A stretch of 64,000 nucleotides of DNA from Paragemmobacter kunshanensis (GTDB taxonomy: Bacteria; Pseudomonadota; Alphaproteobacteria; Rhodobacterales; Rhodobacteraceae): contig NZ_JAALFE010000001.1 of assembly GCF_011059185.1 (NCBI RefSeq), positions 310,001 through 374,000 of the forward strand, in the 5' to 3' direction. Shown here in pieces: positions 1 to 64,000 of this stretch. The notes beneath the pieces are model-generated. The model searched no databases. It saw nothing but the letters and a program-made list of their open reading frames with translations, and was not told the origin of the DNA. The position numbers and the translations under genes are program-made. Every line of letters begins with the position of its first letter. The stretch's first letter is position 1.

Positions 1-146
1 GGCCCCCATTGGCGGGTGTCATCACCTTCGGGGGATTCGACCTTGATCACCTCGGCCCCCAGATCGGCCAGGGTCTGGCCGGCCCAGGGACCGGCCAGGA
101 TGCGGGCGAGTTCGATGACCCTTATGCCAGCCAGCGGGGCGGACAT
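1..146 (-). CDS. CaiB/BaiF-type CoA-transferase, N-terminal part (partial)
   Basis: Only the first 48 codons lie in the window. They read [20 protein letters not shown] and continue through a [17 protein letters not shown] stretch into a GDDTRQWG segment. This is the very characteristic amino terminus of class III (formyl-CoA or L-carnitine type) CoA-transferases, which move CoA between carboxylic acids. The substrate cannot be told from this fragment. The start ATG is at 146-144, only one base from the stop of the upstream dsbA-like gene on the same strand, so it is probably the distal gene of the dciA-dsbA transcription unit. The family call is firm; the specific role is unknown. Confidence 0.85.
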
Positions 147-147
147 G

Positions 148-786
148 TCATTCGGCCAGCTTGGCGTCGATGATCGCCTTCATGTCCTCGAAGGACATGT
201 TGGAATGCTTTTCGCCGTCGATCATGAAGCTGGGCGTGCCTTCGATGCCATCGGCAGCCATGTTGGTTTCGAAATGGGCGACCATGGCTTCGGCCTTGGC
301 GCCGTCCTTGAAGCAGGCATCCAGCGCGGCATCGTCAAGCCCGGCGGATTTGCCGATGGTGCGCAGATTGCCGACCACGACATTCGGATCATCCGAGGCG
401 GCCCATTCCTGCTGCTGGTCGAAGAGCATGTCGACGATGCCGAAATAGCGCATCTCGCCACCGCAGCGGGCGACCATGGCGGCCCAGAGACCGTAGCGAT
501 CGAAATAGACCTCGCGGTAGGTGAAGCGGACCTTGCCGGTATCGACATATTCCGACTTCAGCCGCGGCCAGACATTGGCGTGGAAGGTGGCGCAATGCGG
601 GCAGGTGAAGGAGGCGTATTCGGTGATCTGCACCGGAGCATCGGCGGCGCCGAGGGCGAAATCCGTGATCTCGACCGTGGCGGGGGCTTCGGTTTCCTGC
701 GCCGGGGCGGCCAGAGGGAGAAGCCCGATCAGGGCGACAGTGGCGGCGGCGGCGAATTTCTGGAGCATCGGTTTCTGCCTTCTCAT
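148..786 (-). CDS. DsbA-family periplasmic thiol:disulfide oxidoreductase
   Basis: This is a 212-residue exported thioredoxin-fold protein that probably oxidises or isomerises cysteine pairs in the periplasm. A hydrophobic signal peptide covers about residues 8-29 and ends at an APAQ cleavage-like site. The catalytic motif CPHC is at residues 62-65 in the context [13 protein letters not shown], and a GTPSF segment near residue 190 supplies the expected cis-proline loop. A second ATG six codons in (768) is an alternative start that would remove MRRQKP. The chosen start overlaps the upstream DUF721 gene by ATGA, which suggests translational coupling. No DsbB partner is visible nearby. The family is certain; whether it works as an oxidase or as a more specialised reductant acceptor is not. 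Confidence 0.92.
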
Positions 787-1307
787 GTTTTGCGGCGAGT
801 TAAGATGTTTTGGGCCAGGGCTTCAAGGGCGGCCCTGAGGCCGGGATCGGCAACCGGTGCCGCGGTTTCGCGGGCCTCGGCCAGCACGTCCGGCGCGGGG
901 GCCGGGGTGGTTTTCGGTTTGGCCATGAATTCGGCCTGACCTTCGGCAAAGCCGGTGGCGGCGGTCTGGGTGAGAGAGATGCGCGAGATGGCGCGGTAGC
1001 CGTAGATGGCGTTGACCTTTTCCACGATGCGGGGCAGTTGCATCTGCACCATGGGCGCATGGGCAGAGGCGACGAGAAGCGTCAGCGTGGCCCCCATGCC
1101 TTCGCGGGTATGGCCGATCTTGACCGGGCGCGTCATGGCGGCGAGATCTGCCCCCACGACTTCGGGCCAGTGGGTGAGCAGGCGGGTGACGGCAAAGCCG
1201 CGGCTTTCGGTGGCGTTGCGGATCGGATCGCGCAGGAAGCCTGCGGCCGCCTCGAATCCGCGCATGCGGCGGTGCGGGTCTGGCGGAGGAAGCGGCTTGC
1301 GGGTCAT
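783..1307 (-). CDS. DUF721 (DciA-like) protein
   Basis: This 174-residue cytosolic protein has the DUF721 core at about residues 20-125, including FAVTRLLTHWPEVVG and a conserved hydrophobic strand TLTLLVASAHAPMVQMQ. DciA members of this family are known to load or regulate the replicative helicase DnaB in bacteria lacking DnaC; applying that here is inference. The carboxy end from residue 130 is Pro/Ala-rich and looks disordered. It is divergent from mutY, with starts 79 bases apart, and is first in a unit with the dsbA-like gene, with which it shares a 4-base overlap. It is the same size as other alphaproteobacterial members. Confidence 0.8.
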   Translation of the reverse strand: MTRKPLPPPDPHRRMRGFEAAAGFLRDPIRNATESRGFAVTRLLTHWPEVVGADLAAMTRPVKIGHTREGMGATLTLLVASAHAPMVQMQLPRIVEKVNAIYGYRAISRISLTQTAATGFAEGQAEFMAKPKTTPAPAPDVLAEARETAAPVADPGLRAALEALAQNILTRRKT

Positions 1308-1386
1308 CTGGTCCTTCCGGGGTTCGCCGCTATTCTAGCGACAGGGCGCGGCGGTGCAAACGCGGGCGCGGGAAAGGGCGTAAAGA

Positions 1387-2448
1387 ATGCGTGACATGCC
1401 TGCGAGCGATCTCTCGGCCCTGCTGCTGGCCTGGTATGACCGGAATGCCCGGGTCATGCCCTGGCGCGTGCCGCCCGAGCAGAAGATGGCCGGGGTGCGG
1501 CCCGATCCCTATCGCGTCTGGCTGTCGGAGGTGATGCTGCAGCAGACGACCGTGGCGGCGGTGCGGGCCTATTTCCTGCGGTTTACGGAGCGCTGGCCGA
1601 CGGTGGCCGACCTTGCCGCCGCCGAGGATGCCGAGGTGATGGGGGAATGGGCGGGCTTGGGATATTACGCGCGGGCGCGGAACCTGCTGGCCTGTGCGCG
1701 GGCGGTGGTGCGGGATCATGGCGGGGTGTTTCCGGCCACGCGCGAGGGGCTGCTGGGCCTGCCGGGGATCGGGCCCTATACGGCGGCGGCGATTGCCGCG
1801 ATTGCCCATGACGAAGCGGCGGTTGTGGTGGATGGGAATGTGGAGCGCGTGATGGCGCGGCTGTGGCGGGTGGAGGCGCCGCTGCCGGGGGCGAAGGCGG
1901 AACTGACGCGGCTGGCCGGGCTGCTGACGCCGGAGGACCGGCCCGGGGATCATGCGCAGGCGGTGATGGATCTGGGGGCCACGATCTGCACGCCGCGCAA
2001 TCCGGCCTGCGGGATCTGTCCGTGGCGTGGCGCCTGCCGCGCCGAGGCGGAGGGGGTGCAGGCGAGCCTGCCGCGCAAGGCGGCGAAGGCCGCCAAGCCG
2101 GTGCGCGAGGGGGTGCTGTGGATCGCCCGGCGCGCGGATGGCGCCTGGCTGGTGGAGCGGCGGGCAGAGCGCGGGTTGCTGGGCGGGATGCTGGGATTTG
2201 CCGGATCGGGCTGGGATGGCGGGGGGGGCGATGCGCCGCTGTCCCTGCCTTGGCAGGAGATCGGCGAGGTGCGGCATACCTTCACGCATTTCCACCTTGT
2301 CCTGCGGGTTCTGGTTGGCCGCGCCGGGATGGAGGCGGTGCCAGAGCGGGGCATGTTCCTGCCGGGGGATGCCTTTCGCCCGGCGGATCTGCCCACCGTG
2401 ATGCGCAAGGCGCATGACCTGGCCAAGGGCGCGCTTTCGCCGCCTTGA
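1387..2448 (+). CDS. mutY: A/G-specific adenine DNA glycosylase
   Basis: MutY removes adenine mispaired with 8-oxoguanine in the base-excision repair pathway. The 353 residues show the catalytic Glu48 (LSEVMLQQTT), a helix-hairpin-helix LPGIGPYTAAAI at about 125-136 and the catalytic Asp149 (VVVDGNVERV). A [4Fe-4S] cluster set C201-x6-C208-x2-C211-x5-C217 follows. A carboxy-terminal NUDIX-like domain that reads 8-oxoG begins near residue 235. Length is normal for the family. A purine-rich stretch GGAAAGGG lies ahead of the first ATG; an in-frame ATG three codons later is possible. It is divergent from the DUF721 gene and is followed after about 55 bases by alkB. Confidence 0.97.
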   Translation: MRDMPASDLSALLLAWYDRNARVMPWRVPPEQKMAGVRPDPYRVWLSEVMLQQTTVAAVRAYFLRFTERWPTVADLAAAEDAEVMGEWAGLGYYARARNLLACARAVVRDHGGVFPATREGLLGLPGIGPYTAAAIAAIAHDEAAVVVDGNVERVMARLWRVEAPLPGAKAELTRLAGLLTPEDRPGDHAQAVMDLGATICTPRNPACGICPWRGACRAEAEGVQASLPRKAAKAAKPVREGVLWIARRADGAWLVERRAERGLLGGMLGFAGSGWDGGGGDAPLSLPWQEIGEVRHTFTHFHLVLRVLVGRAGMEAVPERGMFLPGDAFRPADLPTVMRKAHDLAKGALSPP

Positions 2449-2503
2449 GCCGGGCGGGGCGGCGGCGTATCTGTTGGGGTGATGGTGCCTGACAGGTGAA
2501 TTG

Positions 2504-3643
2504 ATGACGATTCCCACGGTTGACGTTCAAAGACTGTCGCATGCCCTGCCGTTCTGGATTTCGCTGGCCCTTGTGCCGCTGGTCGTTCTGGGGGCCGTGC
2601 GGGGGGGCTGGACGATCCTTCTGGTGCCGGCGGCGACCTGGTGGCTGTTCACGCTGCTGGATCGGCTGACCGGCAAGGAAGAGGAGAACGCCGACCTGTC
2701 CACGCCGGAGGCGGCGCTGGGGTGGTATCGGGCGGTGACGCTGATCTGGTTTCCGGTGCAGTTCGCGCTGCTGGTCTGGCTGTTGTGGTATGTGCCACGG
2801 GCAGGCCATCTGGACCTGATCGAGCGGCTGGGCGTGTTCTTTGGCATGGGGGTGATTTCGGGCGCTGTCGGGATCAACTACAGCCATGAGCTGATGCATC
2901 AGAAATCGCGGCTGGAACGCTGGCTGGCGGATCTGCTGCTGGCGACGGTGCTTTACAGCCATTTCCGATCCGAACATCTGCGGGTGCATCATCTTTGGGT
3001 GGGCACGCCGCGCGATCCGGTGACGGCGCGCTATAACGAGGGGTTCCACCGCTTTTTCCCGCGGGTTCTGGTGCAATGCCCGCGGTCGGCCTGGAGCGCC
3101 GAGGCGGCGATGCTGGCGCGGCGGGGGCGGCCGTGGTGGGACCGGGCAAATCCGTTCTGGCGATACGGGGCGTTGCAGGCGGGGATGTGCCTGCTGGCAC
3201 TTGGGCTGGGGGGATGGGCCGGGCTGGGGCTGTTCCTGGTACAGGCGGCGGTTGCGATCTGGCAGCTGGAGCTGGTGAATTACATCGAGCATTACGGGCT
3301 GACGCGGCGGCATCTGGGCGAGGGGCGATACGAGCATGTCTTGCCGCGCCATTCCTGGAATACCGATTACAAGGCATCGAACTGGCTGCTGATCAACCTG
3401 CAGCGGCATTCGGATCATCACTACAAGCCCGACCGCCGCTTTCCGCTGTTGCAGACCTACGATGCGGACGAGGCCCCGCAACTGCCGCTGGGCTATCCGG
3501 TGATGACGATTGCGGCGATGATCCCGCCCCTGTGGAAGCGGATCATGAATCCGCGGGTGAAGGACTGGCGCAGGCGGTTCTATCCCGACATCACCGACTG
3601 GCATGCCTATAACAAGGGGCTGAACCCGATGCCGTGGCAATGA
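2504..3643 (+). CDS. alkB: Alkane 1-monooxygenase (AlkB-type membrane di-iron hydroxylase)
   Basis: This integral-membrane non-haem di-iron enzyme hydroxylates the terminal carbon of n-alkanes, taking electrons from rubredoxin. The three histidine boxes are all present: HELMH at residues 128-132, HLRVHH at 158-163 and LQRHSDHH ending at 306. The extra NYIEHYG motif diagnostic of alkane hydroxylases, as opposed to desaturases, lies near residue 261. Several hydrophobic segments occur in the first 120 residues and around 225-255. The ATG at 2504 is chosen over a TTG one codon earlier. No rubredoxin or rubredoxin reductase lies beside it, so electrons must come from a partner elsewhere. It is convergent with a TetR gene 37 bases downstream, which may or may not control it. 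Confidence 0.95.
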   Translation: MTIPTVDVQRLSHALPFWISLALVPLVVLGAVRGGWTILLVPAATWWLFTLLDRLTGKEEENADLSTPEAALGWYRAVTLIWFPVQFALLVWLLWYVPRAGHLDLIERLGVFFGMGVISGAVGINYSHELMHQKSRLERWLADLLLATVLYSHFRSEHLRVHHLWVGTPRDPVTARYNEGFHRFFPRVLVQCPRSAWSAEAAMLARRGRPWWDRANPFWRYGALQAGMCLLALGLGGWAGLGLFLVQAAVAIWQLELVNYIEHYGLTRRHLGEGRYEHVLPRHSWNTDYKASNWLLINLQRHSDHHYKPDRRFPLLQTYDADEAPQLPLGYPVMTIAAMIPPLWKRIMNPRVKDWRRRFYPDITDWHAYNKGLNPMPWQ

Positions 3644-3680
3644 GCGGGGTTCAGGCGGGGTTTGATCGGGCGGGGATTGA

Positions 3681-4313
3681 TCAGGCGGGGGCGTGGCCGC
3701 GCAGGAAAAGCCGCACCGCGCGCAGGACATGGGCGCGGATGTCCGCGTCGCTGTGATCGCAGCCGCCGCAGAAGCGGCGCTCCATCGCATCGAAGCCAAG
3801 CCAGAGGGCCAGCAGATCCTCGGCCGCGTAATCGGGATCGTCCACCGCGAGGCGGCCCTGGGCCTGCGCTTCGGCGATCATCGCGGAAAGCAGCTTGCGC
3901 ACCTGGCCGGGGCCTGCGTCAAAGAAGCGGCGGCCGAGGGTGGGGTTGCGCTGCGCCTCAAGGCTGACTGCGCGGTCGAGGGCGAGGTGGCAGGGCTGGG
4001 TAAGCATGTAGATCAACGCCATGCCGAAGCCGGTGAGACGGTCTTCCAGCGTGCCGTCATCCGGGATGCGGGTGGCGAGTTTTTCGCGCAGGCGTTCGGT
4101 TTCGCGTTCGACGATGGAATCGAAGATCGTCGCCTTGTCGCCGAAATGGCCATAGACGGTGACCTTGGACACGCCCGAGCGGGCGGCGATCGCCTCGATC
4201 GCGACGCCGTCGATACCGCGTTCGGCAAAGAGCGACTGGGCGGCGTCGAGGATCGCCTCGCGCTTTTCCAGATCCTTGGGGCGGCCGGGCGACCGAAGGG
4301 CCATTGCATCCAT
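3681..4313 (-). CDS. TetR/AcrR-family transcriptional regulator
   Basis: This regulator has about 210 residues from the proposed ATG at 4313 (MDAMALRSPGRPKD). An upstream in-frame ATG at 4373 would add 20 residues that look non-conserved. The amino-terminal helix-turn-helix is classic: REAILDAAQSLFAERG followed by IAARSGVSKVTVYGHFGDKA. The carboxy-terminal half, a ligand and dimer domain of the AefR/TetR_C type, includes a cysteine-containing FCGGCDHSDAD segment that could sense a ligand or metal; this is speculative. It lies tail to tail with alkB. The ligand and targets are unknown. Confidence 0.85.
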   Translation of the reverse strand: MDAMALRSPGRPKDLEKREAILDAAQSLFAERGIDGVAIEAIAARSGVSKVTVYGHFGDKATIFDSIVERETERLREKLATRIPDDGTLEDRLTGFGMALIYMLTQPCHLALDRAVSLEAQRNPTLGRRFFDAGPGQVRKLLSAMIAEAQAQGRLAVDDPDYAAEDLLALWLGFDAMERRFCGGCDHSDADIRAHVLRAVRLFLRGHAPA

Positions 4314-4394
4314 CTCGCAGGGGGAAACCAACGGGGCGGAGGCTACGCGCGGATCGGATTCGGGGCAAGGCATGGGGACACTCCGATGGCAAAG

Positions 4395-4421
4395 GGCCAG
4401 CCGCCCCGGGGACGGCTGGCC
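4395..4421 (-). terminator. Intrinsic terminator-like hairpin downstream of the repeat protein
   Basis: A 9-bp perfect stem (GGCCAGCCG/CGGCTGGCC) closes a 9-base loop. Read on the minus strand it is followed by CTTTGCC, a short T tract. It sits 27 bases past the stop of the secreted repeat protein, so it most likely ends that transcript. Confidence 0.55.
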
Positions 4422-4447
4422 TTGGCTGCCCTTGTCAGGGGCGGGGA

Positions 4448-4945
4448 TCAGTCGTCATGCGGCTGCAGGGCGACGAGTTCGGCCAGGGTGTATTGCGCCG
4501 GATCGACACCGATGGAGGCGGCGAGTTGCGCTTCGCCGGGGGTGACCACTTCGGCCGGGTTGGGCGCACGGCGGCTGTCACCCGAGAGGATGAAGCGGAT
4601 CTCGGCCGTGTCGCCATCTTCCCGGGCGCGGATCAGGCGTTGCAGTTCGCTGGCGCTGTATTCGCCCGGTTCAACGCCCGCGGCGGCGGCAAGCTGGGCA
4701 TCGCCGGTGGCCCGGCTCGTGCGGTTGGCACCGGAGAGATAGAAGTTCAGCCGGGTGGTTTCGCCTTCCTGGCGGGCTTCGAGGATGTTGATCAGTTCGG
4801 TGCGCGTGTAGCGGCCCGGTTCGACGCCGGCGGAGAGGGCGAGTTGCACATCGCCCGCATTCAGGCCCGGCTGGGCGCTGGAGGCAGAGGCGGCACCCGT
4901 CAGGGCAGCGAGGATCAGGGCCGAAGCGGTAAGGTTACGGAACAT
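4448..4945 (-). CDS. Secreted protein with three ~50-residue tandem repeats, unknown function
   Basis: This is a 165-residue exported protein with a signal peptide at residues 1-23 ending ASASSAQ. The mature part is almost wholly repetitive. Unit 1 (about 30-72) and unit 2 (about 80-122) share the pattern GD-Q-A--AGVEPG-Y---EL--I--ARE-G-T---F-LSG. Unit 3 (about 136-160) is a truncated copy ending AELVAL. The GD start of units 1 and 2 is exactly 50 residues apart. I do not recognise a named domain; related small exported proteins are common in Rhodobacteraceae. It stands alone, with a terminator-like hairpin behind it and a long AT-richer gap with a 20-bp palindrome upstream. Confidence 0.75.
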   Translation of the reverse strand: MFRNLTASALILAALTGAASASSAQPGLNAGDVQLALSAGVEPGRYTRTELINILEARQEGETTRLNFYLSGANRTSRATGDAQLAAAAGVEPGEYSASELQRLIRAREDGDTAEIRFILSGDSRRAPNPAEVVTPGEAQLAASIGVDPAQYTLAELVALQPHDD

Positions 4946-5183
4946 TGGATTTCCCTTTCATCTTTGGGAGGTGTCGGCATGCATCCACCGGCCCGTGCAG
5001 GAGTGCCCGGCAAGCGGTTCGGCGATGCGGTGGGTTTCAGTTCGACGGGGCGCGATGGCCCCTGTTCAGGAAGCAATGGGGGTGAGTTGGGGGATCAGCA
5101 CATTCTGGGTTCCTGCATCTTTCCTGCTGTTCGCGTTTCGATGCTGGATAGATATACTGAACGATGTCGTATGCAATATAAAA

Positions 5184-5203
5184 AATGAACGGTTGCGTTC
5201 ATT
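5184..5203. promoter_or_regulatory. 20-bp perfect-arm palindrome, operator-like
   Basis: AATGAACG-GTTG-CGTTCATT has two perfect 8-bp arms around a 4-bp centre in an AT-rich patch. Size and symmetry suit a dimeric regulator such as TetR type. It lies about 240 bases upstream of the repeat protein; no adjacent gene clearly uses it. Confidence 0.45.
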
Positions 5204-5334
5204 AAATTCACGTGAGCTGTGCAGGAGGGGGGCTTGACGACGGGTGCGGGTCACACCACGCGCGCAGGCGGCCTCTGCCACCCTTGCAGAGGCAGGTTAG
5301 CGGATCGTCAAGCGGCCGCGCCGAAACGGAAAAG

Positions 5335-5360
5335 GCCCCGCCATGCGGACATGGCGGGGC
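5335..5360 (-). terminator. Intrinsic terminator of ccrM
   Basis: An 11-bp perfect stem (GCCCCGCCATG/CATGGCGGGGC) encloses a 4-base loop. On the minus strand it is followed by CTTTTCCG. It lies 54 bases beyond the ccrM stop codon. Confidence 0.75.
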
Positions 5361-5413
5361 AGTGGCGCCGCGGGCGGACCACGGCGCAGGCGTAAACTGT
5401 CATGCGGGTGGGA

Positions 5414-6626
<1,213 letters not shown>

Positions 6627-6628
<2 letters not shown>

Positions 6629-7268
6629 AAGGGGTTACAGAAATATCTTGATACAAGATGTTGTGGACGGGCTTGAAGGAACGTCTATGGTGTGGGGTAA
6701 TTCCAAAATCTAGAAGCGCCTTGAGATGGGCCTGTGTTGGGTAGCCTGCGTTAACATTCCAGCCGTAGGCGGGGTATTGTTGCGCCAAATCCACCATGAT
6801 CCGATCACGCGTCACCTTGGCCACGATGGAGGCTGCGGCGATGGAGAGGCTGCGCGCGTCGCCCTTGACGATGGCCGTGGCGGGGATGGTGAGGCCTTTC
6901 GGGATGAGGTTGCCGTCGATCAGAGCATGATCGGGATTGGTTGACAGGCCGTTTATCGCGCGTTCCATCGCCAGATGGCTGGCGCGGAGGATGTTGAGTG
7001 CGTCGATTTCCTCGACGCTGGCATGGGCGATGGAGACCTGGGCCGTGGCCATGATCGCGGGAAAGAGGGCGGCGCGGCGGGCCTCTGTCAGGGTTTTGGA
7101 ATCGTTCAGGCCGGGGGGGATGCGGTCGGGATCGAGGATCACGGCGGCGGCGGTGACGGGGCCTGCAAGGGGGCCGCGACCCACCTCATCCACGCCGCAG
7201 ATGGCGGCGAAGCCCTGGGCGCGGGCGGCGGATTCGAAGCTGAGATCGGGAAAGGTGCGCGGGGACAT
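6627..7268 (-). CDS. rnhB: Ribonuclease HII
   Basis: RNase HII cleaves the RNA strand of RNA-DNA hybrids and removes single ribonucleotides from DNA. This 213-residue protein has the family signature [13 protein letters not shown] at about residues 24-36, providing the first catalytic acids. NDSKTL follows near 55, then the conserved HALIDGN and [22 protein letters not shown] blocks. It lies immediately upstream of ccrM on the same strand, 88 bases apart; rnhB-ccrM adjacency is common in this lineage. The last codons overlap one of the GANTC sites of the ccrM promoter. Confidence 0.96.
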
Positions 7269-7396
7269 GGGGATGGCCTAGCGGATGGGCCCGCGCCGGG
7301 GAAGCGGGAAAAGGATGGGGATGGAGGCTGCTCACCCCTCCACCCCCGGAAGGGGCACGGCTGGGGCAGGATGCCGTGCCCGGATCGACCCCCGGA

Positions 7397-7918
7397 TCAG
7401 TAGCGGGGGCCGCCCACCCGGAAGCCTGCATCGCGCAGGCATTGATCCGAGTAGATGCGATCGTTGCGGCCATAGATCCGCGCGGTGCGGGCGCAGTGCT
7501 GCGGCAGGCGGTAGGTGAAGCCTTCGTCGCGCAGGCAGCTTTCGCCATAGACGGTGGCGGTGCCGGAATTGCCCGAAATCTCGATGGCGCAGACCGAGGG
7601 CACGCGCGGGTGATGCGAGGGCCGGGGCTTGTGATGCGGATAGGGATCAAGGGGTTGCTGGGCCTGGGCGCGGTTGCGGTTCTTGTTCACCTGGCTTGCG
7701 ATGATGCCCACGATGGCCAGCGCCGCCAGCGCCTTGGCGAGATCGTCATTGTCGGCGCGGGCGGGAATCGCGCTGCCCGCGAGCAGGCCCAGCACGGTGG
7801 CCGCGGCGGCGACGGTTGCCACGAGGCGGCGGCCGATGCGGCGCGGCGCATCAGGCGAGGGACGGGGAAGGTTGGATGTCAGGGCCGAGGTTTCGGCCAG
7901 GTTCAGCGGGGTGGTCAT
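7397..7918 (-). CDS. Predicted membrane-anchored/exported protein with paired CLRD-GF motifs, unknown function
   Basis: This 173-residue protein starts at the ATG at 7918, which has a textbook AGGAGG ribosome-binding site; a longer frame reaching 8086 is not protein-like before this point. A hydrophobic segment at residues 32-54 (ending SAIPARA) looks like a signal or anchor, and a second hydrophobic stretch lies at 61-76. A Pro/His-rich linker (90-105) follows. The carboxy domain holds four cysteines (110, 128, 142, 160) and a duplicated motif, SCLRDEGFTY and QCLRDAGFRV. Two disulfides in the periplasm are plausible. I do not recognise a named domain. It stands alone, divergent from the next small exported protein. 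Confidence 0.7.
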   Translation of the reverse strand: MTTPLNLAETSALTSNLPRPSPDAPRRIGRRLVATVAAAATVLGLLAGSAIPARADNDDLAKALAALAIVGIIASQVNKNRNRAQAQQPLDPYPHHKPRPSHHPRVPSVCAIEISGNSGTATVYGESCLRDEGFTYRLPQHCARTARIYGRNDRIYSDQCLRDAGFRVGGPRY

Positions 7919-8140
7919 CGCGGCCTCCTGTCTGGATTCGCCTGTGTTTCCTGTATGTTGCCGGGGTGGTGTGGCACCCGGGCCTTCGATGCGATGAGGG
8001 TGGGGCGAGGCGGGCCGGACAGGCAATAACGGCGGCTTGATATGGGATAACAGCCGCCCCGCGCCGCCGCCGGGGGGCATTGTCATTGCCTAGCGGGCGG
8101 GCTGCGGGCATGGTGCGGGCAAGAACGGAGGTGACGTCCG

Positions 8141-8431
8141 ATGAAACGCCTTTTCCTTGCCGCGACGGTGCTGCTGGCCCTGGGGCAGCAGGCTTCTGCC
8201 GAGTGCTATGCCGATTACAAGGCAAAGCAGGACGATCCCCTGCGCCTGCATTATGGGGTGGCGCAGGTCAGCGACGGGGCCTGTGCAGGCGGGCCGGGGG
8301 CGGCGGCGGGGGAACTGGCGCCGCGGCTGGCCTCTGGCGGCTGGACCTTGCTGAATGTGCTGTCGGTCTTTGGACCCGAGGGACTTGGGGAAAGGAAATC
8401 GAGTGCAGGAGAATATTTCCTCCGCTTCTGA
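8141..8431 (+). CDS. Small exported protein, unknown function
   Basis: This 96-residue protein has a clear signal peptide (residues 1-20, ending QQASA) and a GGAGGTGAC ribosome-binding site just upstream. The mature protein has two cysteines (ECYADYK and GACAGG) that could form one disulfide, a Gly/Ala-rich middle and a polar tail ending in EYFLRF. No domain is recognised. Its last 29 bases overlap the start of the next gene, a membrane protein with a winged-helix-like domain, so the two are probably co-expressed. Confidence 0.65.
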   Translation: MKRLFLAATVLLALGQQASAECYADYKAKQDDPLRLHYGVAQVSDGACAGGPGAAAGELAPRLASGGWTLLNVLSVFGPEGLGERKSSAGEYFLRF

Positions 8432-9107
8432 AAGTCTGAAGGCGGGGAACCGGGTTGTTGCCGGGGGGATCGCGGCGATTGTCGCGATCCTGCTGGGGGC
8501 GGCGGTGTTCCTGTTCATCAACCTGCCGGATGCGAATGCCTTCAACGCCAAGGTGGAGCGATTGTTCGTCGAGAATGACGACCTGACCAGTTTCGCCGAC
8601 ATCAAGCTGTTGGAAATACTGGCACAATCGGGGACGGCCTTTTCCGAGGTGCTGGCAAGCTATCGCATGGTGATCTTTGTCCTGCTGGTGTTTTCCACCG
8701 CGCTAATGGTGGCGGCGCTGGTTTTCCTTGTGACGATCATCGCGCTGAACCGGCGGATTTCGGCGATCCAGCGGTCGGGGATCCAGGTGGCGAGCCTGTT
8801 GATCAGCCGCGAGGGGAGGGCCGTCTATATCAATGACATGGAGTTCCAGTTGACCGAAGCCGCGCTGGAGACGATGGCCGTGCTGGCCGAGGCGCGGATG
8901 GATGACGAGGTGCTGACCGGCGCGCAGATCGAGGCGGTGATTTCGGGGCGGAACGAGGCGGATTGCGACGAGGCGGCGGGGGCGACGCGGGTGAAGCGGC
9001 TGCGCGATGCGCTGGGCAATCAGCTGGTGAGCGAGTTGCTGGTGAAGACGATTGCCCGTCGCGGCTATGTGCTGGCGGTGGGCAAGGATGCGATACGGAT
9101 GGTCTAA
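8403..9107 (+). CDS. Two-TM membrane protein with C-terminal winged-helix-like (OmpR/PhoB-type) domain
   Basis: This 234-residue protein begins at GTG 8403 (MQENISSASES), preceded by GGGGAAAGG; no ATG fits. Transmembrane segments are at about 19-41 and 89-114, enclosing a short periplasmic loop (42-88). The cytoplasmic tail (115-234) has a winged-helix look: REGRAVYINDMEFQLTEAALETM, then RVKRLRDALGNQLVSELLVKTIARRGYVLAV. The latter resembles the recognition helix and wing of OmpR-type effector domains. If correct, it would be a membrane-tethered regulator with the DNA-binding domain at the carboxy end, the opposite order to ToxR/CadC. It overlaps the small exported protein upstream, a possible sensory partner. 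Function is inferred. Confidence 0.65.
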   Translation: MQENISSASESLKAGNRVVAGGIAAIVAILLGAAVFLFINLPDANAFNAKVERLFVENDDLTSFADIKLLEILAQSGTAFSEVLASYRMVIFVLLVFSTALMVAALVFLVTIIALNRRISAIQRSGIQVASLLISREGRAVYINDMEFQLTEAALETMAVLAEARMDDEVLTGAQIEAVISGRNEADCDEAAGATRVKRLRDALGNQLVSELLVKTIARRGYVLAVGKDAIRMV

Positions 9108-9404
9108 GCGGCTGTTTACGTTGTATTTCTTCTGACCTTTGAGCCTGCGCCCGATGGGCAGCTTTCCGTGCAGCAGGGCGTGCATACGCGCGGTGTCTTC
9201 ATTCCTTTTCAGGCCGGGCGGACGGCGGCGGGCCGGGCCTTGCAGAAGGGTGGTGCAACGGGCGGTGCAGAGGCGCGGTGCAGGGCATGGTGCAGATGGG
9301 GTGCGGGCCGGTTGCGTGAAGGATGGCGAAGGGTAAAGGGCGGGTTTCGCGGGCAGGATGGCGCGAAAGCTTTCCCGAAGGTTTAGCCGGGCGCGCGGCG
9401 CGGG
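9108..9404. other. 297-bp intergenic gap with GGTGCA direct repeats
   Basis: No gene is supported here. The only structure seen is four GGTGCA copies starting at 9252, 9264, 9277 and 9289, a 12-13 bp period, in G-rich sequence between convergent genes. Confidence 0.4.
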
Positions 9405-9869
9405 TCAGAGGAAGCCGATCCAGCGGCCTGCGAGGAGGATGGAAAGCCAGAGCAGCGCCGATGCCGCGGCCATGAGGCGCAGCGCGGGCGGGGGCTGCGC
9501 CCCCGACAGCACCTGCGCCCATGCCCGGCTGCGGGTGACAAGGACGGCGTTCAGGAGGGCCGCGGCGAGAAGCGCGAGCTTTATCCGGAAGGCGGGGTTG
9601 GTGGCATATTCCGCCGGGTTGGTGGCGAAAAGCGCCGCGCCGGTGAGGAGGGCAAGGGTCAGGCCCGCCAGCGCCATGCCGCGCAGCAGGGGTGCGATGG
9701 CGGGAAGGGCTGTGCGGGGAAAGGCCCCGGCGAGGCGCAGGTCGAGGGGCAGGATCGCGCCGATGAGCAGCGCGATGCCGAGGATATGGCTGGCATTGAC
9801 CAGGAGATAGGCCGTGGCCGAGCGGCGCAGCAGGGTGGATAGCGCGCTGTCGGCCAGAAGGTCGAGCAT
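9405..9869 (-). CDS. Multi-pass membrane protein, unknown function
   Basis: This is a 154-residue hydrophobic protein with about four membrane segments, separated by short Arg-containing turns (LDLRLAG, VTRSRAW). The ATG at 9869 overlaps the stop of the upstream DUF6152-like gene as TGATG, so translation is coupled and the pair forms a unit. Such membrane proteins commonly accompany DUF6152-like secreted proteins. No catalytic residues are evident; it may be a membrane partner or carrier. Longer frame extension upstream of 9869 belongs to the neighbour's shadow. Confidence 0.7.
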   Translation of the reverse strand: MLDLLADSALSTLLRRSATAYLLVNASHILGIALLIGAILPLDLRLAGAFPRTALPAIAPLLRGMALAGLTLALLTGAALFATNPAEYATNPAFRIKLALLAAALLNAVLVTRSRAWAQVLSGAQPPPALRLMAAASALLWLSILLAGRWIGFL

Positions 9870-10261
9870 CAGCCGCCGATGCGTTCGGGGTAGAAGTCGT
9901 AATCCGTGCCGTTCAGCGTGATGCGGACGGCCTTCATCAGGGCGGTGCCGTCCAGGGCGCGATTGCCGAGGATGGTGATGGCATCGCCCGGTTTCGCCGT
10001 GGCTTCGCCGAAGCCCGCCCGTTCGGTGCGGCCGGGATTGCCGAGTTCGATCACCCATTCGCGGCCCGTCTCATCGGTGACGGTGAGTTCGGGGTGGGGC
10101 GGGGCGAGGGAGATGGCGGTGATGGTGGCCTGGAGGGTGGTTTCCTCTGCCTCGGCCCAGGACCAGCCGTGATGGGCGAGGACGGGGGTCGCGAGGGTGA
10201 CGGAGGCCCCGGCGAGGGCGGAGGCGAGGAGGAGGACGCGGAAGGGGGCGGGTTTCTTCAT
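9869..10261 (-). CDS. DUF6152-like exported protein
   Basis: This 130-residue secreted protein starts at the ATG at 10261 (MKKPAPFRVLL), with a signal peptide to about residue 29 ending in VLAHHGW. The mature amino end HHGWSWAEAEE, the PHPELTVTDE strand and the closing YDFYPERIGG fit the DUF6152 family of small beta-rich periplasmic proteins. The histidines suggest metal contact, but this is not established. It is first in a two-gene unit with the membrane protein. A further in-frame ATG at 10285 is less likely because the signal peptide begins at MKKP. Confidence 0.7.
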   Translation of the reverse strand: MKKPAPFRVLLLASALAGASVTLATPVLAHHGWSWAEAEETTLQATITAISLAPPHPELTVTDETGREWVIELGNPGRTERAGFGEATAKPGDAITILGNRALDGTALMKAVRITLNGTDYDFYPERIGG

Positions 10262-10395
10262 CTGCGGTGACCTTTGACCATGCATCTTTCAGATGCAGCT
10301 AGGGGCGGGGGTGCGGGGCGCCAAGGGAGATCACCGGATGGTGACGCCTTGTTTCAGGCGGGATCGGGATGGCGGCGGGGCAACCCCCTCCCCTG

Positions 10396-10419
10396 CCCTC
10401 CCCCGCAGGCGGGGGAGGG
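10396..10419. repeat. 11-bp perfect inverted repeat (REP-like hairpin)
   Basis: CCCTCCCCCGC and GCGGGGGAGGG are separated by two bases. There is no T tract on either side, so it is not a standard terminator. Such GC-rich mini-palindromes are often dispersed in high-GC genomes. It lies between the divergent DUF6152-like gene and nspC. Confidence 0.5.
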
Positions 10420-10537
10420 AGATTGCGGCTCTCCTGTCATGGGGGTGTCATGCGGGGGGCATACGGGGCTTGCGCGGGGGGGGGGATGCCCCTAAATACC
10501 CCCGCTCTTGTTTCCCTTTGGCCCCGGGGGGTTTCGG

Positions 10538-11632
10538 ATGATCCAGACACCGTTCTATCTGATCGACCGCGCAAAGCTGGCGCGGAACATGGCCGTGATG
10601 GACGAGTTGCGCGCCGGGTCGGGGGCGAAGGTCCTGCTGGCGCTGAAATGTTTCGCGACATGGCCGGTCTTCGACCAGATGCGGGAGCATATGGACGGGA
10701 CGACATCTTCGAGCCTTTATGAATTGCGGCTGGGGCGCGAGAAGTTCGGCAAGGAGACGCATGCCTATTCGGTGGCCTGGCCGGAACATGAGATTGCGGA
10801 AGCCGTGGGCCATGCCGACAAGATCATCTTCAATTCGGTGGGGCAGTTGGAGCGGTTCGACAACCAGTCGGCCAGCATCGCGCGGGGGCTGCGGCTGAAC
10901 CCGCGGTTTTCCACCAGCGGCTTTGACCTTGCCGATCCGGCGCGGCCGTTTTCGCGCCTGGGCGAGTGGGATGCGGGGAAGATCGAGCGGGTGATGGACC
11001 GGGTTTCCGGCTTCATGATCCATTACAATTGCGAGAATGCGGATTTCGACCTGTTCGACCGTCAGCTGACGCGGATCGAGGAAGAGTTCGGCGGCCTGTT
11101 GGCGCGGTTGAAATGGGTGAGCCTTGGCGGTGGGATCCATTTCACGGGCGAAGGATATCCGGTGGCCAGGCTGGCGGCGCGGCTGCGGGCATTTTCAGAG
11201 CGGTTCGGGGTGCAGGTCTATCTGGAACCTGGCGAGGCGGCGATCACGGGGGCGGCGTCGCTGGAGGTGACGGTGCTGGACGTGATGAACAACGGCAAGG
11301 ATCTGGCGATCGTGGATTCCTCGGTCGAGGCGCATATGCTGGACCTGCTGATCTACCGCATTTCGGGGAAGATGGAGGTCGCGGGGGATCACCCCTACAT
11401 GATCTGCGGGAAGTCCTGTCTGGCGGGGGATGTGTTCGGCGAGTTCAATTTCCCTGCGCCGTTGAATGTGGGTGACCGGCTGAGCATCGCGGATGCGGCG
11501 GGTTACACGATGGTCAAGAAGAACTGGTTCAACGGGGTGAAGATGCCGAGCATCGTCATCAAGGAGCTGGACGGTTCGATGACTGTCGCGCGGGAATTCG
11601 GCTATGCCGATTTTGCCGGGAATCTTGGCTGA
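10538..11632 (+). CDS. nspC: Carboxynorspermidine/carboxyspermidine decarboxylase
   Basis: NspC is a PLP-dependent decarboxylase of the alanine-racemase fold that converts carboxy(nor)spermidine to (nor)spermidine, the last step of the aspartate-semialdehyde route. The 364 residues start at ATG 10538 (MIQTPFYLIDRAKL). The PLP lysine is in LLALKCFATWPVF (K37). The family blocks TSSSLYELRLG, LGGGIHFTGEGYP and the CGKSCLAGDVFG dimer-interface segment near 295 are all present. The following gene encodes the dehydrogenase that makes its substrate. In alphaproteobacteria the pathway usually yields spermidine from putrescine; that product assignment is inference. Confidence 0.94.
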   Translation: MIQTPFYLIDRAKLARNMAVMDELRAGSGAKVLLALKCFATWPVFDQMREHMDGTTSSSLYELRLGREKFGKETHAYSVAWPEHEIAEAVGHADKIIFNSVGQLERFDNQSASIARGLRLNPRFSTSGFDLADPARPFSRLGEWDAGKIERVMDRVSGFMIHYNCENADFDLFDRQLTRIEEEFGGLLARLKWVSLGGGIHFTGEGYPVARLAARLRAFSERFGVQVYLEPGEAAITGAASLEVTVLDVMNNGKDLAIVDSSVEAHMLDLLIYRISGKMEVAGDHPYMICGKSCLAGDVFGEFNFPAPLNVGDRLSIADAAGYTMVKKNWFNGVKMPSIVIKELDGSMTVAREFGYADFAGNLG

Positions 11633-11674
11633 ATTTGCCGGTCTGTCCGGCCCTTCCTCTAGGGGGTGAATTCC

Positions 11675-12913
11675 ATGAAACGCAACGTGTTGATCATCGG
11701 CGCAGGCGGTGTGGCGCAGGTCGTGGCGCATAAATGCGCGCAGGCCAATGACCGGCTGGGCGATCTGCATATCGCGTCCCGGACGGTGGGGAAGTGCGAG
11801 GCGATCATCGCGTCGGTGCATGAGAAGGGCGCGATGAAGGTGCCCGGCGTCTTTGCCGCCCATGCGGTGGATGCGATGGACAGCGCGGCGGTTGTCGCGC
11901 TGATCCGGCGGCTGGGGGTGGAGATCGTCATCAACGTGGGGTCGTCCTTCGTGAACATGCCGGTGCTGGAGGCCTGTATCGAGGCGGGCGTGGCCTATAT
12001 GGACACGGCGATCCATGAGGATGCGGGGAAGATCTGCGAGACGCCGCCGTGGTATGGGAATTACGAGTGGAAGCGGCGGGATCGGTGCAAGGCGGCGGGG
12101 GTGACGGCGATCCTTGGCGTGGGGTTCGATCCGGGTGTCGTGAATTCCTGGGCGCGGGTGGCGGAGGATGAGTTTCTGGATGAGATCACGTCGATTGATA
12201 TCGTTGATATCAATGCCGGGTCGCACGGGAAGTATTTCGCGACGAATTTCGATCCGGAGATCAATTTCCGCGAGTTTACCGGGACGGTCTATTCCTGGCA
12301 GGGCGGCAAGTGGCAATCGAACAGCATGTTCGAGGTGGGCCGCGTCTGGGACATGCCGGTGGTGGGCGAACAGAAGGCCTATCTGACCGGGCATGACGAG
12401 GTGCATTCGCTGTCGGCGCGCTATCCGGGGGCGGATGTGCGGTTCTGGATGGGGTTCGGGGACCATTACATCAACGTGTTCACCGTGCTGAAGAACCTTG
12501 GGCTTCTGTCGGAGAAGCCCGTGCGGACGGCGGAGGGACTTGAGGTGGTGCCGTTGAAGGTGGTGAAGGCGGTGCTGCCTGATCCGGCCTCGCTGGCGCC
12601 GGGGTATTCGGGGAAGACCTGCATCGCGACGATTGCGCGGGGGGTGAAGGACGGGAAGCCTGCGGAAGTGATGCTGTATAACGTGGCGGACCATGCCGAG
12701 GCCTTTGCCGAGGTCGGGTCGCAGGGGATTTCCTATACGGCGGGGGTGCCTCCGGTCGCGGCGGCGCTGCTGGTGGCGGATGGGACCTGGGATGTGGGGA
12801 CGATGGTGAATGTGGAGGAGCTGAATCCGAAGCCGTTCATGAACCTGCTGAACGTGATGGGTCTGCCGAACCGGGTGAAGGATGCGGGCGGCGATCGGGA
12901 ATTGGCGTTTTGA
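11675..12913 (+). CDS. Carboxynorspermidine synthase-type dehydrogenase (saccharopine dehydrogenase family)
   Basis: This 412-residue NAD(P)H-dependent enzyme is expected to condense aspartate semialdehyde with putrescine or diaminopropane and reduce the Schiff base to carboxy(nor)spermidine. The Rossmann motif IGAGGVAQVVAHKC lies at the amino end. The middle holds the saccharopine-dehydrogenase-type GVGFDPGVVN and FREFTG blocks. ATG 11675 is preferred over GTG 11666 because AGGGGGTGA is correctly spaced before it. It follows nspC by 42 bases and ends just before a strong intrinsic terminator, so the two genes form the spermidine-synthesis operon. Lysine saccharopine metabolism is the alternative but is unlikely beside nspC. 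Confidence 0.92.
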   Translation: MKRNVLIIGAGGVAQVVAHKCAQANDRLGDLHIASRTVGKCEAIIASVHEKGAMKVPGVFAAHAVDAMDSAAVVALIRRLGVEIVINVGSSFVNMPVLEACIEAGVAYMDTAIHEDAGKICETPPWYGNYEWKRRDRCKAAGVTAILGVGFDPGVVNSWARVAEDEFLDEITSIDIVDINAGSHGKYFATNFDPEINFREFTGTVYSWQGGKWQSNSMFEVGRVWDMPVVGEQKAYLTGHDEVHSLSARYPGADVRFWMGFGDHYINVFTVLKNLGLLSEKPVRTAEGLEVVPLKVVKAVLPDPASLAPGYSGKTCIATIARGVKDGKPAEVMLYNVADHAEAFAEVGSQGISYTAGVPPVAAALLVADGTWDVGTMVNVEELNPKPFMNLLNVMGLPNRVKDAGGDRELAF

Positions 12914-12918
12914 CGTAA

Positions 12919-12936
12919 GGCGGGGTTAACCCCGCC
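12919..12936. repeat. 18-bp palindrome, copy 1 of 3
   Basis: GGCGGGGTT|AACCCCGCC is a perfect 18-bp palindrome just after the dehydrogenase stop. Two near copies follow at 12992-13009 and 13021-13038. Confidence 0.7.
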
Positions 12937-12946
12937 CTACGGTAGG

Positions 12947-12973
12947 GGGCGCGCCTGCGGGTGCGCCCTTTTT
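12947..12973 (+). terminator. Intrinsic terminator of the nspC operon
   Basis: A 9-bp stem (GGGCGCGCC/GGTGCGCCC, one G:T pair) with a TGCG loop is followed at once by TTTTT. It lies 34 bases after the operon's last stop. Confidence 0.85.
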
Positions 12974-12991
12974 CTTTGGTGGGTGTGGTAG

Positions 12992-13009
12992 GGCGGGGTT
13001 GACCCCGCC
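12992..13009. repeat. 18-bp palindrome, copy 2 of 3
   Basis: GGCGGGGT-TG-ACCCCGCC has 8-bp perfect arms and is flanked by GTAG on the left, as in the other copies' TAC/GTA context. Confidence 0.7.
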
Positions 13010-13020
13010 TTGCGCTGGGG

Positions 13021-13038
13021 GGCGGGGTGAACCCCGCC
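13021..13038. repeat. 18-bp palindrome, copy 3 of 3
   Basis: GGCGGGGT-GA-ACCCCGCC abuts the stop codon of the nuclease-fold gene. Three copies in 120 bp between convergent genes suggest a REP-like family. Confidence 0.7.
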
Positions 13039-13890
13039 CTACAGGGCCAGGTCGATGTGCAGGGGGTGGTGGTCGGAGGCGGGGTTTTCGTTTTCGGTCC
13101 AGACCTTGGTGACCAGAGGGGCGAGGTCGGGGGTCAGGAAGATGTGGTCGAGTTGGCGGAGGCGGGTTTGACCTGCGATGACCTTTTCATGCGTGTAGAG
13201 GCCCATGCCTGCGGCGGGGTCGATCAGCCCGCCCGCGTAGCGTGCGCCGGGGTGGTAGGGGGTTTGGGCGACGAGGGCGCGGTATTCGGCGCTGCCGGGT
13301 TCCATGTTGAAATCGCCCGCCCAGATGGCGCGGCTGGGGTTGGGGGGTTCGGCTTCGCCTTCGGTCCAGTTGCGGGAGGGTTCGTCGTCGGTGCCGCTCC
13401 ACGGGCCGCCTTCGACGGTTGGGTTGGCGAGGACGTGTTGGAGGAAAGCGATCTGGTCGAGGCGTTCTTCGACGCCGACATGGGCGAGGTGGAGGTTGAC
13501 CAGTTTGAGGGGGCCGGAGGGGTGGGCGATGACGGCCTCGAGCGCCGCCGTCTGGGTGTTGATGGGGTCGAGCATGCGGCGCTTGGGCAGGGGCCATGTG
13601 CGGGACCAGAGGATGGGCCAGCGGGAGAGGATCAGCGGGCCGAACTGGCGGCGTTTCACCTTCTCGCCGGGAAGCGCCATGTCGAAGGCGGGGGCGTAGA
13701 CCATGTGGTGGTCGGGGAGGAGTGAGGCGAGGAGTGCGGGCTGGTCGTCTTGGTTTGTGCGGGACCAGTGGCGGTCGACCTCTTGGCAAGCGATGAGGTC
13801 GCGGGTGCGGAGCGTGTCGGCGATGCGGGCGAGGCTGTAGGTGCCGTCCGCGCCGAAGCCGTATTGGATGTTCCAGGTGGTGAGCTTCAT
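13039..13890 (-). CDS. Endonuclease/exonuclease/phosphatase (EEP) superfamily hydrolase
   Basis: This 283-residue EEP-fold enzyme lacks a signal peptide and is probably cytosolic. The metal and catalytic signatures are in order: TWNIQYG (Asn) at 5-11, CQEVDRHW (Glu) near 36, LVNLHLAHVG, WAGDFNMEPGS (Asp, Asn) near 192, and the closing NPASDHHPLHID (Asp-His pair). EEP members cleave phosphodiesters or phosphomonoesters of DNA, lipids or small molecules; the substrate is not evident. It is last in the minus-strand unit, 9 bases after xylulokinase, so it may act on a sugar-phosphate or phosphodiester substrate of this locus. That is inference. Confidence 0.88.
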   Translation of the reverse strand: MKLTTWNIQYGFGADGTYSLARIADTLRTRDLIACQEVDRHWSRTNQDDQPALLASLLPDHHMVYAPAFDMALPGEKVKRRQFGPLILSRWPILWSRTWPLPKRRMLDPINTQTAALEAVIAHPSGPLKLVNLHLAHVGVEERLDQIAFLQHVLANPTVEGGPWSGTDDEPSRNWTEGEAEPPNPSRAIWAGDFNMEPGSAEYRALVAQTPYHPGARYAGGLIDPAAGMGLYTHEKVIAGQTRLRQLDHIFLTPDLAPLVTKVWTENENPASDHHPLHIDLAL

Positions 13891-13899
13891 GGCGGCAGG

Positions 13900-15360
13900 C
13901 TAGCCGCGGCGGGCGCTTTCCACCAGTGCGTCGAAGCGGGCTTTTCTGGGGGCGAGGCGTTGGGCGAGCGCGGGGTCGGGGTCCACGGTGCCGCGCATGG
14001 GCAAGGGGGCGGAGAGGACGTCGGTGGAGGCACCTGCGGCCACGGCGGCAAGGCGGGCTGCCCCTGCGGGGCCGCCGATGTCGCTGCGCGCGGGAAGGGC
14101 CACGGGTTCACCAATCGCCGTGGCGATGAGGGTGGTCCAGAGGGCGGAGCGGGTGCCACCGCCGACTGCGACGAAGCGTTGGGGGATGGCGCCCACTTCA
14201 CGTTGGGCGGCGATGCAATCGGCGAACTGGAAGGCGACGCCTTCCATCGTGGCGTAACCCATCATGGCACGGTCCACGCCGGGGTGGAGGCCTTCGAGGC
14301 GGCCTGTGGCCTGTGGTCTGTTGGCCGGAGTGCGGATGCCGGTAAGGCAGGGGAGGAAGACGGGGGAGGCGTCGGTCTTGCGGGCATCCATCGCCTCGGC
14401 CTCACCCGCCAGAGTGGCGGCGGTGGTGCCGGAGAGGCGGGCGGTCCAATCCAGTGCTGCGGTGGCGGACATGACGACGCCCATCGACAGGAAGGTGTCG
14501 GGCGCGGCGTGGGCGGAGGTGAGGATGGCGCGTTGGGGGCCGGGGTGGAAGGTGGCGTCCACGATGCAGGCGACGCCGGATGTGCCGATGGTGAGGACCG
14601 CGTCGCCGGGGCGGGCGGCGCCTGCGCCGAGGGTGGAGGCCATGTTGTCGCCCGCGCCTGCGGCGACGGGGATGTTGGGCTTCATCCCCCAGCGCTGGGC
14701 GAGGTGGGGGCGGAGTCCTCCGGCAGCTTTCCATGCGGAGGTGACGGGAGGCAGGTGGTCGGGGTTCCAGCCTGCGAGTTCGCAAAGCTGCGCGTCCCAT
14801 TCGCCGGTGCGGCAATCCATCAGTTGGGTGCCGCCTGCGTCGGTGGGTTCGGTGGCGACTTCGCCTGTCAGGGCGAGGCGGACGTAATCCTTGGTGAGCA
14901 GCAGCATCCGGGCGTCGCGCATGACCTGCGGTTCGTGCTTTGCCAGCCAGAGCAGTTTCGGGGCGGTGATGCCGGGGTCGGGGGTGCCGTTGGTGCGGCT
15001 TCCGATGTCGGGGCAGCGTTGCAGGAGTTCGGCGCATTCGGCGATGCTGCGCTGGTCGTTCCAGAGGATCGCGGGGCGCAGGGGTTTCAGCGATTTGTCG
15101 AGGAGAAGGGCGCAGAGCATCTGGCCCGAGAGGCCGATGGCGGAAACGGCGGCCATTTCGCGCGGCGCGGTGGCGGCGAGGCGGTCGAGGCAGGACCAGA
15201 CGGCGGCGACCCAATCGTCGGCCTCCTGTTCGGACCAGCCGACATGGGGGATGGAGACGGCGATGGGTTGGGCGGCATCGGCCAGCACGGTTTCGGCGTC
15301 TTGCAGGATAACGGCCTTCACGCCCGAAGTGCCAAGGTCGATGCCGATGGTCAGGGTCAT
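13900..15360 (-). CDS. xylB: Xylulokinase (FGGY-family carbohydrate kinase)
   Basis: This 486-residue kinase of the FGGY family transfers phosphate from ATP to a ketose, typically D-xylulose. The amino-terminal phosphate loop GIDLGTSGVKAV is followed by the family block VGWSEQEADDWVAA. The ADP-binding half carries GAGDNMASTLG, GTSGVACI and VAVGGGTRSALWTTLIA. A GPAGAARLAAVAAG block is near the end. It overlaps the SorC regulator upstream by four bases (ATGA). The length and sequence fit xylulokinase better than ribulokinase or glycerol kinase, but FGGY specificities drift. In this locus the true ketose might differ, for example one made by oxidation of a pentitol. Confidence 0.87.
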   Translation of the reverse strand: MTLTIGIDLGTSGVKAVILQDAETVLADAAQPIAVSIPHVGWSEQEADDWVAAVWSCLDRLAATAPREMAAVSAIGLSGQMLCALLLDKSLKPLRPAILWNDQRSIAECAELLQRCPDIGSRTNGTPDPGITAPKLLWLAKHEPQVMRDARMLLLTKDYVRLALTGEVATEPTDAGGTQLMDCRTGEWDAQLCELAGWNPDHLPPVTSAWKAAGGLRPHLAQRWGMKPNIPVAAGAGDNMASTLGAGAARPGDAVLTIGTSGVACIVDATFHPGPQRAILTSAHAAPDTFLSMGVVMSATAALDWTARLSGTTAATLAGEAEAMDARKTDASPVFLPCLTGIRTPANRPQATGRLEGLHPGVDRAMMGYATMEGVAFQFADCIAAQREVGAIPQRFVAVGGGTRSALWTTLIATAIGEPVALPARSDIGGPAGAARLAAVAAGASTDVLSAPLPMRGTVDPDPALAQRLAPRKARFDALVESARRG

Positions 15361-16322
15361 GCGGCCACCAAGGCGCGGGCGGTGTTTTCTTCTGTCACGA
15401 AGGTGTCAATCAGGCCGAGGCCGAGGATGGCGCGGCAGACGGGAACCTTATGCGCGCCGCCAGCGGCGAGGATCACGTTGGGGATGCGGGCGAGGTCGGG
15501 GATGCCGATGCCAATGACCTTTTCGTTGATCGGGTGGTCGATGGGGCGGCCTGCCGCGTCGATCACGGTGCCGAGGATGTCGCCGACGCCACCTGCGGCG
15601 CGGAGTTCTTCGATCGTGGTGCCGCCGGGCAGGGCGTCGCGCATGAGGAGGGAGCGTTTGGACAGATCGCCCGCCGCCATGGCCAGCGCATCGACGGCGC
15701 GGATGCGTTCGAGGATGTCGCGGAAGACGTCGAGTTGCATGATCGTGTCGCGGCTTTCGGCGCTGCCTGCGTAGAGGGGGGCGGTGAAGTAGCTGTGCTG
15801 CGCGCCGAGGAGATCGGCGAGGCGGGTGGTGATTTCGAAGCTGTTCAGATCTGACCCGCGCGTCAGGCCGCCCATGACGGAGATCACCTCGAGATCCGGG
15901 CGTTCGATGGCGGCAAGGAAGCGGGTGGCGATGTTCAGCGTGCCGCCCCAGGACATGCCGAAGCTTTTCACCGTGGGTTCGGCGAGGATTTCGGACAGGA
16001 GGTTGCCAAGGGCTGCGCCGGTGATCGTCTGCACGTCGCTGTCCTGTGCCGGGGCGGGGGCGACGTAGGCCTGTTTCAGGCCGAACCTGGCGCAGAGCGC
16101 CTGTTCAAGGTCAAAGCAGGCGGCATAGGCGGTGTTGAAGGTGATGCGGACGAGGCCGATGCGATGCGCCTCGGACAGGGCCTTGTTCACGCGGAGGCGG
16201 GTGGCGCCGAGTTTTTCGGCGACCTTTTCCTGCGTCAGGCCTTCGACGTAATAGGCCCAGGCCACGCGCGCGAGAAAGCGCTGTTCGGCGTCGATCTGGG
16301 GCAGTTTGGGGGCGCGGGCCAT
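15357..16322 (-). CDS. SorC/DeoR-type sugar-binding transcriptional regulator
   Basis: This 321-residue regulator has an amino-terminal helix-turn-helix (YYVEGLTQEKVAEKLGATRLRVNKALSEA, about residues 25-53, shown here in part) and a large carboxy-terminal NagB-like effector domain that binds phosphorylated sugars. Features of that domain include FGMSWGGTLN, VISVMGGLTRGS and ILAAGGAHKV. It sits between the permeases (10 bases away) and xylulokinase (4-base overlap). It is therefore the obvious local regulator of the divergent ABC-transporter locus. The likely operator is the imperfect dyad between the two divergent starts near 19.5 kb. The effector is probably a phosphorylated pathway intermediate. 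Confidence 0.9.
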   Translation of the reverse strand: MARAPKLPQIDAEQRFLARVAWAYYVEGLTQEKVAEKLGATRLRVNKALSEAHRIGLVRITFNTAYAACFDLEQALCARFGLKQAYVAPAPAQDSDVQTITGAALGNLLSEILAEPTVKSFGMSWGGTLNIATRFLAAIERPDLEVISVMGGLTRGSDLNSFEITTRLADLLGAQHSYFTAPLYAGSAESRDTIMQLDVFRDILERIRAVDALAMAAGDLSKRSLLMRDALPGGTTIEELRAAGGVGDILGTVIDAAGRPIDHPINEKVIGIGIPDLARIPNVILAAGGAHKVPVCRAILGLGLIDTFVTEENTARALVAA

Positions 16323-16332
16323 CCGTATCCTA

Positions 16333-17160
16333 TCACTTCACCGCGCCCATCGTCAGGCCGCGCACCAGATGTTTCGACGCGATGAGCGCGAAGATCAACA
16401 CCGGGATGACGATCAGGGTCGAGGTGGCCATGATCTTTCCGTAGGGCACGTCATAGCCTTCCATGAAGGTGACGGCCATGGCGGGCGCGGTTTTCGCGGC
16501 CTTGGGGGCGAGGATGTAGGCGAAGAGAAGTTCGTTCCAGGAGAAGATGAAGGAGAGGATGGAGGAGACGGCGACGCCCGGCATGGCGAGGGGAAGGCAG
16601 ATGGAGCGGAAGATGCGCCATTGCGAGGCGCCTTCGAGAAGCGCGGCCTCATCCAGTTCGCGGGGGATGGAGCGGAATTGATCGGTGCAGATCCAGATGA
16701 CGATGGGGAGGGTGAAGGTCAGATACATCAGGATCAGCGCGAGATGGGTGTCGCGCAGGCCCAGTTCGCGGCTGAGCAGGAAGACGGGGAAGGCGAGGAC
16801 GACGGGCGAGACGAAGCGGTTGGTGATGAACCAGAACCACAGGTCCTGCTTGCCGCGGAATTCGAAGCGGGCCAGCGCATAGGCGGCGGGGGTGCCGAGG
16901 ATGACGGCGAGGGTGGTGGTGCAGGTGGCCACGATGATGGAGTTGATGAGGGAGATGCCGACCTTGTCTTCGAAAAGCACCTCCCAGTAATTCGCCAATG
17001 TGGGGGTGAATATCCAGGCGGGCGGGGATTGCAGGGCGATGACCTGTGTCTTCAGGCTGGTGGTGACCATCCAGTAGAAGGGGAAGATGCAGAAGGCGCA
17101 GATGGCGACGAGCAGCAGCCCTTCGGCAAGATAGGCGCGGCGTTGGATCGGGGCGGCCAT
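16333..17160 (-). CDS. Carbohydrate ABC transporter permease (MalG type)
   Basis: This 275-residue inner-membrane permease has six membrane segments. The EAA motif that docks on the ATPase is seen as ELDEAALLEGASQWRIFRSI near residue 175-195, and the segment FSWNELLFAYIL is typical of MalG. The ATG at 17160 overlaps the stop of the MalF-type permease as TGATG. It belongs to the divergent polyol/sugar importer with the binding protein (18125-19462) and the ATPase on the opposite strand. Longer frames upstream of 17160 are shadow sequence from the neighbour. Confidence 0.93.
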   Translation of the reverse strand: MAAPIQRRAYLAEGLLLVAICAFCIFPFYWMVTTSLKTQVIALQSPPAWIFTPTLANYWEVLFEDKVGISLINSIIVATCTTTLAVILGTPAAYALARFEFRGKQDLWFWFITNRFVSPVVLAFPVFLLSRELGLRDTHLALILMYLTFTLPIVIWICTDQFRSIPRELDEAALLEGASQWRIFRSICLPLAMPGVAVSSILSFIFSWNELLFAYILAPKAAKTAPAMAVTFMEGYDVPYGKIMATSTLIVIPVLIFALIASKHLVRGLTMGAVK

Positions 17161-18038
17161 CAGTTCACCTCGCGGTAGAAGAAGCGGATGTAGAGGCGGG
17201 CGAGGAAGATGGTGATCGCCAGCATGATGATCGCCTGGGCCGAGGCGAGGCCGATGTCGAATTGCCGGTTGCCCACGCGTTCGATCAGGACGGCGATGAA
17301 TTCGGTGGCGGCGCCCGGTCCGCCGCGTGTCATGGTGAAGGGCATGTCGAAGAGTTTCAGCGTGTCGGCGGTGCGCAGGATCAGCACGGCGACGAGCGAG
17401 GGGATCAGGAAGGGAAGCTGCACATAGCGCAGGACGAGCCATTGGGATTTGGTTTCAAGCTGCGCGGCTTCCTCGATTTCCGGGGGCACGGTGGAGAGGC
17501 CCGCCAGCAGGACGAGGGCCACGAAGGGCGTCCATTGCCAGATGTCCCAGATGATGACGGCGATGAAGGCGTTGGTGGGGTCGCCGATGAAGTTGATCGC
17601 GTCGACGCCGAACCAGCCCAGCATCTGGTTCACCACGCCGTATTTCTGGTTGAGCATGACCTGCGCCAGAAGGCCCACCACGGCATAGGTGGTGGCCATG
17701 GGCAGGACGAGCGAGAGGCGGGTCAGCGTCTTGAAGAAGGTGAGCCCGGGGCGGTGCAGGACGATGGCGATCAGCAGGCCGAGGGCAAGCTGGATCGGGA
17801 CGGAGATCAGGAACAGCGTCGCGGTGCGGCCCATGGCCTGCCAGAAGGTGATATCGGTCAGGACGTTGATGTAATTGTCGAGCCCGACGAAACGCGACTG
17901 GGCCTGCTTTGTGAGGTTGAAGTAATGCAGGCTTTTCCAGACCGCATAGAGCAGCGGTGCAATCCCCACGATCAGCAGGGCGGCGACGGCGGGGCCGAGA
18001 AAGGCGATGACCGTCTTTCGTGGCACTTGGGCTGTCAT
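17160..18038 (-). CDS. Carbohydrate ABC transporter permease (MalF type)
   Basis: This 292-residue permease starts at the ATG at 18038 (MTAQVPRKTVIAF), with GGAAGGA about nine bases upstream. It has six membrane segments. The EAA loop EIEEAAQLETKSQWLVLRYV precedes the signature LKLFDMPFTMTRGGPG of sugar permeases. It pairs with the MalG-type permease downstream through a TGATG overlap. Expression relative to the binding protein is probably damped by the hairpin at 18064-18086 in the gap between them. Confidence 0.93.
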   Translation of the reverse strand: MTAQVPRKTVIAFLGPAVAALLIVGIAPLLYAVWKSLHYFNLTKQAQSRFVGLDNYINVLTDITFWQAMGRTATLFLISVPIQLALGLLIAIVLHRPGLTFFKTLTRLSLVLPMATTYAVVGLLAQVMLNQKYGVVNQMLGWFGVDAINFIGDPTNAFIAVIIWDIWQWTPFVALVLLAGLSTVPPEIEEAAQLETKSQWLVLRYVQLPFLIPSLVAVLILRTADTLKLFDMPFTMTRGGPGAATEFIAVLIERVGNRQFDIGLASAQAIIMLAITIFLARLYIRFFYREVN

Positions 18039-18063
18039 TCGGGCGGTCCTTCCGGGTGGAAAT

Positions 18064-18086
18064 CCCCGGCCCATGGCGGGCCGGGG
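18064..18086 (-). terminator. Attenuating hairpin between binding protein and permease genes
   Basis: A 9-bp perfect stem (CCCCGGCCC/GGGCCGGGG) closes a 5-base loop and is followed on the minus strand by ATTTCC. Such hairpins after a binding-protein gene usually stabilise its mRNA or cut permease expression; that role is inferred. Confidence 0.5.
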
Positions 18087-18124
18087 GCTTTGGTTCGAAC
18101 GTAAGAGACTGTCAGCAGGCCGGA

Positions 18125-19462
18125 TTACTGGGCCAGCGGCTTCTTGCCGTCATAGTATCCGGCTTCGGCGAGGACGGCTTCCATCTGTTCGCCGATGGTC
18201 TTTGCGCCCTCTTCGATGCTGACTTCGCCCAGCATCATCTTGGTGCCCCATTCCTGCACGATTTCCGTGATGGCGGGCCATTCGGCGAAGCGCGGACGGA
18301 ATTCCGGCACGCCTTCCTGCCAGGATTCGACCAGGGCGGGGATGAACTTGAACTTTTCGGCCAATGCCGGATCGGCATAGGCCGACTGACGGGCCGGGAC
18401 GCCGCCCATTTCAAGATACTTGCCCGCATTGGCCTTGGACGTCACCCACTGGATGAAGAGCCAGCCTGCGGCCTGCTCTGCCTCATCCGCCTGGCTTGCG
18501 ACTGCAAGGGAGAAGCCGCCCAGCGCGGGTTTGCGGCCTGCGGGGCCGGTCGGTTCGGGCGCGATTTCCACGCAATCGGCCACGGTCGAGGTTTCGGGCG
18601 AAACCACGGTGGAATAGAAGGCCGACCATTCGGTGATCATCGCCACATCGCCCTGGGCGAAGGCGTTGACGGTTTCGGCATGGTCATAGGCGACGATGCC
18701 TTCGGGCATGAACTTCATCAGATCCTGACGGAATTGCAGCCCCGCCTGCGATTCGGGCGAGTTGAGGTTCGACTTGAATTCCGCGTTCAGGAAGGATCCG
18801 CCGAAGGGCCAGAGGAAGCGGGCGAAACTGTCGGCCGACTGGGTTTCGTTGCGCTTGGACTGCAGGGCATAGGCGTATTTGCCATCCTTGGTGAGCGCGG
18901 GGCCGTAGGTATCCATCACCTCTTGCCAGGTGGCCGGGGGTTTGTCGAAGCCCGCGGCCTCCAGCATGCAGCGGTTGTAGAAGAGAAGGCCGGAATAGTT
19001 GTCGAAGGGCAGGCCGTAGTTCACGCCATTCCACGACCCGAAGGCATCGAGGACCAGCGGGAAGAAATCCGCCATGTCGAGTTCGGGATCGGCCAGTTCG
19101 GGATTGTTGATGAAGGTTTCCGACGGCACGACCCAGCCGTTTTCGGCGAAGTTGCCCATCCAGACGAGGTCGATCAGCGCGATGTCGAGATCGCCGCCAG
19201 CGGCAAAATCGCGGACTTGTTCGCCCAGCGCGTTTTCATAGGGAACGACGGTGTAGTTGACCTTGATCCCCGTCGCTGCCTCGAAATCCGGGAGCATCTG
19301 GATCGCGGCGTTGTAGCCGGGGCGATCAAGGAACAGCACCTCGAGTTCGGTTCCGGCATAGGGTTTGGCGGCTTCTTCCAGCGTCCAGGCCTGTGCCTGG
19401 CCACCGATGGCGAATGCGGACGCGGCAAGCGCCAGCGCACTGACGTGCATCTTGAGTTTCAT
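18125..19462 (-). CDS. Extracellular sugar/polyol-binding protein of ABC transporter
   Basis: This 445-residue family 1 solute-binding protein starts at ATG 19462 behind GGGAGGAAACC. The signal peptide spans residues 1-25 (ending GGQAQA). The mature part has family 1 features: GTELEVLFLDRP, a central Trp-rich hinge (AFGSWNGVNYGLPFD) and AITEIVQEWGTKMM near the end. It delivers substrate to the two permeases encoded just downstream. The ligand is not evident; the neighbouring xylulokinase, SDR and sugar-phosphate enzymes point to a polyol or pentose-like compound. It is the first gene of the minus-strand arm of the divergent locus. Confidence 0.93.
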   Translation of the reverse strand: MKLKMHVSALALAASAFAIGGQAQAWTLEEAAKPYAGTELEVLFLDRPGYNAAIQMLPDFEAATGIKVNYTVVPYENALGEQVRDFAAGGDLDIALIDLVWMGNFAENGWVVPSETFINNPELADPELDMADFFPLVLDAFGSWNGVNYGLPFDNYSGLLFYNRCMLEAAGFDKPPATWQEVMDTYGPALTKDGKYAYALQSKRNETQSADSFARFLWPFGGSFLNAEFKSNLNSPESQAGLQFRQDLMKFMPEGIVAYDHAETVNAFAQGDVAMITEWSAFYSTVVSPETSTVADCVEIAPEPTGPAGRKPALGGFSLAVASQADEAEQAAGWLFIQWVTSKANAGKYLEMGGVPARQSAYADPALAEKFKFIPALVESWQEGVPEFRPRFAEWPAITEIVQEWGTKMMLGEVSIEEGAKTIGEQMEAVLAEAGYYDGKKPLAQ

Positions 19463-19495
19463 GGTTTCCTCCCAGCGGTTGAGCGTTTTGAACGG

Positions 19496-19551
19496 TTGAC
19501 TTCCATTTGTAACGCTTAGCATATAAATGTATCGCAAGCGCATCCTGTCAA
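19496..19551. promoter_or_regulatory. Divergent promoter region with imperfect dyad (SorC operator candidate)
   Basis: A plus-strand TTGACT (19496-19501) and a minus-strand TTGACA (19551-19546) face each other across a 28-bp imperfect dyad at 19513-19540. The dyad reads CGCTTAGCATA-N-TGTATCGCAAGCG, with 9 of 13 arm positions matching. AT-rich TATAAA/TTTATA elements lie in the dyad centre. A regulator bound here would cover both promoters; the SorC protein of the locus is the natural candidate. Confidence 0.5.
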
Positions 19552-19590
19552 CGGGAAAATGCGCAGGTCGCGGAAGGGGAGGGTCGGCGG

Positions 19591-20655
19591 ATGGCCGAGG
19601 TGAAGCTGGTCGGGGTGAACAAGTTCTATGGCGGCCAACAGGCACTGCATGGCGTGAGCCTGGACATTGCCGATGGGGAATTCGCGGTTTTCGTGGGGCC
19701 TTCGGGATGCGGGAAATCCACGCTGCTGCGATCCATCGCGGGGCTGGAATCGATCAGCGGGGGGACGATTTCGATTGGCGGGCGGGATGTTTCCGGCCTT
19801 GCCCCATCGGAGCGGGATGTGGCGATGGTGTTCCAGTCTTATGCGCTGTATCCGCATATGACGGTGCGCGAGAACATGGATTTCGGGATGAAGATCAACA
19901 ACTTCACCCCGGCAGACCGGGAACGGCGAATCGCCGAGGCGGCGCGGGTCTTGCAGCTGGAGCCCTATATGGACCGCAAGCCTTCGCAATTGTCGGGCGG
20001 GCAGCGGCAGCGGGTGGCGATCGGGCGGGCGATCGTGAAGCAGCCGAAGGTGTTCCTGTTCGACGAGCCTTTGTCGAACCTGGATGCCAAGCTGCGGGTG
20101 CAGATGCGGGTGGAGCTTGAGGCGCTGCATTCGGAGCTGAAGGCCACGATGATCTATGTGACGCATGACCAGGTGGAGGCCATGACGATGGCCGACAAGA
20201 TCGTGGTGCTGAATGCGGGCCGGATCGAGCAGGTGGGCAGCCCGATGGAGCTGTATCACCGGCCGCGGACGGAGTTCGTGGCGGGCTTCATCGGCGCGCC
20301 GAGCATGAATTTCCTCGACATCCGTTCCGTGGGTGGTCGCATCACCTGCGGGGAGGCGGTGATCGGGACAGCCGCACCCGTGCCGGGCGCGGTGCGGCTG
20401 GGAATACGGCCCGAACATGTGGGGCTGGTGGCGGCGGGCGCGGGCGAGATGGGCGGCACGGTGGTGCTGCGCGAGACGCTGGGGGGGGATGCCTATCTGT
20501 ATGTTCGGACGGCGGCGGGCCAGGTGGTGGTGCGCGCGGATGGGGATACGGCGCTGGACCATGGCGATACGGTCGGGCTGTCGATGCCCGCGAATCGGTT
20601 GCATCTGTTTGGCGCGGATGGGGTGACGCTGTCTTCGGGGGGTGTGACGGCATGA
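19591..20655 (+). CDS. Sugar ABC transporter ATP-binding protein (MalK/UgpC type)
   Basis: This 354-residue ATPase is the third component of the importer. Walker A is GPSGCGKST (about 36-44), the Q-loop FQSYALYPHMT is near 86, the signature LSGGQRQR is near 135, Walker [11 protein letters not shown] near 155 and the H-loop THDQVEA near 190. The carboxy-terminal regulatory OB-fold domain (from about 240, LGIRPEHVGL) is full length, as in MalK and UgpC. It is the first gene of the plus-strand arm, with its start 128 bases from the divergent binding-protein start, and it overlaps the next gene by ATGA. Confidence 0.94.
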   Translation: MAEVKLVGVNKFYGGQQALHGVSLDIADGEFAVFVGPSGCGKSTLLRSIAGLESISGGTISIGGRDVSGLAPSERDVAMVFQSYALYPHMTVRENMDFGMKINNFTPADRERRIAEAARVLQLEPYMDRKPSQLSGGQRQRVAIGRAIVKQPKVFLFDEPLSNLDAKLRVQMRVELEALHSELKATMIYVTHDQVEAMTMADKIVVLNAGRIEQVGSPMELYHRPRTEFVAGFIGAPSMNFLDIRSVGGRITCGEAVIGTAAPVPGAVRLGIRPEHVGLVAAGAGEMGGTVVLRETLGGDAYLYVRTAAGQVVVRADGDTALDHGDTVGLSMPANRLHLFGADGVTLSSGGVTA

Positions 20656-21998
20656 CGGCGGATCTGATCGCGGGGGCGGTGGCCCGGTCGGCCACGGTGG
20701 CAGAGGTTCTGGTGGGGCGCGGGGTGCTGGCGGAGGCGGGCAACCTGTTCCGGCGGCAGTTCAGGGGCGATCTGGCCTGTATCATCGCGGATGAGAATAC
20801 CTGGAAGGCGGCGGGAGCGGCGGTCGAGGCGGCGCTGCAGGCGGCGGGGGTGAAAGTGCGGCGGCATGTGCTGCCCGGGCGGCCCCGGCTGAAGCCGACC
20901 GTCGATCTGGCCAACAGCCTGCGGGATGTGCTGGCGAAGGACGGGTCGGTGCCGGTGGCGGTGGGATCGGGCGTGATCAACGATGTGGTGAAACACGCGG
21001 CTTTTGGCCTTGATAGAGACTATCTCTGCGTGGGCACGGCGGCGAGCATGGACGGCTATACCTCGGCCGGGTCGCCCCTGTCGGACCGGGGGTTCAAGAA
21101 GACGATCCAGTGCCGCCCTGCCAGGGCGGTGATCGGCGATCTGGACGTGATCGCGGCGGCACCTGCAGAGATGACGGGCTGGGGTTATGGCGACCTTGCG
21201 GGGAAGGTGCCTGCCGGGGGCGACTGGATCATCGCGGATGCGCTGGGGATCGAGGCGGTGGATGATGTGGCCTGGCCCCTGGTGCAGGGCGGATTGCGCG
21301 GCTGGCTTGGGGCGGCGGATGCGATTGCAGCGGGGGAGGCGCAGGCGCTGGAGGGGCTGTTTACCGGGCTGACGCTGGTGGGGCTGGCGATGGAGTTGCA
21401 CGGGTCTTCGCGGCCTGCCTCGGGCGCGGATCACCAGATCGCGCATCTGTGGGAGATGGATGACCTGAAGTTCGGCGGCGAGCGGGTGAGCCATGGGGCC
21501 TGCGTGGCGGTGGGCTGCGTGATGGCGCTGCGGCTGTTCGACTGGCTGCTGGGGCAGGATCTGGCGCGGCTGGACGTGGCGGCGGCGGTGGCGGCGGCAC
21601 CGTCGCTGGGCGTGAAGATCGCGGCGGTGCATGCGGCCTTTGGCCCCGGCGAGATTGCCGCGCGGGCGGTGGAGGAAGTGCGGGCCAAGCATGTGGAAGG
21701 GGCCGCGTTGCGGGCGCGGCTGGAGCGGGTGCGGGATGGCTGGCCCGTCTTGGCGGAGCGGTTGCGGGCGCAGGTTCTGGCGCCCGAGGCGATGGTGGGG
21801 ATGCTGCACCGCGCGGGGGCGCCTGCCGAGGCAGAGGAGATCGGGGTGGGGCGCGATTACCTGCGTCGGACCACGCTGAACGCGCGGTTCCTGCGGAGCC
21901 GCTATACGGTGCTGGACCTGCTGGACGAATGCGGGATGCTGGAGGCGGCGGTGGAGGCGAGTTTGCCCCTGCCCGCGCGGAAGGAGGGGCGCGCATGA
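20652..21998 (+). CDS. sn-Glycerol-1-phosphate dehydrogenase family protein (AraM-like)
   Basis: This 448-residue protein of the iron-containing alcohol dehydrogenase/G1PDH superfamily is related to Bacillus AraM. AraM reduces dihydroxyacetone phosphate to glycerol-1-phosphate. The NAD(P)-binding [13 protein letters not shown] lies near 105-117, followed by [17 protein letters not shown]. Metal-ligand histidines are in [19 protein letters not shown] near 260. It is about 50 residues longer than Bacillus AraM, with extra carboxy-terminal sequence. The neighbours (ABC importer, NagD/AraL-like phosphatase) echo the Bacillus araLMNPQ arrangement. No glyceryl-phosphate prenyltransferase is present, so a catabolic role on a polyol phosphate is equally possible. 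Confidence 0.85.
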
Positions 21999-22555
21999 GG
22001 TATGCGGATCAGGTTTCGCGCGCGGCAGAGGAGTTGCGGGTTGCGGCGGCGGGGGTGGACCCTGCCGCGCTGGCGGGGATGGTGGAGGAATTGGCGGGCG
22101 CGCGGCGCGTGGTCTGTTACGGCGTGGGCCGTGAGGGGCTGATGATGCGGGCCTTGGCGATGCGGCTTTATCACATGGGGATGGATGCGCATGTGGTGGG
22201 GGATATGTCCTGCCCTCCGGTCGGAGCCGGGGATGTGCTGGTGGTGAGCGCGGGGCCGGGGAATTTTTCCACGGTGCTGGGGTTGATGGGCGTGGCCAAG
22301 GGGGCCGGGGCGCGGGTGGCCTGTGTCACGGCGCAGCCGGGGGCGGCGGTGCCTGCGGGGTCTGACCGGGTGCTGGTGATCCCGGCGCAGACGATGGCAG
22401 ATGATACGGGGCCTGCGGTGGCGAGCGTGCTGCCCATGGGATCGCTGTTCGAGGGCGCGCAGTATCTGGTGTTCGAAATGCTGATCCTGATGCTGCGCGA
22501 CCGGCTGGGGGTTTCCCCCGATGCGATGCGCGCGCGGCATACCAATCTGGAGTGA
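21995..22555 (+). CDS. SIS-domain sugar isomerase, 6-phospho-3-hexuloisomerase-like
   Basis: This 186-residue, single SIS-domain protein starts at ATG 21995 behind AAGGAGGGG and overlaps the dehydrogenase gene by ATGA. The size and blocks ([38 protein letters not shown], and [16 protein letters not shown]) fit the PHI/HxlB-like group, which interconverts ketohexose phosphates. The usual SGSG/SGET motif is altered to SAGPGN. No hexulose-6-phosphate synthase is adjacent, so formaldehyde fixation is unlikely; it more likely isomerises a sugar phosphate produced in this pathway. The fold is clear, the substrate is not. Confidence 0.8.
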
Positions 22556-23331
22556 ATGCCGTGGCGGAATGGGAGGGGCGGTTTTCGCTGGCGGGGCGCA
22601 AGGCGCTGGTCACCGGGGCAAGCAAGGGGATCGGGTTCGAGATTGCCCGCGTCTTTGCCGATGCGGGCGCGGATATCGTGGCCGTGGCGCGGGATGCGGA
22701 CGGGTTGCTGGAGGTGAAGCGCGAGGTTGAGGCGCGGGGGCGGCGCTGTCTGGTGATCGAGGCGGAGATGGCGACGGCGGAAGGGCCTGTGCGGGCCGCG
22801 CGCGAGGCGCTGGAGGCCTGGGGGACCATCGACATTCTGGTGAACAACGCGGCGATTGCGCGGATTGCACCGGCGGTGGAGCTGTCGCTGGCGGATTGGG
22901 ATGAGACGATGGCGGTGAATGTGCGCGCGCCGTTCCTGCTGGCGCAGGCCTTGGGGCCTGCGATGATCGCGCAGCGCTGGGGGAAGGTGATCAACATATC
23001 CTCGCAGACGGGGGTGATCGCGCTGGATGACCATGCGGCCTATGCGACGTCAAAAGGGGCGCTGAATGCGCTGACCAAGTCGCTTTGCGCGGAATGGGCG
23101 CGGCATAATGTGCAGGTGAACGCGATCTGCCCCACGGTGATCCTGACGCCGATGGGAAAGGCGGTCTGGGGGCCGGAGGAGAAGGGCGGGCCGATGCGCG
23201 CGGCCACGCCCGCGCGGCGGTTCGGGGAAACGGTGGAGGTGGCGGATATGGCGCTGTATCTGGCCTCGCCTGCGTCGGGGCTGGTGAACGGGGCCTTGAT
23301 GATGATCGAAGGGGGCTATTCCAGTGTCTGA
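22552..23331 (+). CDS. Short-chain dehydrogenase/reductase
   Basis: This 259-residue classical SDR starts at GTG 22552, overlapping the stop of the SIS gene. Cofactor motif TGASKGIG is near residue 22, [10 protein letters not shown] near 95, and the catalytic Ser-Tyr-Lys set is in NISSQTG and YATSKGA (about 145-165). It ends in a [10 protein letters not shown] segment. The family oxidises sugar alcohols and many other substrates with NAD(P). In context it could oxidise the imported polyol to a ketose for xylulokinase. That assignment is inference from neighbours only. Its end overlaps the HAD gene by eight bases. Confidence 0.88.
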
Positions 23332-24229
23332 GGAATTGCGGGACGCGGAAGCGGCGTTCCTGCGCTATGAGGCGGTGCGGGCGCGGCTGCCTGCGGCGCG
23401 GTTTCCGGCGGAGCCTGTGTTTGCGCGGGATCTTTCCGAGGTGGCGGATCGCTGGGACGGGTTCGTTCTGGATGCCTTTGGCGTGCTGAACGTGGGCGAG
23501 ACGCCGATTGCGGGCGCGGTGGCGCGGATGGCGGAATTGCGGGCGCGGGGCAAGAAGCTGTGCGTCTTGACCAATGCGGCGAGTTACACGCGGGCGGAGG
23601 CCTTGGTGAAGTATCGGCGGCTGGGCTTTGATTTCACCGAGGATGAGGTGGTGTCGAGCCGGGATGTCGCCGTCAGCCGGATCGGTATGCTGATGCCCGG
23701 CGCGCATTGGGCGGCGATCGCGGCAGAGGGGGACGGGTTTTCCGACATTCCGGGGCGCGTGGGGGATGCGGTGGCGGAGCCTGCGCTGTTCGATGTGGCG
23801 GATGGGGTGCTGTTCCTGTCTTCGGCGCGGTGGACCCCTGCCCTTCAGGCGCGGCTGATGGAGGCCATGGCGCGGCGGCCCATTCCCATCGTGGTGGCCA
23901 ATCCCGATCTGGTGGCCCCGCGCGAAGATGGGCTGTCGCAGGAGCCGGGGTTGTTTGCCCATGCGGTGCTGGATCATGTGGGGGGCGTGGCGCATTGGTA
24001 TGGCAAGCCCTTTGCCGACGGGTTCCACGATGCCTGCGCGCGGACGGGGCTGCCGCCGGAGCGGCTGGCCATGGTGGGGGATACGCTGCATACCGATGTG
24101 CTGGGTGGCCGCGCGGCGGGGATGGGCGCGGTGCTGGTGGCCGATCACGGCCTGTTCGCGGGGCGGGACGTGCGGGGATATATCGCGCGGTCGGGGATCG
24201 TGCCGGATGCGGTGGTGGCGACGACCTGA
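23324..24229 (+). CDS. HAD-superfamily sugar phosphatase, NagD/AraL-like
   Basis: This 301-residue class IIA HAD hydrolase starts at GTG 23324. Motif I is LDAFGVLN with the nucleophile Asp50, motif II is VLTNAAS near 80, and motif IV is GDTLHTDVLGG near 250. NagD-type phosphatases hydrolyse sugar phosphates and control pathway overflow; AraL does this in Bacillus. Position 52, usually the second Asp of the DxD motif, is Phe here. That resembles the DxW variant of some alphaproteobacterial relatives and may lower or change activity. It closes the plus-strand arm, a five-gene overlapping operon. Confidence 0.85.
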   Translation: MSEELRDAEAAFLRYEAVRARLPAARFPAEPVFARDLSEVADRWDGFVLDAFGVLNVGETPIAGAVARMAELRARGKKLCVLTNAASYTRAEALVKYRRLGFDFTEDEVVSSRDVAVSRIGMLMPGAHWAAIAAEGDGFSDIPGRVGDAVAEPALFDVADGVLFLSSARWTPALQARLMEAMARRPIPIVVANPDLVAPREDGLSQEPGLFAHAVLDHVGGVAHWYGKPFADGFHDACARTGLPPERLAMVGDTLHTDVLGGRAAGMGAVLVADHGLFAGRDVRGYIARSGIVPDAVVATT

Positions 24230-24344
24230 CGCGCGGGCGCGGCGGGGGTTGCAAGGGGGGGCCTTGTCATGCCCTATTCACCCTTGCGTGGTGCGGCGGG
24301 GGTGATGGCCCGCCTGCCCTGTCTGTAACGAGTTGGAGTTTTCG

Positions 24345-25397
24345 ATGAACCCCTATCAATCGCTGGACGAGCGATATTTCTGGTCGCCTGCCGTGGCGCA
24401 GAAGAACATGTTCGACATCGAGCGGTTGTGGGAGCCGAAATTCCGCATCGGGCCACGCGCGCCGGTGGCGACCTTCGGTTCCTGTTTCGCGCAGCATATC
24501 GGGCGGGCGCTGAAAGGGCGGGGTTTCAACTGGATGGATGCCGAGCCCGCGCCAACCGGATTGCCGGCGGATGTGGCGAAGACCTTCGGCTTTGGCGTCT
24601 TTTCGGCGCGGACGGGCAATATCTATACGGCCTCGCTGCTGGCGCAATGGGTGGGTTGGGCGCTGGGCGACAGCGCCCCGCCCGAGGAGGTGTGGGAGAA
24701 GGACGGGCGGTTCTACGATCCGTTCCGCCCGGTGATCGAGCCGGGGGGATTCGCCTCGGCCCAGGAGATGCTGGCCGGGCGCGAGATGGCGATCGAGGCG
24801 TTCCGGAAATGCATCACCGAGGCGCGGGTCTTCGTCTTTACGCTGGGCCTGACGGAAAGCTGGTTCAACCGCGAGGAGGGCCATGAATACCCGATGTGCC
24901 CCGGCACGGCGGCGGGGGAGTTCGACGCGGATCGGCATGAATTCCGCAATCAGGATTATGTCTTCATCCGGCGAAAGCTGGTGGAGGCGATCCGGCGGAT
25001 GCGGCAGGCCAATCCCCGGCTTTCGGTGCTGCTGACGGTGTCGCCGGTGCCGTTGACGGCGACGATGTCGGGCAATCATGTGCTGCTGGCGACGACGGAA
25101 TCGAAAGCGGTGCTGCGGGCGGTGGCGGGCAGCGTGAGCCGGGCGCTGCCTTTCGTGGATTATTTCCCGTCTTACGAGATCATCAGTTCGACGCCCTATC
25201 GCGGCAGTTTCTTTGAACCGAACCAGCGCGGGGTGAATCCGGCGGGCGTGGCGCATGTGATGGACATGTTCTTTGCCTGCCTGATGGCGAAATATCCGCT
25301 GCCGGTGGCGACGGGGAAAAAGCCGGGAAAGGCGAAGGGCGATGTCGCCTGTGAAGAGGCGCTGCTGGCGGCCTTTGGCACGAAGGCGGGGGGCTGA
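24345..25397 (+). CDS. GSCFA-domain protein
   Basis: This 350-residue protein starts at ATG 24345 (MNPYQSLDERYF). The namesake motif GSCFA is at residues 45-49 in ATFGSCFAQHIGR. The domain is thought to be an SGNH-hydrolase relative; members are often linked to polysaccharide modification, but the activity is unproven. Further blocks are FVFTLGLTESWFN and LTVSPVPLTAT. The carboxy tail from about 318 is Lys/Ala-rich. There is no signal peptide. It is followed after three bases by another SGNH-like gene, with which it likely forms a unit. Confidence 0.87.
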   Translation: MNPYQSLDERYFWSPAVAQKNMFDIERLWEPKFRIGPRAPVATFGSCFAQHIGRALKGRGFNWMDAEPAPTGLPADVAKTFGFGVFSARTGNIYTASLLAQWVGWALGDSAPPEEVWEKDGRFYDPFRPVIEPGGFASAQEMLAGREMAIEAFRKCITEARVFVFTLGLTESWFNREEGHEYPMCPGTAAGEFDADRHEFRNQDYVFIRRKLVEAIRRMRQANPRLSVLLTVSPVPLTATMSGNHVLLATTESKAVLRAVAGSVSRALPFVDYFPSYEIISSTPYRGSFFEPNQRGVNPAGVAHVMDMFFACLMAKYPLPVATGKKPGKAKGDVACEEALLAAFGTKAGG

Positions 25398-25400
25398 GCC

Positions 25401-26117
25401 ATGCGGATCTGCGTGATCGGCAACAGCCATGCCGGTGCCATCAAGGAAGGGTGGGACCGGATCGCCGCGGATCATCCCGGCGTGGCGGTGCAGTTTTTCG
25501 CGGCACCCGGGGACAATATGGATGGCCTGAAGCTTTTCGAAGGGAGGATGGTCGCGACGGAGCCGTTGCTGGCAGAGTTCGTGACGCTTTCGAGCGGGGG
25601 GCAGACCGAGATTCGACCAGAGGCCCATGACCTGTTCCTGATCGTCGGCCTGGGATTGCGACCGCCGAAGATGGACCGGCGGCTAAGCGCGCAGGTCTAT
25701 CGCGCAGTCACCTCGGAGCTGTCGAGATGCCTTGCCTGCCGTGTCGCCGGGATGATCCGCATGGTTAGCGAGGCCCCCATCCTGATGCTGCCGAACCCGC
25801 TTCCGGCAAGGCAGCCGACCCCCGACGAGACGGAAGGCCGTCTCATGCGCCAGGAAGATTGCCTGCGGGATGTGCAGTCAGCGTTGGGCCTGAATGGCCT
25901 TCAGATCCTGCGGCAGCCTGAAGAGACCTTGTCATCCGAATGGACAACGGACCGGCGATGGAGTGAAGGGTCAACCACGCTGGCCGGAGTGATCGGGATG
26001 GCGCCGGGCGCGATGCATCCGGACAGCGAATTCAATCACATGAATGCGGATTACGGGGCATTGTGGCTTTCCATCATCCTTGCCGATCTGGCAGGGAAGC
26101 CCAGGCATTCGCGCTGA
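25401..26117 (+). CDS. SGNH/GDSL-hydrolase-like protein, unknown function
   Basis: This 238-residue protein opens with MRICVIGNSHAGAIKEGW. GNSH at 7-10 takes the place of the GDSL-type nucleophile block of SGNH esterases. A PGDNMDG turn follows near 35, and HPDSEFNHMNADYGALW near the end provides candidate catalytic His residues. It appears to be a cytosolic partner of the GSCFA protein upstream, sharing the same transcript. The second half is visibly less GC-rich than its neighbours. A role in acyl-group editing on a surface glycan is possible but unsupported. Confidence 0.65.
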   Translation: MRICVIGNSHAGAIKEGWDRIAADHPGVAVQFFAAPGDNMDGLKLFEGRMVATEPLLAEFVTLSSGGQTEIRPEAHDLFLIVGLGLRPPKMDRRLSAQVYRAVTSELSRCLACRVAGMIRMVSEAPILMLPNPLPARQPTPDETEGRLMRQEDCLRDVQSALGLNGLQILRQPEETLSSEWTTDRRWSEGSTTLAGVIGMAPGAMHPDSEFNHMNADYGALWLSIILADLAGKPRHSR

Positions 26118-26126
26118 TCTGGAAAG

Positions 26127-26202
26127 TGGTGAGCCGGACAGGATTCGAACCTGTGACCCGCTGATTAAAAGTCAGCTGCTCTACCAACTGAGCTACCGGC
26201 CC
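26127..26202 (-). tRNA. tRNA-Lys (anticodon TTT)
   Basis: The 76-base minus-strand cloverleaf runs from acceptor GGGCCGG to CCGGCTC plus A and an encoded CCA. The anticodon stem-loop CTGACTTTTAATCAG places TTT at the anticodon. The T arm holds GGTTCGAATCC. The acceptor has one G:U pair at position 2:71. Confidence 0.97.
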
Positions 26203-26298
26203 CACGAGGGGGGTGATTAGTGGCCGCGCGCGGGGGGGTCAAGGGCAAAAAATGCGCGGCTCTGGATAATTCGGGGGGGCGGGCGTATATGGGCGGAC

Positions 26299-27150
26299 AT
26301 GATGGAAACGCGCGCCCCTGATGGCCTGCCCTTCATGAAAATGCATGGGCTTGGCAATGACTTCGTGGTGATCGACTCGCGCGGGCGCGGGGCGGCGGCG
26401 GCTGGTGTGACGACGCCGGGGCTGGCGCGGGCGCTGGGGGACCGGAATCGGGGGGTGGGCTTTGACCAGCTGGCCGAGATCCGGGATGCCGAGGGTGCGG
26501 ATTTCGCGCTGGATTTCTGGAACAGCGATGGCAGCCGGGCCGGGGCCTGCGGGAATGCGACGCGCTGCGTTGCGGATTACATGATGCGGCAGCTGGGGCG
26601 CGAGGCGGTGACGCTGGTGACGGCGCGCGGCGGGTTGTCGGCGGTGCGGCGGGGTGACGGGCTGGTATCGGTGAACATGGGGCCGCCGCAGCTGGACTGG
26701 CGCGAGGTGCCCTTGGCGCGCGAGGTGGATGTGGAGCATCTGCCGATGGACGGCGATCCGGTGGCGGTGGGGATGGGGAACCCGCATGCGGTGTTCTTCG
26801 TGCCGGATGCCGAGGCGGTGGATGTGGCGGGATGGGGCGCGCGGGTGGAGCATGATCCGCTGTTTCCGGCGCGGACGAATGTGGAATTCGTGTCGCTGAC
26901 GGGGCCGGATCACCTGCGGATGCGGGTCTGGGAGCGGGGGGCGGGCATCACGCTGGCCTGCGGGTCTGGCGCCTGTGCGACGGCGGTGGCGGCGCATCTG
27001 CGGGGCCTGACGGGGCGGCGGGTGGTGATCGACGTGGATGGCGGGCGGCTGGAGCTGGACTGGCGCGCGGATGGGGTCTGGATGACGGGGCCGGTGGCGC
27101 ATGTGTTCGATGCGGTGCTGACGGCGGATTTTCTGGCGGCAGCGGGATGA
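26299..27150 (+). CDS. dapF: Diaminopimelate epimerase
   Basis: DapF interconverts LL- and meso-diaminopimelate for lysine and peptidoglycan synthesis. The 283 residues carry both catalytic cysteines: Cys84 in GACGNATRC and Cys221 in [26 protein letters not shown] is at the amino end, and [11 protein letters not shown] lies near 160. There are two consecutive ATGs at 26299 and 26302; either may start. The stop overlaps mtaB by ATGA, a pairing seen widely in alphaproteobacteria. Confidence 0.97.
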
Positions 27151-28412
27151 GTGCGCCGGTTTTTGCCACGCTGGGCTGCCGTCTGAATGCATACGAGACG
27201 GAAGCGATGAAGGAGCTTTCCACTGCTGCGGGGGTGGAGAATGCGGTGATCGTGAACACCTGCGCGGTGACGGCGGAAGCCGTGCGGAAGGCCAAGCAGG
27301 AAATCCGGCGGCTGAGCCGGGAGAATCCGGGGGCCACGATCATCGTGACGGGCTGCGCGGCGCAGACGGAGCCGGAGACCTTTGCGGCGATGCCCGAAGT
27401 GGCGCGGGTGATCGGCAATCACGAGAAGATGCAGGCGGAGACCTGGGCGGGCTTGCGCGCGCCCATCCCCGGAGCTGACCTGATCGGGGTGACCGAGAAG
27501 GTGCAGGTCGATGACATCATGTCGGTGCGGGAGACGGCGGGGCATCTGATCGACGGGTTCGGGCGGCATCGGGCCTATGTGCAGGTGCAGAACGGGTGCG
27601 ATCATCGCTGCACCTTCTGCATCATCCCCTATGGGCGGGGGAATTCGCGGTCGGTTCCTGCGGGCGTGGTGGTGGAGCAGATCAAGCGGCTGGTGGATCG
27701 CGGGTTCAACGAGGTGGTGCTGACCGGGGTGGACCTGACATCCTGGGGCGCCGACTTGCCCGCGCAGCCCCGGCTGGGCGATCTGGTGATGCGGATCCTG
27801 CGTCTGGTGCCGGATCTGCCGCGGCTGCGGATTTCGTCGATCGACAGCATCGAGGCGGATGAGGCGCTGATGGGGGCGATTGCCACCGAGCCACGCCTGA
27901 TGCCGCATCTGCATCTGAGCTTGCAGGCGGGGGATGACCTGATCCTGAAACGGATGAAGCGGCGGCATCTGCGGGATGATGCGATCCGCTTCTGCGAAGA
28001 GGCGCGGCGGTTGCGGCCCGACATGGTGTTCGGCGCGGATATCATCGCGGGCTTCCCGACCGAGACGGAGGAGATGTTCGCGCGGTCTGTCGATCTGGTG
28101 CGGGACTGCGGGCTGACCTTCCTGCATGTCTTTCCGTTTTCGCCCCGCAAGGGGACACCTGCGGCGCGGATGCCTCAGGTCCGGGGGCCAGAGATCAAGG
28201 AGCGCGCGGCGCGGCTGCGGGCGGTGGGGGATGCCGCGCTGGCTGTGCATCTGGCGGCGCAGGTGGGGGTTGCCCATCGCGTGCTGATGGAAGGGCCGCG
28301 CATGGGGCGGACGGAGCAGTTCACCGAAGTCGATTTCGGCGCGGATCAGCCGGAAGGGCAGATCGTGACGGCGCGTGTTACCGGATTTGCCGGCGGCCGG
28401 TTGGTGGCCTAG
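27147..28412 (+). CDS. mtaB: tRNA t6A37 methylthiotransferase
   Basis: MtaB is a radical-SAM enzyme that converts t6A to ms2t6A at position 37 of tRNAs reading ANN codons. This 421-residue protein has the three amino-terminal cluster cysteines C11, C39 and C70. The radical-SAM CxxxCxxC (C151, C155, C158 in [17 protein letters not shown]) follows, and a TRAM-like tail begins near 360. It is translationally coupled to dapF. It is convergent with the LacI-family gene and shares a CTAG at the stop codons. Confidence 0.94.
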
Positions 28413-29437
28413 CGGCGGATCGTGTCGCCCGGTTGCAGGGTGGGGGTGAGTTCGATCACCTCGCCCCCGATGACGCCGTCATGCTTGCCTGCGATGATTT
28501 CCGCCGCGCGGCGGCCGATTTCGAGGCGGCAGGCATCCATGGTGGCCAGACGACGGGGCAGGCCATCCAGCAGTTCGACACCGTTGAAACCCGCAAGGCC
28601 GATCTTGCCCGGCACGTCGATGCCCTTTTCCAGGCACCAGAGCAGGCCCCCTGCCCCGATCATGTCGTTTGAATAATAGAGGAAATCGACATCGGGCGTG
28701 CGTTTCAGGACGGCCTCGGTCATTTCGCGGCCCTTCAGCAGGGCGGAGCCGCCGGAATAGAATTCGCGGTCGGCCAAAGTGAGCCCGGCCTTGGCGAGCG
28801 CTTCTTCGAAGCCCTCGAGCCGTTTGCGGGCGCGGTGGTCATAGGGCATCATCGTGCCGCAGAAGGCGATGCGGCGGTAGCCCGCGGCGATGATCGCCTC
28901 GGCCATCTGGCGGCCTGCGCGGCGGTGAGAGATGCCGACCGCGCTGTCGACGGCCTCGCCGTCGATATCCATGATCTCGACAATCGGGATGCCCGCCTGG
29001 GCCAGCATGGCGCGGGAGGCTTCGGTATGTTCCAGCCCTGCGACGATCATGCCCGAGGGGCGCCATGACAGCATTTCGTAGATCACCGCCTCTTCGCGTT
29101 CGGGGGAATAGTTGGTGACGCCGACGACGGGTTGCAGGCCGGTATCTTCCAGCATGTCGGAAATGCCTGTCAGCACCTCGGGGAAGACCATGTTGGAGAG
29201 GGAGGGGATGATGACGCCGACGAGGTTGACGCGCTGCGAGGCGAGGGCGCCCGCGATCTTGTTCGGCACGTAGCCCAGGGTGCGCGCAGCCTCCAGCACG
29301 CGTTCGCGGGTGGAGTCGGAGACATCGCCGCGATTGCGCAGCACGCGACTGACCGTCATCTCGCTTACGCCCGAGGCTTCGGAGACGTCGCGAAGCGTGA
29401 GGGTGCGGCGAGGGTCGATCACGGGGGGTTTGGTCAC
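28409..29437 (-). CDS. LacI/GalR-family transcriptional regulator (GntR gluconate-type)
   Basis: This 342-residue regulator begins at GTG 29437 with AGGA upstream. The helix-turn-helix lies in residues 14-60 (TLRDVSEASGVSEMTVSRVL, then NRGDVSDSTRE). A periplasmic-binding-protein-like effector domain follows (VGVIIPSLSNMVFPEVLTGI). Overall it resembles the gluconate repressor GntR of enterics. Two operator-like sites lie upstream, at 29472-29485 and 29518-29531, so it probably represses itself. No gluconate genes are adjacent; its targets must be elsewhere. Confidence 0.88.
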   Translation of the reverse strand: MTKPPVIDPRRTLTLRDVSEASGVSEMTVSRVLRNRGDVSDSTRERVLEAARTLGYVPNKIAGALASQRVNLVGVIIPSLSNMVFPEVLTGISDMLEDTGLQPVVGVTNYSPEREEAVIYEMLSWRPSGMIVAGLEHTEASRAMLAQAGIPIVEIMDIDGEAVDSAVGISHRRAGRQMAEAIIAAGYRRIAFCGTMMPYDHRARKRLEGFEEALAKAGLTLADREFYSGGSALLKGREMTEAVLKRTPDVDFLYYSNDMIGAGGLLWCLEKGIDVPGKIGLAGFNGVELLDGLPRRLATMDACRLEIGRRAAEIIAGKHDGVIGGEVIELTPTLQPGDTIRR

Positions 29438-29471
29438 AGGGAATGATCCTGAACTGCATGTCTCGGGCCAT

Positions 29472-29485
29472 TGTTAGCCCTAAAC
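29472..29485. promoter_or_regulatory. LacI-type operator candidate, distal half weak
   Basis: TGTTA-GCCC-TAAAC has one perfect TGTTA half and a 3/5 match in the other. It is 35 bases upstream of the LacI gene start. Confidence 0.35.
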
Positions 29486-29517
29486 TACCCCCTTGTCCAA
29501 GGGGCGATCATGGGTTA

Positions 29518-29531
29518 TGTTACCGCTAACA
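29518..29531. promoter_or_regulatory. LacI/GntR-type operator candidate
   Basis: TGTTA-CCGC-TAACA has perfect 5-bp arms. It closely resembles the ATGTTACCGGTAACAT form known for the enteric gluconate repressor. It lies 81 bases upstream of the LacI-family start, 46 bp from the weaker site. Confidence 0.55.
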
Positions 29532-29693
29532 GCCATAGGCTGACATATATCCTGCGCGTCCTGCAAGCTCTCAACCCAGACGCAACGGACATGAGGGGGA
29601 AGTGGTGGGCCAAAATTCACTTCCCCCTTTTTCCTTTCCTGACATCCCGCATGGTTGCGCGCCTTCGCGTTTTCGCGCATCAAGGCGGCGGTT

Positions 29694-29769
29694 GGTCCCG
29701 TAGCTCAACGGATAGAGCGTCCCCCTCCTAAGGGGAAGGTTGCAGGTTCAAGTCCTGCCGGGATCGCCA
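29694..29769 (+). tRNA. tRNA-Arg (anticodon CCT)
   Basis: The 76 bases run from acceptor GGTCCCG to CGGGATC, discriminator G and encoded CCA. The anticodon loop in CCCCCTCCTAAGGGG gives CCT. The T arm contains GGTTCAAGTCC. Confidence 0.97.
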
Positions 29770-29865
29770 GTTTTCCCAAGGTCGGAAATGTGGGGGCTGT
29801 GGGCGGGTGTCGCATTGCGGCGGCGGTTGCGGCGGCGTCTGATGGGGGCAGCGATGGAGGCCCCC

Positions 29866-30246
29866 ATGACGACCGTGGTGGAAGAGATCGGCGGAGAGCC
29901 GGTCGTGCGTGCGCTGGTGGAGCGGTTTTACGACATCATCGAGACGGCACCCGAAGGGGCGCGGATCCTGGATCTGCATTTCCAGGGGCATGGGCTGGCG
30001 CATGTGCGGGTGGAGCAGTTCGATTTCCTCTGCGGGTTCTTTGGCGGGCGGCGGTATTATGCGGAACGCCACGGGCATATGAACCTGCGCGAATTGCATG
30101 CCCATGTACCGATCCGGTTGCGGGACGCGGAGGATTGGCTGGGCTGCATGAGCCGCGCGCTGGATGATGTGGGGATCCACGGGCCAGCGCGGGCCCGGAT
30201 CGACACGGCCTTTGACCGTGCCGCCCGGATGTTGGTGAACAGTTAA
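29866..30246 (+). CDS. Group II truncated haemoglobin
   Basis: This 126-residue 2-over-2 globin binds haem and O2 or NO; it probably serves NO detoxification or redox sensing. The start ATG at 29866 is picked because GGAGG lies six bases upstream, and longer frames would run back into tRNA-Arg. Group II features are FYDIIET in helix B, FLCGFFGGRRYYAERHGHMNL, the proximal His region LRELHAHVPI near residue 80, and DWLGCMSRALDDVG. It is convergent with a small HTH gene. Confidence 0.88.
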   Translation: MTTVVEEIGGEPVVRALVERFYDIIETAPEGARILDLHFQGHGLAHVRVEQFDFLCGFFGGRRYYAERHGHMNLRELHAHVPIRLRDAEDWLGCMSRALDDVGIHGPARARIDTAFDRAARMLVNS

Positions 30247-30268
30247 GCATTTCGCTCGAAGAAAACTG

Positions 30269-30466
30269 CTAAGCGAGACGCGGATCGGAGAGTGCTTCCG
30301 GGAAACGCTTGCCTTTGATGACCTCGTTTACGCGTCCGGGATTGACGTCAAACGACGCTGCAATGCGATTCTGGAATTCGCCTGCCCGATGCCGCAGGTG
30401 AATATTGATCGCATCTTCATAGCTGAGTTTGTTGCTCGGCTGCCGGTTACTTTTGGTGTTCCGCAT
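30269..30466 (-). CDS. Small helix-turn-helix-like protein (65 aa)
   Basis: This 65-residue basic protein has a likely HTH segment: INIHLRHRAGEFQNRIAASF, then DVNPGRVNEVIKGKRFP. The pattern is like small HTH proteins seen in Rhodobacteraceae and next to phage or HNH elements. Base composition is plainly lower in GC than neighbours, as is the following 250 bases. That suggests acquisition by transfer. It could bind DNA, perhaps the nearby inverted repeats. Function is unknown. Confidence 0.6.
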   Translation of the reverse strand: MRNTKSNRQPSNKLSYEDAINIHLRHRAGEFQNRIAASFDVNPGRVNEVIKGKRFPEALSDPRLA

Positions 30467-30566
30467 TCGGTAGACTCCGTTGTGGAGTTACCCGACTTGA
30501 CGCGCGAATCCGTGCATGCAACATCCACGGTGTGTACTCACACGACCATCGGGCAACGATGGTTAC

Positions 30567-30600
30567 GATAGGGCGCAGAGCTGCAACTCTGCGCCCTATC
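30567..30600. repeat. 14-bp perfect inverted repeat (strong hairpin)
   Basis: GATAGGGCGCAGAG and CTCTGCGCCCTATC flank a 6-base CTGCAA loop, and CATTTTC follows on the plus strand. The stem is unusually long and exact. It may end plus-strand transcription, though no plus-strand gene runs directly into it. Confidence 0.7.
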
Positions 30601-30635
30601 CATTTTCATACAATTCGATCCGATTCGCAAGATAT

Positions 30636-30710
30636 ACACAACATGTAGCGCGTTCCGCTACTCTGCCGTTCCGGTTCTGGAATTTCAGCTGAAAACGCTA
30701 CATATTGTGT
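30636..30710. repeat. 15-bp inverted repeat bounding a 75-bp element
   Basis: ACACAACATGTAGCG (30636-30650) and CGCTACATATTGTGT (30696-30710) match at 14 of 15 positions as inverted repeats, with a 45-bp spacer. The right arm ends four bases from the gyrB stop codon. Either a structured 3' end of gyrB mRNA or the remnant of a small inverted-repeat element would fit. Confidence 0.6.
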
Positions 30711-30713
30711 CAA

Positions 30714-33194
<2,481 letters not shown>

Positions 33195-33245
33195 TTATAG
33201 CGGGGCGGGTGGGGAATGTCACGCCTTGGACACAAGATATTGCGG

Positions 33246-33866
33246 TCAGGTGAAGGGGATGACGAGGCCGACAAGGATGAGGAGGACGCCTGAACCGATG
33301 TTCAGCCGACGGACGGCGGCGGGGCTGGAGAGGAGGCGGCGCGCGCGGTCGAGGAACCAGGCGAGGCCGAGGTTGCCGAGCATCGGGACGAAGGCCGAGA
33401 TGCAGATGATGGCGATGATGTCGGGGGTCGTGAGAGAGCCGAGATCGAAGAAGCCCGGCAGCGCGCCCATGTAGAAGAGGATCGCCTTGGGGTTGCCGAT
33501 GACGGCGGCGACGCCGACGGAAAAGCCCGCCCAGAGGCCGGGTTTCGTGAGGCGGCTATCGGCGTTCAAGGTGGCGGCCGGTTTGCGGATGAGCATGACG
33601 CCCATGAAGATAAAGATGACCGAGGCGACCCAGCGAAGGACCGTCAGGTAATCGCCATAGACGCTGTGAACCCAGGACAGGCCGAGGATCGCCATGAGCG
33701 GCCAGACCAGATCGCCCAAGGCAACGCCAACGGCAAGCGGCCATGCGCCCGCCATGCCGCCTGACAGGGCGCGGGCGGTGAGCGCCACCCAGACGGGGCC
33801 GGGAACGGCCCAGAGTGCGGCCATGCCGCCTGCATAGAGGAGGAGCTGGTAGGCGGTGACAGTCAT
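33246..33866 (-). CDS. LysE-family amino-acid exporter
   Basis: This 206-residue inner-membrane protein has five to six hydrophobic segments and the LysE/RhtB hallmark PGPVWVALTARALSGG near residue 22, followed by a GVALGDLVWP turn. NPKAILFYMGALPGFF lies near 125. The family exports amino acids or related metabolites with the proton gradient. Its stop-start overlap with the VOC gene (ATGA) shows co-translation. Placement between recF and gyrB is unusual. The substrate is unknown. Confidence 0.9.
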   Translation of the reverse strand: MTVTAYQLLLYAGGMAALWAVPGPVWVALTARALSGGMAGAWPLAVGVALGDLVWPLMAILGLSWVHSVYGDYLTVLRWVASVIFIFMGVMLIRKPAATLNADSRLTKPGLWAGFSVGVAAVIGNPKAILFYMGALPGFFDLGSLTTPDIIAIICISAFVPMLGNLGLAWFLDRARRLLSSPAAVRRLNIGSGVLLILVGLVIPFT

Positions 33867-34297
33867 TTCGGATCCAGAAGGGTGAGGGAGCCGTCGGGTG
33901 CGAGTGGCCAGAAGGGATTCATCGCGACTTCCCAGACATGGCCATCAAGGTCGGCCCAATAGCCGGAATAGCCGCCCCAGAAGACCTTTTCCGGGGGTTT
34001 GAGGGCGGTGGCGCCCGCGGCGATTGCCGCAGCGAAGGCGGTGTCCACCTCTGCCTCGGTCGCGAAGTTCTGGGCCAGGGTGACGGCGCCGGTGCCGAGG
34101 GGGGCATCGGGGCGGCCCTGGTCCTTGGCGAGGTCGGACAGGCCGAAGAGGGCAAGGGCCATGCCGTGGAGTTGGTAGAAGGCCACGCCCGGCTGGCTTT
34201 CGCCGTGTTCCTGCCAGCCGAGGCGGGCATAGAAGGCGCGGGCGGCGGGCAGGTCGCGCGCGCCGAGGGTGATGAGGGTGATGCGCTGGGGTGTCAT
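33863..34297 (-). CDS. VOC-superfamily (glyoxalase/bleomycin-resistance fold) protein
   Basis: This 144-residue two-module beta-alpha-beta protein carries ITLGARDLPAARAFYARLGW at the amino end and the second half motif KVFWGGYSGYWADLDGHVWEV. These form the metal-site edges of the fold. Members are isomerases, dioxygenases or binding proteins; no substrate is apparent. It is coupled to recF upstream and to the LysE gene downstream by 4-base overlaps. Confidence 0.88.
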   Translation of the reverse strand: MTPQRITLITLGARDLPAARAFYARLGWQEHGESQPGVAFYQLHGMALALFGLSDLAKDQGRPDAPLGTGAVTLAQNFATEAEVDTAFAAAIAAGATALKPPEKVFWGGYSGYWADLDGHVWEVAMNPFWPLAPDGSLTLLDPK

Positions 34298-35382
34298 GTT
34301 TCGCTGACCTTTGACATGCCGCCCTCTTCGACGACGGCGAAGCTTTGCGCCCTGTTTCCCAGACTGTCAAACAGGCCGGGTTCGGTGCCTGTCATCAGGG
34401 CCTGCGCGCCAAGGGCGCAGATCTCGTCATAAAGCGCGGCGCGGCGGTGCTGATCGAGATGGGCGGCGACTTCGTCGAGCAGGAGGATGGGGGGCGTGCC
34501 GAGATCGGCGGCCAGCGCACGGGCATTGGCGAGGATGAGGGAGATCAGCAGCGCCTTCTGTTCGCCGGTGGAGCATTGATCGGCGGGCACGCCCTTTGTG
34601 GCGTAGCGGGCGGCGAGATCGGCGCGGTGCGGGCCAAGAAGCGTGCGGCCTGCGGCCATGTCGCGGCGGCGGTTCGCGGCAAGCGCGGGGGCGAGGTCTT
34701 CGGGGATGTCTTCGCCTTCGGGGCCGATCAGCGCCAGTTCGGCGGCGGGAAAGGCGGTTTCCGCGCCCTGTTGCGCGGCAGCGATGCGGGAGAGGGCGTG
34801 GTGGCGGTTGGCGGTGATGCGGGTGGCTGCATCGGCCATCTGCGATTCCAGCGCGACATACCAATGCGCATCGCTGACCATGTCCTTGAGCAGGCGGTTC
34901 CGGTCGCGCATGGCCTTTTCATAGGCCAGCACCGCATCGGCATGGTCGGGCGCGAAGGACAGGGTCATGCGGTCGAGGAAGCGGCGGCGGCCTTCGGCGG
35001 ATTCGATCCAGAGCCTGTCCATGGCGGGGACAAGCCAGAGGATGCGCAGGATGCGGCCCAGCGCCGCCTGCGGGGCGGGCTTGCCGTCGATCCTGACCTG
35101 ACGGGAGTCGGCGCCTTCGGCGAAGGTTTCCAGCTCGTGCAGGGGGGCGGCGGTTTCGGCGCGGATCTTCCAACCGATGGCATCGGGCCTGCGGGCCAGT
35201 TCATCCGCGCTGGCCCGGCGCAGGCCGCGACCGGGGGACAGCAGGGAGACGGCCTCGATGATGTTGGTCTTGCCCGCGCCATTGGGGCCGGAAATGGCCA
35301 CGGGCCGCCCGTCCAGCGCCATCCGCGCGGCACGGTGGCTGCGGAAATGCGAGAGGGTGAGGGTGGCGATGGTCAGGCCCAT
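34294..35382 (-). CDS. recF: DNA replication/repair ATPase RecF
   Basis: RecF is an SMC-like ATPase that helps load RecA at gaps with RecO and RecR. The 362 residues hold Walker A GPNGAGKTN at 32-40, a TLLGPHRADL motif, and the signature and Walker B region CSTGEQKALLISLILANA and PPILLLDEVAAHLD. It lies downstream of dnaN, separated by 139 bases and a clear terminator, so it must have its own promoter. It overlaps the VOC gene by four bases. Confidence 0.96.
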   Translation of the reverse strand: MGLTIATLTLSHFRSHRAARMALDGRPVAISGPNGAGKTNIIEAVSLLSPGRGLRRASADELARRPDAIGWKIRAETAAPLHELETFAEGADSRQVRIDGKPAPQAALGRILRILWLVPAMDRLWIESAEGRRRFLDRMTLSFAPDHADAVLAYEKAMRDRNRLLKDMVSDAHWYVALESQMADAATRITANRHHALSRIAAAQQGAETAFPAAELALIGPEGEDIPEDLAPALAANRRRDMAAGRTLLGPHRADLAARYATKGVPADQCSTGEQKALLISLILANARALAADLGTPPILLLDEVAAHLDQHRRAALYDEICALGAQALMTGTEPGLFDSLGNRAQSFAVVEEGGMSKVSET

Positions 35383-35420
35383 GCGCCCGGATTAGCGGCA
35401 AGCGTCGGGACAAACAAGAA

Positions 35421-35445
35421 AGCCCCCGCCTTTGGCGAGGGCTTG
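35421..35445 (-). terminator. Intrinsic terminator after dnaN
   Basis: On the minus strand AAGCCCTCGCC-AAA-GGCGGGGGCTT forms an 11-bp stem (one G:T pair) followed by TCTTGTTTG. It lies 77 bases past the dnaN stop and separates dnaN from recF. Confidence 0.8.
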
Positions 35446-35521
35446 TCTGCATCGGGCTTGCCCGATGGCCCCGAAGGGTCTTGAATTGGATGGTTTCCCA
35501 GAGCCAGAACCTCGGATCCGA

Positions 35522-36640
35522 TCAAACCCGCATCGGCATGACGACATAGACAGCGCTGGTGTCGTTTCCTTCGCGCATGAGGGTGGGGTCGCCGGAGGAG
35601 TTGAACAGGAAGACGGCGTTTTCGCGGTCTACCTGGCTGGCGATTTCCAGCAGGTATTTGGCGTTGAAGCCGATTTCCAGGCGTTCATCGCCATAGGCCA
35701 CGGCGAGTTCCTCTTCCGCGGCGCCGCTGTCGGGGGCGTTGACGGAGAGGATCAGGCGATCCTCGTCGAGCGAGAGTTTCACCGCGCGCGAGCGTTCGGA
35801 GGAGACGGTGGCGACGCGGTCCACGGCCTTGGCGAATTCGGAGGCGTCCACCTCGAGCCGGCGGGTGTTGCCGGTGGGGATGACGCGGGTGTAGTCGGGG
35901 AAGGTGCCGTCGATGACCTTGGATGTCAGGGTGATCGCCGGGGTGGCGAAGCGGACCTTGGTTTCCGACACGGACACGGCGATGGCGGCATCGTCATCAT
36001 CCAGAAGCTTGCGCAATTCGCCAACCGTCTTGCGCGGGACGATGACGCCCGCCATGCCCTGCGCGCCTTCGGGAAGGGGCGCGTCGATCCGGGCGAGGCG
36101 GTGGCCATCGGTGGCCACGCAGCGCAGGACGGGGCCGTCTTCGCCGGTGGCGGTGTGCATGTAGACACCGTTGAGGTAATAGCGCGTCTCTTCGGTAGAG
36201 ATGGCGAACTTTGCCTTGTCGAAGAGGCGGCGCAGCATGCCCGCGGGGGCGGAGAAATTGGTGGAATATTCCGAGGTCGCCATGACCGGGAAATCCTCGC
36301 GCGGGAGGGTGGCCAGGCTGAAGGTCGAGCGGCCGGCGGTGATCGTCAGGCGGCCTGCGCTGCCATCCTCGGCCAGGTTGACCAGCGCGCCATCGGGCAG
36401 CTTGCGGACGATTTCATGCAGCATCACGGCGGATACGGTGGTGGCCCCGGCGCGTTCCACCATGGCGGGGGCGCGGTCGACCACTTCGATATCCAGATCG
36501 GTGGCGCGGAAGCTGACCTGATTTCCATCCGCCTCGATCAGGACGTTGGCGAGGATCGGGATGGTGTTGCGGCGTTCCACGACGGATTGCGCCTGTGCCA
36601 GCGCCTTGAGCAGCGTGCCGCGTTCGATCGAGAGTTTCAT
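35522..36640 (-). CDS. dnaN: DNA polymerase III beta sliding clamp
   Basis: The beta clamp tethers polymerase III to DNA. The start is ATG 36640 (MKLSIERGTLLKAL), three codons inside a longer frame. The 372 residues show the three-domain clamp: RRNTIPILANVLIEA near 27, an EDFPVMA block and GVYMHTA, then DGHRLAR. The closing VYVVMPMRV is the typical clamp ending MP-R. dnaA is not directly upstream, where many relatives have it; a copper receptor lies there instead. Confidence 0.98.
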   Translation of the reverse strand: MKLSIERGTLLKALAQAQSVVERRNTIPILANVLIEADGNQVSFRATDLDIEVVDRAPAMVERAGATTVSAVMLHEIVRKLPDGALVNLAEDGSAGRLTITAGRSTFSLATLPREDFPVMATSEYSTNFSAPAGMLRRLFDKAKFAISTEETRYYLNGVYMHTATGEDGPVLRCVATDGHRLARIDAPLPEGAQGMAGVIVPRKTVGELRKLLDDDDAAIAVSVSETKVRFATPAITLTSKVIDGTFPDYTRVIPTGNTRRLEVDASEFAKAVDRVATVSSERSRAVKLSLDEDRLILSVNAPDSGAAEEELAVAYGDERLEIGFNAKYLLEIASQVDRENAVFLFNSSGDPTLMREGNDTSAVYVVMPMRV

Positions 36641-36775
36641 GGTCACCATCCCCTTGGTCTTGCCCCGACATCGTGCATCATCCGGGGATGCAGAAAGTAG
36701 CCGTTTTCAGGCGGTTCACAAGCGGTTTGCCGCCATCCGGCGGTGCTTTTTGACACTCGGGCCGGGGCTGTGCAA

Positions 36776-36800
36776 GACGGGCGGCAACGTGCCGCCCGTC
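36776..36800 (-). terminator. Strong hairpin downstream of the copper receptor
   Basis: GACGGGCGGCA-ACG-TGCCGCCCGTC is an 11-bp perfect stem 11 bases past the receptor stop. On the minus strand it is followed by TTGCACAG, so it is a terminator with a weak T tail. Confidence 0.6.
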
Positions 36801-36811
36801 CCGGCGAGGGA

Positions 36812-38866
36812 TCAGAACCGGGCTTCGACCTTGAGATAGAAGCTGCGGCCCGGTTCGGCGACGCGCGTCACCGATGTATCGAAGGTGTTGGACCGGCTGA
36901 GGTGGCGGGCATATTGCTTGTCGAAGACATTGTCGACGCCAGCGATCAGCACGGCCTTTTCGGAGAGGTCATAGCTGCCGAAGAGATCCAGCGTGGCATA
37001 GCCCGCCGTCGCCCCCGGATCGCGGGACGGGTCGATGCGGTTCTGGGATGAGGCGAAGTTCACCCGGCCGCCCGCCTGCCAGAGGCCCTGATCCCGGGCG
37101 AGCGAGAGGCTGCCCTGCAGGGGCGGGATCTGCGCGAGGGGGCGGTTGTCGCTGCGGTTGTCACCCCATGTCCAGGCCAGATCGCCGTTCACCACCCAGC
37201 CGTCACGGGCCCAGCTTCCCGACAGTTCCACCCCGGCGAGCAGGGCCGAGACGTTGCGATAGGTGCTGACGCCCGCGACGGAGAACTGATCGCGAAGGAT
37301 GTAGTCATCGACCTTGTCCACCCAGGCGGTGGCGTTGAGCGCCCAGCTATTGCCTGTCGCCTCGACCCCCAGATCGAACTGGTTGTGCTGTTCGGGGGCG
37401 ATGTCGGGATTGCCCACCCATTCGCTGCGGGCCATGGCGCGTTCCGTTGCATCGGCCGTGCGGGCCGAGGTGGACAGGCCCGCGAAGACCATCAGATCGG
37501 GGGTGATCCGCTGTTCGATCCGCGCGAGGGCGCCGAAATTGTCTTCGTGGCGGGCGGTATCGAAGGTGGTGCCGTAGCGCAGGGTATAGAGCGAATTCGG
37601 CGTGGGCGCCGGGGCACCGGCAAGGCCGCCCGCGAGCCCGGCGCTGGCGCGGACATGATCGTAGCGCAAGCCGAGTTTCAGCGTGGTGGACTGGGAGAGC
37701 GCGGTTTCGGTTTCCGCAAAGAGGCCGGTCTGGGCGATGGTGACATCGGGCCACATCACGAAGCGCGCCACGGCGGGATCGCTGGCGAGGATCTGGGGGA
37801 TCAGGGGCGCGCCGCCGCCATAGGCGATGGCGCGCTTGTCATTCGCCTGGTGATCGAGGCCGATCTTCGCCGTGGTGGCACCGAAGGCGAGTTGCGCCTC
37901 GATCCGGCCGCCGGTTGTATCGGAGGTGCTGGGAACGCGCATCCGCATTCCGGCATTGGGGCGCAGGGTGAAGTTGTCCATGACGTGATCGACGGTGCTG
38001 GCATAGAGGCTGCCTTCGATCCGGGTCAGCGCGCCCATGTTCAGGTCGATCCCGCCGCGCAGGCGGTAGACATCGGTTTCGGAGAACGGGCTGTCCATGC
38101 CTGCGCCGGCGAAGAGGACATCTTCGGCAAGGTCGCGTTCGATATCGAAGGCAAGGTCGAGCCTGCCGTCATCATAGCCGAAGGTGAGGCCGGTGCTGCG
38201 CTGATCATAGGCGCTGCGTTCTTCGCGGCCAGCGCCATCGGTGTAGTTGTCGGCGCCCTTCACCTCGGCCGAGGCTTCGAGGAAGAATCCGCCGCCCAGA
38301 TCATAGGCGAAGGTTCCGGCGGTTTCGTAGCCGTTTCCGTTGGAATTCGCCCCGGCGGCAAGGGTGCCGGTCCAGCGGCGGGCTTCGGCGAATTCGGGGG
38401 TGTCGCGTTCCAGCCGGACCGTGCCGCCGGTTCCGCCCGCCCCGTTGGTGACGCTGGCATAGCCGCGATCGACGATGATGCGGTCGGCGCGGAGGATGGA
38501 GAGCGTGGACGAGGGCGGATCCATCCGGTTGGGGCAGGCGCCATAGGTGAGCGAGCCGGAGTCGATCACCGTCAGCTGGTTGGCCTGCTGGCCCCGGATG
38601 ACGAGATCGACGCCATGGCCGCCCATGCGGTTGAAATCGACGCCCGGCAGGGTGGAGATCAGCGCGCCGCCATCGGCCATGGGGGCGGCAAGGCTTTGTT
38701 GCGGGATCAGGGTGCTGCGGCTGGCGCGGTTGCGCAGAAGCTGGGCCTGGCGCTGGGCCTGGATCACGATGGGATCGAGGGCGGTGACGTCCTGGGCGGG
38801 AAGGATCTGGGCGACGCTGGCCAGCAGCGCGGCACATGCGCCGAGGCGCAGGGTTCGGGTTTTCAT
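36812..38866 (-). CDS. TonB-dependent copper receptor (OprC/NosA type)
   Basis: This 684-residue outer-membrane barrel starts at ATG 38866 (MKTRTLRLGACAALL), with a signal peptide to about residue 25. The plug domain begins LDPIVIQAQR and carries VIRGQQANQLTVIDSG. TYGACPNRMDPPSS follows at about 107-120; this Cys/Met motif is diagnostic of the copper-receptor group. The barrel ends in VEARF with the usual final Phe. It imports copper powered by TonB, which is not encoded here. The DUF2946-like gene lies 48 bases upstream, a known companion. Confidence 0.92.
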   Translation of the reverse strand: MKTRTLRLGACAALLASVAQILPAQDVTALDPIVIQAQRQAQLLRNRASRSTLIPQQSLAAPMADGGALISTLPGVDFNRMGGHGVDLVIRGQQANQLTVIDSGSLTYGACPNRMDPPSSTLSILRADRIIVDRGYASVTNGAGGTGGTVRLERDTPEFAEARRWTGTLAAGANSNGNGYETAGTFAYDLGGGFFLEASAEVKGADNYTDGAGREERSAYDQRSTGLTFGYDDGRLDLAFDIERDLAEDVLFAGAGMDSPFSETDVYRLRGGIDLNMGALTRIEGSLYASTVDHVMDNFTLRPNAGMRMRVPSTSDTTGGRIEAQLAFGATTAKIGLDHQANDKRAIAYGGGAPLIPQILASDPAVARFVMWPDVTIAQTGLFAETETALSQSTTLKLGLRYDHVRASAGLAGGLAGAPAPTPNSLYTLRYGTTFDTARHEDNFGALARIEQRITPDLMVFAGLSTSARTADATERAMARSEWVGNPDIAPEQHNQFDLGVEATGNSWALNATAWVDKVDDYILRDQFSVAGVSTYRNVSALLAGVELSGSWARDGWVVNGDLAWTWGDNRSDNRPLAQIPPLQGSLSLARDQGLWQAGGRVNFASSQNRIDPSRDPGATAGYATLDLFGSYDLSEKAVLIAGVDNVFDKQYARHLSRSNTFDTSVTRVAEPGRSFYLKVEARF

Positions 38867-38914
38867 GGTGTTCACTGTCCGTCTTGATCTGTTGGCCCCG
38901 TTGGCGGGGCGGGT

Positions 38915-39322
38915 TCAGGCGATCAGGACAGGGATAGGGGGCGCGCGGATGGCATGGGCCGCGTCGCGTGCCCTATGGCCCGATACGATGACGACGGACG
39001 GGTGGACAACGGCCACACCCCGGAAAAGGGGGCGTTGCAGCGGCGCGAATTCGGCGGTGGTCTGCGCCGCGCCCATGACGCAGAGCGGGCAATCGGCATT
39101 GGCGATGCTGCCCTTGCCTTCGACGACCGTCCCATCGGCGATGCGGATGACGACGGATTTCGGCCCGGTGCCATCGGCGCAGAGCGTGAGGCGCATTTCG
39201 CCGGGGGCGACCGGTGCCTCATGCGGGAAGGTCGCCAGCGCCACCTGCACGGCCAGAAGCAGTGCAAGGGCGGACAGGACGATGGCCCGGAGGCGGGCCA
39301 TGATCAGGCGGGGCGCAGTCAT
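38915..39322 (-). CDS. DUF2946-like exported/membrane protein, copper-linked
   Basis: This 135-residue protein begins with a hydrophobic segment (about 9-30, LRAIVLSALALLLAVQVALA). Three cysteines lie in the exported part: LCADG and the NADCPLCVMG pair. The last has the CxxC look expected of DUF2946 copper-associated proteins. It lies directly upstream of the copper receptor, probably in the same transcript. A start at 39301 is an alternative. An 8-bp-arm inverted repeat 15 bases upstream could be its operator. Confidence 0.75.
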   Translation of the reverse strand: MTAPRLIMARLRAIVLSALALLLAVQVALATFPHEAPVAPGEMRLTLCADGTGPKSVVIRIADGTVVEGKGSIANADCPLCVMGAAQTTAEFAPLQRPLFRGVAVVHPSVVIVSGHRARDAAHAIRAPPIPVLIA

Positions 39323-39336
39323 GCGGGAGGGATGGC

Positions 39337-39364
39337 AAACATATATACAGAACGCAATATGTTT
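39337..39364. promoter_or_regulatory. Inverted repeat upstream of copper genes
   Basis: AAACATAT-N12-ATATGTTT has perfect 8-bp arms in an AT-rich patch between the DUF2946-like start and the HlyD stop. It is a possible metal-regulator site. Confidence 0.45.
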
Positions 39365-39389
39365 GTCGGACCTGCGACAAGCTGGCCTG

Positions 39390-40565
39390 TCAGCGTTCGC
39401 GCAATGCCTCGGACCCGCGCCAGAGCGGTTTGGTGAGATAGCTGAGGATGGTCTTGCCGCCGGTCTGGAATTCCACCTCGGCCTGCATGCCGGGGCGGAT
39501 GGAGAGGCCCTTCTGGCGATCGGTCAGTTCCGCCAGATCGACGCGCAGGGTGACGCGGTAATGGGGTTCGGCATCGCGGGTGCGTTCGTCGCGGAAGGTA
39601 TCGGCGGAAACGAAGGTGACGGTGGCGGGCAGCGTGCCCCAGATCGTGTAATCATAGGCCGAAAGCTTGATCGTGGCCGGCTGGCCTTCGCGCAGGGTGG
39701 CGATATCGGCGGGTTTGACCTTGGCCTCGACAAAGAGGCCGCTGTCGAGCGGGATGATCTGCAGGATCTCTTCGCCCGGGCGGACGACGCCGCCGATGGT
39801 GGTGACGGCGATGCGGTTGACGATGCCGCGCATGGGTGCGGTGAGGGTGGTGCGCGACAGCTGATCCTGGCCGAGTTTCAGGCGCTGGCGCAGCGAGGCG
39901 AGTTCGGCCTGCGCCTTGGCGTAATCGTCGGCGCGGGAAAGATCGGTCTGGGTGATGATCTCGTCCAGGCGGGCGCGGGCATCGGCACGGGCCTTTTCGG
40001 CGCGGGTCCATTCGATTTCGGGGGCAAGGCCGCGATCTGCCATGCGGCGGATCATGCCTTCTTCCTCTTCCGCCTGAACGAGGATGGCGCGCGCGCCCTG
40101 CAGGCGGGCGTGCAGATCGGCGCGGCGGGCGGCCAGCAGCGCGCGTTCGGAGGCGACGATGTCAGGCACCCGGGCGGCCAGATCGGCGGGGGGGGTGAAA
40201 TCCTCGGCCCCGGCAATCTCGGCCTCGAGCCGCAGGCGGCGGACATCCAGCGCTGCGATCTGATCGGTCAGGTCATCCACGGTGGATTGGTATTGCGTTC
40301 CGTGCAGGCGGGCGAGGATCTGGCCTGCCTCGACCGTGTCGCCTTCGGAGACGTTGAGTTCGGCAAGGATGCCGCCTTCGAGGTTCTGGATGATCTGGGG
40401 GCGTGAGGAGGGGATCACCTGCCCCGGCGCGCGGACGATTTCGGCGACCCAGGCGAAGGCGGCCCAGAGGAGGAAGACCAGAACCGTGGCCGCGATCAGG
40501 CGGACGGTGACGGAGGGCAGGCGCAGGCGGGATTCGAGCGGGGGGGTGAAGGTGGAGAGGGTCAT
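39390..40565 (-). CDS. Type I secretion membrane fusion protein (HlyD family)
   Basis: This 391-residue periplasmic adaptor bridges the ABC exporter and TolC. One membrane anchor lies at about 23-43 (LIAATVLVFLLWAAFAWV). The lipoyl half-motifs are seen in IIQNLEGGILAELNVSEGDTV and later in APMRGIVNRIAVTTIGGVV. A long helical hairpin lies between them, and the conserved beta-barrel tail ends near RPGMQAEVEF. It overlaps the ABC gene by ATGA and is last of the secretion operon. Confidence 0.94.
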   Translation of the reverse strand: MTLSTFTPPLESRLRLPSVTVRLIAATVLVFLLWAAFAWVAEIVRAPGQVIPSSRPQIIQNLEGGILAELNVSEGDTVEAGQILARLHGTQYQSTVDDLTDQIAALDVRRLRLEAEIAGAEDFTPPADLAARVPDIVASERALLAARRADLHARLQGARAILVQAEEEEGMIRRMADRGLAPEIEWTRAEKARADARARLDEIITQTDLSRADDYAKAQAELASLRQRLKLGQDQLSRTTLTAPMRGIVNRIAVTTIGGVVRPGEEILQIIPLDSGLFVEAKVKPADIATLREGQPATIKLSAYDYTIWGTLPATVTFVSADTFRDERTRDAEPHYRVTLRVDLAELTDRQKGLSIRPGMQAEVEFQTGGKTILSYLTKPLWRGSEALRER

Positions 40566-42817
40566 CGCGCCCCCTGTGCCAGATGCGCCAGCACGGCATC
40601 GCGCGGGCCATCGACGGCAAGGCGGCCGTTCTGCAGGATCAGCGTGCGGGTGGTGAGTTGCAGGATCGGCACGCGATGGGTGGCGATGATGGCGGTGCGC
40701 CCGTGCAGCCAGTGCGACAGGCGCGAGACGAGGGTGGTTTCCAGCGTCTGGTCCAGCGCGGCGGTGGGTTCGTCGAGCAGCACGACGCGGGGATCCTGCA
40801 GCCAGAGCCGCGCCCAGCCCATGGATTGGCGCTGACCGACGGAGAGACCTTCGCCCATCTCGCGGATTTCCAGATCAAGGCCGTGGGGGTGGTTGCGGAC
40901 AAAGGGGCCGAGGCCCGCGAAATCGAGCGCGGCGAGAAGGCGGTCATCGTCGCGTTCCAGATCGGACATCGAGAGATTGTCGCGCAGGCTGCCCGAGAAG
41001 AGGCGGACCTCTTGCCCGAGATAGCCGATATGGCGGCGCAGGTCGCGTGGGTGGATCTGGGCGATGTCGAGCCCGTCGAGCATGATGCGCCCGCCGCCGG
41101 GTTCGTAAAGGCCGGCAAGCAGCTTGAGCAGGGTCGACTTGCCCGAGCCGTTGGCCCCCAGGATGGCGGCATGCTGGCCGGCGGGGATGGCAAGGGCGGG
41201 GACATCGACCGAGGGGGCGGAATCGGGGCCGTAGCGGAAGGTGAGTTCGCGCAGGTCGAACTGGCCGGTGATGGTTTCGCGGCGGAGGTAGCGGCGGGCG
41301 GGATCTTCCTGCTGTTTCGACTGGGCGATCGCCTCGAGCCCGGTGAGGGCGGCCTTGACCTGCGTCCAGCGGGCAAGGATGCCCGCCAGTTGCGACAGCG
41401 GCGCGAGGGTGCGCGAGGTGAGCATGGAGACGGCGATGATCGTGCCGACGGTGAAGCTGCCCGAAAAGACCATGAAGGTGCCGATCAGGATGGTGGCGAT
41501 ATAGGTGGCCTGCTGCACGCCCTGCGCCCAGGAGGAGAGCAGGGTGGTGAGGTGGCGCTGGTCGGAGGCGCGCAGGGCGGAGAGGGCGACGAGTTCGCCC
41601 CAGAGGCGGCGGACGCGATCCTGGCCGCGCTGGGTGGTGAGGGTTTCGTGTTCGAAGACGGCTTCATACAGCAGTTTTGCCGCGCGGGTATTGGCCCCCT
41701 GGGTGGAGTTGGTCAGCGCGATGAGGCGGCGTTGCAGGAGCAGGCCGGGGGCGACCATGAGGATGCCGCCAAGGATCAGCACCCAGACGAGCGGGCCGCC
41801 GATCAGCGTGACAAGGGCGAGGAAGATCACGAGGAAGGGCAGGTCGGCCAGGGTGCCGATGGTGGAGGCGGTGAAGAATTCGCGCACCGAGCCGAAATCG
41901 CGCATGGCGGCGAAGACCTGGCTGGGCTGGCGTTCGCCGGGGGCGGCGCGCATGCCGAGAAGGCGGTGCATCAGGCGATCCTGAACGGCGAGTTCGATCT
42001 TGCGCCCTGTCGTATCCATCAGCGCGGCGCGGGCGATGCGCAGCGCGCCATCGAAGGCGATGGCCAGAAGCGCGCCCAGCGTCAGGACCCAGAGTGTCGG
42101 TTCCGACTGGTTGGGGATGACGCGGTCATAGATCTGCAGCGCATAGAGCGCGATGGCGGTGGCCAGGATATTGGCGGTGAGGGAGGCGGCGGCCACTTCG
42201 GCCATGGGGCGGCGATGGGTGCGGAATTCGGACCAGAACCAGTGCGGCGCGGCGGCGGGTTCGGCGTGGCGGGCCTCGACCTCGGCGAAGGGAAGGCGGG
42301 CGCGCAGCACCCAGCCGCTGTGATGGGGGGCGAAGTCGGCGAGGGGAACCTCGGCGCTGCGGTCGGGGGTGGTGGGATCGTAAAGGGTGAGGGTGTCGCT
42401 GTCGCGCGAGAGGATCAGGACGATCTGGCCGGTCTGCATTTCGGCCAGGGCGGGCAGCGCGCCAAGGGCGGGATCGTGATCGAGCGCGACGGAATAGCCC
42501 GCGCGGCGGAAGGCGGCGGAGAGGTGATCGAGACCGGGCCTGTCGGGCGCGCCGGTGAGGGTGAGCAGGTCAACGACATCCGACGTCAGCAGCCGCCCGC
42601 CCAGCCGGGCCGAGAGGATGGAGGCCAGTTCCGCCCGCGACCGCAGGCCCGCGGCGGGTTGCGGGGGCGTTGCCGGGGCGAAGGCATGGGAGGGGGCCGC
42701 AGGCGGGGGCGCGGGCTGCGGGACGGGGGCCATGGTCGGGGCCATGGTCGGAGATTGCGCCGCGCGGGCGGGATGCATGTCGAAGGAAATGACGCGCGGT
42801 GACTGCCGTTCCGTCAC
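40562..42817 (-). CDS. Type I secretion ABC exporter with degenerate C39-like N-domain
   Basis: This 751-residue fused permease-ATPase of the LapB/HlyB class has a Pro/Ala-rich head, then a peptidase-C39-like domain at about 60-175 with no cysteine. It is therefore non-proteolytic and likely a substrate-recognition CLD. The membrane domain starts near 205, and the ATPase has GANGSGKST near 555, LSVGQRQSMG near 655 and VVLLDEPTAALD near 680. It powers export of the adhesin encoded upstream. It is flanked by 4-base overlaps with the TolC and HlyD genes. Confidence 0.94.
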   Translation of the reverse strand: MTERQSPRVISFDMHPARAAQSPTMAPTMAPVPQPAPPPAAPSHAFAPATPPQPAAGLRSRAELASILSARLGGRLLTSDVVDLLTLTGAPDRPGLDHLSAAFRRAGYSVALDHDPALGALPALAEMQTGQIVLILSRDSDTLTLYDPTTPDRSAEVPLADFAPHHSGWVLRARLPFAEVEARHAEPAAAPHWFWSEFRTHRRPMAEVAAASLTANILATAIALYALQIYDRVIPNQSEPTLWVLTLGALLAIAFDGALRIARAALMDTTGRKIELAVQDRLMHRLLGMRAAPGERQPSQVFAAMRDFGSVREFFTASTIGTLADLPFLVIFLALVTLIGGPLVWVLILGGILMVAPGLLLQRRLIALTNSTQGANTRAAKLLYEAVFEHETLTTQRGQDRVRRLWGELVALSALRASDQRHLTTLLSSWAQGVQQATYIATILIGTFMVFSGSFTVGTIIAVSMLTSRTLAPLSQLAGILARWTQVKAALTGLEAIAQSKQQEDPARRYLRRETITGQFDLRELTFRYGPDSAPSVDVPALAIPAGQHAAILGANGSGKSTLLKLLAGLYEPGGGRIMLDGLDIAQIHPRDLRRHIGYLGQEVRLFSGSLRDNLSMSDLERDDDRLLAALDFAGLGPFVRNHPHGLDLEIREMGEGLSVGQRQSMGWARLWLQDPRVVLLDEPTAALDQTLETTLVSRLSHWLHGRTAIIATHRVPILQLTTRTLILQNGRLAVDGPRDAVLAHLAQGAR

Positions 42818-44172
42818 AGCCGCCCCCCAGCGACAAGCGCCCCGACATCGCGGGCGAGTTCCAGTTCGATCCGCGCGGCATCATAGGCCAATGCGACCTG
42901 ATCGCGTTCCAGCCGGGCGGCGGCGGCTGTCTGCATGGTGAGATCGGTCAGGCTGCGGCGGCCAAGCCGGTATTGTTCGGCATAGAGATCGAGGTTTTCC
43001 AGAGTGCGGGCGAGGACGGTCTGCCCCTGTTCCTGCCGGGTGCGGAGCTGTTCGAGGCGGCCTTGCAGTTCGGTCCGGCGGCGGGCGGCCTGTTCTTCGG
43101 CCTCGGCCGTCTGGCGGCGGACGAGGTCAGGGATGGCTTCGGCAGAGCGCAGGATGGCGGGGCTGCCAAGTCCGAGGCGGACACCGCCGAGGCCAAGGCC
43201 GGGGGTGACGCCGTCTTCGGTGACGCGGGCATTGGCGGAAAGGCCGGGAAGGGCATCGGCGCGGGTGATGTCGGCCTCGGCCAGGTCGCGGGCGGCGATG
43301 GCCCTTGCGCGCAGGAGGGAGAGCGCCTCGGCCGCGGGCAGGGGGGGAAGCCTGTCGATGCCGGTCAGATCGGCCGCGCCCTGCCCGCCTGTGAGTTGTG
43401 CGAGATCGGCCAGGGCCTGGGTGCGGGTCTGCCGGTCGCTGGCGAGGGTGGCCTGCATTTCGGCAAGGGACTGGGCGATGATCTGTTCTTCGGTGCGATC
43501 CGAGAGGCCGCCCGCGATGCGCTGGGTGACGATGCTGTGGAATTCCGAAAGGCGCGCGGTGGCCCGGGTGGAGATGGCCTCTTGGGCGCGGGCCTGTTCG
43601 GCGGTGAGGTAGAGCGACAGGCCTTCGTGGATGCGGGCATTCCGCCCGGCGGCCAATGTCACGGCGGCGAGGTCGATCTCGGCGCGGGCGCGGGCGCGTT
43701 CGGCCTTGCGGCGGCCATTGTCGAGCAGGGGCTGGTCGATCACCAGATTGGCCGCCAGCCCGGCGAGACTGTCGAGCGTCAGCGTCGGGGTGAGGCTGGG
43801 CCAGGCGTTGCGGGCCACGGCATCGGCGCGCAGGCGGGCAAGGCCAAGCTCTGCCGCATCCGCGCCGGGATCGGCGGCGAGGATGGCATCGGCGAGGCGG
43901 GCCATGGTGCCGCCCTGGGGCAGGATGAAGGGCCGCGCGGCCAGATCGGCAATCAGCGGAGAGGCGGTGCCGCCTTCGGGGGCGAGACGCTGGATCGCGG
44001 CGGGATCGGACGGGGCTTGCCCCCTGCCGATGGCCAGCATCGAGGGCGGCTGCAACCCGCCCTGACAGCCCGAAAGCAGCACCGCCGCGGCCAGAAGCGC
44101 CCCGGAAACGGCACGGGGGAAGGGGAGCGGTGCCGCTCTGGCCGATGGGAAGGGGCGGCGCGGGGGGATCAT
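42814..44172 (-). CDS. TolC-family outer-membrane efflux protein
   Basis: This 452-residue protein has a signal peptide ending at a lipobox-like LLSGC near residue 35, so it may be a lipoprotein. Two long coiled-coil halves follow. The first has DSLAGLAANLVIDQPLLDNGRRKAERARA, shown here in part, and the second has LRTRQEQGQTVLARTLENLDLYAEQYRLG. The order suits the outer-membrane tunnel of type I secretion. It starts 11 bases after the adhesin stop, so the adhesin and its whole exporter share one operon. Confidence 0.9.
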   Translation of the reverse strand: MIPPRRPFPSARAAPLPFPRAVSGALLAAAVLLSGCQGGLQPPSMLAIGRGQAPSDPAAIQRLAPEGGTASPLIADLAARPFILPQGGTMARLADAILAADPGADAAELGLARLRADAVARNAWPSLTPTLTLDSLAGLAANLVIDQPLLDNGRRKAERARARAEIDLAAVTLAAGRNARIHEGLSLYLTAEQARAQEAISTRATARLSEFHSIVTQRIAGGLSDRTEEQIIAQSLAEMQATLASDRQTRTQALADLAQLTGGQGAADLTGIDRLPPLPAAEALSLLRARAIAARDLAEADITRADALPGLSANARVTEDGVTPGLGLGGVRLGLGSPAILRSAEAIPDLVRRQTAEAEEQAARRRTELQGRLEQLRTRQEQGQTVLARTLENLDLYAEQYRLGRRSLTDLTMQTAAAARLERDQVALAYDAARIELELARDVGALVAGGRL

Positions 44173-44182
44173 GGCCTGTGCG

Positions 44183-47100
44183 TCAGACGATCACCGTGCG
44201 CGACACGTCATCTTCGAGCAGGATGCGCGCGCCGGAATCGCCCAGGGTGTAGATGTCGTAGACCTGGCCTGTCACCGCATCCCGGACATTGTGCTCCTGA
44301 TGCGTGACGTTGTGCAGCGTGACCTGATCTGTCGCCTCGCCCTTCACGATCAGTTGCTGATCGGGGCCGGTGAGGGATTCGAGTTGCTGGGCGGTGATGG
44401 TGAGGCGGGCATCGGGGGCGCGGGTCAGGTCGATCGCCGAGAGATCGAAGCCCGCCAGCCCTTCGCGCGTCAGATCTACGGCCACGCCGGTGGCGGTGTT
44501 CTTGATGAAGAGGGTGTTCGCCTCGTTCCCTGCCGTATCGCGGGTGTTGATGACAAGATAGCTGCCATCGGGGACGTCGCTGCGGAAATCGAAGCGGTCT
44601 TCGCCGCGGTTCGTCAGGCTTTCATCGGCGATGACGCGCGTGGCGGCGCCCGTCGCATCGACGCGGTGGAAGGAATAGGCGTCGTTGGTGTTGGTGGTGG
44701 TGATCGCGCTGTAGCCGCCGGCGAAATCCTCGGTCCTGAGGACCGAGGGGGTCGTGGGCGCGACGGTATCCAGATCGAAGCTGCGGGTGATCGTTTCGCT
44801 GACATTGCCCGCCGTATCGGTGGCGGTGACGGAGACGGGAATGCCTGTGCGTTCGCCGGTGGGGATCTGGTCGGGGGTGAAGGTCACGGACCAGATGCCC
44901 TGGGCGTTGGCCGTGGTGCGTTCGGTATGGCCGTTCATCGTGACGCTGATGGAAGAGCCCGCCTCGGCCCGGCCTTCGACGGGCAGGCCCACGGCATGTT
45001 CGCGGGCGTTCAGGACATTGTCGGTGCCGGTGCCAAGGCGGATGTCGGCGGCGTTGAAATCGGCGACGACGGTGTCGATGGCGATGGTCCGCTCCATCGG
45101 TTGCGCGGTGGTGTTGCCCTGCGCGTCGGTCGCCGTGGCGCTGATGGTGGCCGTCTGGGCCGCGCCTTGCGGGAGGGCGGCGGCGGGAAGGGTGAAGGTC
45201 CAGGTTCCGCCCTGCGTCTGGCTGGCGGGGATGGTGGTTGTCCAGCCGGTTTCCACCACGCGGAGCGTGACGGTTGCGCCGGGTTCGACGGTGCCCTGGA
45301 CCGGCAGGCCCGCGCTGCGTTCGGTGGCGTTCAGGACCGTGGCATCGCGCGGGCTGTCGGGGGTGGCGCCCAGTTGCAGATCGGGCGCGGCGAAGGTGAA
45401 GTCGCCGACCTGCGTGTCGAGGGTGAAACTGCGAGTCACGTCGGGCGTGCTGCGGTTTCCGGCGGCGTCCACGGCATAGGCGGTGATGGTGGCCTGCTGG
45501 CCATGGGACAGGCCCTGCAGATCGGTGGCGGTGAAGGTGTAGGACCAGATCCCGTTATCGGCCACGGTGACGGGGCCAAGGTCGCGGCCGTTGAGGTTGA
45601 GGTAGACGCGCGCGCCCGCCTCGCCTTCGCCATCGAGGGTGAAGCCGCTGCGCTGTTCGCTGCCGGACAGGACCTGATCGGAGCCGACGGGGTATTGTTC
45701 GACGGAAAGCGCGGTTTCAAGGTCGATCCGGACGGGAAGCGTGGCGAAGTTGCTGTTTTCGGCGGCATCCCAGGCGGTGACGCGGATTTCCGACATCTGC
45801 GAGGCCGTCGCCAGCCCGGCCGGGAACTGGAGCGACCATGTGCCATTGCCGTTCAGCGTGGCGGGATATGTCTGGCCGAGCCACTGCACCTCGACCCGGG
45901 TGGAATCGGCGGGGGCGGTGCCGGTGAGGGTGAGCGCGCCCCGGGATTCGGCGAGGTTGACCACGCCATCGAAGGCGAAGCCCCCGTCGATGGCGACGGA
46001 CATCTGGGTATCGACGCGGAAGGAGCCGGTGCGTTCCGTCGGGTTGCCTGCGGCATCGGCGGTGCGGACGGTGTAGCTGTAGGTGCCATCGGTGAGCGTG
46101 TTCGCCGCGATGGCATGGGACCATTGGCCCTGATCGTTCACTTGCAGGGTGACGGGCGTGGCCATGCCCTGGATCTGCAGGGTGACGGTGGTGTTGGCAG
46201 TGGCGGTGCCGGTGATCAGGACCTGGGACAGGCTTTCGGCACGGTTCACCAGATCGTCGCCCGTGACGGCATTGAGGGAGAGCGGCGGGGCGATGGTATC
46301 AAGCTCGATCACCTCGGTCAGCGGGGTGCCGACATTGCCGAGACGGTCGGTGGCGATGATGGTCACGGTCTGGGTGCGTTCGCCGCCCGCGATTTCCTGC
46401 GGGGTGAAGGTGACGGACCATGAGCCATCGGCATTCATCACCGCGTCGCGGGTAATCGCGCCGGGGGTGCCCGGCACGCCGAGGGTGACGGAGACCGTCG
46501 CCCCGGCCTCGCTGGTGCCACGGAGGGTGACGCCATTGGCATATTCGGCGAGGTTCTCGATATCGCCGGTGGACTGCGTCCCCTCGGTCACGGTGGCAGT
46601 GGGGGGGGTCATGTCGATGATATAGGCGCCGCCGGTCAGCGTGGTGGCGGTGCCACCCGTTCCGAAGGTGGCGGTGACGGTGTGATTGCCGTCAAGCGGC
46701 AGGGTGGCGCCGGAGAAGCCCGCCGTCCAGGTGCCATCGGGCTGCACGGTGACGGTTTCGCTGCGGGTGCCGATGGTAACGACAACGCTTTCGCCGGGGA
46801 TGCCGGTGCCTGTCACCTCGATCGCGGGTTGGGCGGTGTTGGTGGTGATCGTGGTGGTGGTGCCGGTGCCGTCGATGCTGCGGGTCGGGTTGGAACCGCC
46901 GCCGCCGCCACCACCGCCGCCAAGGAGCAGGCCGCCGCCGATCAGCGCCGCGCCAGCAGCACCCGCGCCGCCAAGGCCCAGAAGGGCGGGTGCGAAGATG
47001 CCCATGCCGGCGGGATCATCCTCGCCCGTTCCGGCCAGGGTGACGACGGGATCGCCGTCGCCGAAGCGGAGATCATCGAGCGGGCTCCACTTCTCGCCGC

Positions 47101-47437
47101 CGACGGCGAGGGCGAAGGAGGGGACCAGTTGGCCATTGCCCGCATCGGCGAGGGCGACCTCTGTCACCATGCCATCGGTGGAAAGGAAAAGCCGGTTGGG
47201 CGTTTCCGCGGGGGCATCGAACCAGTCGGCCACGGTGATCGTGCGGCCATCGACCAGTTCGATCACCAGATCATTGCCCTCGCGCGTGTAGCCGATCACG
47301 CTTTGCGGGCTGATGTTGAGCGACAGCTTGTCGCCCAGGCCTGACTGAATGAAGCTGCTTTCGCCGGGGGCTGCAACATGCCCATATGTGGTACCGCCCG
47401 CTGCTGTGCGGACGGCGAAATCAATCGCCGAACTCAT
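44183..47437 (-). CDS. Large Ig-repeat surface adhesin, type I secretion substrate (BapA/LapA-like)
   Basis: This protein has 1084 residues from ATG 47437 (MSSAIDFAVRTAAGG). A BapA-like prefix domain covers about 10-110 (GDKLSLNISPQSVIGY, LVDGRTITVADWF), followed by a hydrophobic Gly/Ala linker and a poly-Gly run near 170-180. Seven Ig-like repeats of about 90 residues follow, each with a G-W core strand such as DGTWTAGF, DGSWSVTF, QGQWSHAI, NGTWSLQF, NGIWSYTF, GGTWTFTL and QGIWSVTF. The tail lacks RTX GGxGxD repeats. It is expected at the cell surface, exported by its downstream T1SS, in biofilm or contact roles. Confidence 0.9.
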   Translation of the reverse strand: MSSAIDFAVRTAAGGTTYGHVAAPGESSFIQSGLGDKLSLNISPQSVIGYTREGNDLVIELVDGRTITVADWFDAPAETPNRLFLSTDGMVTEVALADAGNGQLVPSFALAVGGEKWSPLDDLRFGDGDPVVTLAGTGEDDPAGMGIFAPALLGLGGAGAAGAALIGGGLLLGGGGGGGGGSNPTRSIDGTGTTTTITTNTAQPAIEVTGTGIPGESVVVTIGTRSETVTVQPDGTWTAGFSGATLPLDGNHTVTATFGTGGTATTLTGGAYIIDMTPPTATVTEGTQSTGDIENLAEYANGVTLRGTSEAGATVSVTLGVPGTPGAITRDAVMNADGSWSVTFTPQEIAGGERTQTVTIIATDRLGNVGTPLTEVIELDTIAPPLSLNAVTGDDLVNRAESLSQVLITGTATANTTVTLQIQGMATPVTLQVNDQGQWSHAIAANTLTDGTYSYTVRTADAAGNPTERTGSFRVDTQMSVAIDGGFAFDGVVNLAESRGALTLTGTAPADSTRVEVQWLGQTYPATLNGNGTWSLQFPAGLATASQMSEIRVTAWDAAENSNFATLPVRIDLETALSVEQYPVGSDQVLSGSEQRSGFTLDGEGEAGARVYLNLNGRDLGPVTVADNGIWSYTFTATDLQGLSHGQQATITAYAVDAAGNRSTPDVTRSFTLDTQVGDFTFAAPDLQLGATPDSPRDATVLNATERSAGLPVQGTVEPGATVTLRVVETGWTTTIPASQTQGGTWTFTLPAAALPQGAAQTATISATATDAQGNTTAQPMERTIAIDTVVADFNAADIRLGTGTDNVLNAREHAVGLPVEGRAEAGSSISVTMNGHTERTTANAQGIWSVTFTPDQIPTGERTGIPVSVTATDTAGNVSETITRSFDLDTVAPTTPSVLRTEDFAGGYSAITTTNTNDAYSFHRVDATGAATRVIADESLTNRGEDRFDFRSDVPDGSYLVINTRDTAGNEANTLFIKNTATGVAVDLTREGLAGFDLSAIDLTRAPDARLTITAQQLESLTGPDQQLIVKGEATDQVTLHNVTHQEHNVRDAVTGQVYDIYTLGDSGARILLEDDVSRTVIV

Positions 47438-47631
47438 GACACTACTCCGCCTCAACCGCCGGAAAATGTGCCGGCGCACCGCTCTTGATTGGCCCTATTC
47501 ATGGGCCTTGCAAAAACGCATACCCCCAAATCAGGGCGATTTCCAGCATTTTTCGAACATTCCATCCGCAACGACCGGTGGTTGCCCCCAGCATATGGCG
47601 AAAAGGACTCAGGTCACTGCAAGATGAGGGA

Positions 47632-48630
47632 TCAGCGCAGGCGCAGGCCGGCGGCATCGAAGTGGAAGGCGCGGCTGGCATCGGGTGTCATGTGGACGGG
47701 TTCATCCACCGCGTAATCATGTTCCCCGAAGAGGCGGACAGTCAGAAGGCCATGGGGTTCGGCGCGGACATAGACGAGGGTTTCGCCACCCAGTTTCTCG
47801 ACATGGCTGACGGTGCCGGGGATTGTGCCGGTTTCGCGAGACAGCGTCAGGTGTTCGGGGCGGATGCCGGTGCTTTCGCCCCGTTCCCCCAGAGCGGCGG
47901 ATTTCAGGAAGTTCATCTGCGGACTGCCGATGAAGCCCGCGACGAAGGTGTTGGCGGGGTTGTTGTAAAGCTCCATCGGGGAGCCGACCTGCTCCACGAT
48001 GCCTGCGCGCAGGACGACGATCTTGTCGGCCAGTGTCATCGCTTCGACCTGATCATGCGTCACATAGATCATGGTGGCGCCGAGATCACGGTGCAGGCGG
48101 GCGATTTCGATGCGGGTCTGCACGCGCAGGGCGGCGTCGAGGTTCGACAACGGTTCATCGAACAGGAACAGCTTCGGCGTCCGCACGATGGCGCGGCCGA
48201 TGGCGACGCGCTGGCGCTGGCCGCCGGAGAGTTCCGAGGGGCGGCGGTCGAGATAGGGGTCCAGCGCCAGCATCGCGGCGGCGCGGGCGGTGGCCTTGTC
48301 GATGGCAGCCTTCGGTTCGCCCGCCTGTTTCAGCGCGAGGCTCATGTTGTCGCGCACCGTCAGGTGGGGGTAGAGGGCGTAGGTCTGGAAGACCATGGCG
48401 ATTTCGCGTTTCGCGGGGGCCTCATCCGTGATGTCGCGGCCATCGAGGGTGACGCTGCCGGAGGAGACATCCTCGAGCCCTGCGATCATCCGCAGGAGGG
48501 TGGATTTCCCGCAGCCCGAGGGGCCGACGAAGACGCAGAATTCGCCTTCCGCGACATGCAGGTCGACGCCCTTGATGACATCGGTCTTGCCGAAGGATTT
48601 GGTGACTTGGGAGAGCGTCAGGGCACCCAT
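47632..48630 (-). CDS. Sugar ABC transporter ATP-binding protein (UgpC/MalK type)
   Basis: This 332-residue ATPase starts at ATG 48630 behind AAAGGACC. Walker A is GPSGCGKST near 38, the Q-loop is [11 protein letters not shown], the signature is LSGGQRQR, Walker B is [10 protein letters not shown] and THDQVEA closes the core. A shorter regulatory domain (GIRPEHLTL) follows. It is the last gene of the murQ importer operon and follows the oxidoreductase by 11 bases. It energises the two permeases at 49.7-51.4 kb. Confidence 0.94.
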
Positions 48631-48641
48631 GGGCAGGTCCT

Positions 48642-49667
48642 TTACAGTTTGACGGGCTGGCCGGACCGGACGCTTTCGTCGGCGGCAAGGCAGATGGCGA
48701 GGGATTGGACCGCGTCTTCCATGTGACGGGTCAGGTCGATGTCTTCGGTGATCGCGCGGGCCATGTAGGCCTGTTCGCGTTCGCACAGGTCCTGATGGCC
48801 GGGTTCATCGGCCATGCTCAGGTCTTCGTCGGGCTGGCCTATGCGATGAACGCGGATGGTGGAGGTTTTGGTGTGGGTATCGTGGTCATCCGACCGCGCG
48901 CTTTCCGGCATGCGGATGGAAACGGCGCCGTTGGGGGAGACCACGTCCTTCACGAAGAAGGCGGTGTCGGACATCATGGGGCCCCAGCCCGCCTCATACC
49001 ACCCGACGGAGCCATCGGCGAAAAGCACCTGGAAATGGCCGTAATTGTACATGTCGGGCGCGATTTCGTTCGACAGGCGCAGGCCCATCCCGCGCACCTC
49101 TACCGGTTTGGCATCGGTGATCTGGCACATGACATCGACGTAATGGACACCGCAATCGACGATTGGCGATGTGGTCTGCATGAGGGTCTTGTGAACCTCC
49201 CATGTCGGGCCTGACGATTGCTGGTTCAGGTTCAGGCGAAAGACGTAAGGGCCGCCCAAGGCGCGCGCCTCATTGATGAGGCGCATCCAGGACGGGTGAT
49301 GGCGCAGGATGTAGCCCACCACCAGCTTGCGGTTGTTGGCGCGGGCGCAATCGACCACGCGGCGGGCGTCGGCAACGGTGGTGGCGAGCGGCTTTTCGAC
49401 AAAGACATGCGCGCCCTGTTCCATCGCCATGCAGGCGTAATCGGCATGGCTGTCGGAATAGGTGGAGATATTCACGAGATCCGGTTTCAGCCGTGTCAGA
49501 GCCGCTTTGTAATCCGGTTCGATAGTGTAGCCAGCCATTTCCGGGTCCAACCGTGGCTCTGACCTGTTCACCAGCCCGACCAGATCGAAGGCGGGATTGC
49601 GGTGATAGGCCAGCGCATGGCTGCGCCCCATGGTGCCAAGGCCTGCAACGAGGGTGCGGATGGTCAT
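48642..49667 (-). CDS. Gfo/Idh/MocA-family oxidoreductase
   Basis: This 341-residue NAD(P)-dependent dehydrogenase has the Rossmann segment [17 protein letters not shown], the family motif FVEKPLATT near 90 and a catalytic-site block [15 protein letters not shown] near 165-180. The family oxidises or epimerises sugars. It is embedded between the permeases (4-base overlap) and the ATPase of an aminosugar importer. It may act on an imported or phosphorylated aminosugar, such as oxidation or keto-intermediate chemistry on MurNAc derivatives. The specific reaction is not known. Confidence 0.92.
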
Positions 49668-50503
49668 TTGACGGCTCCTGCGGTGATGCCGCGGATGAGT
49701 TGGCGCGAGAAGATCAGATACAGCACCAGCACCGGGACGATGGCGAGGGATAGGGCGGCAAGCACGGCGTTCCAGTTGGTGACGAACTGGCCGATGAAGA
49801 CCTGACTGCCAAGGGTGATGGTCTTGGTTTCTTCGCTCGGCGCAAGGATCAGGGGGAACCAGAGGTCGTTCCAGATCGGGATCATGGTGAAGACCGCGAC
49901 CGTCGCCATCGCGGGACGGACCAGCGGCAGGACGAGGGTGAAGAAGATGCGGTATTCCGACAGCCCGTCGATGCGCCCCGCGTTCTTCAGGTCGTCAGAG
50001 ACGCTGCGCATGAACTCCGACAGGATGAACACCGCCAGCGGCAGGCCTTGCGCGGTGTAGACGAGGATCAGGGCGGTCAAGGTATTCACCAAACCGGCCG
50101 AAACCATCAGTTCGAGGATGGCCACCGTGCCAAGGCGGATGGGGATCATGATGCCGAGCGCGAGGTAGAGACCCATCAGGAGGTTGCCACGGAAGCGGTA
50201 TTCCGACAGCGCGAAGGCCGCCATGGCGCCGAAGAGCAGGACGAAGAACAGGCTGGCGACCGTCACGGTCATGGAATTGAGGAAGTATTGGAAGAAATCC
50301 CCCTGCTCCAGCACGGTGGTATAGCCGACCAGATCCCAGTTGCCGGGCATGGGGGGCATCAGGGGTTCGGCAAAGATCGCGCGGCGGGACTTGAAGCTGT
50401 TGATGACGATGACAAAGACAGGAAACAGCGCGATCAGCGTGTAGGTGATCAGGATCGCATGGGCGGCGATGCTGCGTCCGGCGTGGCTGCGGGTTTTCGA
50501 CAT
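49664..50503 (-). CDS. Sugar ABC transporter permease (MalG type)
   Basis: This 279-residue permease starts at ATG 50503 (MSKTRSHAGRSIAAHA). It has six membrane segments. The EAA-like loop DDLKNAGRIDGLSEYRIFFT lies near 190-210, and it ends ITAGAVK as MalG-type proteins often do. It is coupled to the oxidoreductase gene by an ATGA overlap and works with the MalF-type permease whose gene ends 12 bases upstream. Confidence 0.93.
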   Translation of the reverse strand: MSKTRSHAGRSIAAHAILITYTLIALFPVFVIVINSFKSRRAIFAEPLMPPMPGNWDLVGYTTVLEQGDFFQYFLNSMTVTVASLFFVLLFGAMAAFALSEYRFRGNLLMGLYLALGIMIPIRLGTVAILELMVSAGLVNTLTALILVYTAQGLPLAVFILSEFMRSVSDDLKNAGRIDGLSEYRIFFTLVLPLVRPAMATVAVFTMIPIWNDLWFPLILAPSEETKTITLGSQVFIGQFVTNWNAVLAALSLAIVPVLVLYLIFSRQLIRGITAGAVK

Positions 50504-50514
50504 GGCGCGCCCCT

Positions 50515-51432
50515 TCAGAATTGATAGCGGCGCAGCCGCGTCTGGATGCCGAAGAGGTAGATGCACACCCCCACGAGGATGATCCCGAACATGGCCGTGG
50601 CAATGGCAGACCCCATGTAGGGATCGCCCAGCTGCAACTGGAACCCGAAGAAGGTGCGATAGAGGAAGGTGCCGAGGATGTCGGTGCTGAAATCCGGGCC
50701 GGCCAGCGCCCCCTGCGCCACATAGATCAGGTCGAAGGCGTTGAAATTGCCGACGAAGGTGAGGATGGAGATGATTCCGATGGACGGCAGGATCAGGGGA
50801 AGCTTGATCTTCCAGAACTGCGCCCAGCCGGTAAGGCCATCCATCTCGGCCGCCTCGATCACGTCATCGGGGATGGAGAGGAGGGCAGCATAGATCAGCA
50901 TCATCGGGATGCCGACGAATTGCCAGACGGAGATGAGGGCAAGGGTGGTCAGCGCGTATTCCTCTTTCCCCAGCCAGGGGGCGAAGAGGAATTTCAGACC
51001 GACCGCATCGAGCATTCCGGGGGCAATGCCCCAGATGGGCGACAGGATCAGCTTCCAGACGAAGCCCACGATGACAAAGGACAGGATGGTGGGGATGAAG
51101 ATCGCGGTGCGGTAGAAGGCCGCCATGCGCAGGCGGGGGGATGACAGCAGGGCGGCCAGCAGGATGCCGATGGGGTTCTGCACGATCATGTGGATGATGA
51201 AGAACCAGCAGTTGTTGCCCAAGGCGTTCCAGAAGGCATCGGACCAGCGCGGATCGCCGAAGAGCGTGGCGAAATTGGCAAGGCCCACGAAGATGCGGTT
51301 CTGGCCTTCGAGATTGAAAAGCGACAGGTTCAGCGTCCCGAAAAGCGGGATGATCATGATGGCGGTGTAGACCAGCACGGCAGGTGCCAGGAATACGCCG
51401 ATATGCCAGCGGAAAGGCTTCCGTCGTGCCAT
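50515..51432 (-). CDS. Sugar ABC transporter permease (MalF/UgpA type)
   Basis: This 305-residue protein has six membrane segments (first at about 10-32). The EAA loop is DDVIEAAEMDGLTGWAQFWK near 200-220. FDLIYVAQGALAGPDFSTDILG replaces the common TGGGP block. It is the first permease after the binding-protein gene; the 70-base gap contains a strong hairpin that may temper permease expression. Confidence 0.93.
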   Translation of the reverse strand: MARRKPFRWHIGVFLAPAVLVYTAIMIIPLFGTLNLSLFNLEGQNRIFVGLANFATLFGDPRWSDAFWNALGNNCWFFIIHMIVQNPIGILLAALLSSPRLRMAAFYRTAIFIPTILSFVIVGFVWKLILSPIWGIAPGMLDAVGLKFLFAPWLGKEEYALTTLALISVWQFVGIPMMLIYAALLSIPDDVIEAAEMDGLTGWAQFWKIKLPLILPSIGIISILTFVGNFNAFDLIYVAQGALAGPDFSTDILGTFLYRTFFGFQLQLGDPYMGSAIATAMFGIILVGVCIYLFGIQTRLRRYQF

Positions 51433-51466
51433 GACGCCCTCTTGTCGGTTTGGGGATGGGGGGGGT

Positions 51467-51491
51467 CCGGGGGGCCGATGCGGCCCCCCGG
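51467..51491 (-). terminator. Attenuating hairpin after the binding-protein gene
   Basis: CCGGGGGGCC-GATGC-GGCCCCCCGG is a 10-bp perfect stem without a T tract. It is positioned like the hairpin at 18064-18086, in the gap between binding-protein and permease genes. Confidence 0.5.
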
Positions 51492-51502
51492 CCTTTGGCA
51501 GA

Positions 51503-52753
51503 TCACTTCTGCGGTTCGTACCAGCTTGCCAGCCCGTCCTGCAGACGCTTGGCCGCGTCGGCGGGCGCTTCGCTGCCGCGGATCACATTGGCCGAGGCGT
51601 TCCAGGTTTCGTTTTCCAGGTTCGGCGTGCCGCGCGACAGGATCTGGTAGGTGGACCGGATCGTCGATTGGCACTTGCCGCGCCAGGACACGAATTCCTG
51701 CGCCAGCGGATCCTGCATTTCCACCGGGGTGGAATTCAGGCTGAAGAAGCCCGGCAGGGCATTGGCATACATCGCCGCGAATTCCGCGCTGCCCACCCAT
51801 TCGAGGAAGGTCTTCGCGGCCTCGGCATTCGGCGATTTGGCGTTCATGCCGATGGCGATGTCGGTGTGATCCGAGATGTAGCAGGTATCCCCCGCCGCCG
51901 CGACCGGGGGCGGGAAGGCCCCCATGGCAAAGCCCGCCTGGGCGTTGAAGCCCGCGATTTCCCAGGAACCGGCCGGATAGATCGCCGCCCGGCCAAGGGT
52001 GAAGAGGTTCTGGCTGTCGGGATAGGTCTGGGCTTCGAAACCGTCACCCAGATAGTCCTTCCAGCGGGCCAGTTCCTCGAACGGGGCGACCCATGGCGCG
52101 TCGGTCAGCTTTTGCTCACCCTTGATCAGCGCGAGGCGACCTTCCTCGCCCTTCCAGTAGTTCGGGCCGATGTTGTTGTAGCCCATCGTCGCGGCTTCCC
52201 ACTGGTCGTTGGTGCCCATCGCCATGGGGATATAGGTGCCGTCTGCCTTGATCTTGTCGAGCGCGGCGAAGAATTCGTCGCGGGTGGTGGGCACAGCGAT
52301 GCCCAGCGCATCGAAGGCATCCTTGTTGTAGATGAAGCCGTGGATCACCGAGGCCATGGGCACGCAGAAGGTGGCCGCGCCGTCATCCGTCTGCCAGGCC
52401 GATTTGGCGACGGGCGAGAAGTTGGCCATGGCGGCAAGGCCCGTGAGATCGGCCAGATGCCCCTGATTGTACAGTTCCAGCGAGGCGTCGAAGGGGCGGC
52501 AGGTGATCAGGTCACCGGCGCTGCCTGCGGCCAGCTTGGAGTTCAGCGCGGCGTTGTATTCCGCCGGGGCGGTGGGGGCGAAGACCACCTTGATGCCGGG
52601 ATTTGCGGCCTCGAATGCCGGGATGATGGTGTCCTGCCAGATCGTCAGGTCGTCATTGCGCCAGCTTTCGATCGTCAGCGTCACGTCCTGTGCCGAGGCG
52701 GCGCCGCCAAGCAGCGTGCTGGCAAGAAGGGCGAAGCGGAAGGTTTTCGTCAT
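51503..52753 (-). CDS. Aminosugar-type extracellular binding protein of ABC transporter
   Basis: This 416-residue family 1 binding protein has a signal peptide ending SAQ at about residue 22. The mature part has TLTIESWRNDDLTIWQDTIIP, shown here in pieces, a GRAAIYPAGSWEIAGF hinge near 255, and cysteines in TCRPFD, TFCVP, DTCYISD and GKCQST that may pair. It is placed directly after murQ and before two permeases. The ligand is therefore likely GlcNAc, MurNAc or a small peptidoglycan or chitin fragment. Confidence 0.92.
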   Translation of the reverse strand: MTKTFRFALLASTLLGGAASAQDVTLTIESWRNDDLTIWQDTIIPAFEAANPGIKVVFAPTAPAEYNAALNSKLAAGSAGDLITCRPFDASLELYNQGHLADLTGLAAMANFSPVAKSAWQTDDGAATFCVPMASVIHGFIYNKDAFDALGIAVPTTRDEFFAALDKIKADGTYIPMAMGTNDQWEAATMGYNNIGPNYWKGEEGRLALIKGEQKLTDAPWVAPFEELARWKDYLGDGFEAQTYPDSQNLFTLGRAAIYPAGSWEIAGFNAQAGFAMGAFPPPVAAAGDTCYISDHTDIAIGMNAKSPNAEAAKTFLEWVGSAEFAAMYANALPGFFSLNSTPVEMQDPLAQEFVSWRGKCQSTIRSTYQILSRGTPNLENETWNASANVIRGSEAPADAAKRLQDGLASWYEPQK

Positions 52754-52776
52754 GGAGATACTCCCTGTTGGTGGCC

Positions 52777-53670
52777 TTATGGGTTCAAAGCGGCGAGGGC
52801 CGGGCCGAGTGCCCCGTCGCTGTTCCGGAGTTCGGCCGCAGCCCGTTCGGGCGTGGCCCCGGCGGCAATCAGCACCGCCGGTTTCACGGCGCCGCCCGTC
52901 TGGGCGAGCGCCTGTTTCGCGGTTTCGCTGTCACGGCCGGAGATGGCCGCCACGATGCGGGCGGCGCGGTCGATCAGCTTGGCGTTGTCGGCCTGGACAT
53001 TGACCATGTAGCCGTCATGGACATGCCCCAGAAGGATGCCCATGCGGACCGACAGCATGTTCAGCGCCACCTTCTGCGCGGTGGCAGCCCCCATGCGGGT
53101 GGAGCCGTTCACCACCTCTGGACCCGTGTCCAGAAGGATGGAAATGTGGCTCTGTTCCAGCAGTTTCGAGCCCGCGACATTGGCGATGCCAACCACCGTG
53201 AGCCCCGCCTTGCGGGCCAGATCGGCGATCACCAGTGTATAGGGCGTGGAACCGGAGGCCGAGACGCAGAGGATCGTGTCGCCCTGCCCCAGGCCGGAGC
53301 TGCGGAAATCGGCCAGGGCCAGGGTGGGATCATCCTCGACAGAGCCGACCATGTGGATCAGCGCATCGGTTCCGCCGGCAAAGAGCATGGGCGTGGCCTG
53401 TGGCGGAATGCCGAAGGTGCCCGCCAGTTCCAGCGCATCGGCCAGCGCCATGAGGCCCGAGGATCCCGCCCCCGCATAGCCAAGCTTTCCACCGGCGCGC
53501 AGGCTGCTGGCGGCGGCGGTGGCGGCAGCGTCGATCATCGGGATCGCAGGGCGGACCATGGCCAGCGCGGCGAGTTGCGCATCGAGCAGATGCGACAGCG
53601 CAACCGCGCCCGGCAGGCCATGCAGACCTGCCGAATGGGGATGACGTGCCTCTGTCGGGCGGTCGGCCAT
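52777..53670 (-). CDS. murQ: N-acetylmuramic acid 6-phosphate etherase
   Basis: MurQ cleaves the D-lactyl ether of MurNAc-6-P, giving GlcNAc-6-P and lactate. The 297 residues start at ATG 53670 behind AGGAAGGG. The SIS fold shows GYAGAGSSGLMALADALEL, shown in part, GSVEDDP, the SASGSTPYT phosphate loop and VVNGSTRMGAATAQKVALNM, the MurQ hallmark with the catalytic acid nearby. Length is standard. It leads the minus-strand arm of the aminosugar locus, under one of two mirrored operator boxes. A dedicated MurNAc kinase is not seen; the BadF-type kinase across the promoter may serve. Confidence 0.93.
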   Translation of the reverse strand: MADRPTEARHPHSAGLHGLPGAVALSHLLDAQLAALAMVRPAIPMIDAAATAAASSLRAGGKLGYAGAGSSGLMALADALELAGTFGIPPQATPMLFAGGTDALIHMVGSVEDDPTLALADFRSSGLGQGDTILCVSASGSTPYTLVIADLARKAGLTVVGIANVAGSKLLEQSHISILLDTGPEVVNGSTRMGAATAQKVALNMLSVRMGILLGHVHDGYMVNVQADNAKLIDRAARIVAAISGRDSETAKQALAQTGGAVKPAVLIAAGATPERAAAELRNSDGALGPALAALNP

Positions 53671-53695
53671 GTGATTCCCTTCCTGTTTCCCTGAC

Positions 53696-53713
53696 AATGC
53701 CAAAATAATACCA
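53696..53713 (-). promoter_or_regulatory. Operator box, murQ side: TGGTATT-N4-TGGCATT
   Basis: On the minus strand TGGTATT-ATTT-TGGCATT is a direct repeat with 11-bp period. It matches the plus-side copy at 15 of 18 positions. It lies 26-43 bases before the murQ start. Confidence 0.65.
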
Positions 53714-53786
53714 ATTGTAAAGCCTCTTGTGATTTCGCAGGTGCAGCATTCAGTTTTTGGGGTTTTTCGCAAAGGTTCTTTCCATT

Positions 53787-53804
53787 TGGTATTGTTTTGG
53801 TATC
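53787..53804 (+). promoter_or_regulatory. Operator box, kinase side: TGGTATT-N4-TGGTATC
   Basis: TGGTATT-GTTT-TGGTATC is the mirror-oriented partner of the murQ-side box, 22 bases before the kinase ATG. The form resembles the direct-repeat box I recall for NagQ-type GntR regulators of GlcNAc genes. Confidence 0.65.
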
Positions 53805-53826
53805 TTTGCGGGGGAAAGGATTCGCC

Positions 53827-54654
53827 ATGCAGCTTTTTCTGGGGATCGACGGGGGCGGCACGGGGTGCCGGGCAGCTGTGGCGAATGCCGCCGGCGCGAT
53901 CCTTGGGCGCGGCGCGGCGGGGCCTGCGAATATCGCGTCGGATCCGGCGGGGGCGGCGGCGAACATCATTGCCGCCATGGAAGGCGCGCTGGCCGAGGCC
54001 GGGGGCGGCGAGATTGCCGCCGCGGGGCTGGGGCTTGCCGGGGCGAATGCGGCGGGCGCCACGGAACGCCTGCGCGCGACCCTGCCCTTTGCCCGCGTCA
54101 CGGTGGTGACGGATGCGATCACGGCGGTGAAGGGCGCGCTGGGTGCCGGTGACGGCGTGGTGGCGGCGCTGGGGACCGGGTCGGTCTTTGCCGTGCAGCG
54201 GGCGGGCATGGTCCGGCAGATCGGCGGGCGCGGGCTGGTGCTGGGGGATGAGGCAAGCGGGGCCTGGATCGGGCGGGCGATGCTGGCCGCAAGCCTGCGG
54301 GCGGTGGACGGGTTCACGGTGATGACACCCTTGCTGGCGGAACTGGTGGAAGAGATTGGCGGGCCGGATGGCGTGGTGGCCTTTTCGCTGCGCGCCCGGC
54401 CCGCGGATTTCGCGGCGCTGGCGCCGCGGGTGGCGCAGAGCGACGATCCGGCCGCGATGGCCGTGATGGCGCGGGCCGAGGCGGATGTAGCAGAGGCCGC
54501 CTGTCTGTTGCGGGGCGGCGATGACCTGCCACTGGTGTTTTTGGGCGGTTTAGGGACTGTTTTTGCCGCACGCATGGCGGGACGCTTTCCTGTTCAAGCG
54601 GCGCTTGGCACGGCGCTGGATGGCGCGCTGATGCTGGCGCGGGAGGCGGCGTGA
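53827..54654 (+). CDS. BadF/BadG-type N-acetylhexosamine kinase (NagK/MurK-like)
   Basis: This 275-residue ASKHA kinase starts at ATG 53827 behind GGGAAAGGA. Phosphate-1 motif LGIDGGGTGCRAAV is at the amino end, GLGLAGANAAG near 67, VTDAITAVKGAL near 97 and ALGTGSVFAV near 115. GLVLGDEASGAWIGR follows. Relatives phosphorylate GlcNAc, glucosamine or MurNAc at O6. With murQ and nagA in the same regulon, both GlcNAc and MurNAc are reasonable substrates. It overlaps the GntR gene by TGATG. Confidence 0.9.
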   Translation: MQLFLGIDGGGTGCRAAVANAAGAILGRGAAGPANIASDPAGAAANIIAAMEGALAEAGGGEIAAAGLGLAGANAAGATERLRATLPFARVTVVTDAITAVKGALGAGDGVVAALGTGSVFAVQRAGMVRQIGGRGLVLGDEASGAWIGRAMLAASLRAVDGFTVMTPLLAELVEEIGGPDGVVAFSLRARPADFAALAPRVAQSDDPAAMAVMARAEADVAEAACLLRGGDDLPLVFLGGLGTVFAARMAGRFPVQAALGTALDGALMLAREAA

Positions 54655-55421
54655 TGGAGCAGATCTTTTCCCCCGACGGGTTCGAGGAAGTGGGAAGCGG
54701 GCCGCTTTACCTGCAGCTGCAAAGGCGGATCGGAGAGGCCATCGACACAGGCCGGTTGAAGCCGGGGGACAGCCTGCCCGCCGAACGGGACATGGCGGCG
54801 ATGACGGGGCTGAGCCGGGTCACGGTGCGCAAGGCGGTGGAGGGGTTGGTCGGGTCTGGCCAACTGGTGCAGAAGCGGGGGTCTGGCACATTCGTGGCAC
54901 AGCGGGTGGAGCGCCTGGAACAGGCGCTGAGCCTGCTGACAAGCTTTACCGAGGATATGGCCCGGCGTGGCAAGAGCGTGGAATCGGTATGGCTGGCGCG
55001 GGGTTTGCACGCGCCCGCGCCGGAAGAGGTGATGGCACTTGGCCTTGGCGCCGGGGATCGCGTGGCGCGGCTGGAACGGGTGCGGAGGTCGGACGGGGTG
55101 CCCCTGGCGATCGAGCGCGCCTCGATTTCGGCGCAGGTCCTGCCGGAACCGGAACGGGTGGATGCCTCGCTTTATGCGGCGTTGGAGGCGCGGGGGATGC
55201 GGCCGGTTCGGGCGGTGCAGCGGATTTCGGCGGCCAATCTGGGGGTGCGGGATGCGGAGTTGCTGCATGTGCCGCCCGGCGCGGCGGGGCTGAAGATCGA
55301 ACGGATCGGATATCTGCCGGACGGGCGGGTGGTGGAATTCACAAGGTCGCTCTACCGGGGTGACGCCTATGACTTCGCGGTGGAGCTGAAGCTGGCACCC
55401 GAAGCGGAAAGGAACGGATGA
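54654..55421 (+). CDS. GntR-family regulator with UTRA domain (NagQ/NagR-like)
   Basis: This regulator of about 255 residues has an amino-terminal winged helix: LYLQLQRRIGEAIDTGRL, PAERDMAAMTGLSRVTVRKA and QKRGSGTFVA. A UTRA effector domain from about 90 binds a sugar phosphate, with VARLERVRRSDGVPLAIERAS and the FTRSLYRGDAYDF ending. It lies inside the plus-strand arm and is the clear candidate for binding the two mirrored boxes. The effector is probably GlcN-6-P or GlcNAc-6-P, as in related systems. Confidence 0.93.
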   Translation: MEQIFSPDGFEEVGSGPLYLQLQRRIGEAIDTGRLKPGDSLPAERDMAAMTGLSRVTVRKAVEGLVGSGQLVQKRGSGTFVAQRVERLEQALSLLTSFTEDMARRGKSVESVWLARGLHAPAPEEVMALGLGAGDRVARLERVRRSDGVPLAIERASISAQVLPEPERVDASLYAALEARGMRPVRAVQRISAANLGVRDAELLHVPPGAAGLKIERIGYLPDGRVVEFTRSLYRGDAYDFAVELKLAPEAERNG

Positions 55422-56443
55422 TGACAAGTCACATGGCGCGGGAAGTGGGCGAGATTCCGCAGGTTTCGAGACGATTCCTGACGGAATCGCGGGATGCGCT
55501 GATGGCGGCGGCGGCTGCGATGCGGGCTGTTGATCCGGGGCTGGTGGTGACCGTGGCGCGGGGATCTTCGGACCATGCGGCGACCTATCTGAAATATGCG
55601 GTGGAATTGCTGGCGGGGGTGCCTGTCGCCTCGGTCGGGCCATCGGTGGCATCGGTCTATGGGCGGCCCTTGCGCCTGAAAGGCGCGGTCTGCGTGGGGA
55701 TTTCGCAATCGGGGCGCAGTCCGGATATCGTGGAGATGATGCGCGCGGCGGGCGCGGGGGGCGCGCTGTCGGTGGCGATCACCAATTTCGCCGACAGCCC
55801 GATGGCGCAGGCGTCAAGCCATTGCCTGCCCCTGCAGGCGGGGGTGGAGCAATCGGTGGCGGCGACCAAGACCTTTGTGACCTCGGTCCTGGCGGGATTG
55901 ACGCTGGTGGCGCAGTGGCGCGAGGATGAGGCGCTTTTGGCTGCAATAGAGACGATTCCTGAGGCGTTTGAAGCCGCGCTTGCGCTGGACTGGTCGCCGC
56001 TGGCGGCGCGGATGGCGCGGGCGCAATCGGGCTATGTGCTGGGACGGGGGCCTGCCTTCGCGATTGCCAGCGAATGCGCGCTGAAGCTGAAGGAGACCTG
56101 CGGCCTGCATGCAGAGGCCTATTCCGCGGCAGAGGTGCTGCATGGGCCTTCGGCCATCGTGCAGGCGCAGTTCCCGGTGCTGGCGCTGGCGGTGGAGGAT
56201 GCCGCGCAGGCGGGGGTGGTGCAGACGGCGGAACGGCTGGCGGCACAGGGGGCGGATGTGTTCGTCACCGGGGCCGGGGCGAAGGGCTGCGTGACTCTGC
56301 CTTCGGTCGGGGGGCTGCATCCGCTGGTGGCGCCGCTTGTTCTGGCGGTGGGGTTCTACGGGTTTGTCGAGGCGCTGGCGCGGCGGCGGGGGTTCGATCC
56401 CGATACGCCGCCGCATCTGCGCAAGGTGACGGAGACGGTGTGA
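55418..56443 (+). CDS. SIS-type glucosamine-6-phosphate deaminase (NagB-II)
   Basis: This 341-residue protein has tandem SIS domains and is related to the isomerase half of GlmS without its amidotransferase part. Blocks are TVARGSSDHAATYLKY, GISQSGRSPDIVEMM, TKTFVTSVLAGL, VLGRGPAFAIASECALKLKE and AEAYSAAEVLHGP. NagB-II enzymes convert GlcN-6-P to fructose-6-P plus ammonia, the final step before glycolysis. It is coupled with GntR (4-base overlap) and nagA (TGATG). Confidence 0.92.
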   Translation: MMTSHMAREVGEIPQVSRRFLTESRDALMAAAAAMRAVDPGLVVTVARGSSDHAATYLKYAVELLAGVPVASVGPSVASVYGRPLRLKGAVCVGISQSGRSPDIVEMMRAAGAGGALSVAITNFADSPMAQASSHCLPLQAGVEQSVAATKTFVTSVLAGLTLVAQWREDEALLAAIETIPEAFEAALALDWSPLAARMARAQSGYVLGRGPAFAIASECALKLKETCGLHAEAYSAAEVLHGPSAIVQAQFPVLALAVEDAAQAGVVQTAERLAAQGADVFVTGAGAKGCVTLPSVGGLHPLVAPLVLAVGFYGFVEALARRRGFDPDTPPHLRKVTETV

Positions 56444-57561
56444 TGGGGCGCATCGCCTATGCCGGGGCGCGGGTCTTTGACGGGGCGCAGTTCCGCGAGG
56501 GGGCGCTGATCGTCGAGGATGGCGCGGTCGTGGGTTTCGGCGCGGCCGAGGGGCAGGTGGTGGACCTTGGCGGCGGGGTGCTGGCGCCGGGGTTCCTGGA
56601 TCTGCAGGTGAACGGGTCGGGCGGGGTGGCCATTGACGGGGCCACGGATCGGGCCGTGTTAGAGACGGTTTGTGCGGTTCAGGCGAGGTTGGGGGCGACG
56701 GGCTGCCTGCCCACGCTGATCACCGATACCTACGATGCCACGGCGCGGGTGGTTGAGGCGGGGATTGCTGCGACCAAGGCGCAGGTTCCGGGGTTCCTGG
56801 GGCTGCATCTGGAGGGGCCGCATCTGGACCCGCGCCGGAAGGGGGCGCATGATCCGGCCCTGATCCGGCCGATGGAGGCCCGCGATCTGGCGCTGATCCT
56901 GGAGGCGGCGGCGGAATTGCCCGCGCTGATGGTGACGGTGGCCCCGGAATCGGTGACGGAAGCGCAGATCGTCGCCATGGCGGCGGCCGGGGTGATCGTG
57001 TCGCTGGGCCATACGGATTGCAGCGCGGGGGTGGCGCGGGCGGCGATGGCGGCGGGGGCGCGGTGCGCGACGCATCTCTTCAACGCGATGAGCCAGATGG
57101 GCAACCGCGAAGCGGGGATGGTGGGGGCTGTGCTGGGCGCGGGCGGTTTTGCCGGGCTGATCGCGGACGGGGTGCATGTGGATCCGTTGACGATGCGAGT
57201 GGCGCTGGCGGCGAAGCGGGAGGGTGTGTTCCTTGTATCGGACTGCATGGCGCTGGCGGGCACGGATGGGACGGAGTTCCGTCTTGGTGGGCGGCGTATC
57301 CTGCGGGCGGGAGGGCGGCTGACGCTGGAGGACGGGACGCTGGCGGGGGCGGACCTGACGCTGCCGCGTGCGGTGCAGGTGTTGGTGGAGGCGGTGGGCA
57401 TTGCGCCGGAGCGGGCGCTGGCCATGGCATCTTCGGTGCCTGCTGCCGTGATCGGGCGGGGCGATCTGGGGCATCTGCGCCCGGGCGCGCGGGCGGATAT
57501 GGTGCATCTGTCGCCCGACTGGGCGCTGCGGGGTGTCTGGCGGCAGGGCGTGGCCGTCTAG
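56443..57561 (+). CDS. nagA: N-acetylglucosamine-6-phosphate deacetylase
   Basis: NagA removes the acetyl group of GlcNAc-6-P. The 372-residue amidohydrolase starts at ATG 56443. Metal and catalytic motifs are GFLDLQVNG near 47, LHLEGPHLDPRRKGAH near 122, VSLGHTDC near 186, THLFNAMSQMGNREAG near 206 and a FLVSDCMALAG catalytic Asp region near 262. It closes the plus-strand arm and is convergent with corA, sharing the CTAG of the two stops. Confidence 0.96.
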   Translation: MGRIAYAGARVFDGAQFREGALIVEDGAVVGFGAAEGQVVDLGGGVLAPGFLDLQVNGSGGVAIDGATDRAVLETVCAVQARLGATGCLPTLITDTYDATARVVEAGIAATKAQVPGFLGLHLEGPHLDPRRKGAHDPALIRPMEARDLALILEAAAELPALMVTVAPESVTEAQIVAMAAAGVIVSLGHTDCSAGVARAAMAAGARCATHLFNAMSQMGNREAGMVGAVLGAGGFAGLIADGVHVDPLTMRVALAAKREGVFLVSDCMALAGTDGTEFRLGGRRILRAGGRLTLEDGTLAGADLTLPRAVQVLVEAVGIAPERALAMASSVPAAVIGRGDLGHLRPGARADMVHLSPDWALRGVWRQGVAV

Positions 57562-58520
57562 AGCCAGTTCTTCCAACGGAAGTAGAGATAGGCGATGGCC
57601 GAGGAGGCGAGCATCGCGATGAGGGCGGACGGGTAGCCCAAGGGCTGCGCCAGTTCGGGCATGATGTCGAAGTTCATCCCATAGATCGACGCGATCAGCG
57701 TGGGGGGCGAGAACAGCACCGCCACGACCGATACGATGCGGACGGTGGAATTCTGGGCGAGGTTGATCATCCCCAGCGTCGCGTCGGAGGCGAGGCCCAC
57801 GCGTTGGGACAGGAAATCGGTATGCACCTCGAGCGAATCGATGTCGCGGGTCAGGTTGGCGACGGTGCCGGACAGCCCTTCATCGCCCGTCCTTTCGCGG
57901 GCGGTCTGGCCATAGAAGCCCAGCGCGCGGGACAGGGTGAGCAGGGCAAGGCGGATGTTGCCCAGCAATTCCGCCTCGCGCCCGATATGGCGGAGGGCAA
58001 CTTCCAGCCGCTTCTGGTTCTGCCCGCGCTTGCCCGGGGTGTAGACGGAACGGGAGACATGATCGAGGCTGCGGCCCGAGCTTTCCAGCAAGTCGGCGAG
58101 GCGGCCTACGATTTCTTCCAGCAGGGAGAGGAACAGGGCGTTGGCGGAGGTGCAGCCGGGGCCGACCTTGTCGGCGCGGGTGGGATAGGTTTCGAAGGGG
58201 CGGCTGGCATGGTGGCGGACGGTGACAAGCCGACCGGGTGTCAGGATGAAGGTGACGGGGCCAGCGGTGGGGGCGTTGGTGTCTGAATGGCCCGTGAGCT
58301 GGATCGTCATGTAATCGGTGCCGCCTTCACGGTAGAGGCGGTTCGAGATTTCGATTTCCTCCATATCCTCGAGCGTGGGGACGTGGAGGCCCAGCGCGGC
58401 GGTGGCGGCGGCCTCGTCCGGGGTGGGTGCGTGCAGGTCGATCCAGATCGCATCGGCAAGCGCGGAGTCTGGGGAGAGGGCGACGAGACGGCCCTGGGAT
58501 TCGCGGTAGGCATGCAGCAT
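57558..58520 (-). CDS. CorA-family divalent cation (Mg2+/Zn2+) transporter
   Basis: This 320-residue protein has a long amino-terminal cytoplasmic domain and two membrane helices at the end, with the selectivity loop YGMNF between them (near 288-292). The start is ATG 58520 behind AGGGGGAA; longer frames upstream are shadow. The stalk helix region LTRDIDSLEVHTDFLSQRVG is typical. It may be Mg2+ import or Zn2+ export (ZntB-like); the sequence does not decide. It is convergent with nagA and is likely monocistronic. Confidence 0.92.
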   Translation of the reverse strand: MLHAYRESQGRLVALSPDSALADAIWIDLHAPTPDEAAATAALGLHVPTLEDMEEIEISNRLYREGGTDYMTIQLTGHSDTNAPTAGPVTFILTPGRLVTVRHHASRPFETYPTRADKVGPGCTSANALFLSLLEEIVGRLADLLESSGRSLDHVSRSVYTPGKRGQNQKRLEVALRHIGREAELLGNIRLALLTLSRALGFYGQTARERTGDEGLSGTVANLTRDIDSLEVHTDFLSQRVGLASDATLGMINLAQNSTVRIVSVVAVLFSPPTLIASIYGMNFDIMPELAQPLGYPSALIAMLASSAIAYLYFRWKNWL

Positions 58521-58579
58521 GGGTTCCCCCTGTGATCGGGGAAAGGTAGGCGCGTCGGGTGTCGGGCGTAAAGGGCGGG

Positions 58580-59197
58580 TCAGCCCCGGCGCAGCATTTC
58601 CGCCAAGGCCCGGTTCTGGCGGGTGGTGCGGGCATGCAGCGTGGCGAGGGGCATGGCGTCCTGCTTCACATATTCGATGAACATCTGGTTCAGGTTGTTG
58701 AAGATGACCTGCCCCATGGCCTGGGCATCCACGCCAGCCCGGGCATAGCCCAGCGCCTGAAGCCGGGCGATCAGATCGCAGACCTGGGCGGCGAGCTTGC
58801 TGTCGAGTTCGGTATAGCGGGCAGAGAAGGGGGTTTCGGGGGCCTCGATCGACAGGGCCATGGCGGTGCGCCACATCTCTTTCGACAGGTAGATCAGGGA
58901 GTGGTCGTAGTAGATGCCGATCAGCGCGGCGAGGGCATCGGCAATGTCGGAGGGTGGGTTTTCGACGATGGCGTGGCCGGATTCAAGCACCTCTTCCACC
59001 TCCATCGAGACGATGGCGAGGAGGAGGTCGCCCTTGTTCGTGAAGTAGTTGTAGAGCGTGCCGACCGAGACCTCGGCCGCCTGGGCGATGTCTTCGATCC
59101 GGATCGCGCCATAGCCGCGGTCGCGGAAAAGCCGCGAGGCCGCCTCGAGGATGCGGCGCGTGCGGTCTGCCTTCTGTTTCTCGCGCAGTCCAGCCAT
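58580..59197 (-). CDS. TetR/AcrR-family transcriptional regulator of the polyamine-type locus
   Basis: This 205-residue regulator has the HTH near residues 10-55: RRILEAASRLFRDRG and IAQAAEVSVGTLYNYFTNKG. The carboxy-terminal ligand domain has no recognised signature. It is divergent from the binding-protein gene; the 117-base gap contains an inverted repeat at 59230-59257. It most likely represses the importer operon and itself until a polyamine or guanidino ligand is present. The ligand is inferred from neighbours. Confidence 0.9.
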   Translation of the reverse strand: MAGLREKQKADRTRRILEAASRLFRDRGYGAIRIEDIAQAAEVSVGTLYNYFTNKGDLLLAIVSMEVEEVLESGHAIVENPPSDIADALAALIGIYYDHSLIYLSKEMWRTAMALSIEAPETPFSARYTELDSKLAAQVCDLIARLQALGYARAGVDAQAMGQVIFNNLNQMFIEYVKQDAMPLATLHARTTRQNRALAEMLRRG

Positions 59198-59229
59198 CGG
59201 TTCCGTTCACGAATTGCCCGAATTTTGAC

Positions 59230-59257
59230 ATTGACTTCAAAAATGAACGAACTCAAT
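59230..59257. promoter_or_regulatory. TetR operator candidate in divergent promoter
   Basis: ATTGACTTC-N10-GAACTCAAT has 9-bp arms with one mismatch. A TTGACA (59225-59230) abuts it and may be the -35 of the importer operon. Confidence 0.5.
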
Positions 59258-59314
59258 TCTTTTCAACATCGCGCCGACGAGAAGCGCAGACCGAAGCCCG
59301 ACATGGAGACGACA

Positions 59315-60367
59315 ATGGCCCTGAAAGCGATCCTTCCGATGACCGCAGCCACCCTTGCTGCGATGTCCTGCCCCGGTCTTGCGCAGGAGTTGAATGCGCT
59401 GGTGTGGTGCGATCATACCGATCCCGCGCTGATCGAACCCTTTGAAGAGAAGTTCGGGGTGAAGGTGAACCTGAAGGAATATGAGGGCACCGCGGCGGGG
59501 CTGGCGATCCTTGACCAGTCGCAACCCGGGGATTGGGATGTGCTGGTCATCGACGCGGTGGATGTGGGCCGTGCGGTGGAGGCGGGGTATCTGGCCGAGT
59601 TGCCGGCTGACCAGTTGCCGACGCAGAATTTCTTTCCCGAGCTGGTGATGGCCGAGAACAACATGGTGGATGGCAAGACCTATGCCGTGACCGAGAAGTT
59701 CGGCTACAACACGATCTCCTATGACAAGACCAAGGTTGATCCCGCGGACATGGAGGACATGGCCAGCCTGACCAGCGGGAAATATGACGGACGGATCGGG
59801 ATCTATGACTATTATCTGCCGGTGCTGGGCCTTGTGGCGCTGGGACAGGGGATCAACACCGCCGATATCACGCCCGACACGCTAGGCAGCCTGAAGGATC
59901 CGCTGATGGCGCTGCGGGCGGCATCGAAGCAGGTGTCGGACGTGGTTTCGGCGCAGACGGCGCTGGCCACGGGCGAGGTGGATATCGTCGTGGGCGGGGG
60001 GGAATGGCTGACGGCGGTGCTGGCCGCCGACAACCCCAACCTGGACTGGACGATCCCGAAGCAGGGCGGGCTGCGCTGGGCGCAGTCGATCGGGGTGGTG
60101 GCCGGGTCCACCCAGCCGGATCTGGCGCTGGAATTCGTGAAATACATCGTCTCGCCCGAGGGGCAGGCGAAGCTGGCGACGAGTTCCTGCTATTGGGGGA
60201 TGCCCGCGAATGCCAAGACGGGCGATGCCCTGTCGATGGAACAGCGCGCGATCCTGCGCTGGCAGGAGCAGCCCGATTTCCTGAAGCGCGCGCAGCTTTA
60301 CCCGATCCCGGATGCCGCGCTGGATACGGCGATGCAGGATCTGTGGACCGAAATGCTGAACCAGTGA
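59315..60367 (+). CDS. Polyamine/guanidino-type periplasmic binding protein (PotD-like)
   Basis: This 350-residue family-1-like PotD/PotF-group binding protein starts at ATG 59315, chosen because GGAG lies six bases ahead and a signal peptide begins there (MALKAILPMTAATLAAMS, cleavage after LAQ). ATG 59303 adds four residues. The mature part has NALVWCDHTDP, FEEKFGVKVNLKEYEG, and a VEIDIV-like stretch GEVDIVVGGGEWLTAVL near 225. It delivers substrate to the two permeases downstream. The downstream ureohydrolase suggests agmatine, guanidinobutyrate or a similar cation. Confidence 0.9.
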   Translation: MALKAILPMTAATLAAMSCPGLAQELNALVWCDHTDPALIEPFEEKFGVKVNLKEYEGTAAGLAILDQSQPGDWDVLVIDAVDVGRAVEAGYLAELPADQLPTQNFFPELVMAENNMVDGKTYAVTEKFGYNTISYDKTKVDPADMEDMASLTSGKYDGRIGIYDYYLPVLGLVALGQGINTADITPDTLGSLKDPLMALRAASKQVSDVVSAQTALATGEVDIVVGGGEWLTAVLAADNPNLDWTIPKQGGLRWAQSIGVVAGSTQPDLALEFVKYIVSPEGQAKLATSSCYWGMPANAKTGDALSMEQRAILRWQEQPDFLKRAQLYPIPDAALDTAMQDLWTEMLNQ

Positions 60368-60371
60368 CGCC

Positions 60372-61226
60372 GTGACATTGGCGGCGGCGGAACGGCGGAT
60401 GGGTTGGGGCCTTGTGGCCCCTGCCCTGCTTTGGACGGCAGCCTTTTTCGTGCTGCCCTTTGCCGCCATGGTGGCGCTGTCTTTCGCGCATATGGAAGGG
60501 CGCGAGGTGGTGCGGGGTTTTGATCCCGGCAATTACATCCGCATCTTCACCGACTGGACGATGCTGAAGGCCCTGTTGAACAGCCTTGAGATCACGGTGG
60601 TTGTTACGGTGGTTTCGGTGGTGCTGGCCTGGCCCTTGGCGGCGATCATCGCCTTTCGGGTGCCCGCGCGGTGGCAGCGATTGGCGTTGCTGCTGGCGGT
60701 GCTGCCGTTCTGGACATCCTATGTGGTGCGGTCCTATGCGTGGCTTCTGGTGCTGGGGCAGAACGGGGTGGTGAACAAGGCGCTTTTGTCGCTGGGGCTG
60801 ATTGCCGAGCCGCTGGAGATTGCTGCAACCCGGGTGGCGACGGTGATCGGCTTCGTGCATTTCTTCGTGATGCTGCTGACGCTGACGATCTATGCGAACC
60901 TTATCCAGCTATCGCCGAACTATGCCCGCGCGGCGGCGGATCTTGGGGCGGGGCGGTGGCAGACCTTCCGGCATGTGATCCTGCCGCTGACATTGCCGGG
61001 GGTGGTGACGGGGGCCTTTCTGACATTCGTGCTGTGCATCGGGGATTACATCACGCCACAGATTTTGGGCGGGAATGCGGAACTGACGCTGCCGCAACTG
61101 ATCATGCTGCAACTGGGGAGAAGCGGGAATTTCCCGCTGGCCTCGGCCCTGTCGGTGGTGCTGATGGCGGTGGTGACGCTGGCCTATTTCGCAAGCAGCC
61201 GATGGCTGCGGCTGGATCGGGTGTAG
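60372..61226 (+). CDS. Polyamine-type ABC permease 1 (PotB-like)
   Basis: This 284-residue permease starts at GTG 60372, five bases after the binding-protein stop. It has six membrane segments. The EAA loop ARAAADLGAGRWQTFRHVIL lies near 185-205, and GDYITPQILGG is characteristic of PotB-type proteins. The next permease gene begins three bases beyond it. Confidence 0.93.
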   Translation: MTLAAAERRMGWGLVAPALLWTAAFFVLPFAAMVALSFAHMEGREVVRGFDPGNYIRIFTDWTMLKALLNSLEITVVVTVVSVVLAWPLAAIIAFRVPARWQRLALLLAVLPFWTSYVVRSYAWLLVLGQNGVVNKALLSLGLIAEPLEIAATRVATVIGFVHFFVMLLTLTIYANLIQLSPNYARAAADLGAGRWQTFRHVILPLTLPGVVTGAFLTFVLCIGDYITPQILGGNAELTLPQLIMLQLGRSGNFPLASALSVVLMAVVTLAYFASSRWLRLDRV

Positions 61227-61228
61227 CG

Positions 61229-61996
61229 ATGCGCGCGTTGTCATGGGCCTATCTGGCGGTTGCCTATGCCTTTGTGTTCCTGCCGGTGGTGGTGCTGGTG
61301 GCCTTTTCCTTTCAGGATGGCCGCTTGCCCGTGCCGCCCTTTCAGGGCTTTACGCTGGAGTGGTATGGCCGTGTTCTGGGTGAGCGTGACCTGATGGAAG
61401 CGCTGCTGAATTCGGCGCTGGTGGCGGGGATTTCGTCACTGATCGCGCTGACTTTGGGGTTTCTGGCGGCGCATGCGCTGGCGCGGGTGCGGCTGCCGGG
61501 ATCGGTGCTGATGCGGGGCGTGCTGATCGCGCCGATGACGGTGAATTACCTGATCATCGCGCTGGGATTGCTGACGGTGTTCAATCAGGCCGGGGTGCGG
61601 CTGTCGCTGTGGACGGCGGGGGTGGGGCATGTGGTGATCAACCTGCCCCTGTGTTTCGCCATCACCTATGCGGCGATGGGGGATCATCAGAGAAACGCCG
61701 AACGGGCGGCGCGTGACCTTGGCGCGCCGGAATGGAAGGTGTTGGCCCTGGTATCGGCGCCGATGCTGGCGGCGCCGCTGGCGGCGGCCTTTTTCCTGTC
61801 GGTCACGTTCAGTTGGGACGAATTCATCATCGCCTTCCTGCTGACGCGGTTCGACGTGACCTTGCCGGTGGAGATCTGGTCGATGCTGCGGTCGGGCATT
61901 TCGCCCGCGACCAACGCGGTGGGGTCGCTGGTGTTTCTGGTTTCCGTGACGCTGGTGGTCCTGCTGGAGGTTTTCGTGTTCCGGAGGACGAAATGA
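61229..61996 (+). CDS. Polyamine-type ABC permease 2 (PotC-like)
   Basis: This 255-residue permease starts at ATG 61229 (MRALSWAYLAVAYAF). It has six membrane segments. The EAA loop ERAARDLGAPEWKVLALVSA lies near 160-180, and FSWDEFIIAFLLT is the PotC hallmark near 195. It overlaps the ATPase gene by ATGA. Confidence 0.93.
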   Translation: MRALSWAYLAVAYAFVFLPVVVLVAFSFQDGRLPVPPFQGFTLEWYGRVLGERDLMEALLNSALVAGISSLIALTLGFLAAHALARVRLPGSVLMRGVLIAPMTVNYLIIALGLLTVFNQAGVRLSLWTAGVGHVVINLPLCFAITYAAMGDHQRNAERAARDLGAPEWKVLALVSAPMLAAPLAAAFFLSVTFSWDEFIIAFLLTRFDVTLPVEIWSMLRSGISPATNAVGSLVFLVSVTLVVLLEVFVFRRTK

Positions 61997-62991
61997 CGGC
62001 CGGTGTATCCATCCGCGCGGTGACGCAGCGCTATGGCAGCGCACTGGCGCTGGATGCCGTCGATCTGGAGATCGCGGCAGGGGAATTCGTCGTGCTGCTC
62101 GGCCCGTCAGGATGCGGCAAGACCACGCTTCTGAACATCATCGGCGGGTTTGCCGAACCCACGTCCGGCAGCGTCCTGATCGGCGGGCGGGACATGGGGG
62201 GCGTCGCCCCGAAGGATCGGCCGACGACGACGGTGTTTCAGGATTACGCGCTGTTTCCGCATATGACGCTGGCCGAGAATGTGGGGTTCGGGCTGCGGAT
62301 GCGGGGGGTGGCGCGCGCGGCGCGGGATGCCAAGGCCGAGGAGATGCTGGCGCTGGTGGGGCTTGCGGGGCGCGGTGCGCGGCGGCCGCATGAGCTGAGC
62401 GGCGGGCAGCGGCAGCGGGTGGCGCTGGCGCGGGCCCTGGCGGTGGAGCCGGATGTGCTGCTGCTGGACGAGCCCTTGGGGGCGCTGGACCTGAAGCTGC
62501 GGCGGGCGATGCAGGATGAGTTGAAGGCGATCCAGCGGCGGGTGGGGACGACCTTTGTCCATGTGACGCATGATCAGGAAGAGGCGATGGCGATTGCCGA
62601 CCGGATCGTGGTGATGAATGGTGGCAGGATCGCGGATCAGGGTCCGCCAAGGGAGGTGTATCTGCGCCCGAAAAGCCTGTTTTCGGCGGGGTTCATGGGC
62701 GAGGTGAACAAGGTTCCCGTGAAGGGCGGCGCGGCGGAATTTGGCCCGGTGGCGGTGCCGGACGGGGTGCTGTGCATCCGGCCGGAGGCGATTTCGGAGG
62801 GGGGCCCGCTGCGGCTGGGCCCCTGCCGGGTGGTGGAGACGGTGTTCTTTGGCACGCATCTGCGGGCGCATGTGGCGCCGGTGGCTGCACCCGGGTTGCG
62901 GCTGGTGGTGCATCTGCCGCAGAGGGCAGAAGTGGCTGTGGGGGCGGTGATGGATCTGGGGGCCACGGATTTCGTGGTGCTGGAGGCATGA
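61993..62991 (+). CDS. Polyamine-type ABC ATP-binding protein (PotA-like)
   Basis: This 332-residue ATPase has Walker A GPSGCGKTT near 38, the Q-loop FQDYALFPHMT, the signature [15 protein letters not shown], Walker B LLLDEPLGALD and THDQEEAMAIAD. The TOBE-like tail from about 250 contains LCIRPEAISEGG. It completes the importer with PotB/PotC-like permeases and the binding protein. The stop overlaps the next start as ATGATG. Confidence 0.94.
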   Translation: MTAGVSIRAVTQRYGSALALDAVDLEIAAGEFVVLLGPSGCGKTTLLNIIGGFAEPTSGSVLIGGRDMGGVAPKDRPTTTVFQDYALFPHMTLAENVGFGLRMRGVARAARDAKAEEMLALVGLAGRGARRPHELSGGQRQRVALARALAVEPDVLLLDEPLGALDLKLRRAMQDELKAIQRRVGTTFVHVTHDQEEAMAIADRIVVMNGGRIADQGPPREVYLRPKSLFSAGFMGEVNKVPVKGGAAEFGPVAVPDGVLCIRPEAISEGGPLRLGPCRVVETVFFGTHLRAHVAPVAAPGLRLVVHLPQRAEVAVGAVMDLGATDFVVLEA

Positions 62992-63719
62992 TGGAACGGA
63001 TGGGGCCGGGGGATTGGTGGCGCGTGCGGCCGGTGGGCGATGGCGTCACCTGGATCGACGAGCCGCATGTGCGGGAATTCTATCGCTGCAACGTCTGGCA
63101 TGTGCGGGGGCGGGACCGCGACATGCTGGTGGATAGCGGGATGGGTGTGGTCAGCCTGCGGCAATGGGTGCCGGTGGTGACAGAGCGGCCACTTGAGGCG
63201 GTGGCGAGCCATACGCATTTTGACCATGTGGGATGCCATCACGAATTCCCCTGCCGATCCTGCCACGGGGCAGAGGCGCATCTGCTGCGCGCGCCGACGC
63301 GCGAGAACACCTTTGCCGACAAATATGTGACGGATGACATCTTCACCGCGCTGCCGCCTGATCCTTACCAATCGTCCACCTATGCGGTGCAGGCCGCGCC
63401 TGCGACGCGGCTCTTGTGGGATGGGGATGTGGTCGATCTGGGCGACCGGCAGTTCGAGGTGATCCACACGCCCGGCCATTCGCCGGGGGGGATCGCGCTG
63501 TGGGAGGCGGCGACGGGCGTGCTGTTTTCGGGCGACATCGTCTATGATGGCGATTTGATCGAGGGGACGAGCGCGCAGGAGCAGGCACAATACATCGCGT
63601 CCATGGAACGGCTTCTGGCGCTGCCGGTGCGGGTGGTGCATGGCGGGCATTTCCCAAGCTATTCGGGGGAACGGCATCACGCGATCATCCGGGACTGGCT
63701 GAAAGGAAAAGGCCGATGA
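62991..63719 (+). CDS. Metallo-beta-lactamase-fold hydrolase
   Basis: This 242-residue MBL-fold enzyme starts at ATG 62991, with GGAGG four bases before it; an ATG one codon earlier lies too near that site. Metal motifs are SHTHFDHVG (HxHxDH) near 72, HTPGHSPGG near 155, FSGDIVYDG near 174 and VHGGHFPSY near 208. FPCRSCHG adds a cysteine pair beside the first motif. It is flanked by a polyamine-type importer and a ureohydrolase, so it may hydrolyse an amide or lactam of a guanidino compound. The substrate is unknown. Confidence 0.88.
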   Translation: MERMGPGDWWRVRPVGDGVTWIDEPHVREFYRCNVWHVRGRDRDMLVDSGMGVVSLRQWVPVVTERPLEAVASHTHFDHVGCHHEFPCRSCHGAEAHLLRAPTRENTFADKYVTDDIFTALPPDPYQSSTYAVQAAPATRLLWDGDVVDLGDRQFEVIHTPGHSPGGIALWEAATGVLFSGDIVYDGDLIEGTSAQEQAQYIASMERLLALPVRVVHGGHFPSYSGERHHAIIRDWLKGKGR

Positions 63720-64000
63720 AGGTGTTCAACCAACCGCTGGGCGGGAACGAGATGGCGCGATTCGGTGGGCCTGCCACGATGATGCGCCTGCCTGCGGCGG
63801 CATCGCCCGAGGGGCTGGATGTGGGGTTCATCGGGATACCGATGGATCATGGCACCTCCAACCGCTCTGGCACGCGGCTGGGGCCGCGTCAGATCAGGGA
63901 CGAAAGCCGGATGCTGCGCCCCTATAACATGGCGACGGGGGCGGCGCCGTTCGATCACCTGCAGGTGGCCGATCTGGGCGACGTGGCGATCAACACCTTT
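63716..64000 (+). CDS. Ureohydrolase, agmatinase/guanidinobutyrase family (partial)
   Basis: The first 95 codons of an arginase/agmatinase-family enzyme are present, cut by the window end. The amino-terminal block IGIPMDHGTSNRSGTRLGPR, followed by an RDESRMLRPYN stretch, is typical of agmatinase-like ureohydrolases. The metal-binding GDxxxDxH motifs lie beyond the window. These enzymes release urea from guanidino compounds: agmatine to putrescine, or guanidinobutyrate to GABA. The start overlaps the MBL-fold gene by ATGA, tying it to the importer operon. Confidence 0.88.
   Translation, partial: MKVFNQPLGGNEMARFGGPATMMRLPAAASPEGLDVGFIGIPMDHGTSNRSGTRLGPRQIRDESRMLRPYNMATGAAPFDHLQVADLGDVAINTF

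Follow-up and report, generated by a model that had tools for sequence, protein, structure and literature searches.

Relatives of the AraM-like enzyme studied here are familiar chiefly for synthesizing precursors of archaeal-type lipids. A paper on the archaeal-type lipid debate (PMC5059525) discusses the AraM homologues of bacteria as sn-glycerol-1-phosphate (G1P) dehydrogenases (G1PDHs). In the arabinose operon of Bacillus subtilis, araL and araM encode a HAD-IIA phosphatase and an AraM-family dehydrogenase, respectively; xylulose 5-phosphate is one of several sugar phosphates on which AraL has weak activity (KM about 30 mM; PMC3207120). Such a pair is also present in the Paragemmobacter kunshanensis locus that we analyzed (contig NZ_JAALFE010000001.1; the window is the whole 64-kb stretch of DNA under analysis, and positions refer to it). 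Unlike the B. subtilis arabinose operon, the locus lies in a genome (99.98% complete) in which neither arabinose isomerase (AraA) nor the prenyltransferase PcrB (PF01884) was found, in agreement with the initial annotation; the PcrB control search was positive in 7 of 14 genomes, including B. subtilis and archaea. The parallel with araL-araM drawn in that annotation extends to the protein families and not to the pathway: an arabinose pathway is rejected since AraA was not found, and an ether-lipid role since PcrB was not found.

Alphaproteobacterial ABC-fed pentitol/xylitol loci share the importer, SorC, SDR and SIS genes with this locus, as seen in two variants with a zinc dehydrogenase (MDR; L030 and L031). 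Compared with L031, the P. kunshanensis locus has an AraM-like gene in place of the zinc dehydrogenase gene and a HAD-IIA in place of a HAD-IA phosphatase; an orthologous XylB is a further difference from the ABC-fed loci. A locus of the same type in Dinoroseobacter shibae (Dshi_0546-0551) has reportedly been assigned to xylitol by mutant fitness. A literature search by the D. shibae locus tags found no paper, and the words xylitol, ribitol, polyol and arabitol are all absent from the main text of PMC9007349 (Price 2022). No paper was found that joins xylitol dehydrogenase with sn-glycerol-1-phosphate dehydrogenase, and no description of the P. kunshanensis locus is among the literature matches listed, judged by titles and the openings of abstracts. 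D. shibae, also a member of Rhodobacterales, respires ribitol, D-arabitol and xylitol, as described in parts of PMC3789786, so the undescribed pathway proposed initially is too strong a term; we would rather describe the locus as a variant of ABC-fed polyol catabolism, a pathway of known kind.

Gene content of the locus

The region 13900-24229 contains 10 coding sequences in two divergent, tightly packed operons (gap between them: 128 bp). The features are as follows.

13900..15360, minus strand: FGGY kinase, xylulokinase (XylB); TIGR01312 403.5 bits (cut-off 380.25); top PDB match 5vm1 'Xylulokinase' (6.4e-104)
15357..16322, minus strand: SorC/LsrR-type transcriptional regulator with sugar-binding domain; PF04198 (4.1e-50)
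16333..17160, minus strand: ABC permease, MalG type; PF00528 (9.5e-21, at 16333-17151); the ATG at 17160 lies within a longer mechanical ORF to 17442
17160..18074, minus strand: ABC permease, MalF/UgpA type; PF00528 (2.7e-9)
18125..19462, minus strand: solute-binding protein, polyol binder by relation; PF01547 (6.8e-33); top PDB match 5iai (7.3e-45)
19506..19527, plus strand: candidate operator TTTGTWNCGNNNNNCATAYAAA in the divergent promoter region; pattern match
19591..20655, plus strand: ABC ATPase, UgpC/MalK type; NF008653 471.8 bits (cut-off 432)
20652..21998, plus strand: AraM-like/G1PDH-family dehydrogenase (Fe-ADH_2); PF13685 (1.5e-28); closest fold B. subtilis AraM, 9h4x
21995..22555, plus strand: SIS-domain protein resembling isomerases, a separate subfamily close to HxlB; TIGR03127 148.1 bits (cut-off 160, not reached)
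22552..23331, plus strand: SDR dehydrogenase, polyol/xylulose-reductase-like; top PDB match 4egf 'L-xylulose reductase' (7.8e-57)
23324..24229, plus strand: HAD-IIA (NagD/AraL-type) phosphatase; PF13344 (2.2e-16) and PF13242 (1.8e-13), both over cut-off

All ten genes of the divergent locus first annotated (ABC importer, SorC regulator, xylulokinase, AraM-like, SIS, SDR and NagD/AraL-type HAD genes) are present, at unchanged coordinates. Described initially as all overlapping, the genes overlap at six of the nine junctions (-4 and -1 bp on the minus side; -4, -4, -4 and -8 bp on the plus side) and are separated at the other three (+10 and +50 bp on the minus side, and the 128-bp gap). The candidate operator is the sole match to TTTGTWNCGNNNNNCATAYAAA in the window at no more than 2 mismatches (0.01 expected), and a similar element is found in 25 of 35 intergenic stretches, counts that are partly circular because the pattern was built from the same loci.

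The names of four proteins are family-level only, because their scores fall below the cut-offs of the best models: besides the SIS protein, these are the AraM-like protein (148.6 bits against the cut-off of 413 of the G1PDH equivalog NF002022, under which it is thus not filed), the SDR (top NCBIfam model GolD/DthD, 244.2 bits, cut-off 286) and the HAD protein (TIGR01459 94.5 bits, cut-off 103.75; TIGR01460 also just under its cut-off). For the binding protein, the top solved match, 5IAI, is remote (157 bits), and further PDB matches include maltose, trehalose and sorbitol binders; 5IAI is a crystal structure with ribitol, as treated in PMC8468352. The predicted model of the binding protein is poor (pLDDT 43.7) and of no use for fold comparison.

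Conservation and alternation of dehydrogenases and phosphatases

Sequence comparison established the family of each gene, the gene set with its linkage, and the alternation of dehydrogenase and phosphatase classes. The genome-neighborhood search proposed in the initial annotation was run, and the genes of the locus do travel together in relatives. The full ten-gene set was matched in 13 of the 28 loci found with AraM (L002-L004, L007-L013, L018, L019 and L021), with partial sets in further ones; L014 and L022-L029 are without the set. Given this co-conservation, a chance assembly of unrelated genes is rejected.

We then tallied 44 loci that encode this binding protein, i.e., 43 loci from relatives (L040 was dropped as a duplicate of L013) and the P. 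kunshanensis locus. Of these, 28 contain an AraM-like gene, 15 contain an MDR gene, none contains both, and the only locus with neither (L051) is broken by a contig end. Loci without the binding protein, namely L035 (SIS match) and L036, L058-L061, L071, L073 and L074 (AraM matches), are for that reason outside the tally. AraM and zinc dehydrogenase genes co-occur in L014 and in Rubrobacter (L036), with other importers or none, outside the binding-protein cluster. Since AraM was the query for L002-L021, its presence there is by construction; a fairer sample consists of 20 genomes identified with the binding protein and not with AraM (P. kunshanensis included), with 11 AraM, 8 MDR and 1 neither, and of the plasmid loci (7 of the best 14 binding-protein matches: H41-H44, H46, H51 and H54), all 7 of which have MDR. 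On the binding-protein tree the AraM/MDR label changes four times, and at least three of the changes are forced by starred branches. The one MDR tested, that of L031, is closest to sorbitol dehydrogenase (2.5e-77), with xylitol dehydrogenase and L-arabinitol 4-dehydrogenase among its 6 matches; the P. kunshanensis genome contains no close MDR (the top of 4 matches is at 32%). Because the AraM-like enzyme is repeatedly swapped with zinc dehydrogenases, one of them closest to sorbitol/xylitol dehydrogenases, a catabolic polyol role gains support.

The two variants also differ in their kinases. XylB (identity of at least 45%) is found in 23 of 28 AraM loci and in none of the 15 MDR loci, while another pentulose kinase is found in 7 of 15 MDR loci and in none of the 28 AraM loci (that of L031 scores 654.4 bits with TIGR01315, cut-off 408.7); the variants therefore may handle different polyols. 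A D-psicose-3-epimerase-like gene (identity of at least 70%; assigned by model score for L021) occurs in 7 of 44 loci, five with AraM (L011, L019, L021, L042 and L048) and two with MDR (L037 and L050), an indication that both variants have a ketose as an intermediate.

Three HAD classes alternate in the phosphatase slot: HAD-IIA in P. kunshanensis, HAD-IA in L031, and HAD-IIB in L016, L017 and L020. The HAD-IIB proteins of L058, L059, L061, L073 and L074 share 57-61% identity with that of L020. HAD-IIB is common to L016/L017/L020 and the rhizobial-type loci, so one phosphatase accompanies both AraM lineages. A HAD gene neighbors AraM in Rubrobacter, rhizobia, Acidiphilium and Shinella, and the AraM-phosphatase pairing pointed out initially recurs in a second AraM lineage. 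The rhizobial, Acidiphilium and Shinella loci, whose HAD is of class IIB and most of which have GlpD, resemble the P. kunshanensis locus in having SorC, AraM, HAD and FGGY-type kinase genes; four of the five also have an annotated importer (the exception is R. etli). They differ in that the importers are of other kinds and no SIS gene is annotated beside AraM; the rhizobial-lineage AraM is about 30% identical to the P. kunshanensis enzyme.

Candidate pathway and alternative readings

Judged from gene families and their linkage, this is probably a SorC-controlled locus whose products import and degrade a sugar alcohol, with a pentitol (ribitol, xylitol or arabitol) as the most likely substrate. 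Uptake would be through the ABC importer, and the SDR and the AraM-like enzyme, as two NAD(P)-linked oxidoreductases, would convert polyol to pentulose, the latter filling the slot held by the zinc dehydrogenase in relatives. XylB would phosphorylate D-xylulose to xylulose 5-phosphate, which would enter the pentose phosphate pathway. The SIS protein may isomerize a keto-sugar or keto-sugar phosphate, and the HAD enzyme may dephosphorylate polyol or sugar phosphates that are misplaced or build up; we infer the order and direction of these steps. By family, a polyol-type dehydrogenase (SDR) and a ketose kinase (XylB) are both linked to the importer genes.

The initial annotation named a polyol phosphate as the substrate of the AraM-like enzyme; whether the enzyme would use free or phosphorylated polyol depends on the evidence considered, as interchange with MDR favors the free polyol whereas retained G1PDH motifs favor the phosphate. 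The predicted structure (pLDDT 93.8) has B. subtilis AraM (9h4x) as top match (TM 0.75/0.84; 26% identity in the structural match). Residues D181, H261 and H281, which we take to be the Asp-His-His metal ligands of AraM/G1PDH, are invariant in 24 of 24 aligned rows and align with 9h4x and 5fb3. The enzyme likewise keeps two G1PDH features, K185 and the SSRPASG loop; both are absent from the aligned E. coli GldA, and both positions are altered in the rhizobial AraM.

These motifs bear on a somewhat unlikely reading, in which the AraM-like enzyme acts on phosphates only and forms a phosphosugar module with SIS, XylB and HAD (polyol phosphate and ketose phosphate are interconverted, followed by dephosphorylation), leaving the SDR alone to oxidize the imported polyol. 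It fits L006, which keeps stop-free XylB, AraM, SIS and HAD genes without importer, regulator and SDR, and it fits the AraM-HAD adjacency in other genera and the HAD-IIB shared by two AraM lineages. However, it leaves the replacement of AraM by zinc dehydrogenases unexplained, the phosphate role of K185/R254 is itself something we infer from sequence, and the phosphate-holding loop of the SIS protein is altered.

The SIS protein belongs to the same fold family as the 6-phospho-3-hexuloisomerase HxlB and shares MGSLFE and the final H.NLE with B. subtilis YckF, but it has GREG where HxlB has GRSG, and SAGPG where HxlB has SGSGE/R, presumably the phosphate-holding loop in relatives. SAGPG is found in 41 of 42 aligned rows (which include repeats of the window or of a duplicate locus) and TVGPG in one (L035). 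By its sequence, the protein is an HxlB-like subfamily of its own with a changed loop. A RuMP/formaldehyde role is rejected, given the score below the HxlB cut-off, the different loop, and the lack of HxlA among the ten genes.

That the closest SIS relative is a hexulose-phosphate isomerase would suit a hexitol or tetritol (e.g. allitol, galactitol or erythritol) as substrate instead of a pentitol, as would the D-psicose-3-epimerase-like genes and the dihydroxyacetone-kinase-family and RpiB genes present in Rubrobacter AraM loci, genes that tetritol pathways carry as well. We consider such a substrate unlikely: XylB scores over its cut-off, MDR relatives have a pentulose kinase, the best relative of the binding protein is ribitol-bound, and epimerases of the D-psicose-3-epimerase family also accept ketopentoses. 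It is very improbable that the enzyme makes G1P from DHAP like B. subtilis AraM, for lipid or other use, with its place in a polyol locus incidental; the fold, metal site and G1PDH motifs agree with this, but PcrB was not found in the genome, and the overlapping genes, co-conservation and interchange with MDR look non-incidental.

Implications for the AraM family

Returning to pentitol catabolism as the preferred reading, we tentatively suggest that a widespread branch of the bacterial AraM/G1PDH family consists of catabolic polyol(-phosphate) dehydrogenases, which are interchangeable with zinc polyol dehydrogenases and regularly have a HAD phosphatase as partner, and here also a new SIS subfamily that would isomerize a 3-keto sugar or its phosphate. 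The polyol dehydrogenase and the SIS isomerase would then become candidates for new enzymes. Such a branch would alter the reading of bacterial AraM homologues as G1P dehydrogenases, and would offer a lead on why a sugar operon of B. subtilis includes araL and araM. If this is true, bacterial genes would often be misannotated as 'G1P dehydrogenase', and it would often be a mistake to take such annotations as markers of archaeal-type lipids.

A divergent ten-gene locus and its distribution

Ten genes, arranged as two divergent operons, occupy 13900-24229 of the window:

Minus-strand operon (-): XylB (FGGY xylulokinase), SorC, two permeases and the solute-binding protein of the importer (18125-19462)
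Plus-strand operon (+): ATPase, AraM-like dehydrogenase (20652-21998), SIS protein (HxlB-like isomerase family), SDR and HAD-IIA phosphatase

The gene junctions measure, in order, -4, +10, -1 and +50 bp, then 128 bp across the divergent region, then -4, -4, -4 and -8 bp. The genome containing the window is 4.46 Mb in size and 99.98% complete, and the nearest named relatives carry the labels Rhodobacteraceae, Rhodobacter and Tabrizicola. As judged from sequence comparisons (gene maps of the fetched loci were made by tblastn), the ten-gene locus is real and conserved, and the distribution of the cluster is patchy, yet coherent: AraM is present in 13 out of 19 genomes of the genus, and the binding protein (E <= 1e-100) in 16/394 family, 2/385 class and 4/398 phylum genomes (own genome counted each time).

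Beside the locus, a pyridoxal-dependent decarboxylase gene adjoins a saccharopine-dehydrogenase-type gene (10508-12913, + strand), a likely carboxynorspermidine (polyamine) pair; a saccharopine-dehydrogenase-type gene is also found near the polyol locus in six fetched loci (L002, L003, L006, L007, L008 and L039). At 24333-26117 (+ strand) lies a gene for a GSCFA-family protein, followed by one for a 238-aa protein without a Pfam match.

AraM and MDR in the dehydrogenase slot

We compared 44 loci that carry the binding protein (at least 54% identity; window included, L040 excluded as a duplicate of L013). The dehydrogenase slot contains AraM in 28 loci, a zinc dehydrogenase (MDR) in 15, both in 0, and neither in one (L051), because its contig ends there. 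The case for the AraM-like enzyme as a polyol dehydrogenase rests mainly on this alternation. The MDRs belong to more than one subfamily (the L032 MDR is ~30% identical to that of L031); for the L031 MDR, the only one compared with solved structures, the nearest is sorbitol dehydrogenase, and its six matches include xylitol and L-arabinitol dehydrogenases. On the binding-protein tree (quick method, with SH-aLRT as the only support) the AraM/MDR label switches four times, and starred branches force at least three switches; 0 of 500 label shuffles were as low as observed, which shows only that the label is clustered. L045, with a Caballeronia-type MDR and without AraM between ATPase and SIS, is placed among the AraM rows, on a long branch and with its position unsure.

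Partner genes in AraM and MDR loci (AraM loci; MDR loci)
SIS protein: 25/28; 12/15
SDR (at least 54% identity): 25/28; 7/15
XylB (at least 45% identity): 23/28; 0/15
HAD-IIA: 20/28; 0/15
HAD-IA: 0/28; 5/15
Second pentulose kinase: 0/28; 7/15

In three further AraM loci (L016, L017 and L020; the L020 gene was scored), the phosphatase role falls to a HAD-IIB gene, so that 23 of the 28 have a HAD gene. The remaining five include three short contigs (L005, L046 and L047); L015 and L049 contain no HAD gene within the stretch searched. A D-psicose-3-epimerase-like gene is found in 7/44 loci, of AraM as well as MDR type. Since the kinases differ between the two variants, their substrates may differ too and are not necessarily identical.

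Four MDR variants (L037, L038, L055 and L057) have the SIS gene between binding protein and first permease. After the permeases they carry a second TIM-barrel (AP_endonuc_2) gene, 45-66% identical to that of L055. L006 (8291-12794) retains stop-free XylB, AraM, SIS and HAD; importer, regulator and SDR are all absent from this stretch.

A candidate operator, TTTGTAACGCTTAGCATATAAA, is found at 19506-19527, inside the 128 bp divergent region. Using a slightly looser pattern with at most one mismatch, similar elements were identified in 25 of 35 intergenic stretches (window counted), the pattern itself being derived from these sequences; out of seven MDR stretches, two contain the element and five (L030, L031, L045, L050 and L053) do not.

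The AraM-like and SIS proteins

The predicted model of the AraM-like protein (pLDDT 93.8) has B. subtilis AraM as its nearest structure, and the protein scores under the G1PDH equivalog cut-off. The metal ligands D181, H261 and H281 are invariant (24/24 aligned). K185 and S253-R254-P255 match 9h4x and 5fb3, and their counterparts are absent from the aligned E. coli GldA; these positions are changed in the rhizobial homologues, and the Priestia homologue keeps K and has SHP.

Canonical HxlBs in the alignment show GRSG and SGSGE/R, whereas the cluster SIS proteins show GREG and SAGPG, with a single exception (L035, GRER and TVGPG, a locus without binding protein) among 42 aligned rows, some of which repeat the window. 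Because the phosphate-holding loop of SIS proteins is altered here, the HxlB reaction cannot be assumed.

AraM loci elsewhere and the likely substrate

A second AraM lineage (L058, L059, L061, L073 and L074) is found in rhizobia, Acidiphilium and Shinella. Loci of Rhizobium leguminosarum, Acidiphilium and Shinella contain SorC, AraM, HAD-IIB, GlpD and an FGGY-type kinase, with importers of differing kinds; S. meliloti has the same SorC-AraM-HAD-IIB set with an FGGY-type kinase, an importer and an unannotated gap at the expected GlpD place, and R. etli p42a has annotated FGGY, SorC, AraM-like and SDR genes (HAD-IIB via tblastn). Although the AraM of these loci shares only ~30% identity with the window AraM, their HAD-IIB matches the L020 protein at 57-61% identity; one and the same phosphatase accompanies two AraM lineages.

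Elsewhere, HAD-IIA adjoins AraM on Rubrobacter plasmids, where genes of the dihydroxyacetone kinase family, RpiB and FGGY also occur, and araBA adjoins it on a Priestia plasmid. In a Bacteroidales locus (L027, 8650-14503), AraM has a mannitol-dehydrogenase-family gene on one side and, on the other, an MFS transporter gene with an FGGY kinase gene after it, possibly another polyol-phosphate context. In verrucomicrobial L023 and L029, the only HAD match upstream of AraM is weak (26-27%). With one neighbor scanned per locus, we found phosphofructokinase (L024) and aspartokinase/homoserine dehydrogenase (L026), which are no polyol enzymes, so AraM-family genes are not confined to polyol loci.

The best relative of the binding protein is 5IAI (PDB name 'Sugar ABC transporter'). 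Mutant fitness work has reportedly assigned Dshi_0546-0551 to xylitol. The main text of Price 2022 (PMC9007349) is silent on this assignment. 5IAI is used as a crystal structure of ribitol in PMC8468352, and PMC3789786 reports that D. shibae respires ribitol, D-arabitol and xylitol. Our best guess for the substrate is a pentitol; it may also be a hexitol or a tetritol. Judged by comparison, the locus is polyol-catabolic, with substrate and reaction predicted, and its AraM-like member is the notable part.
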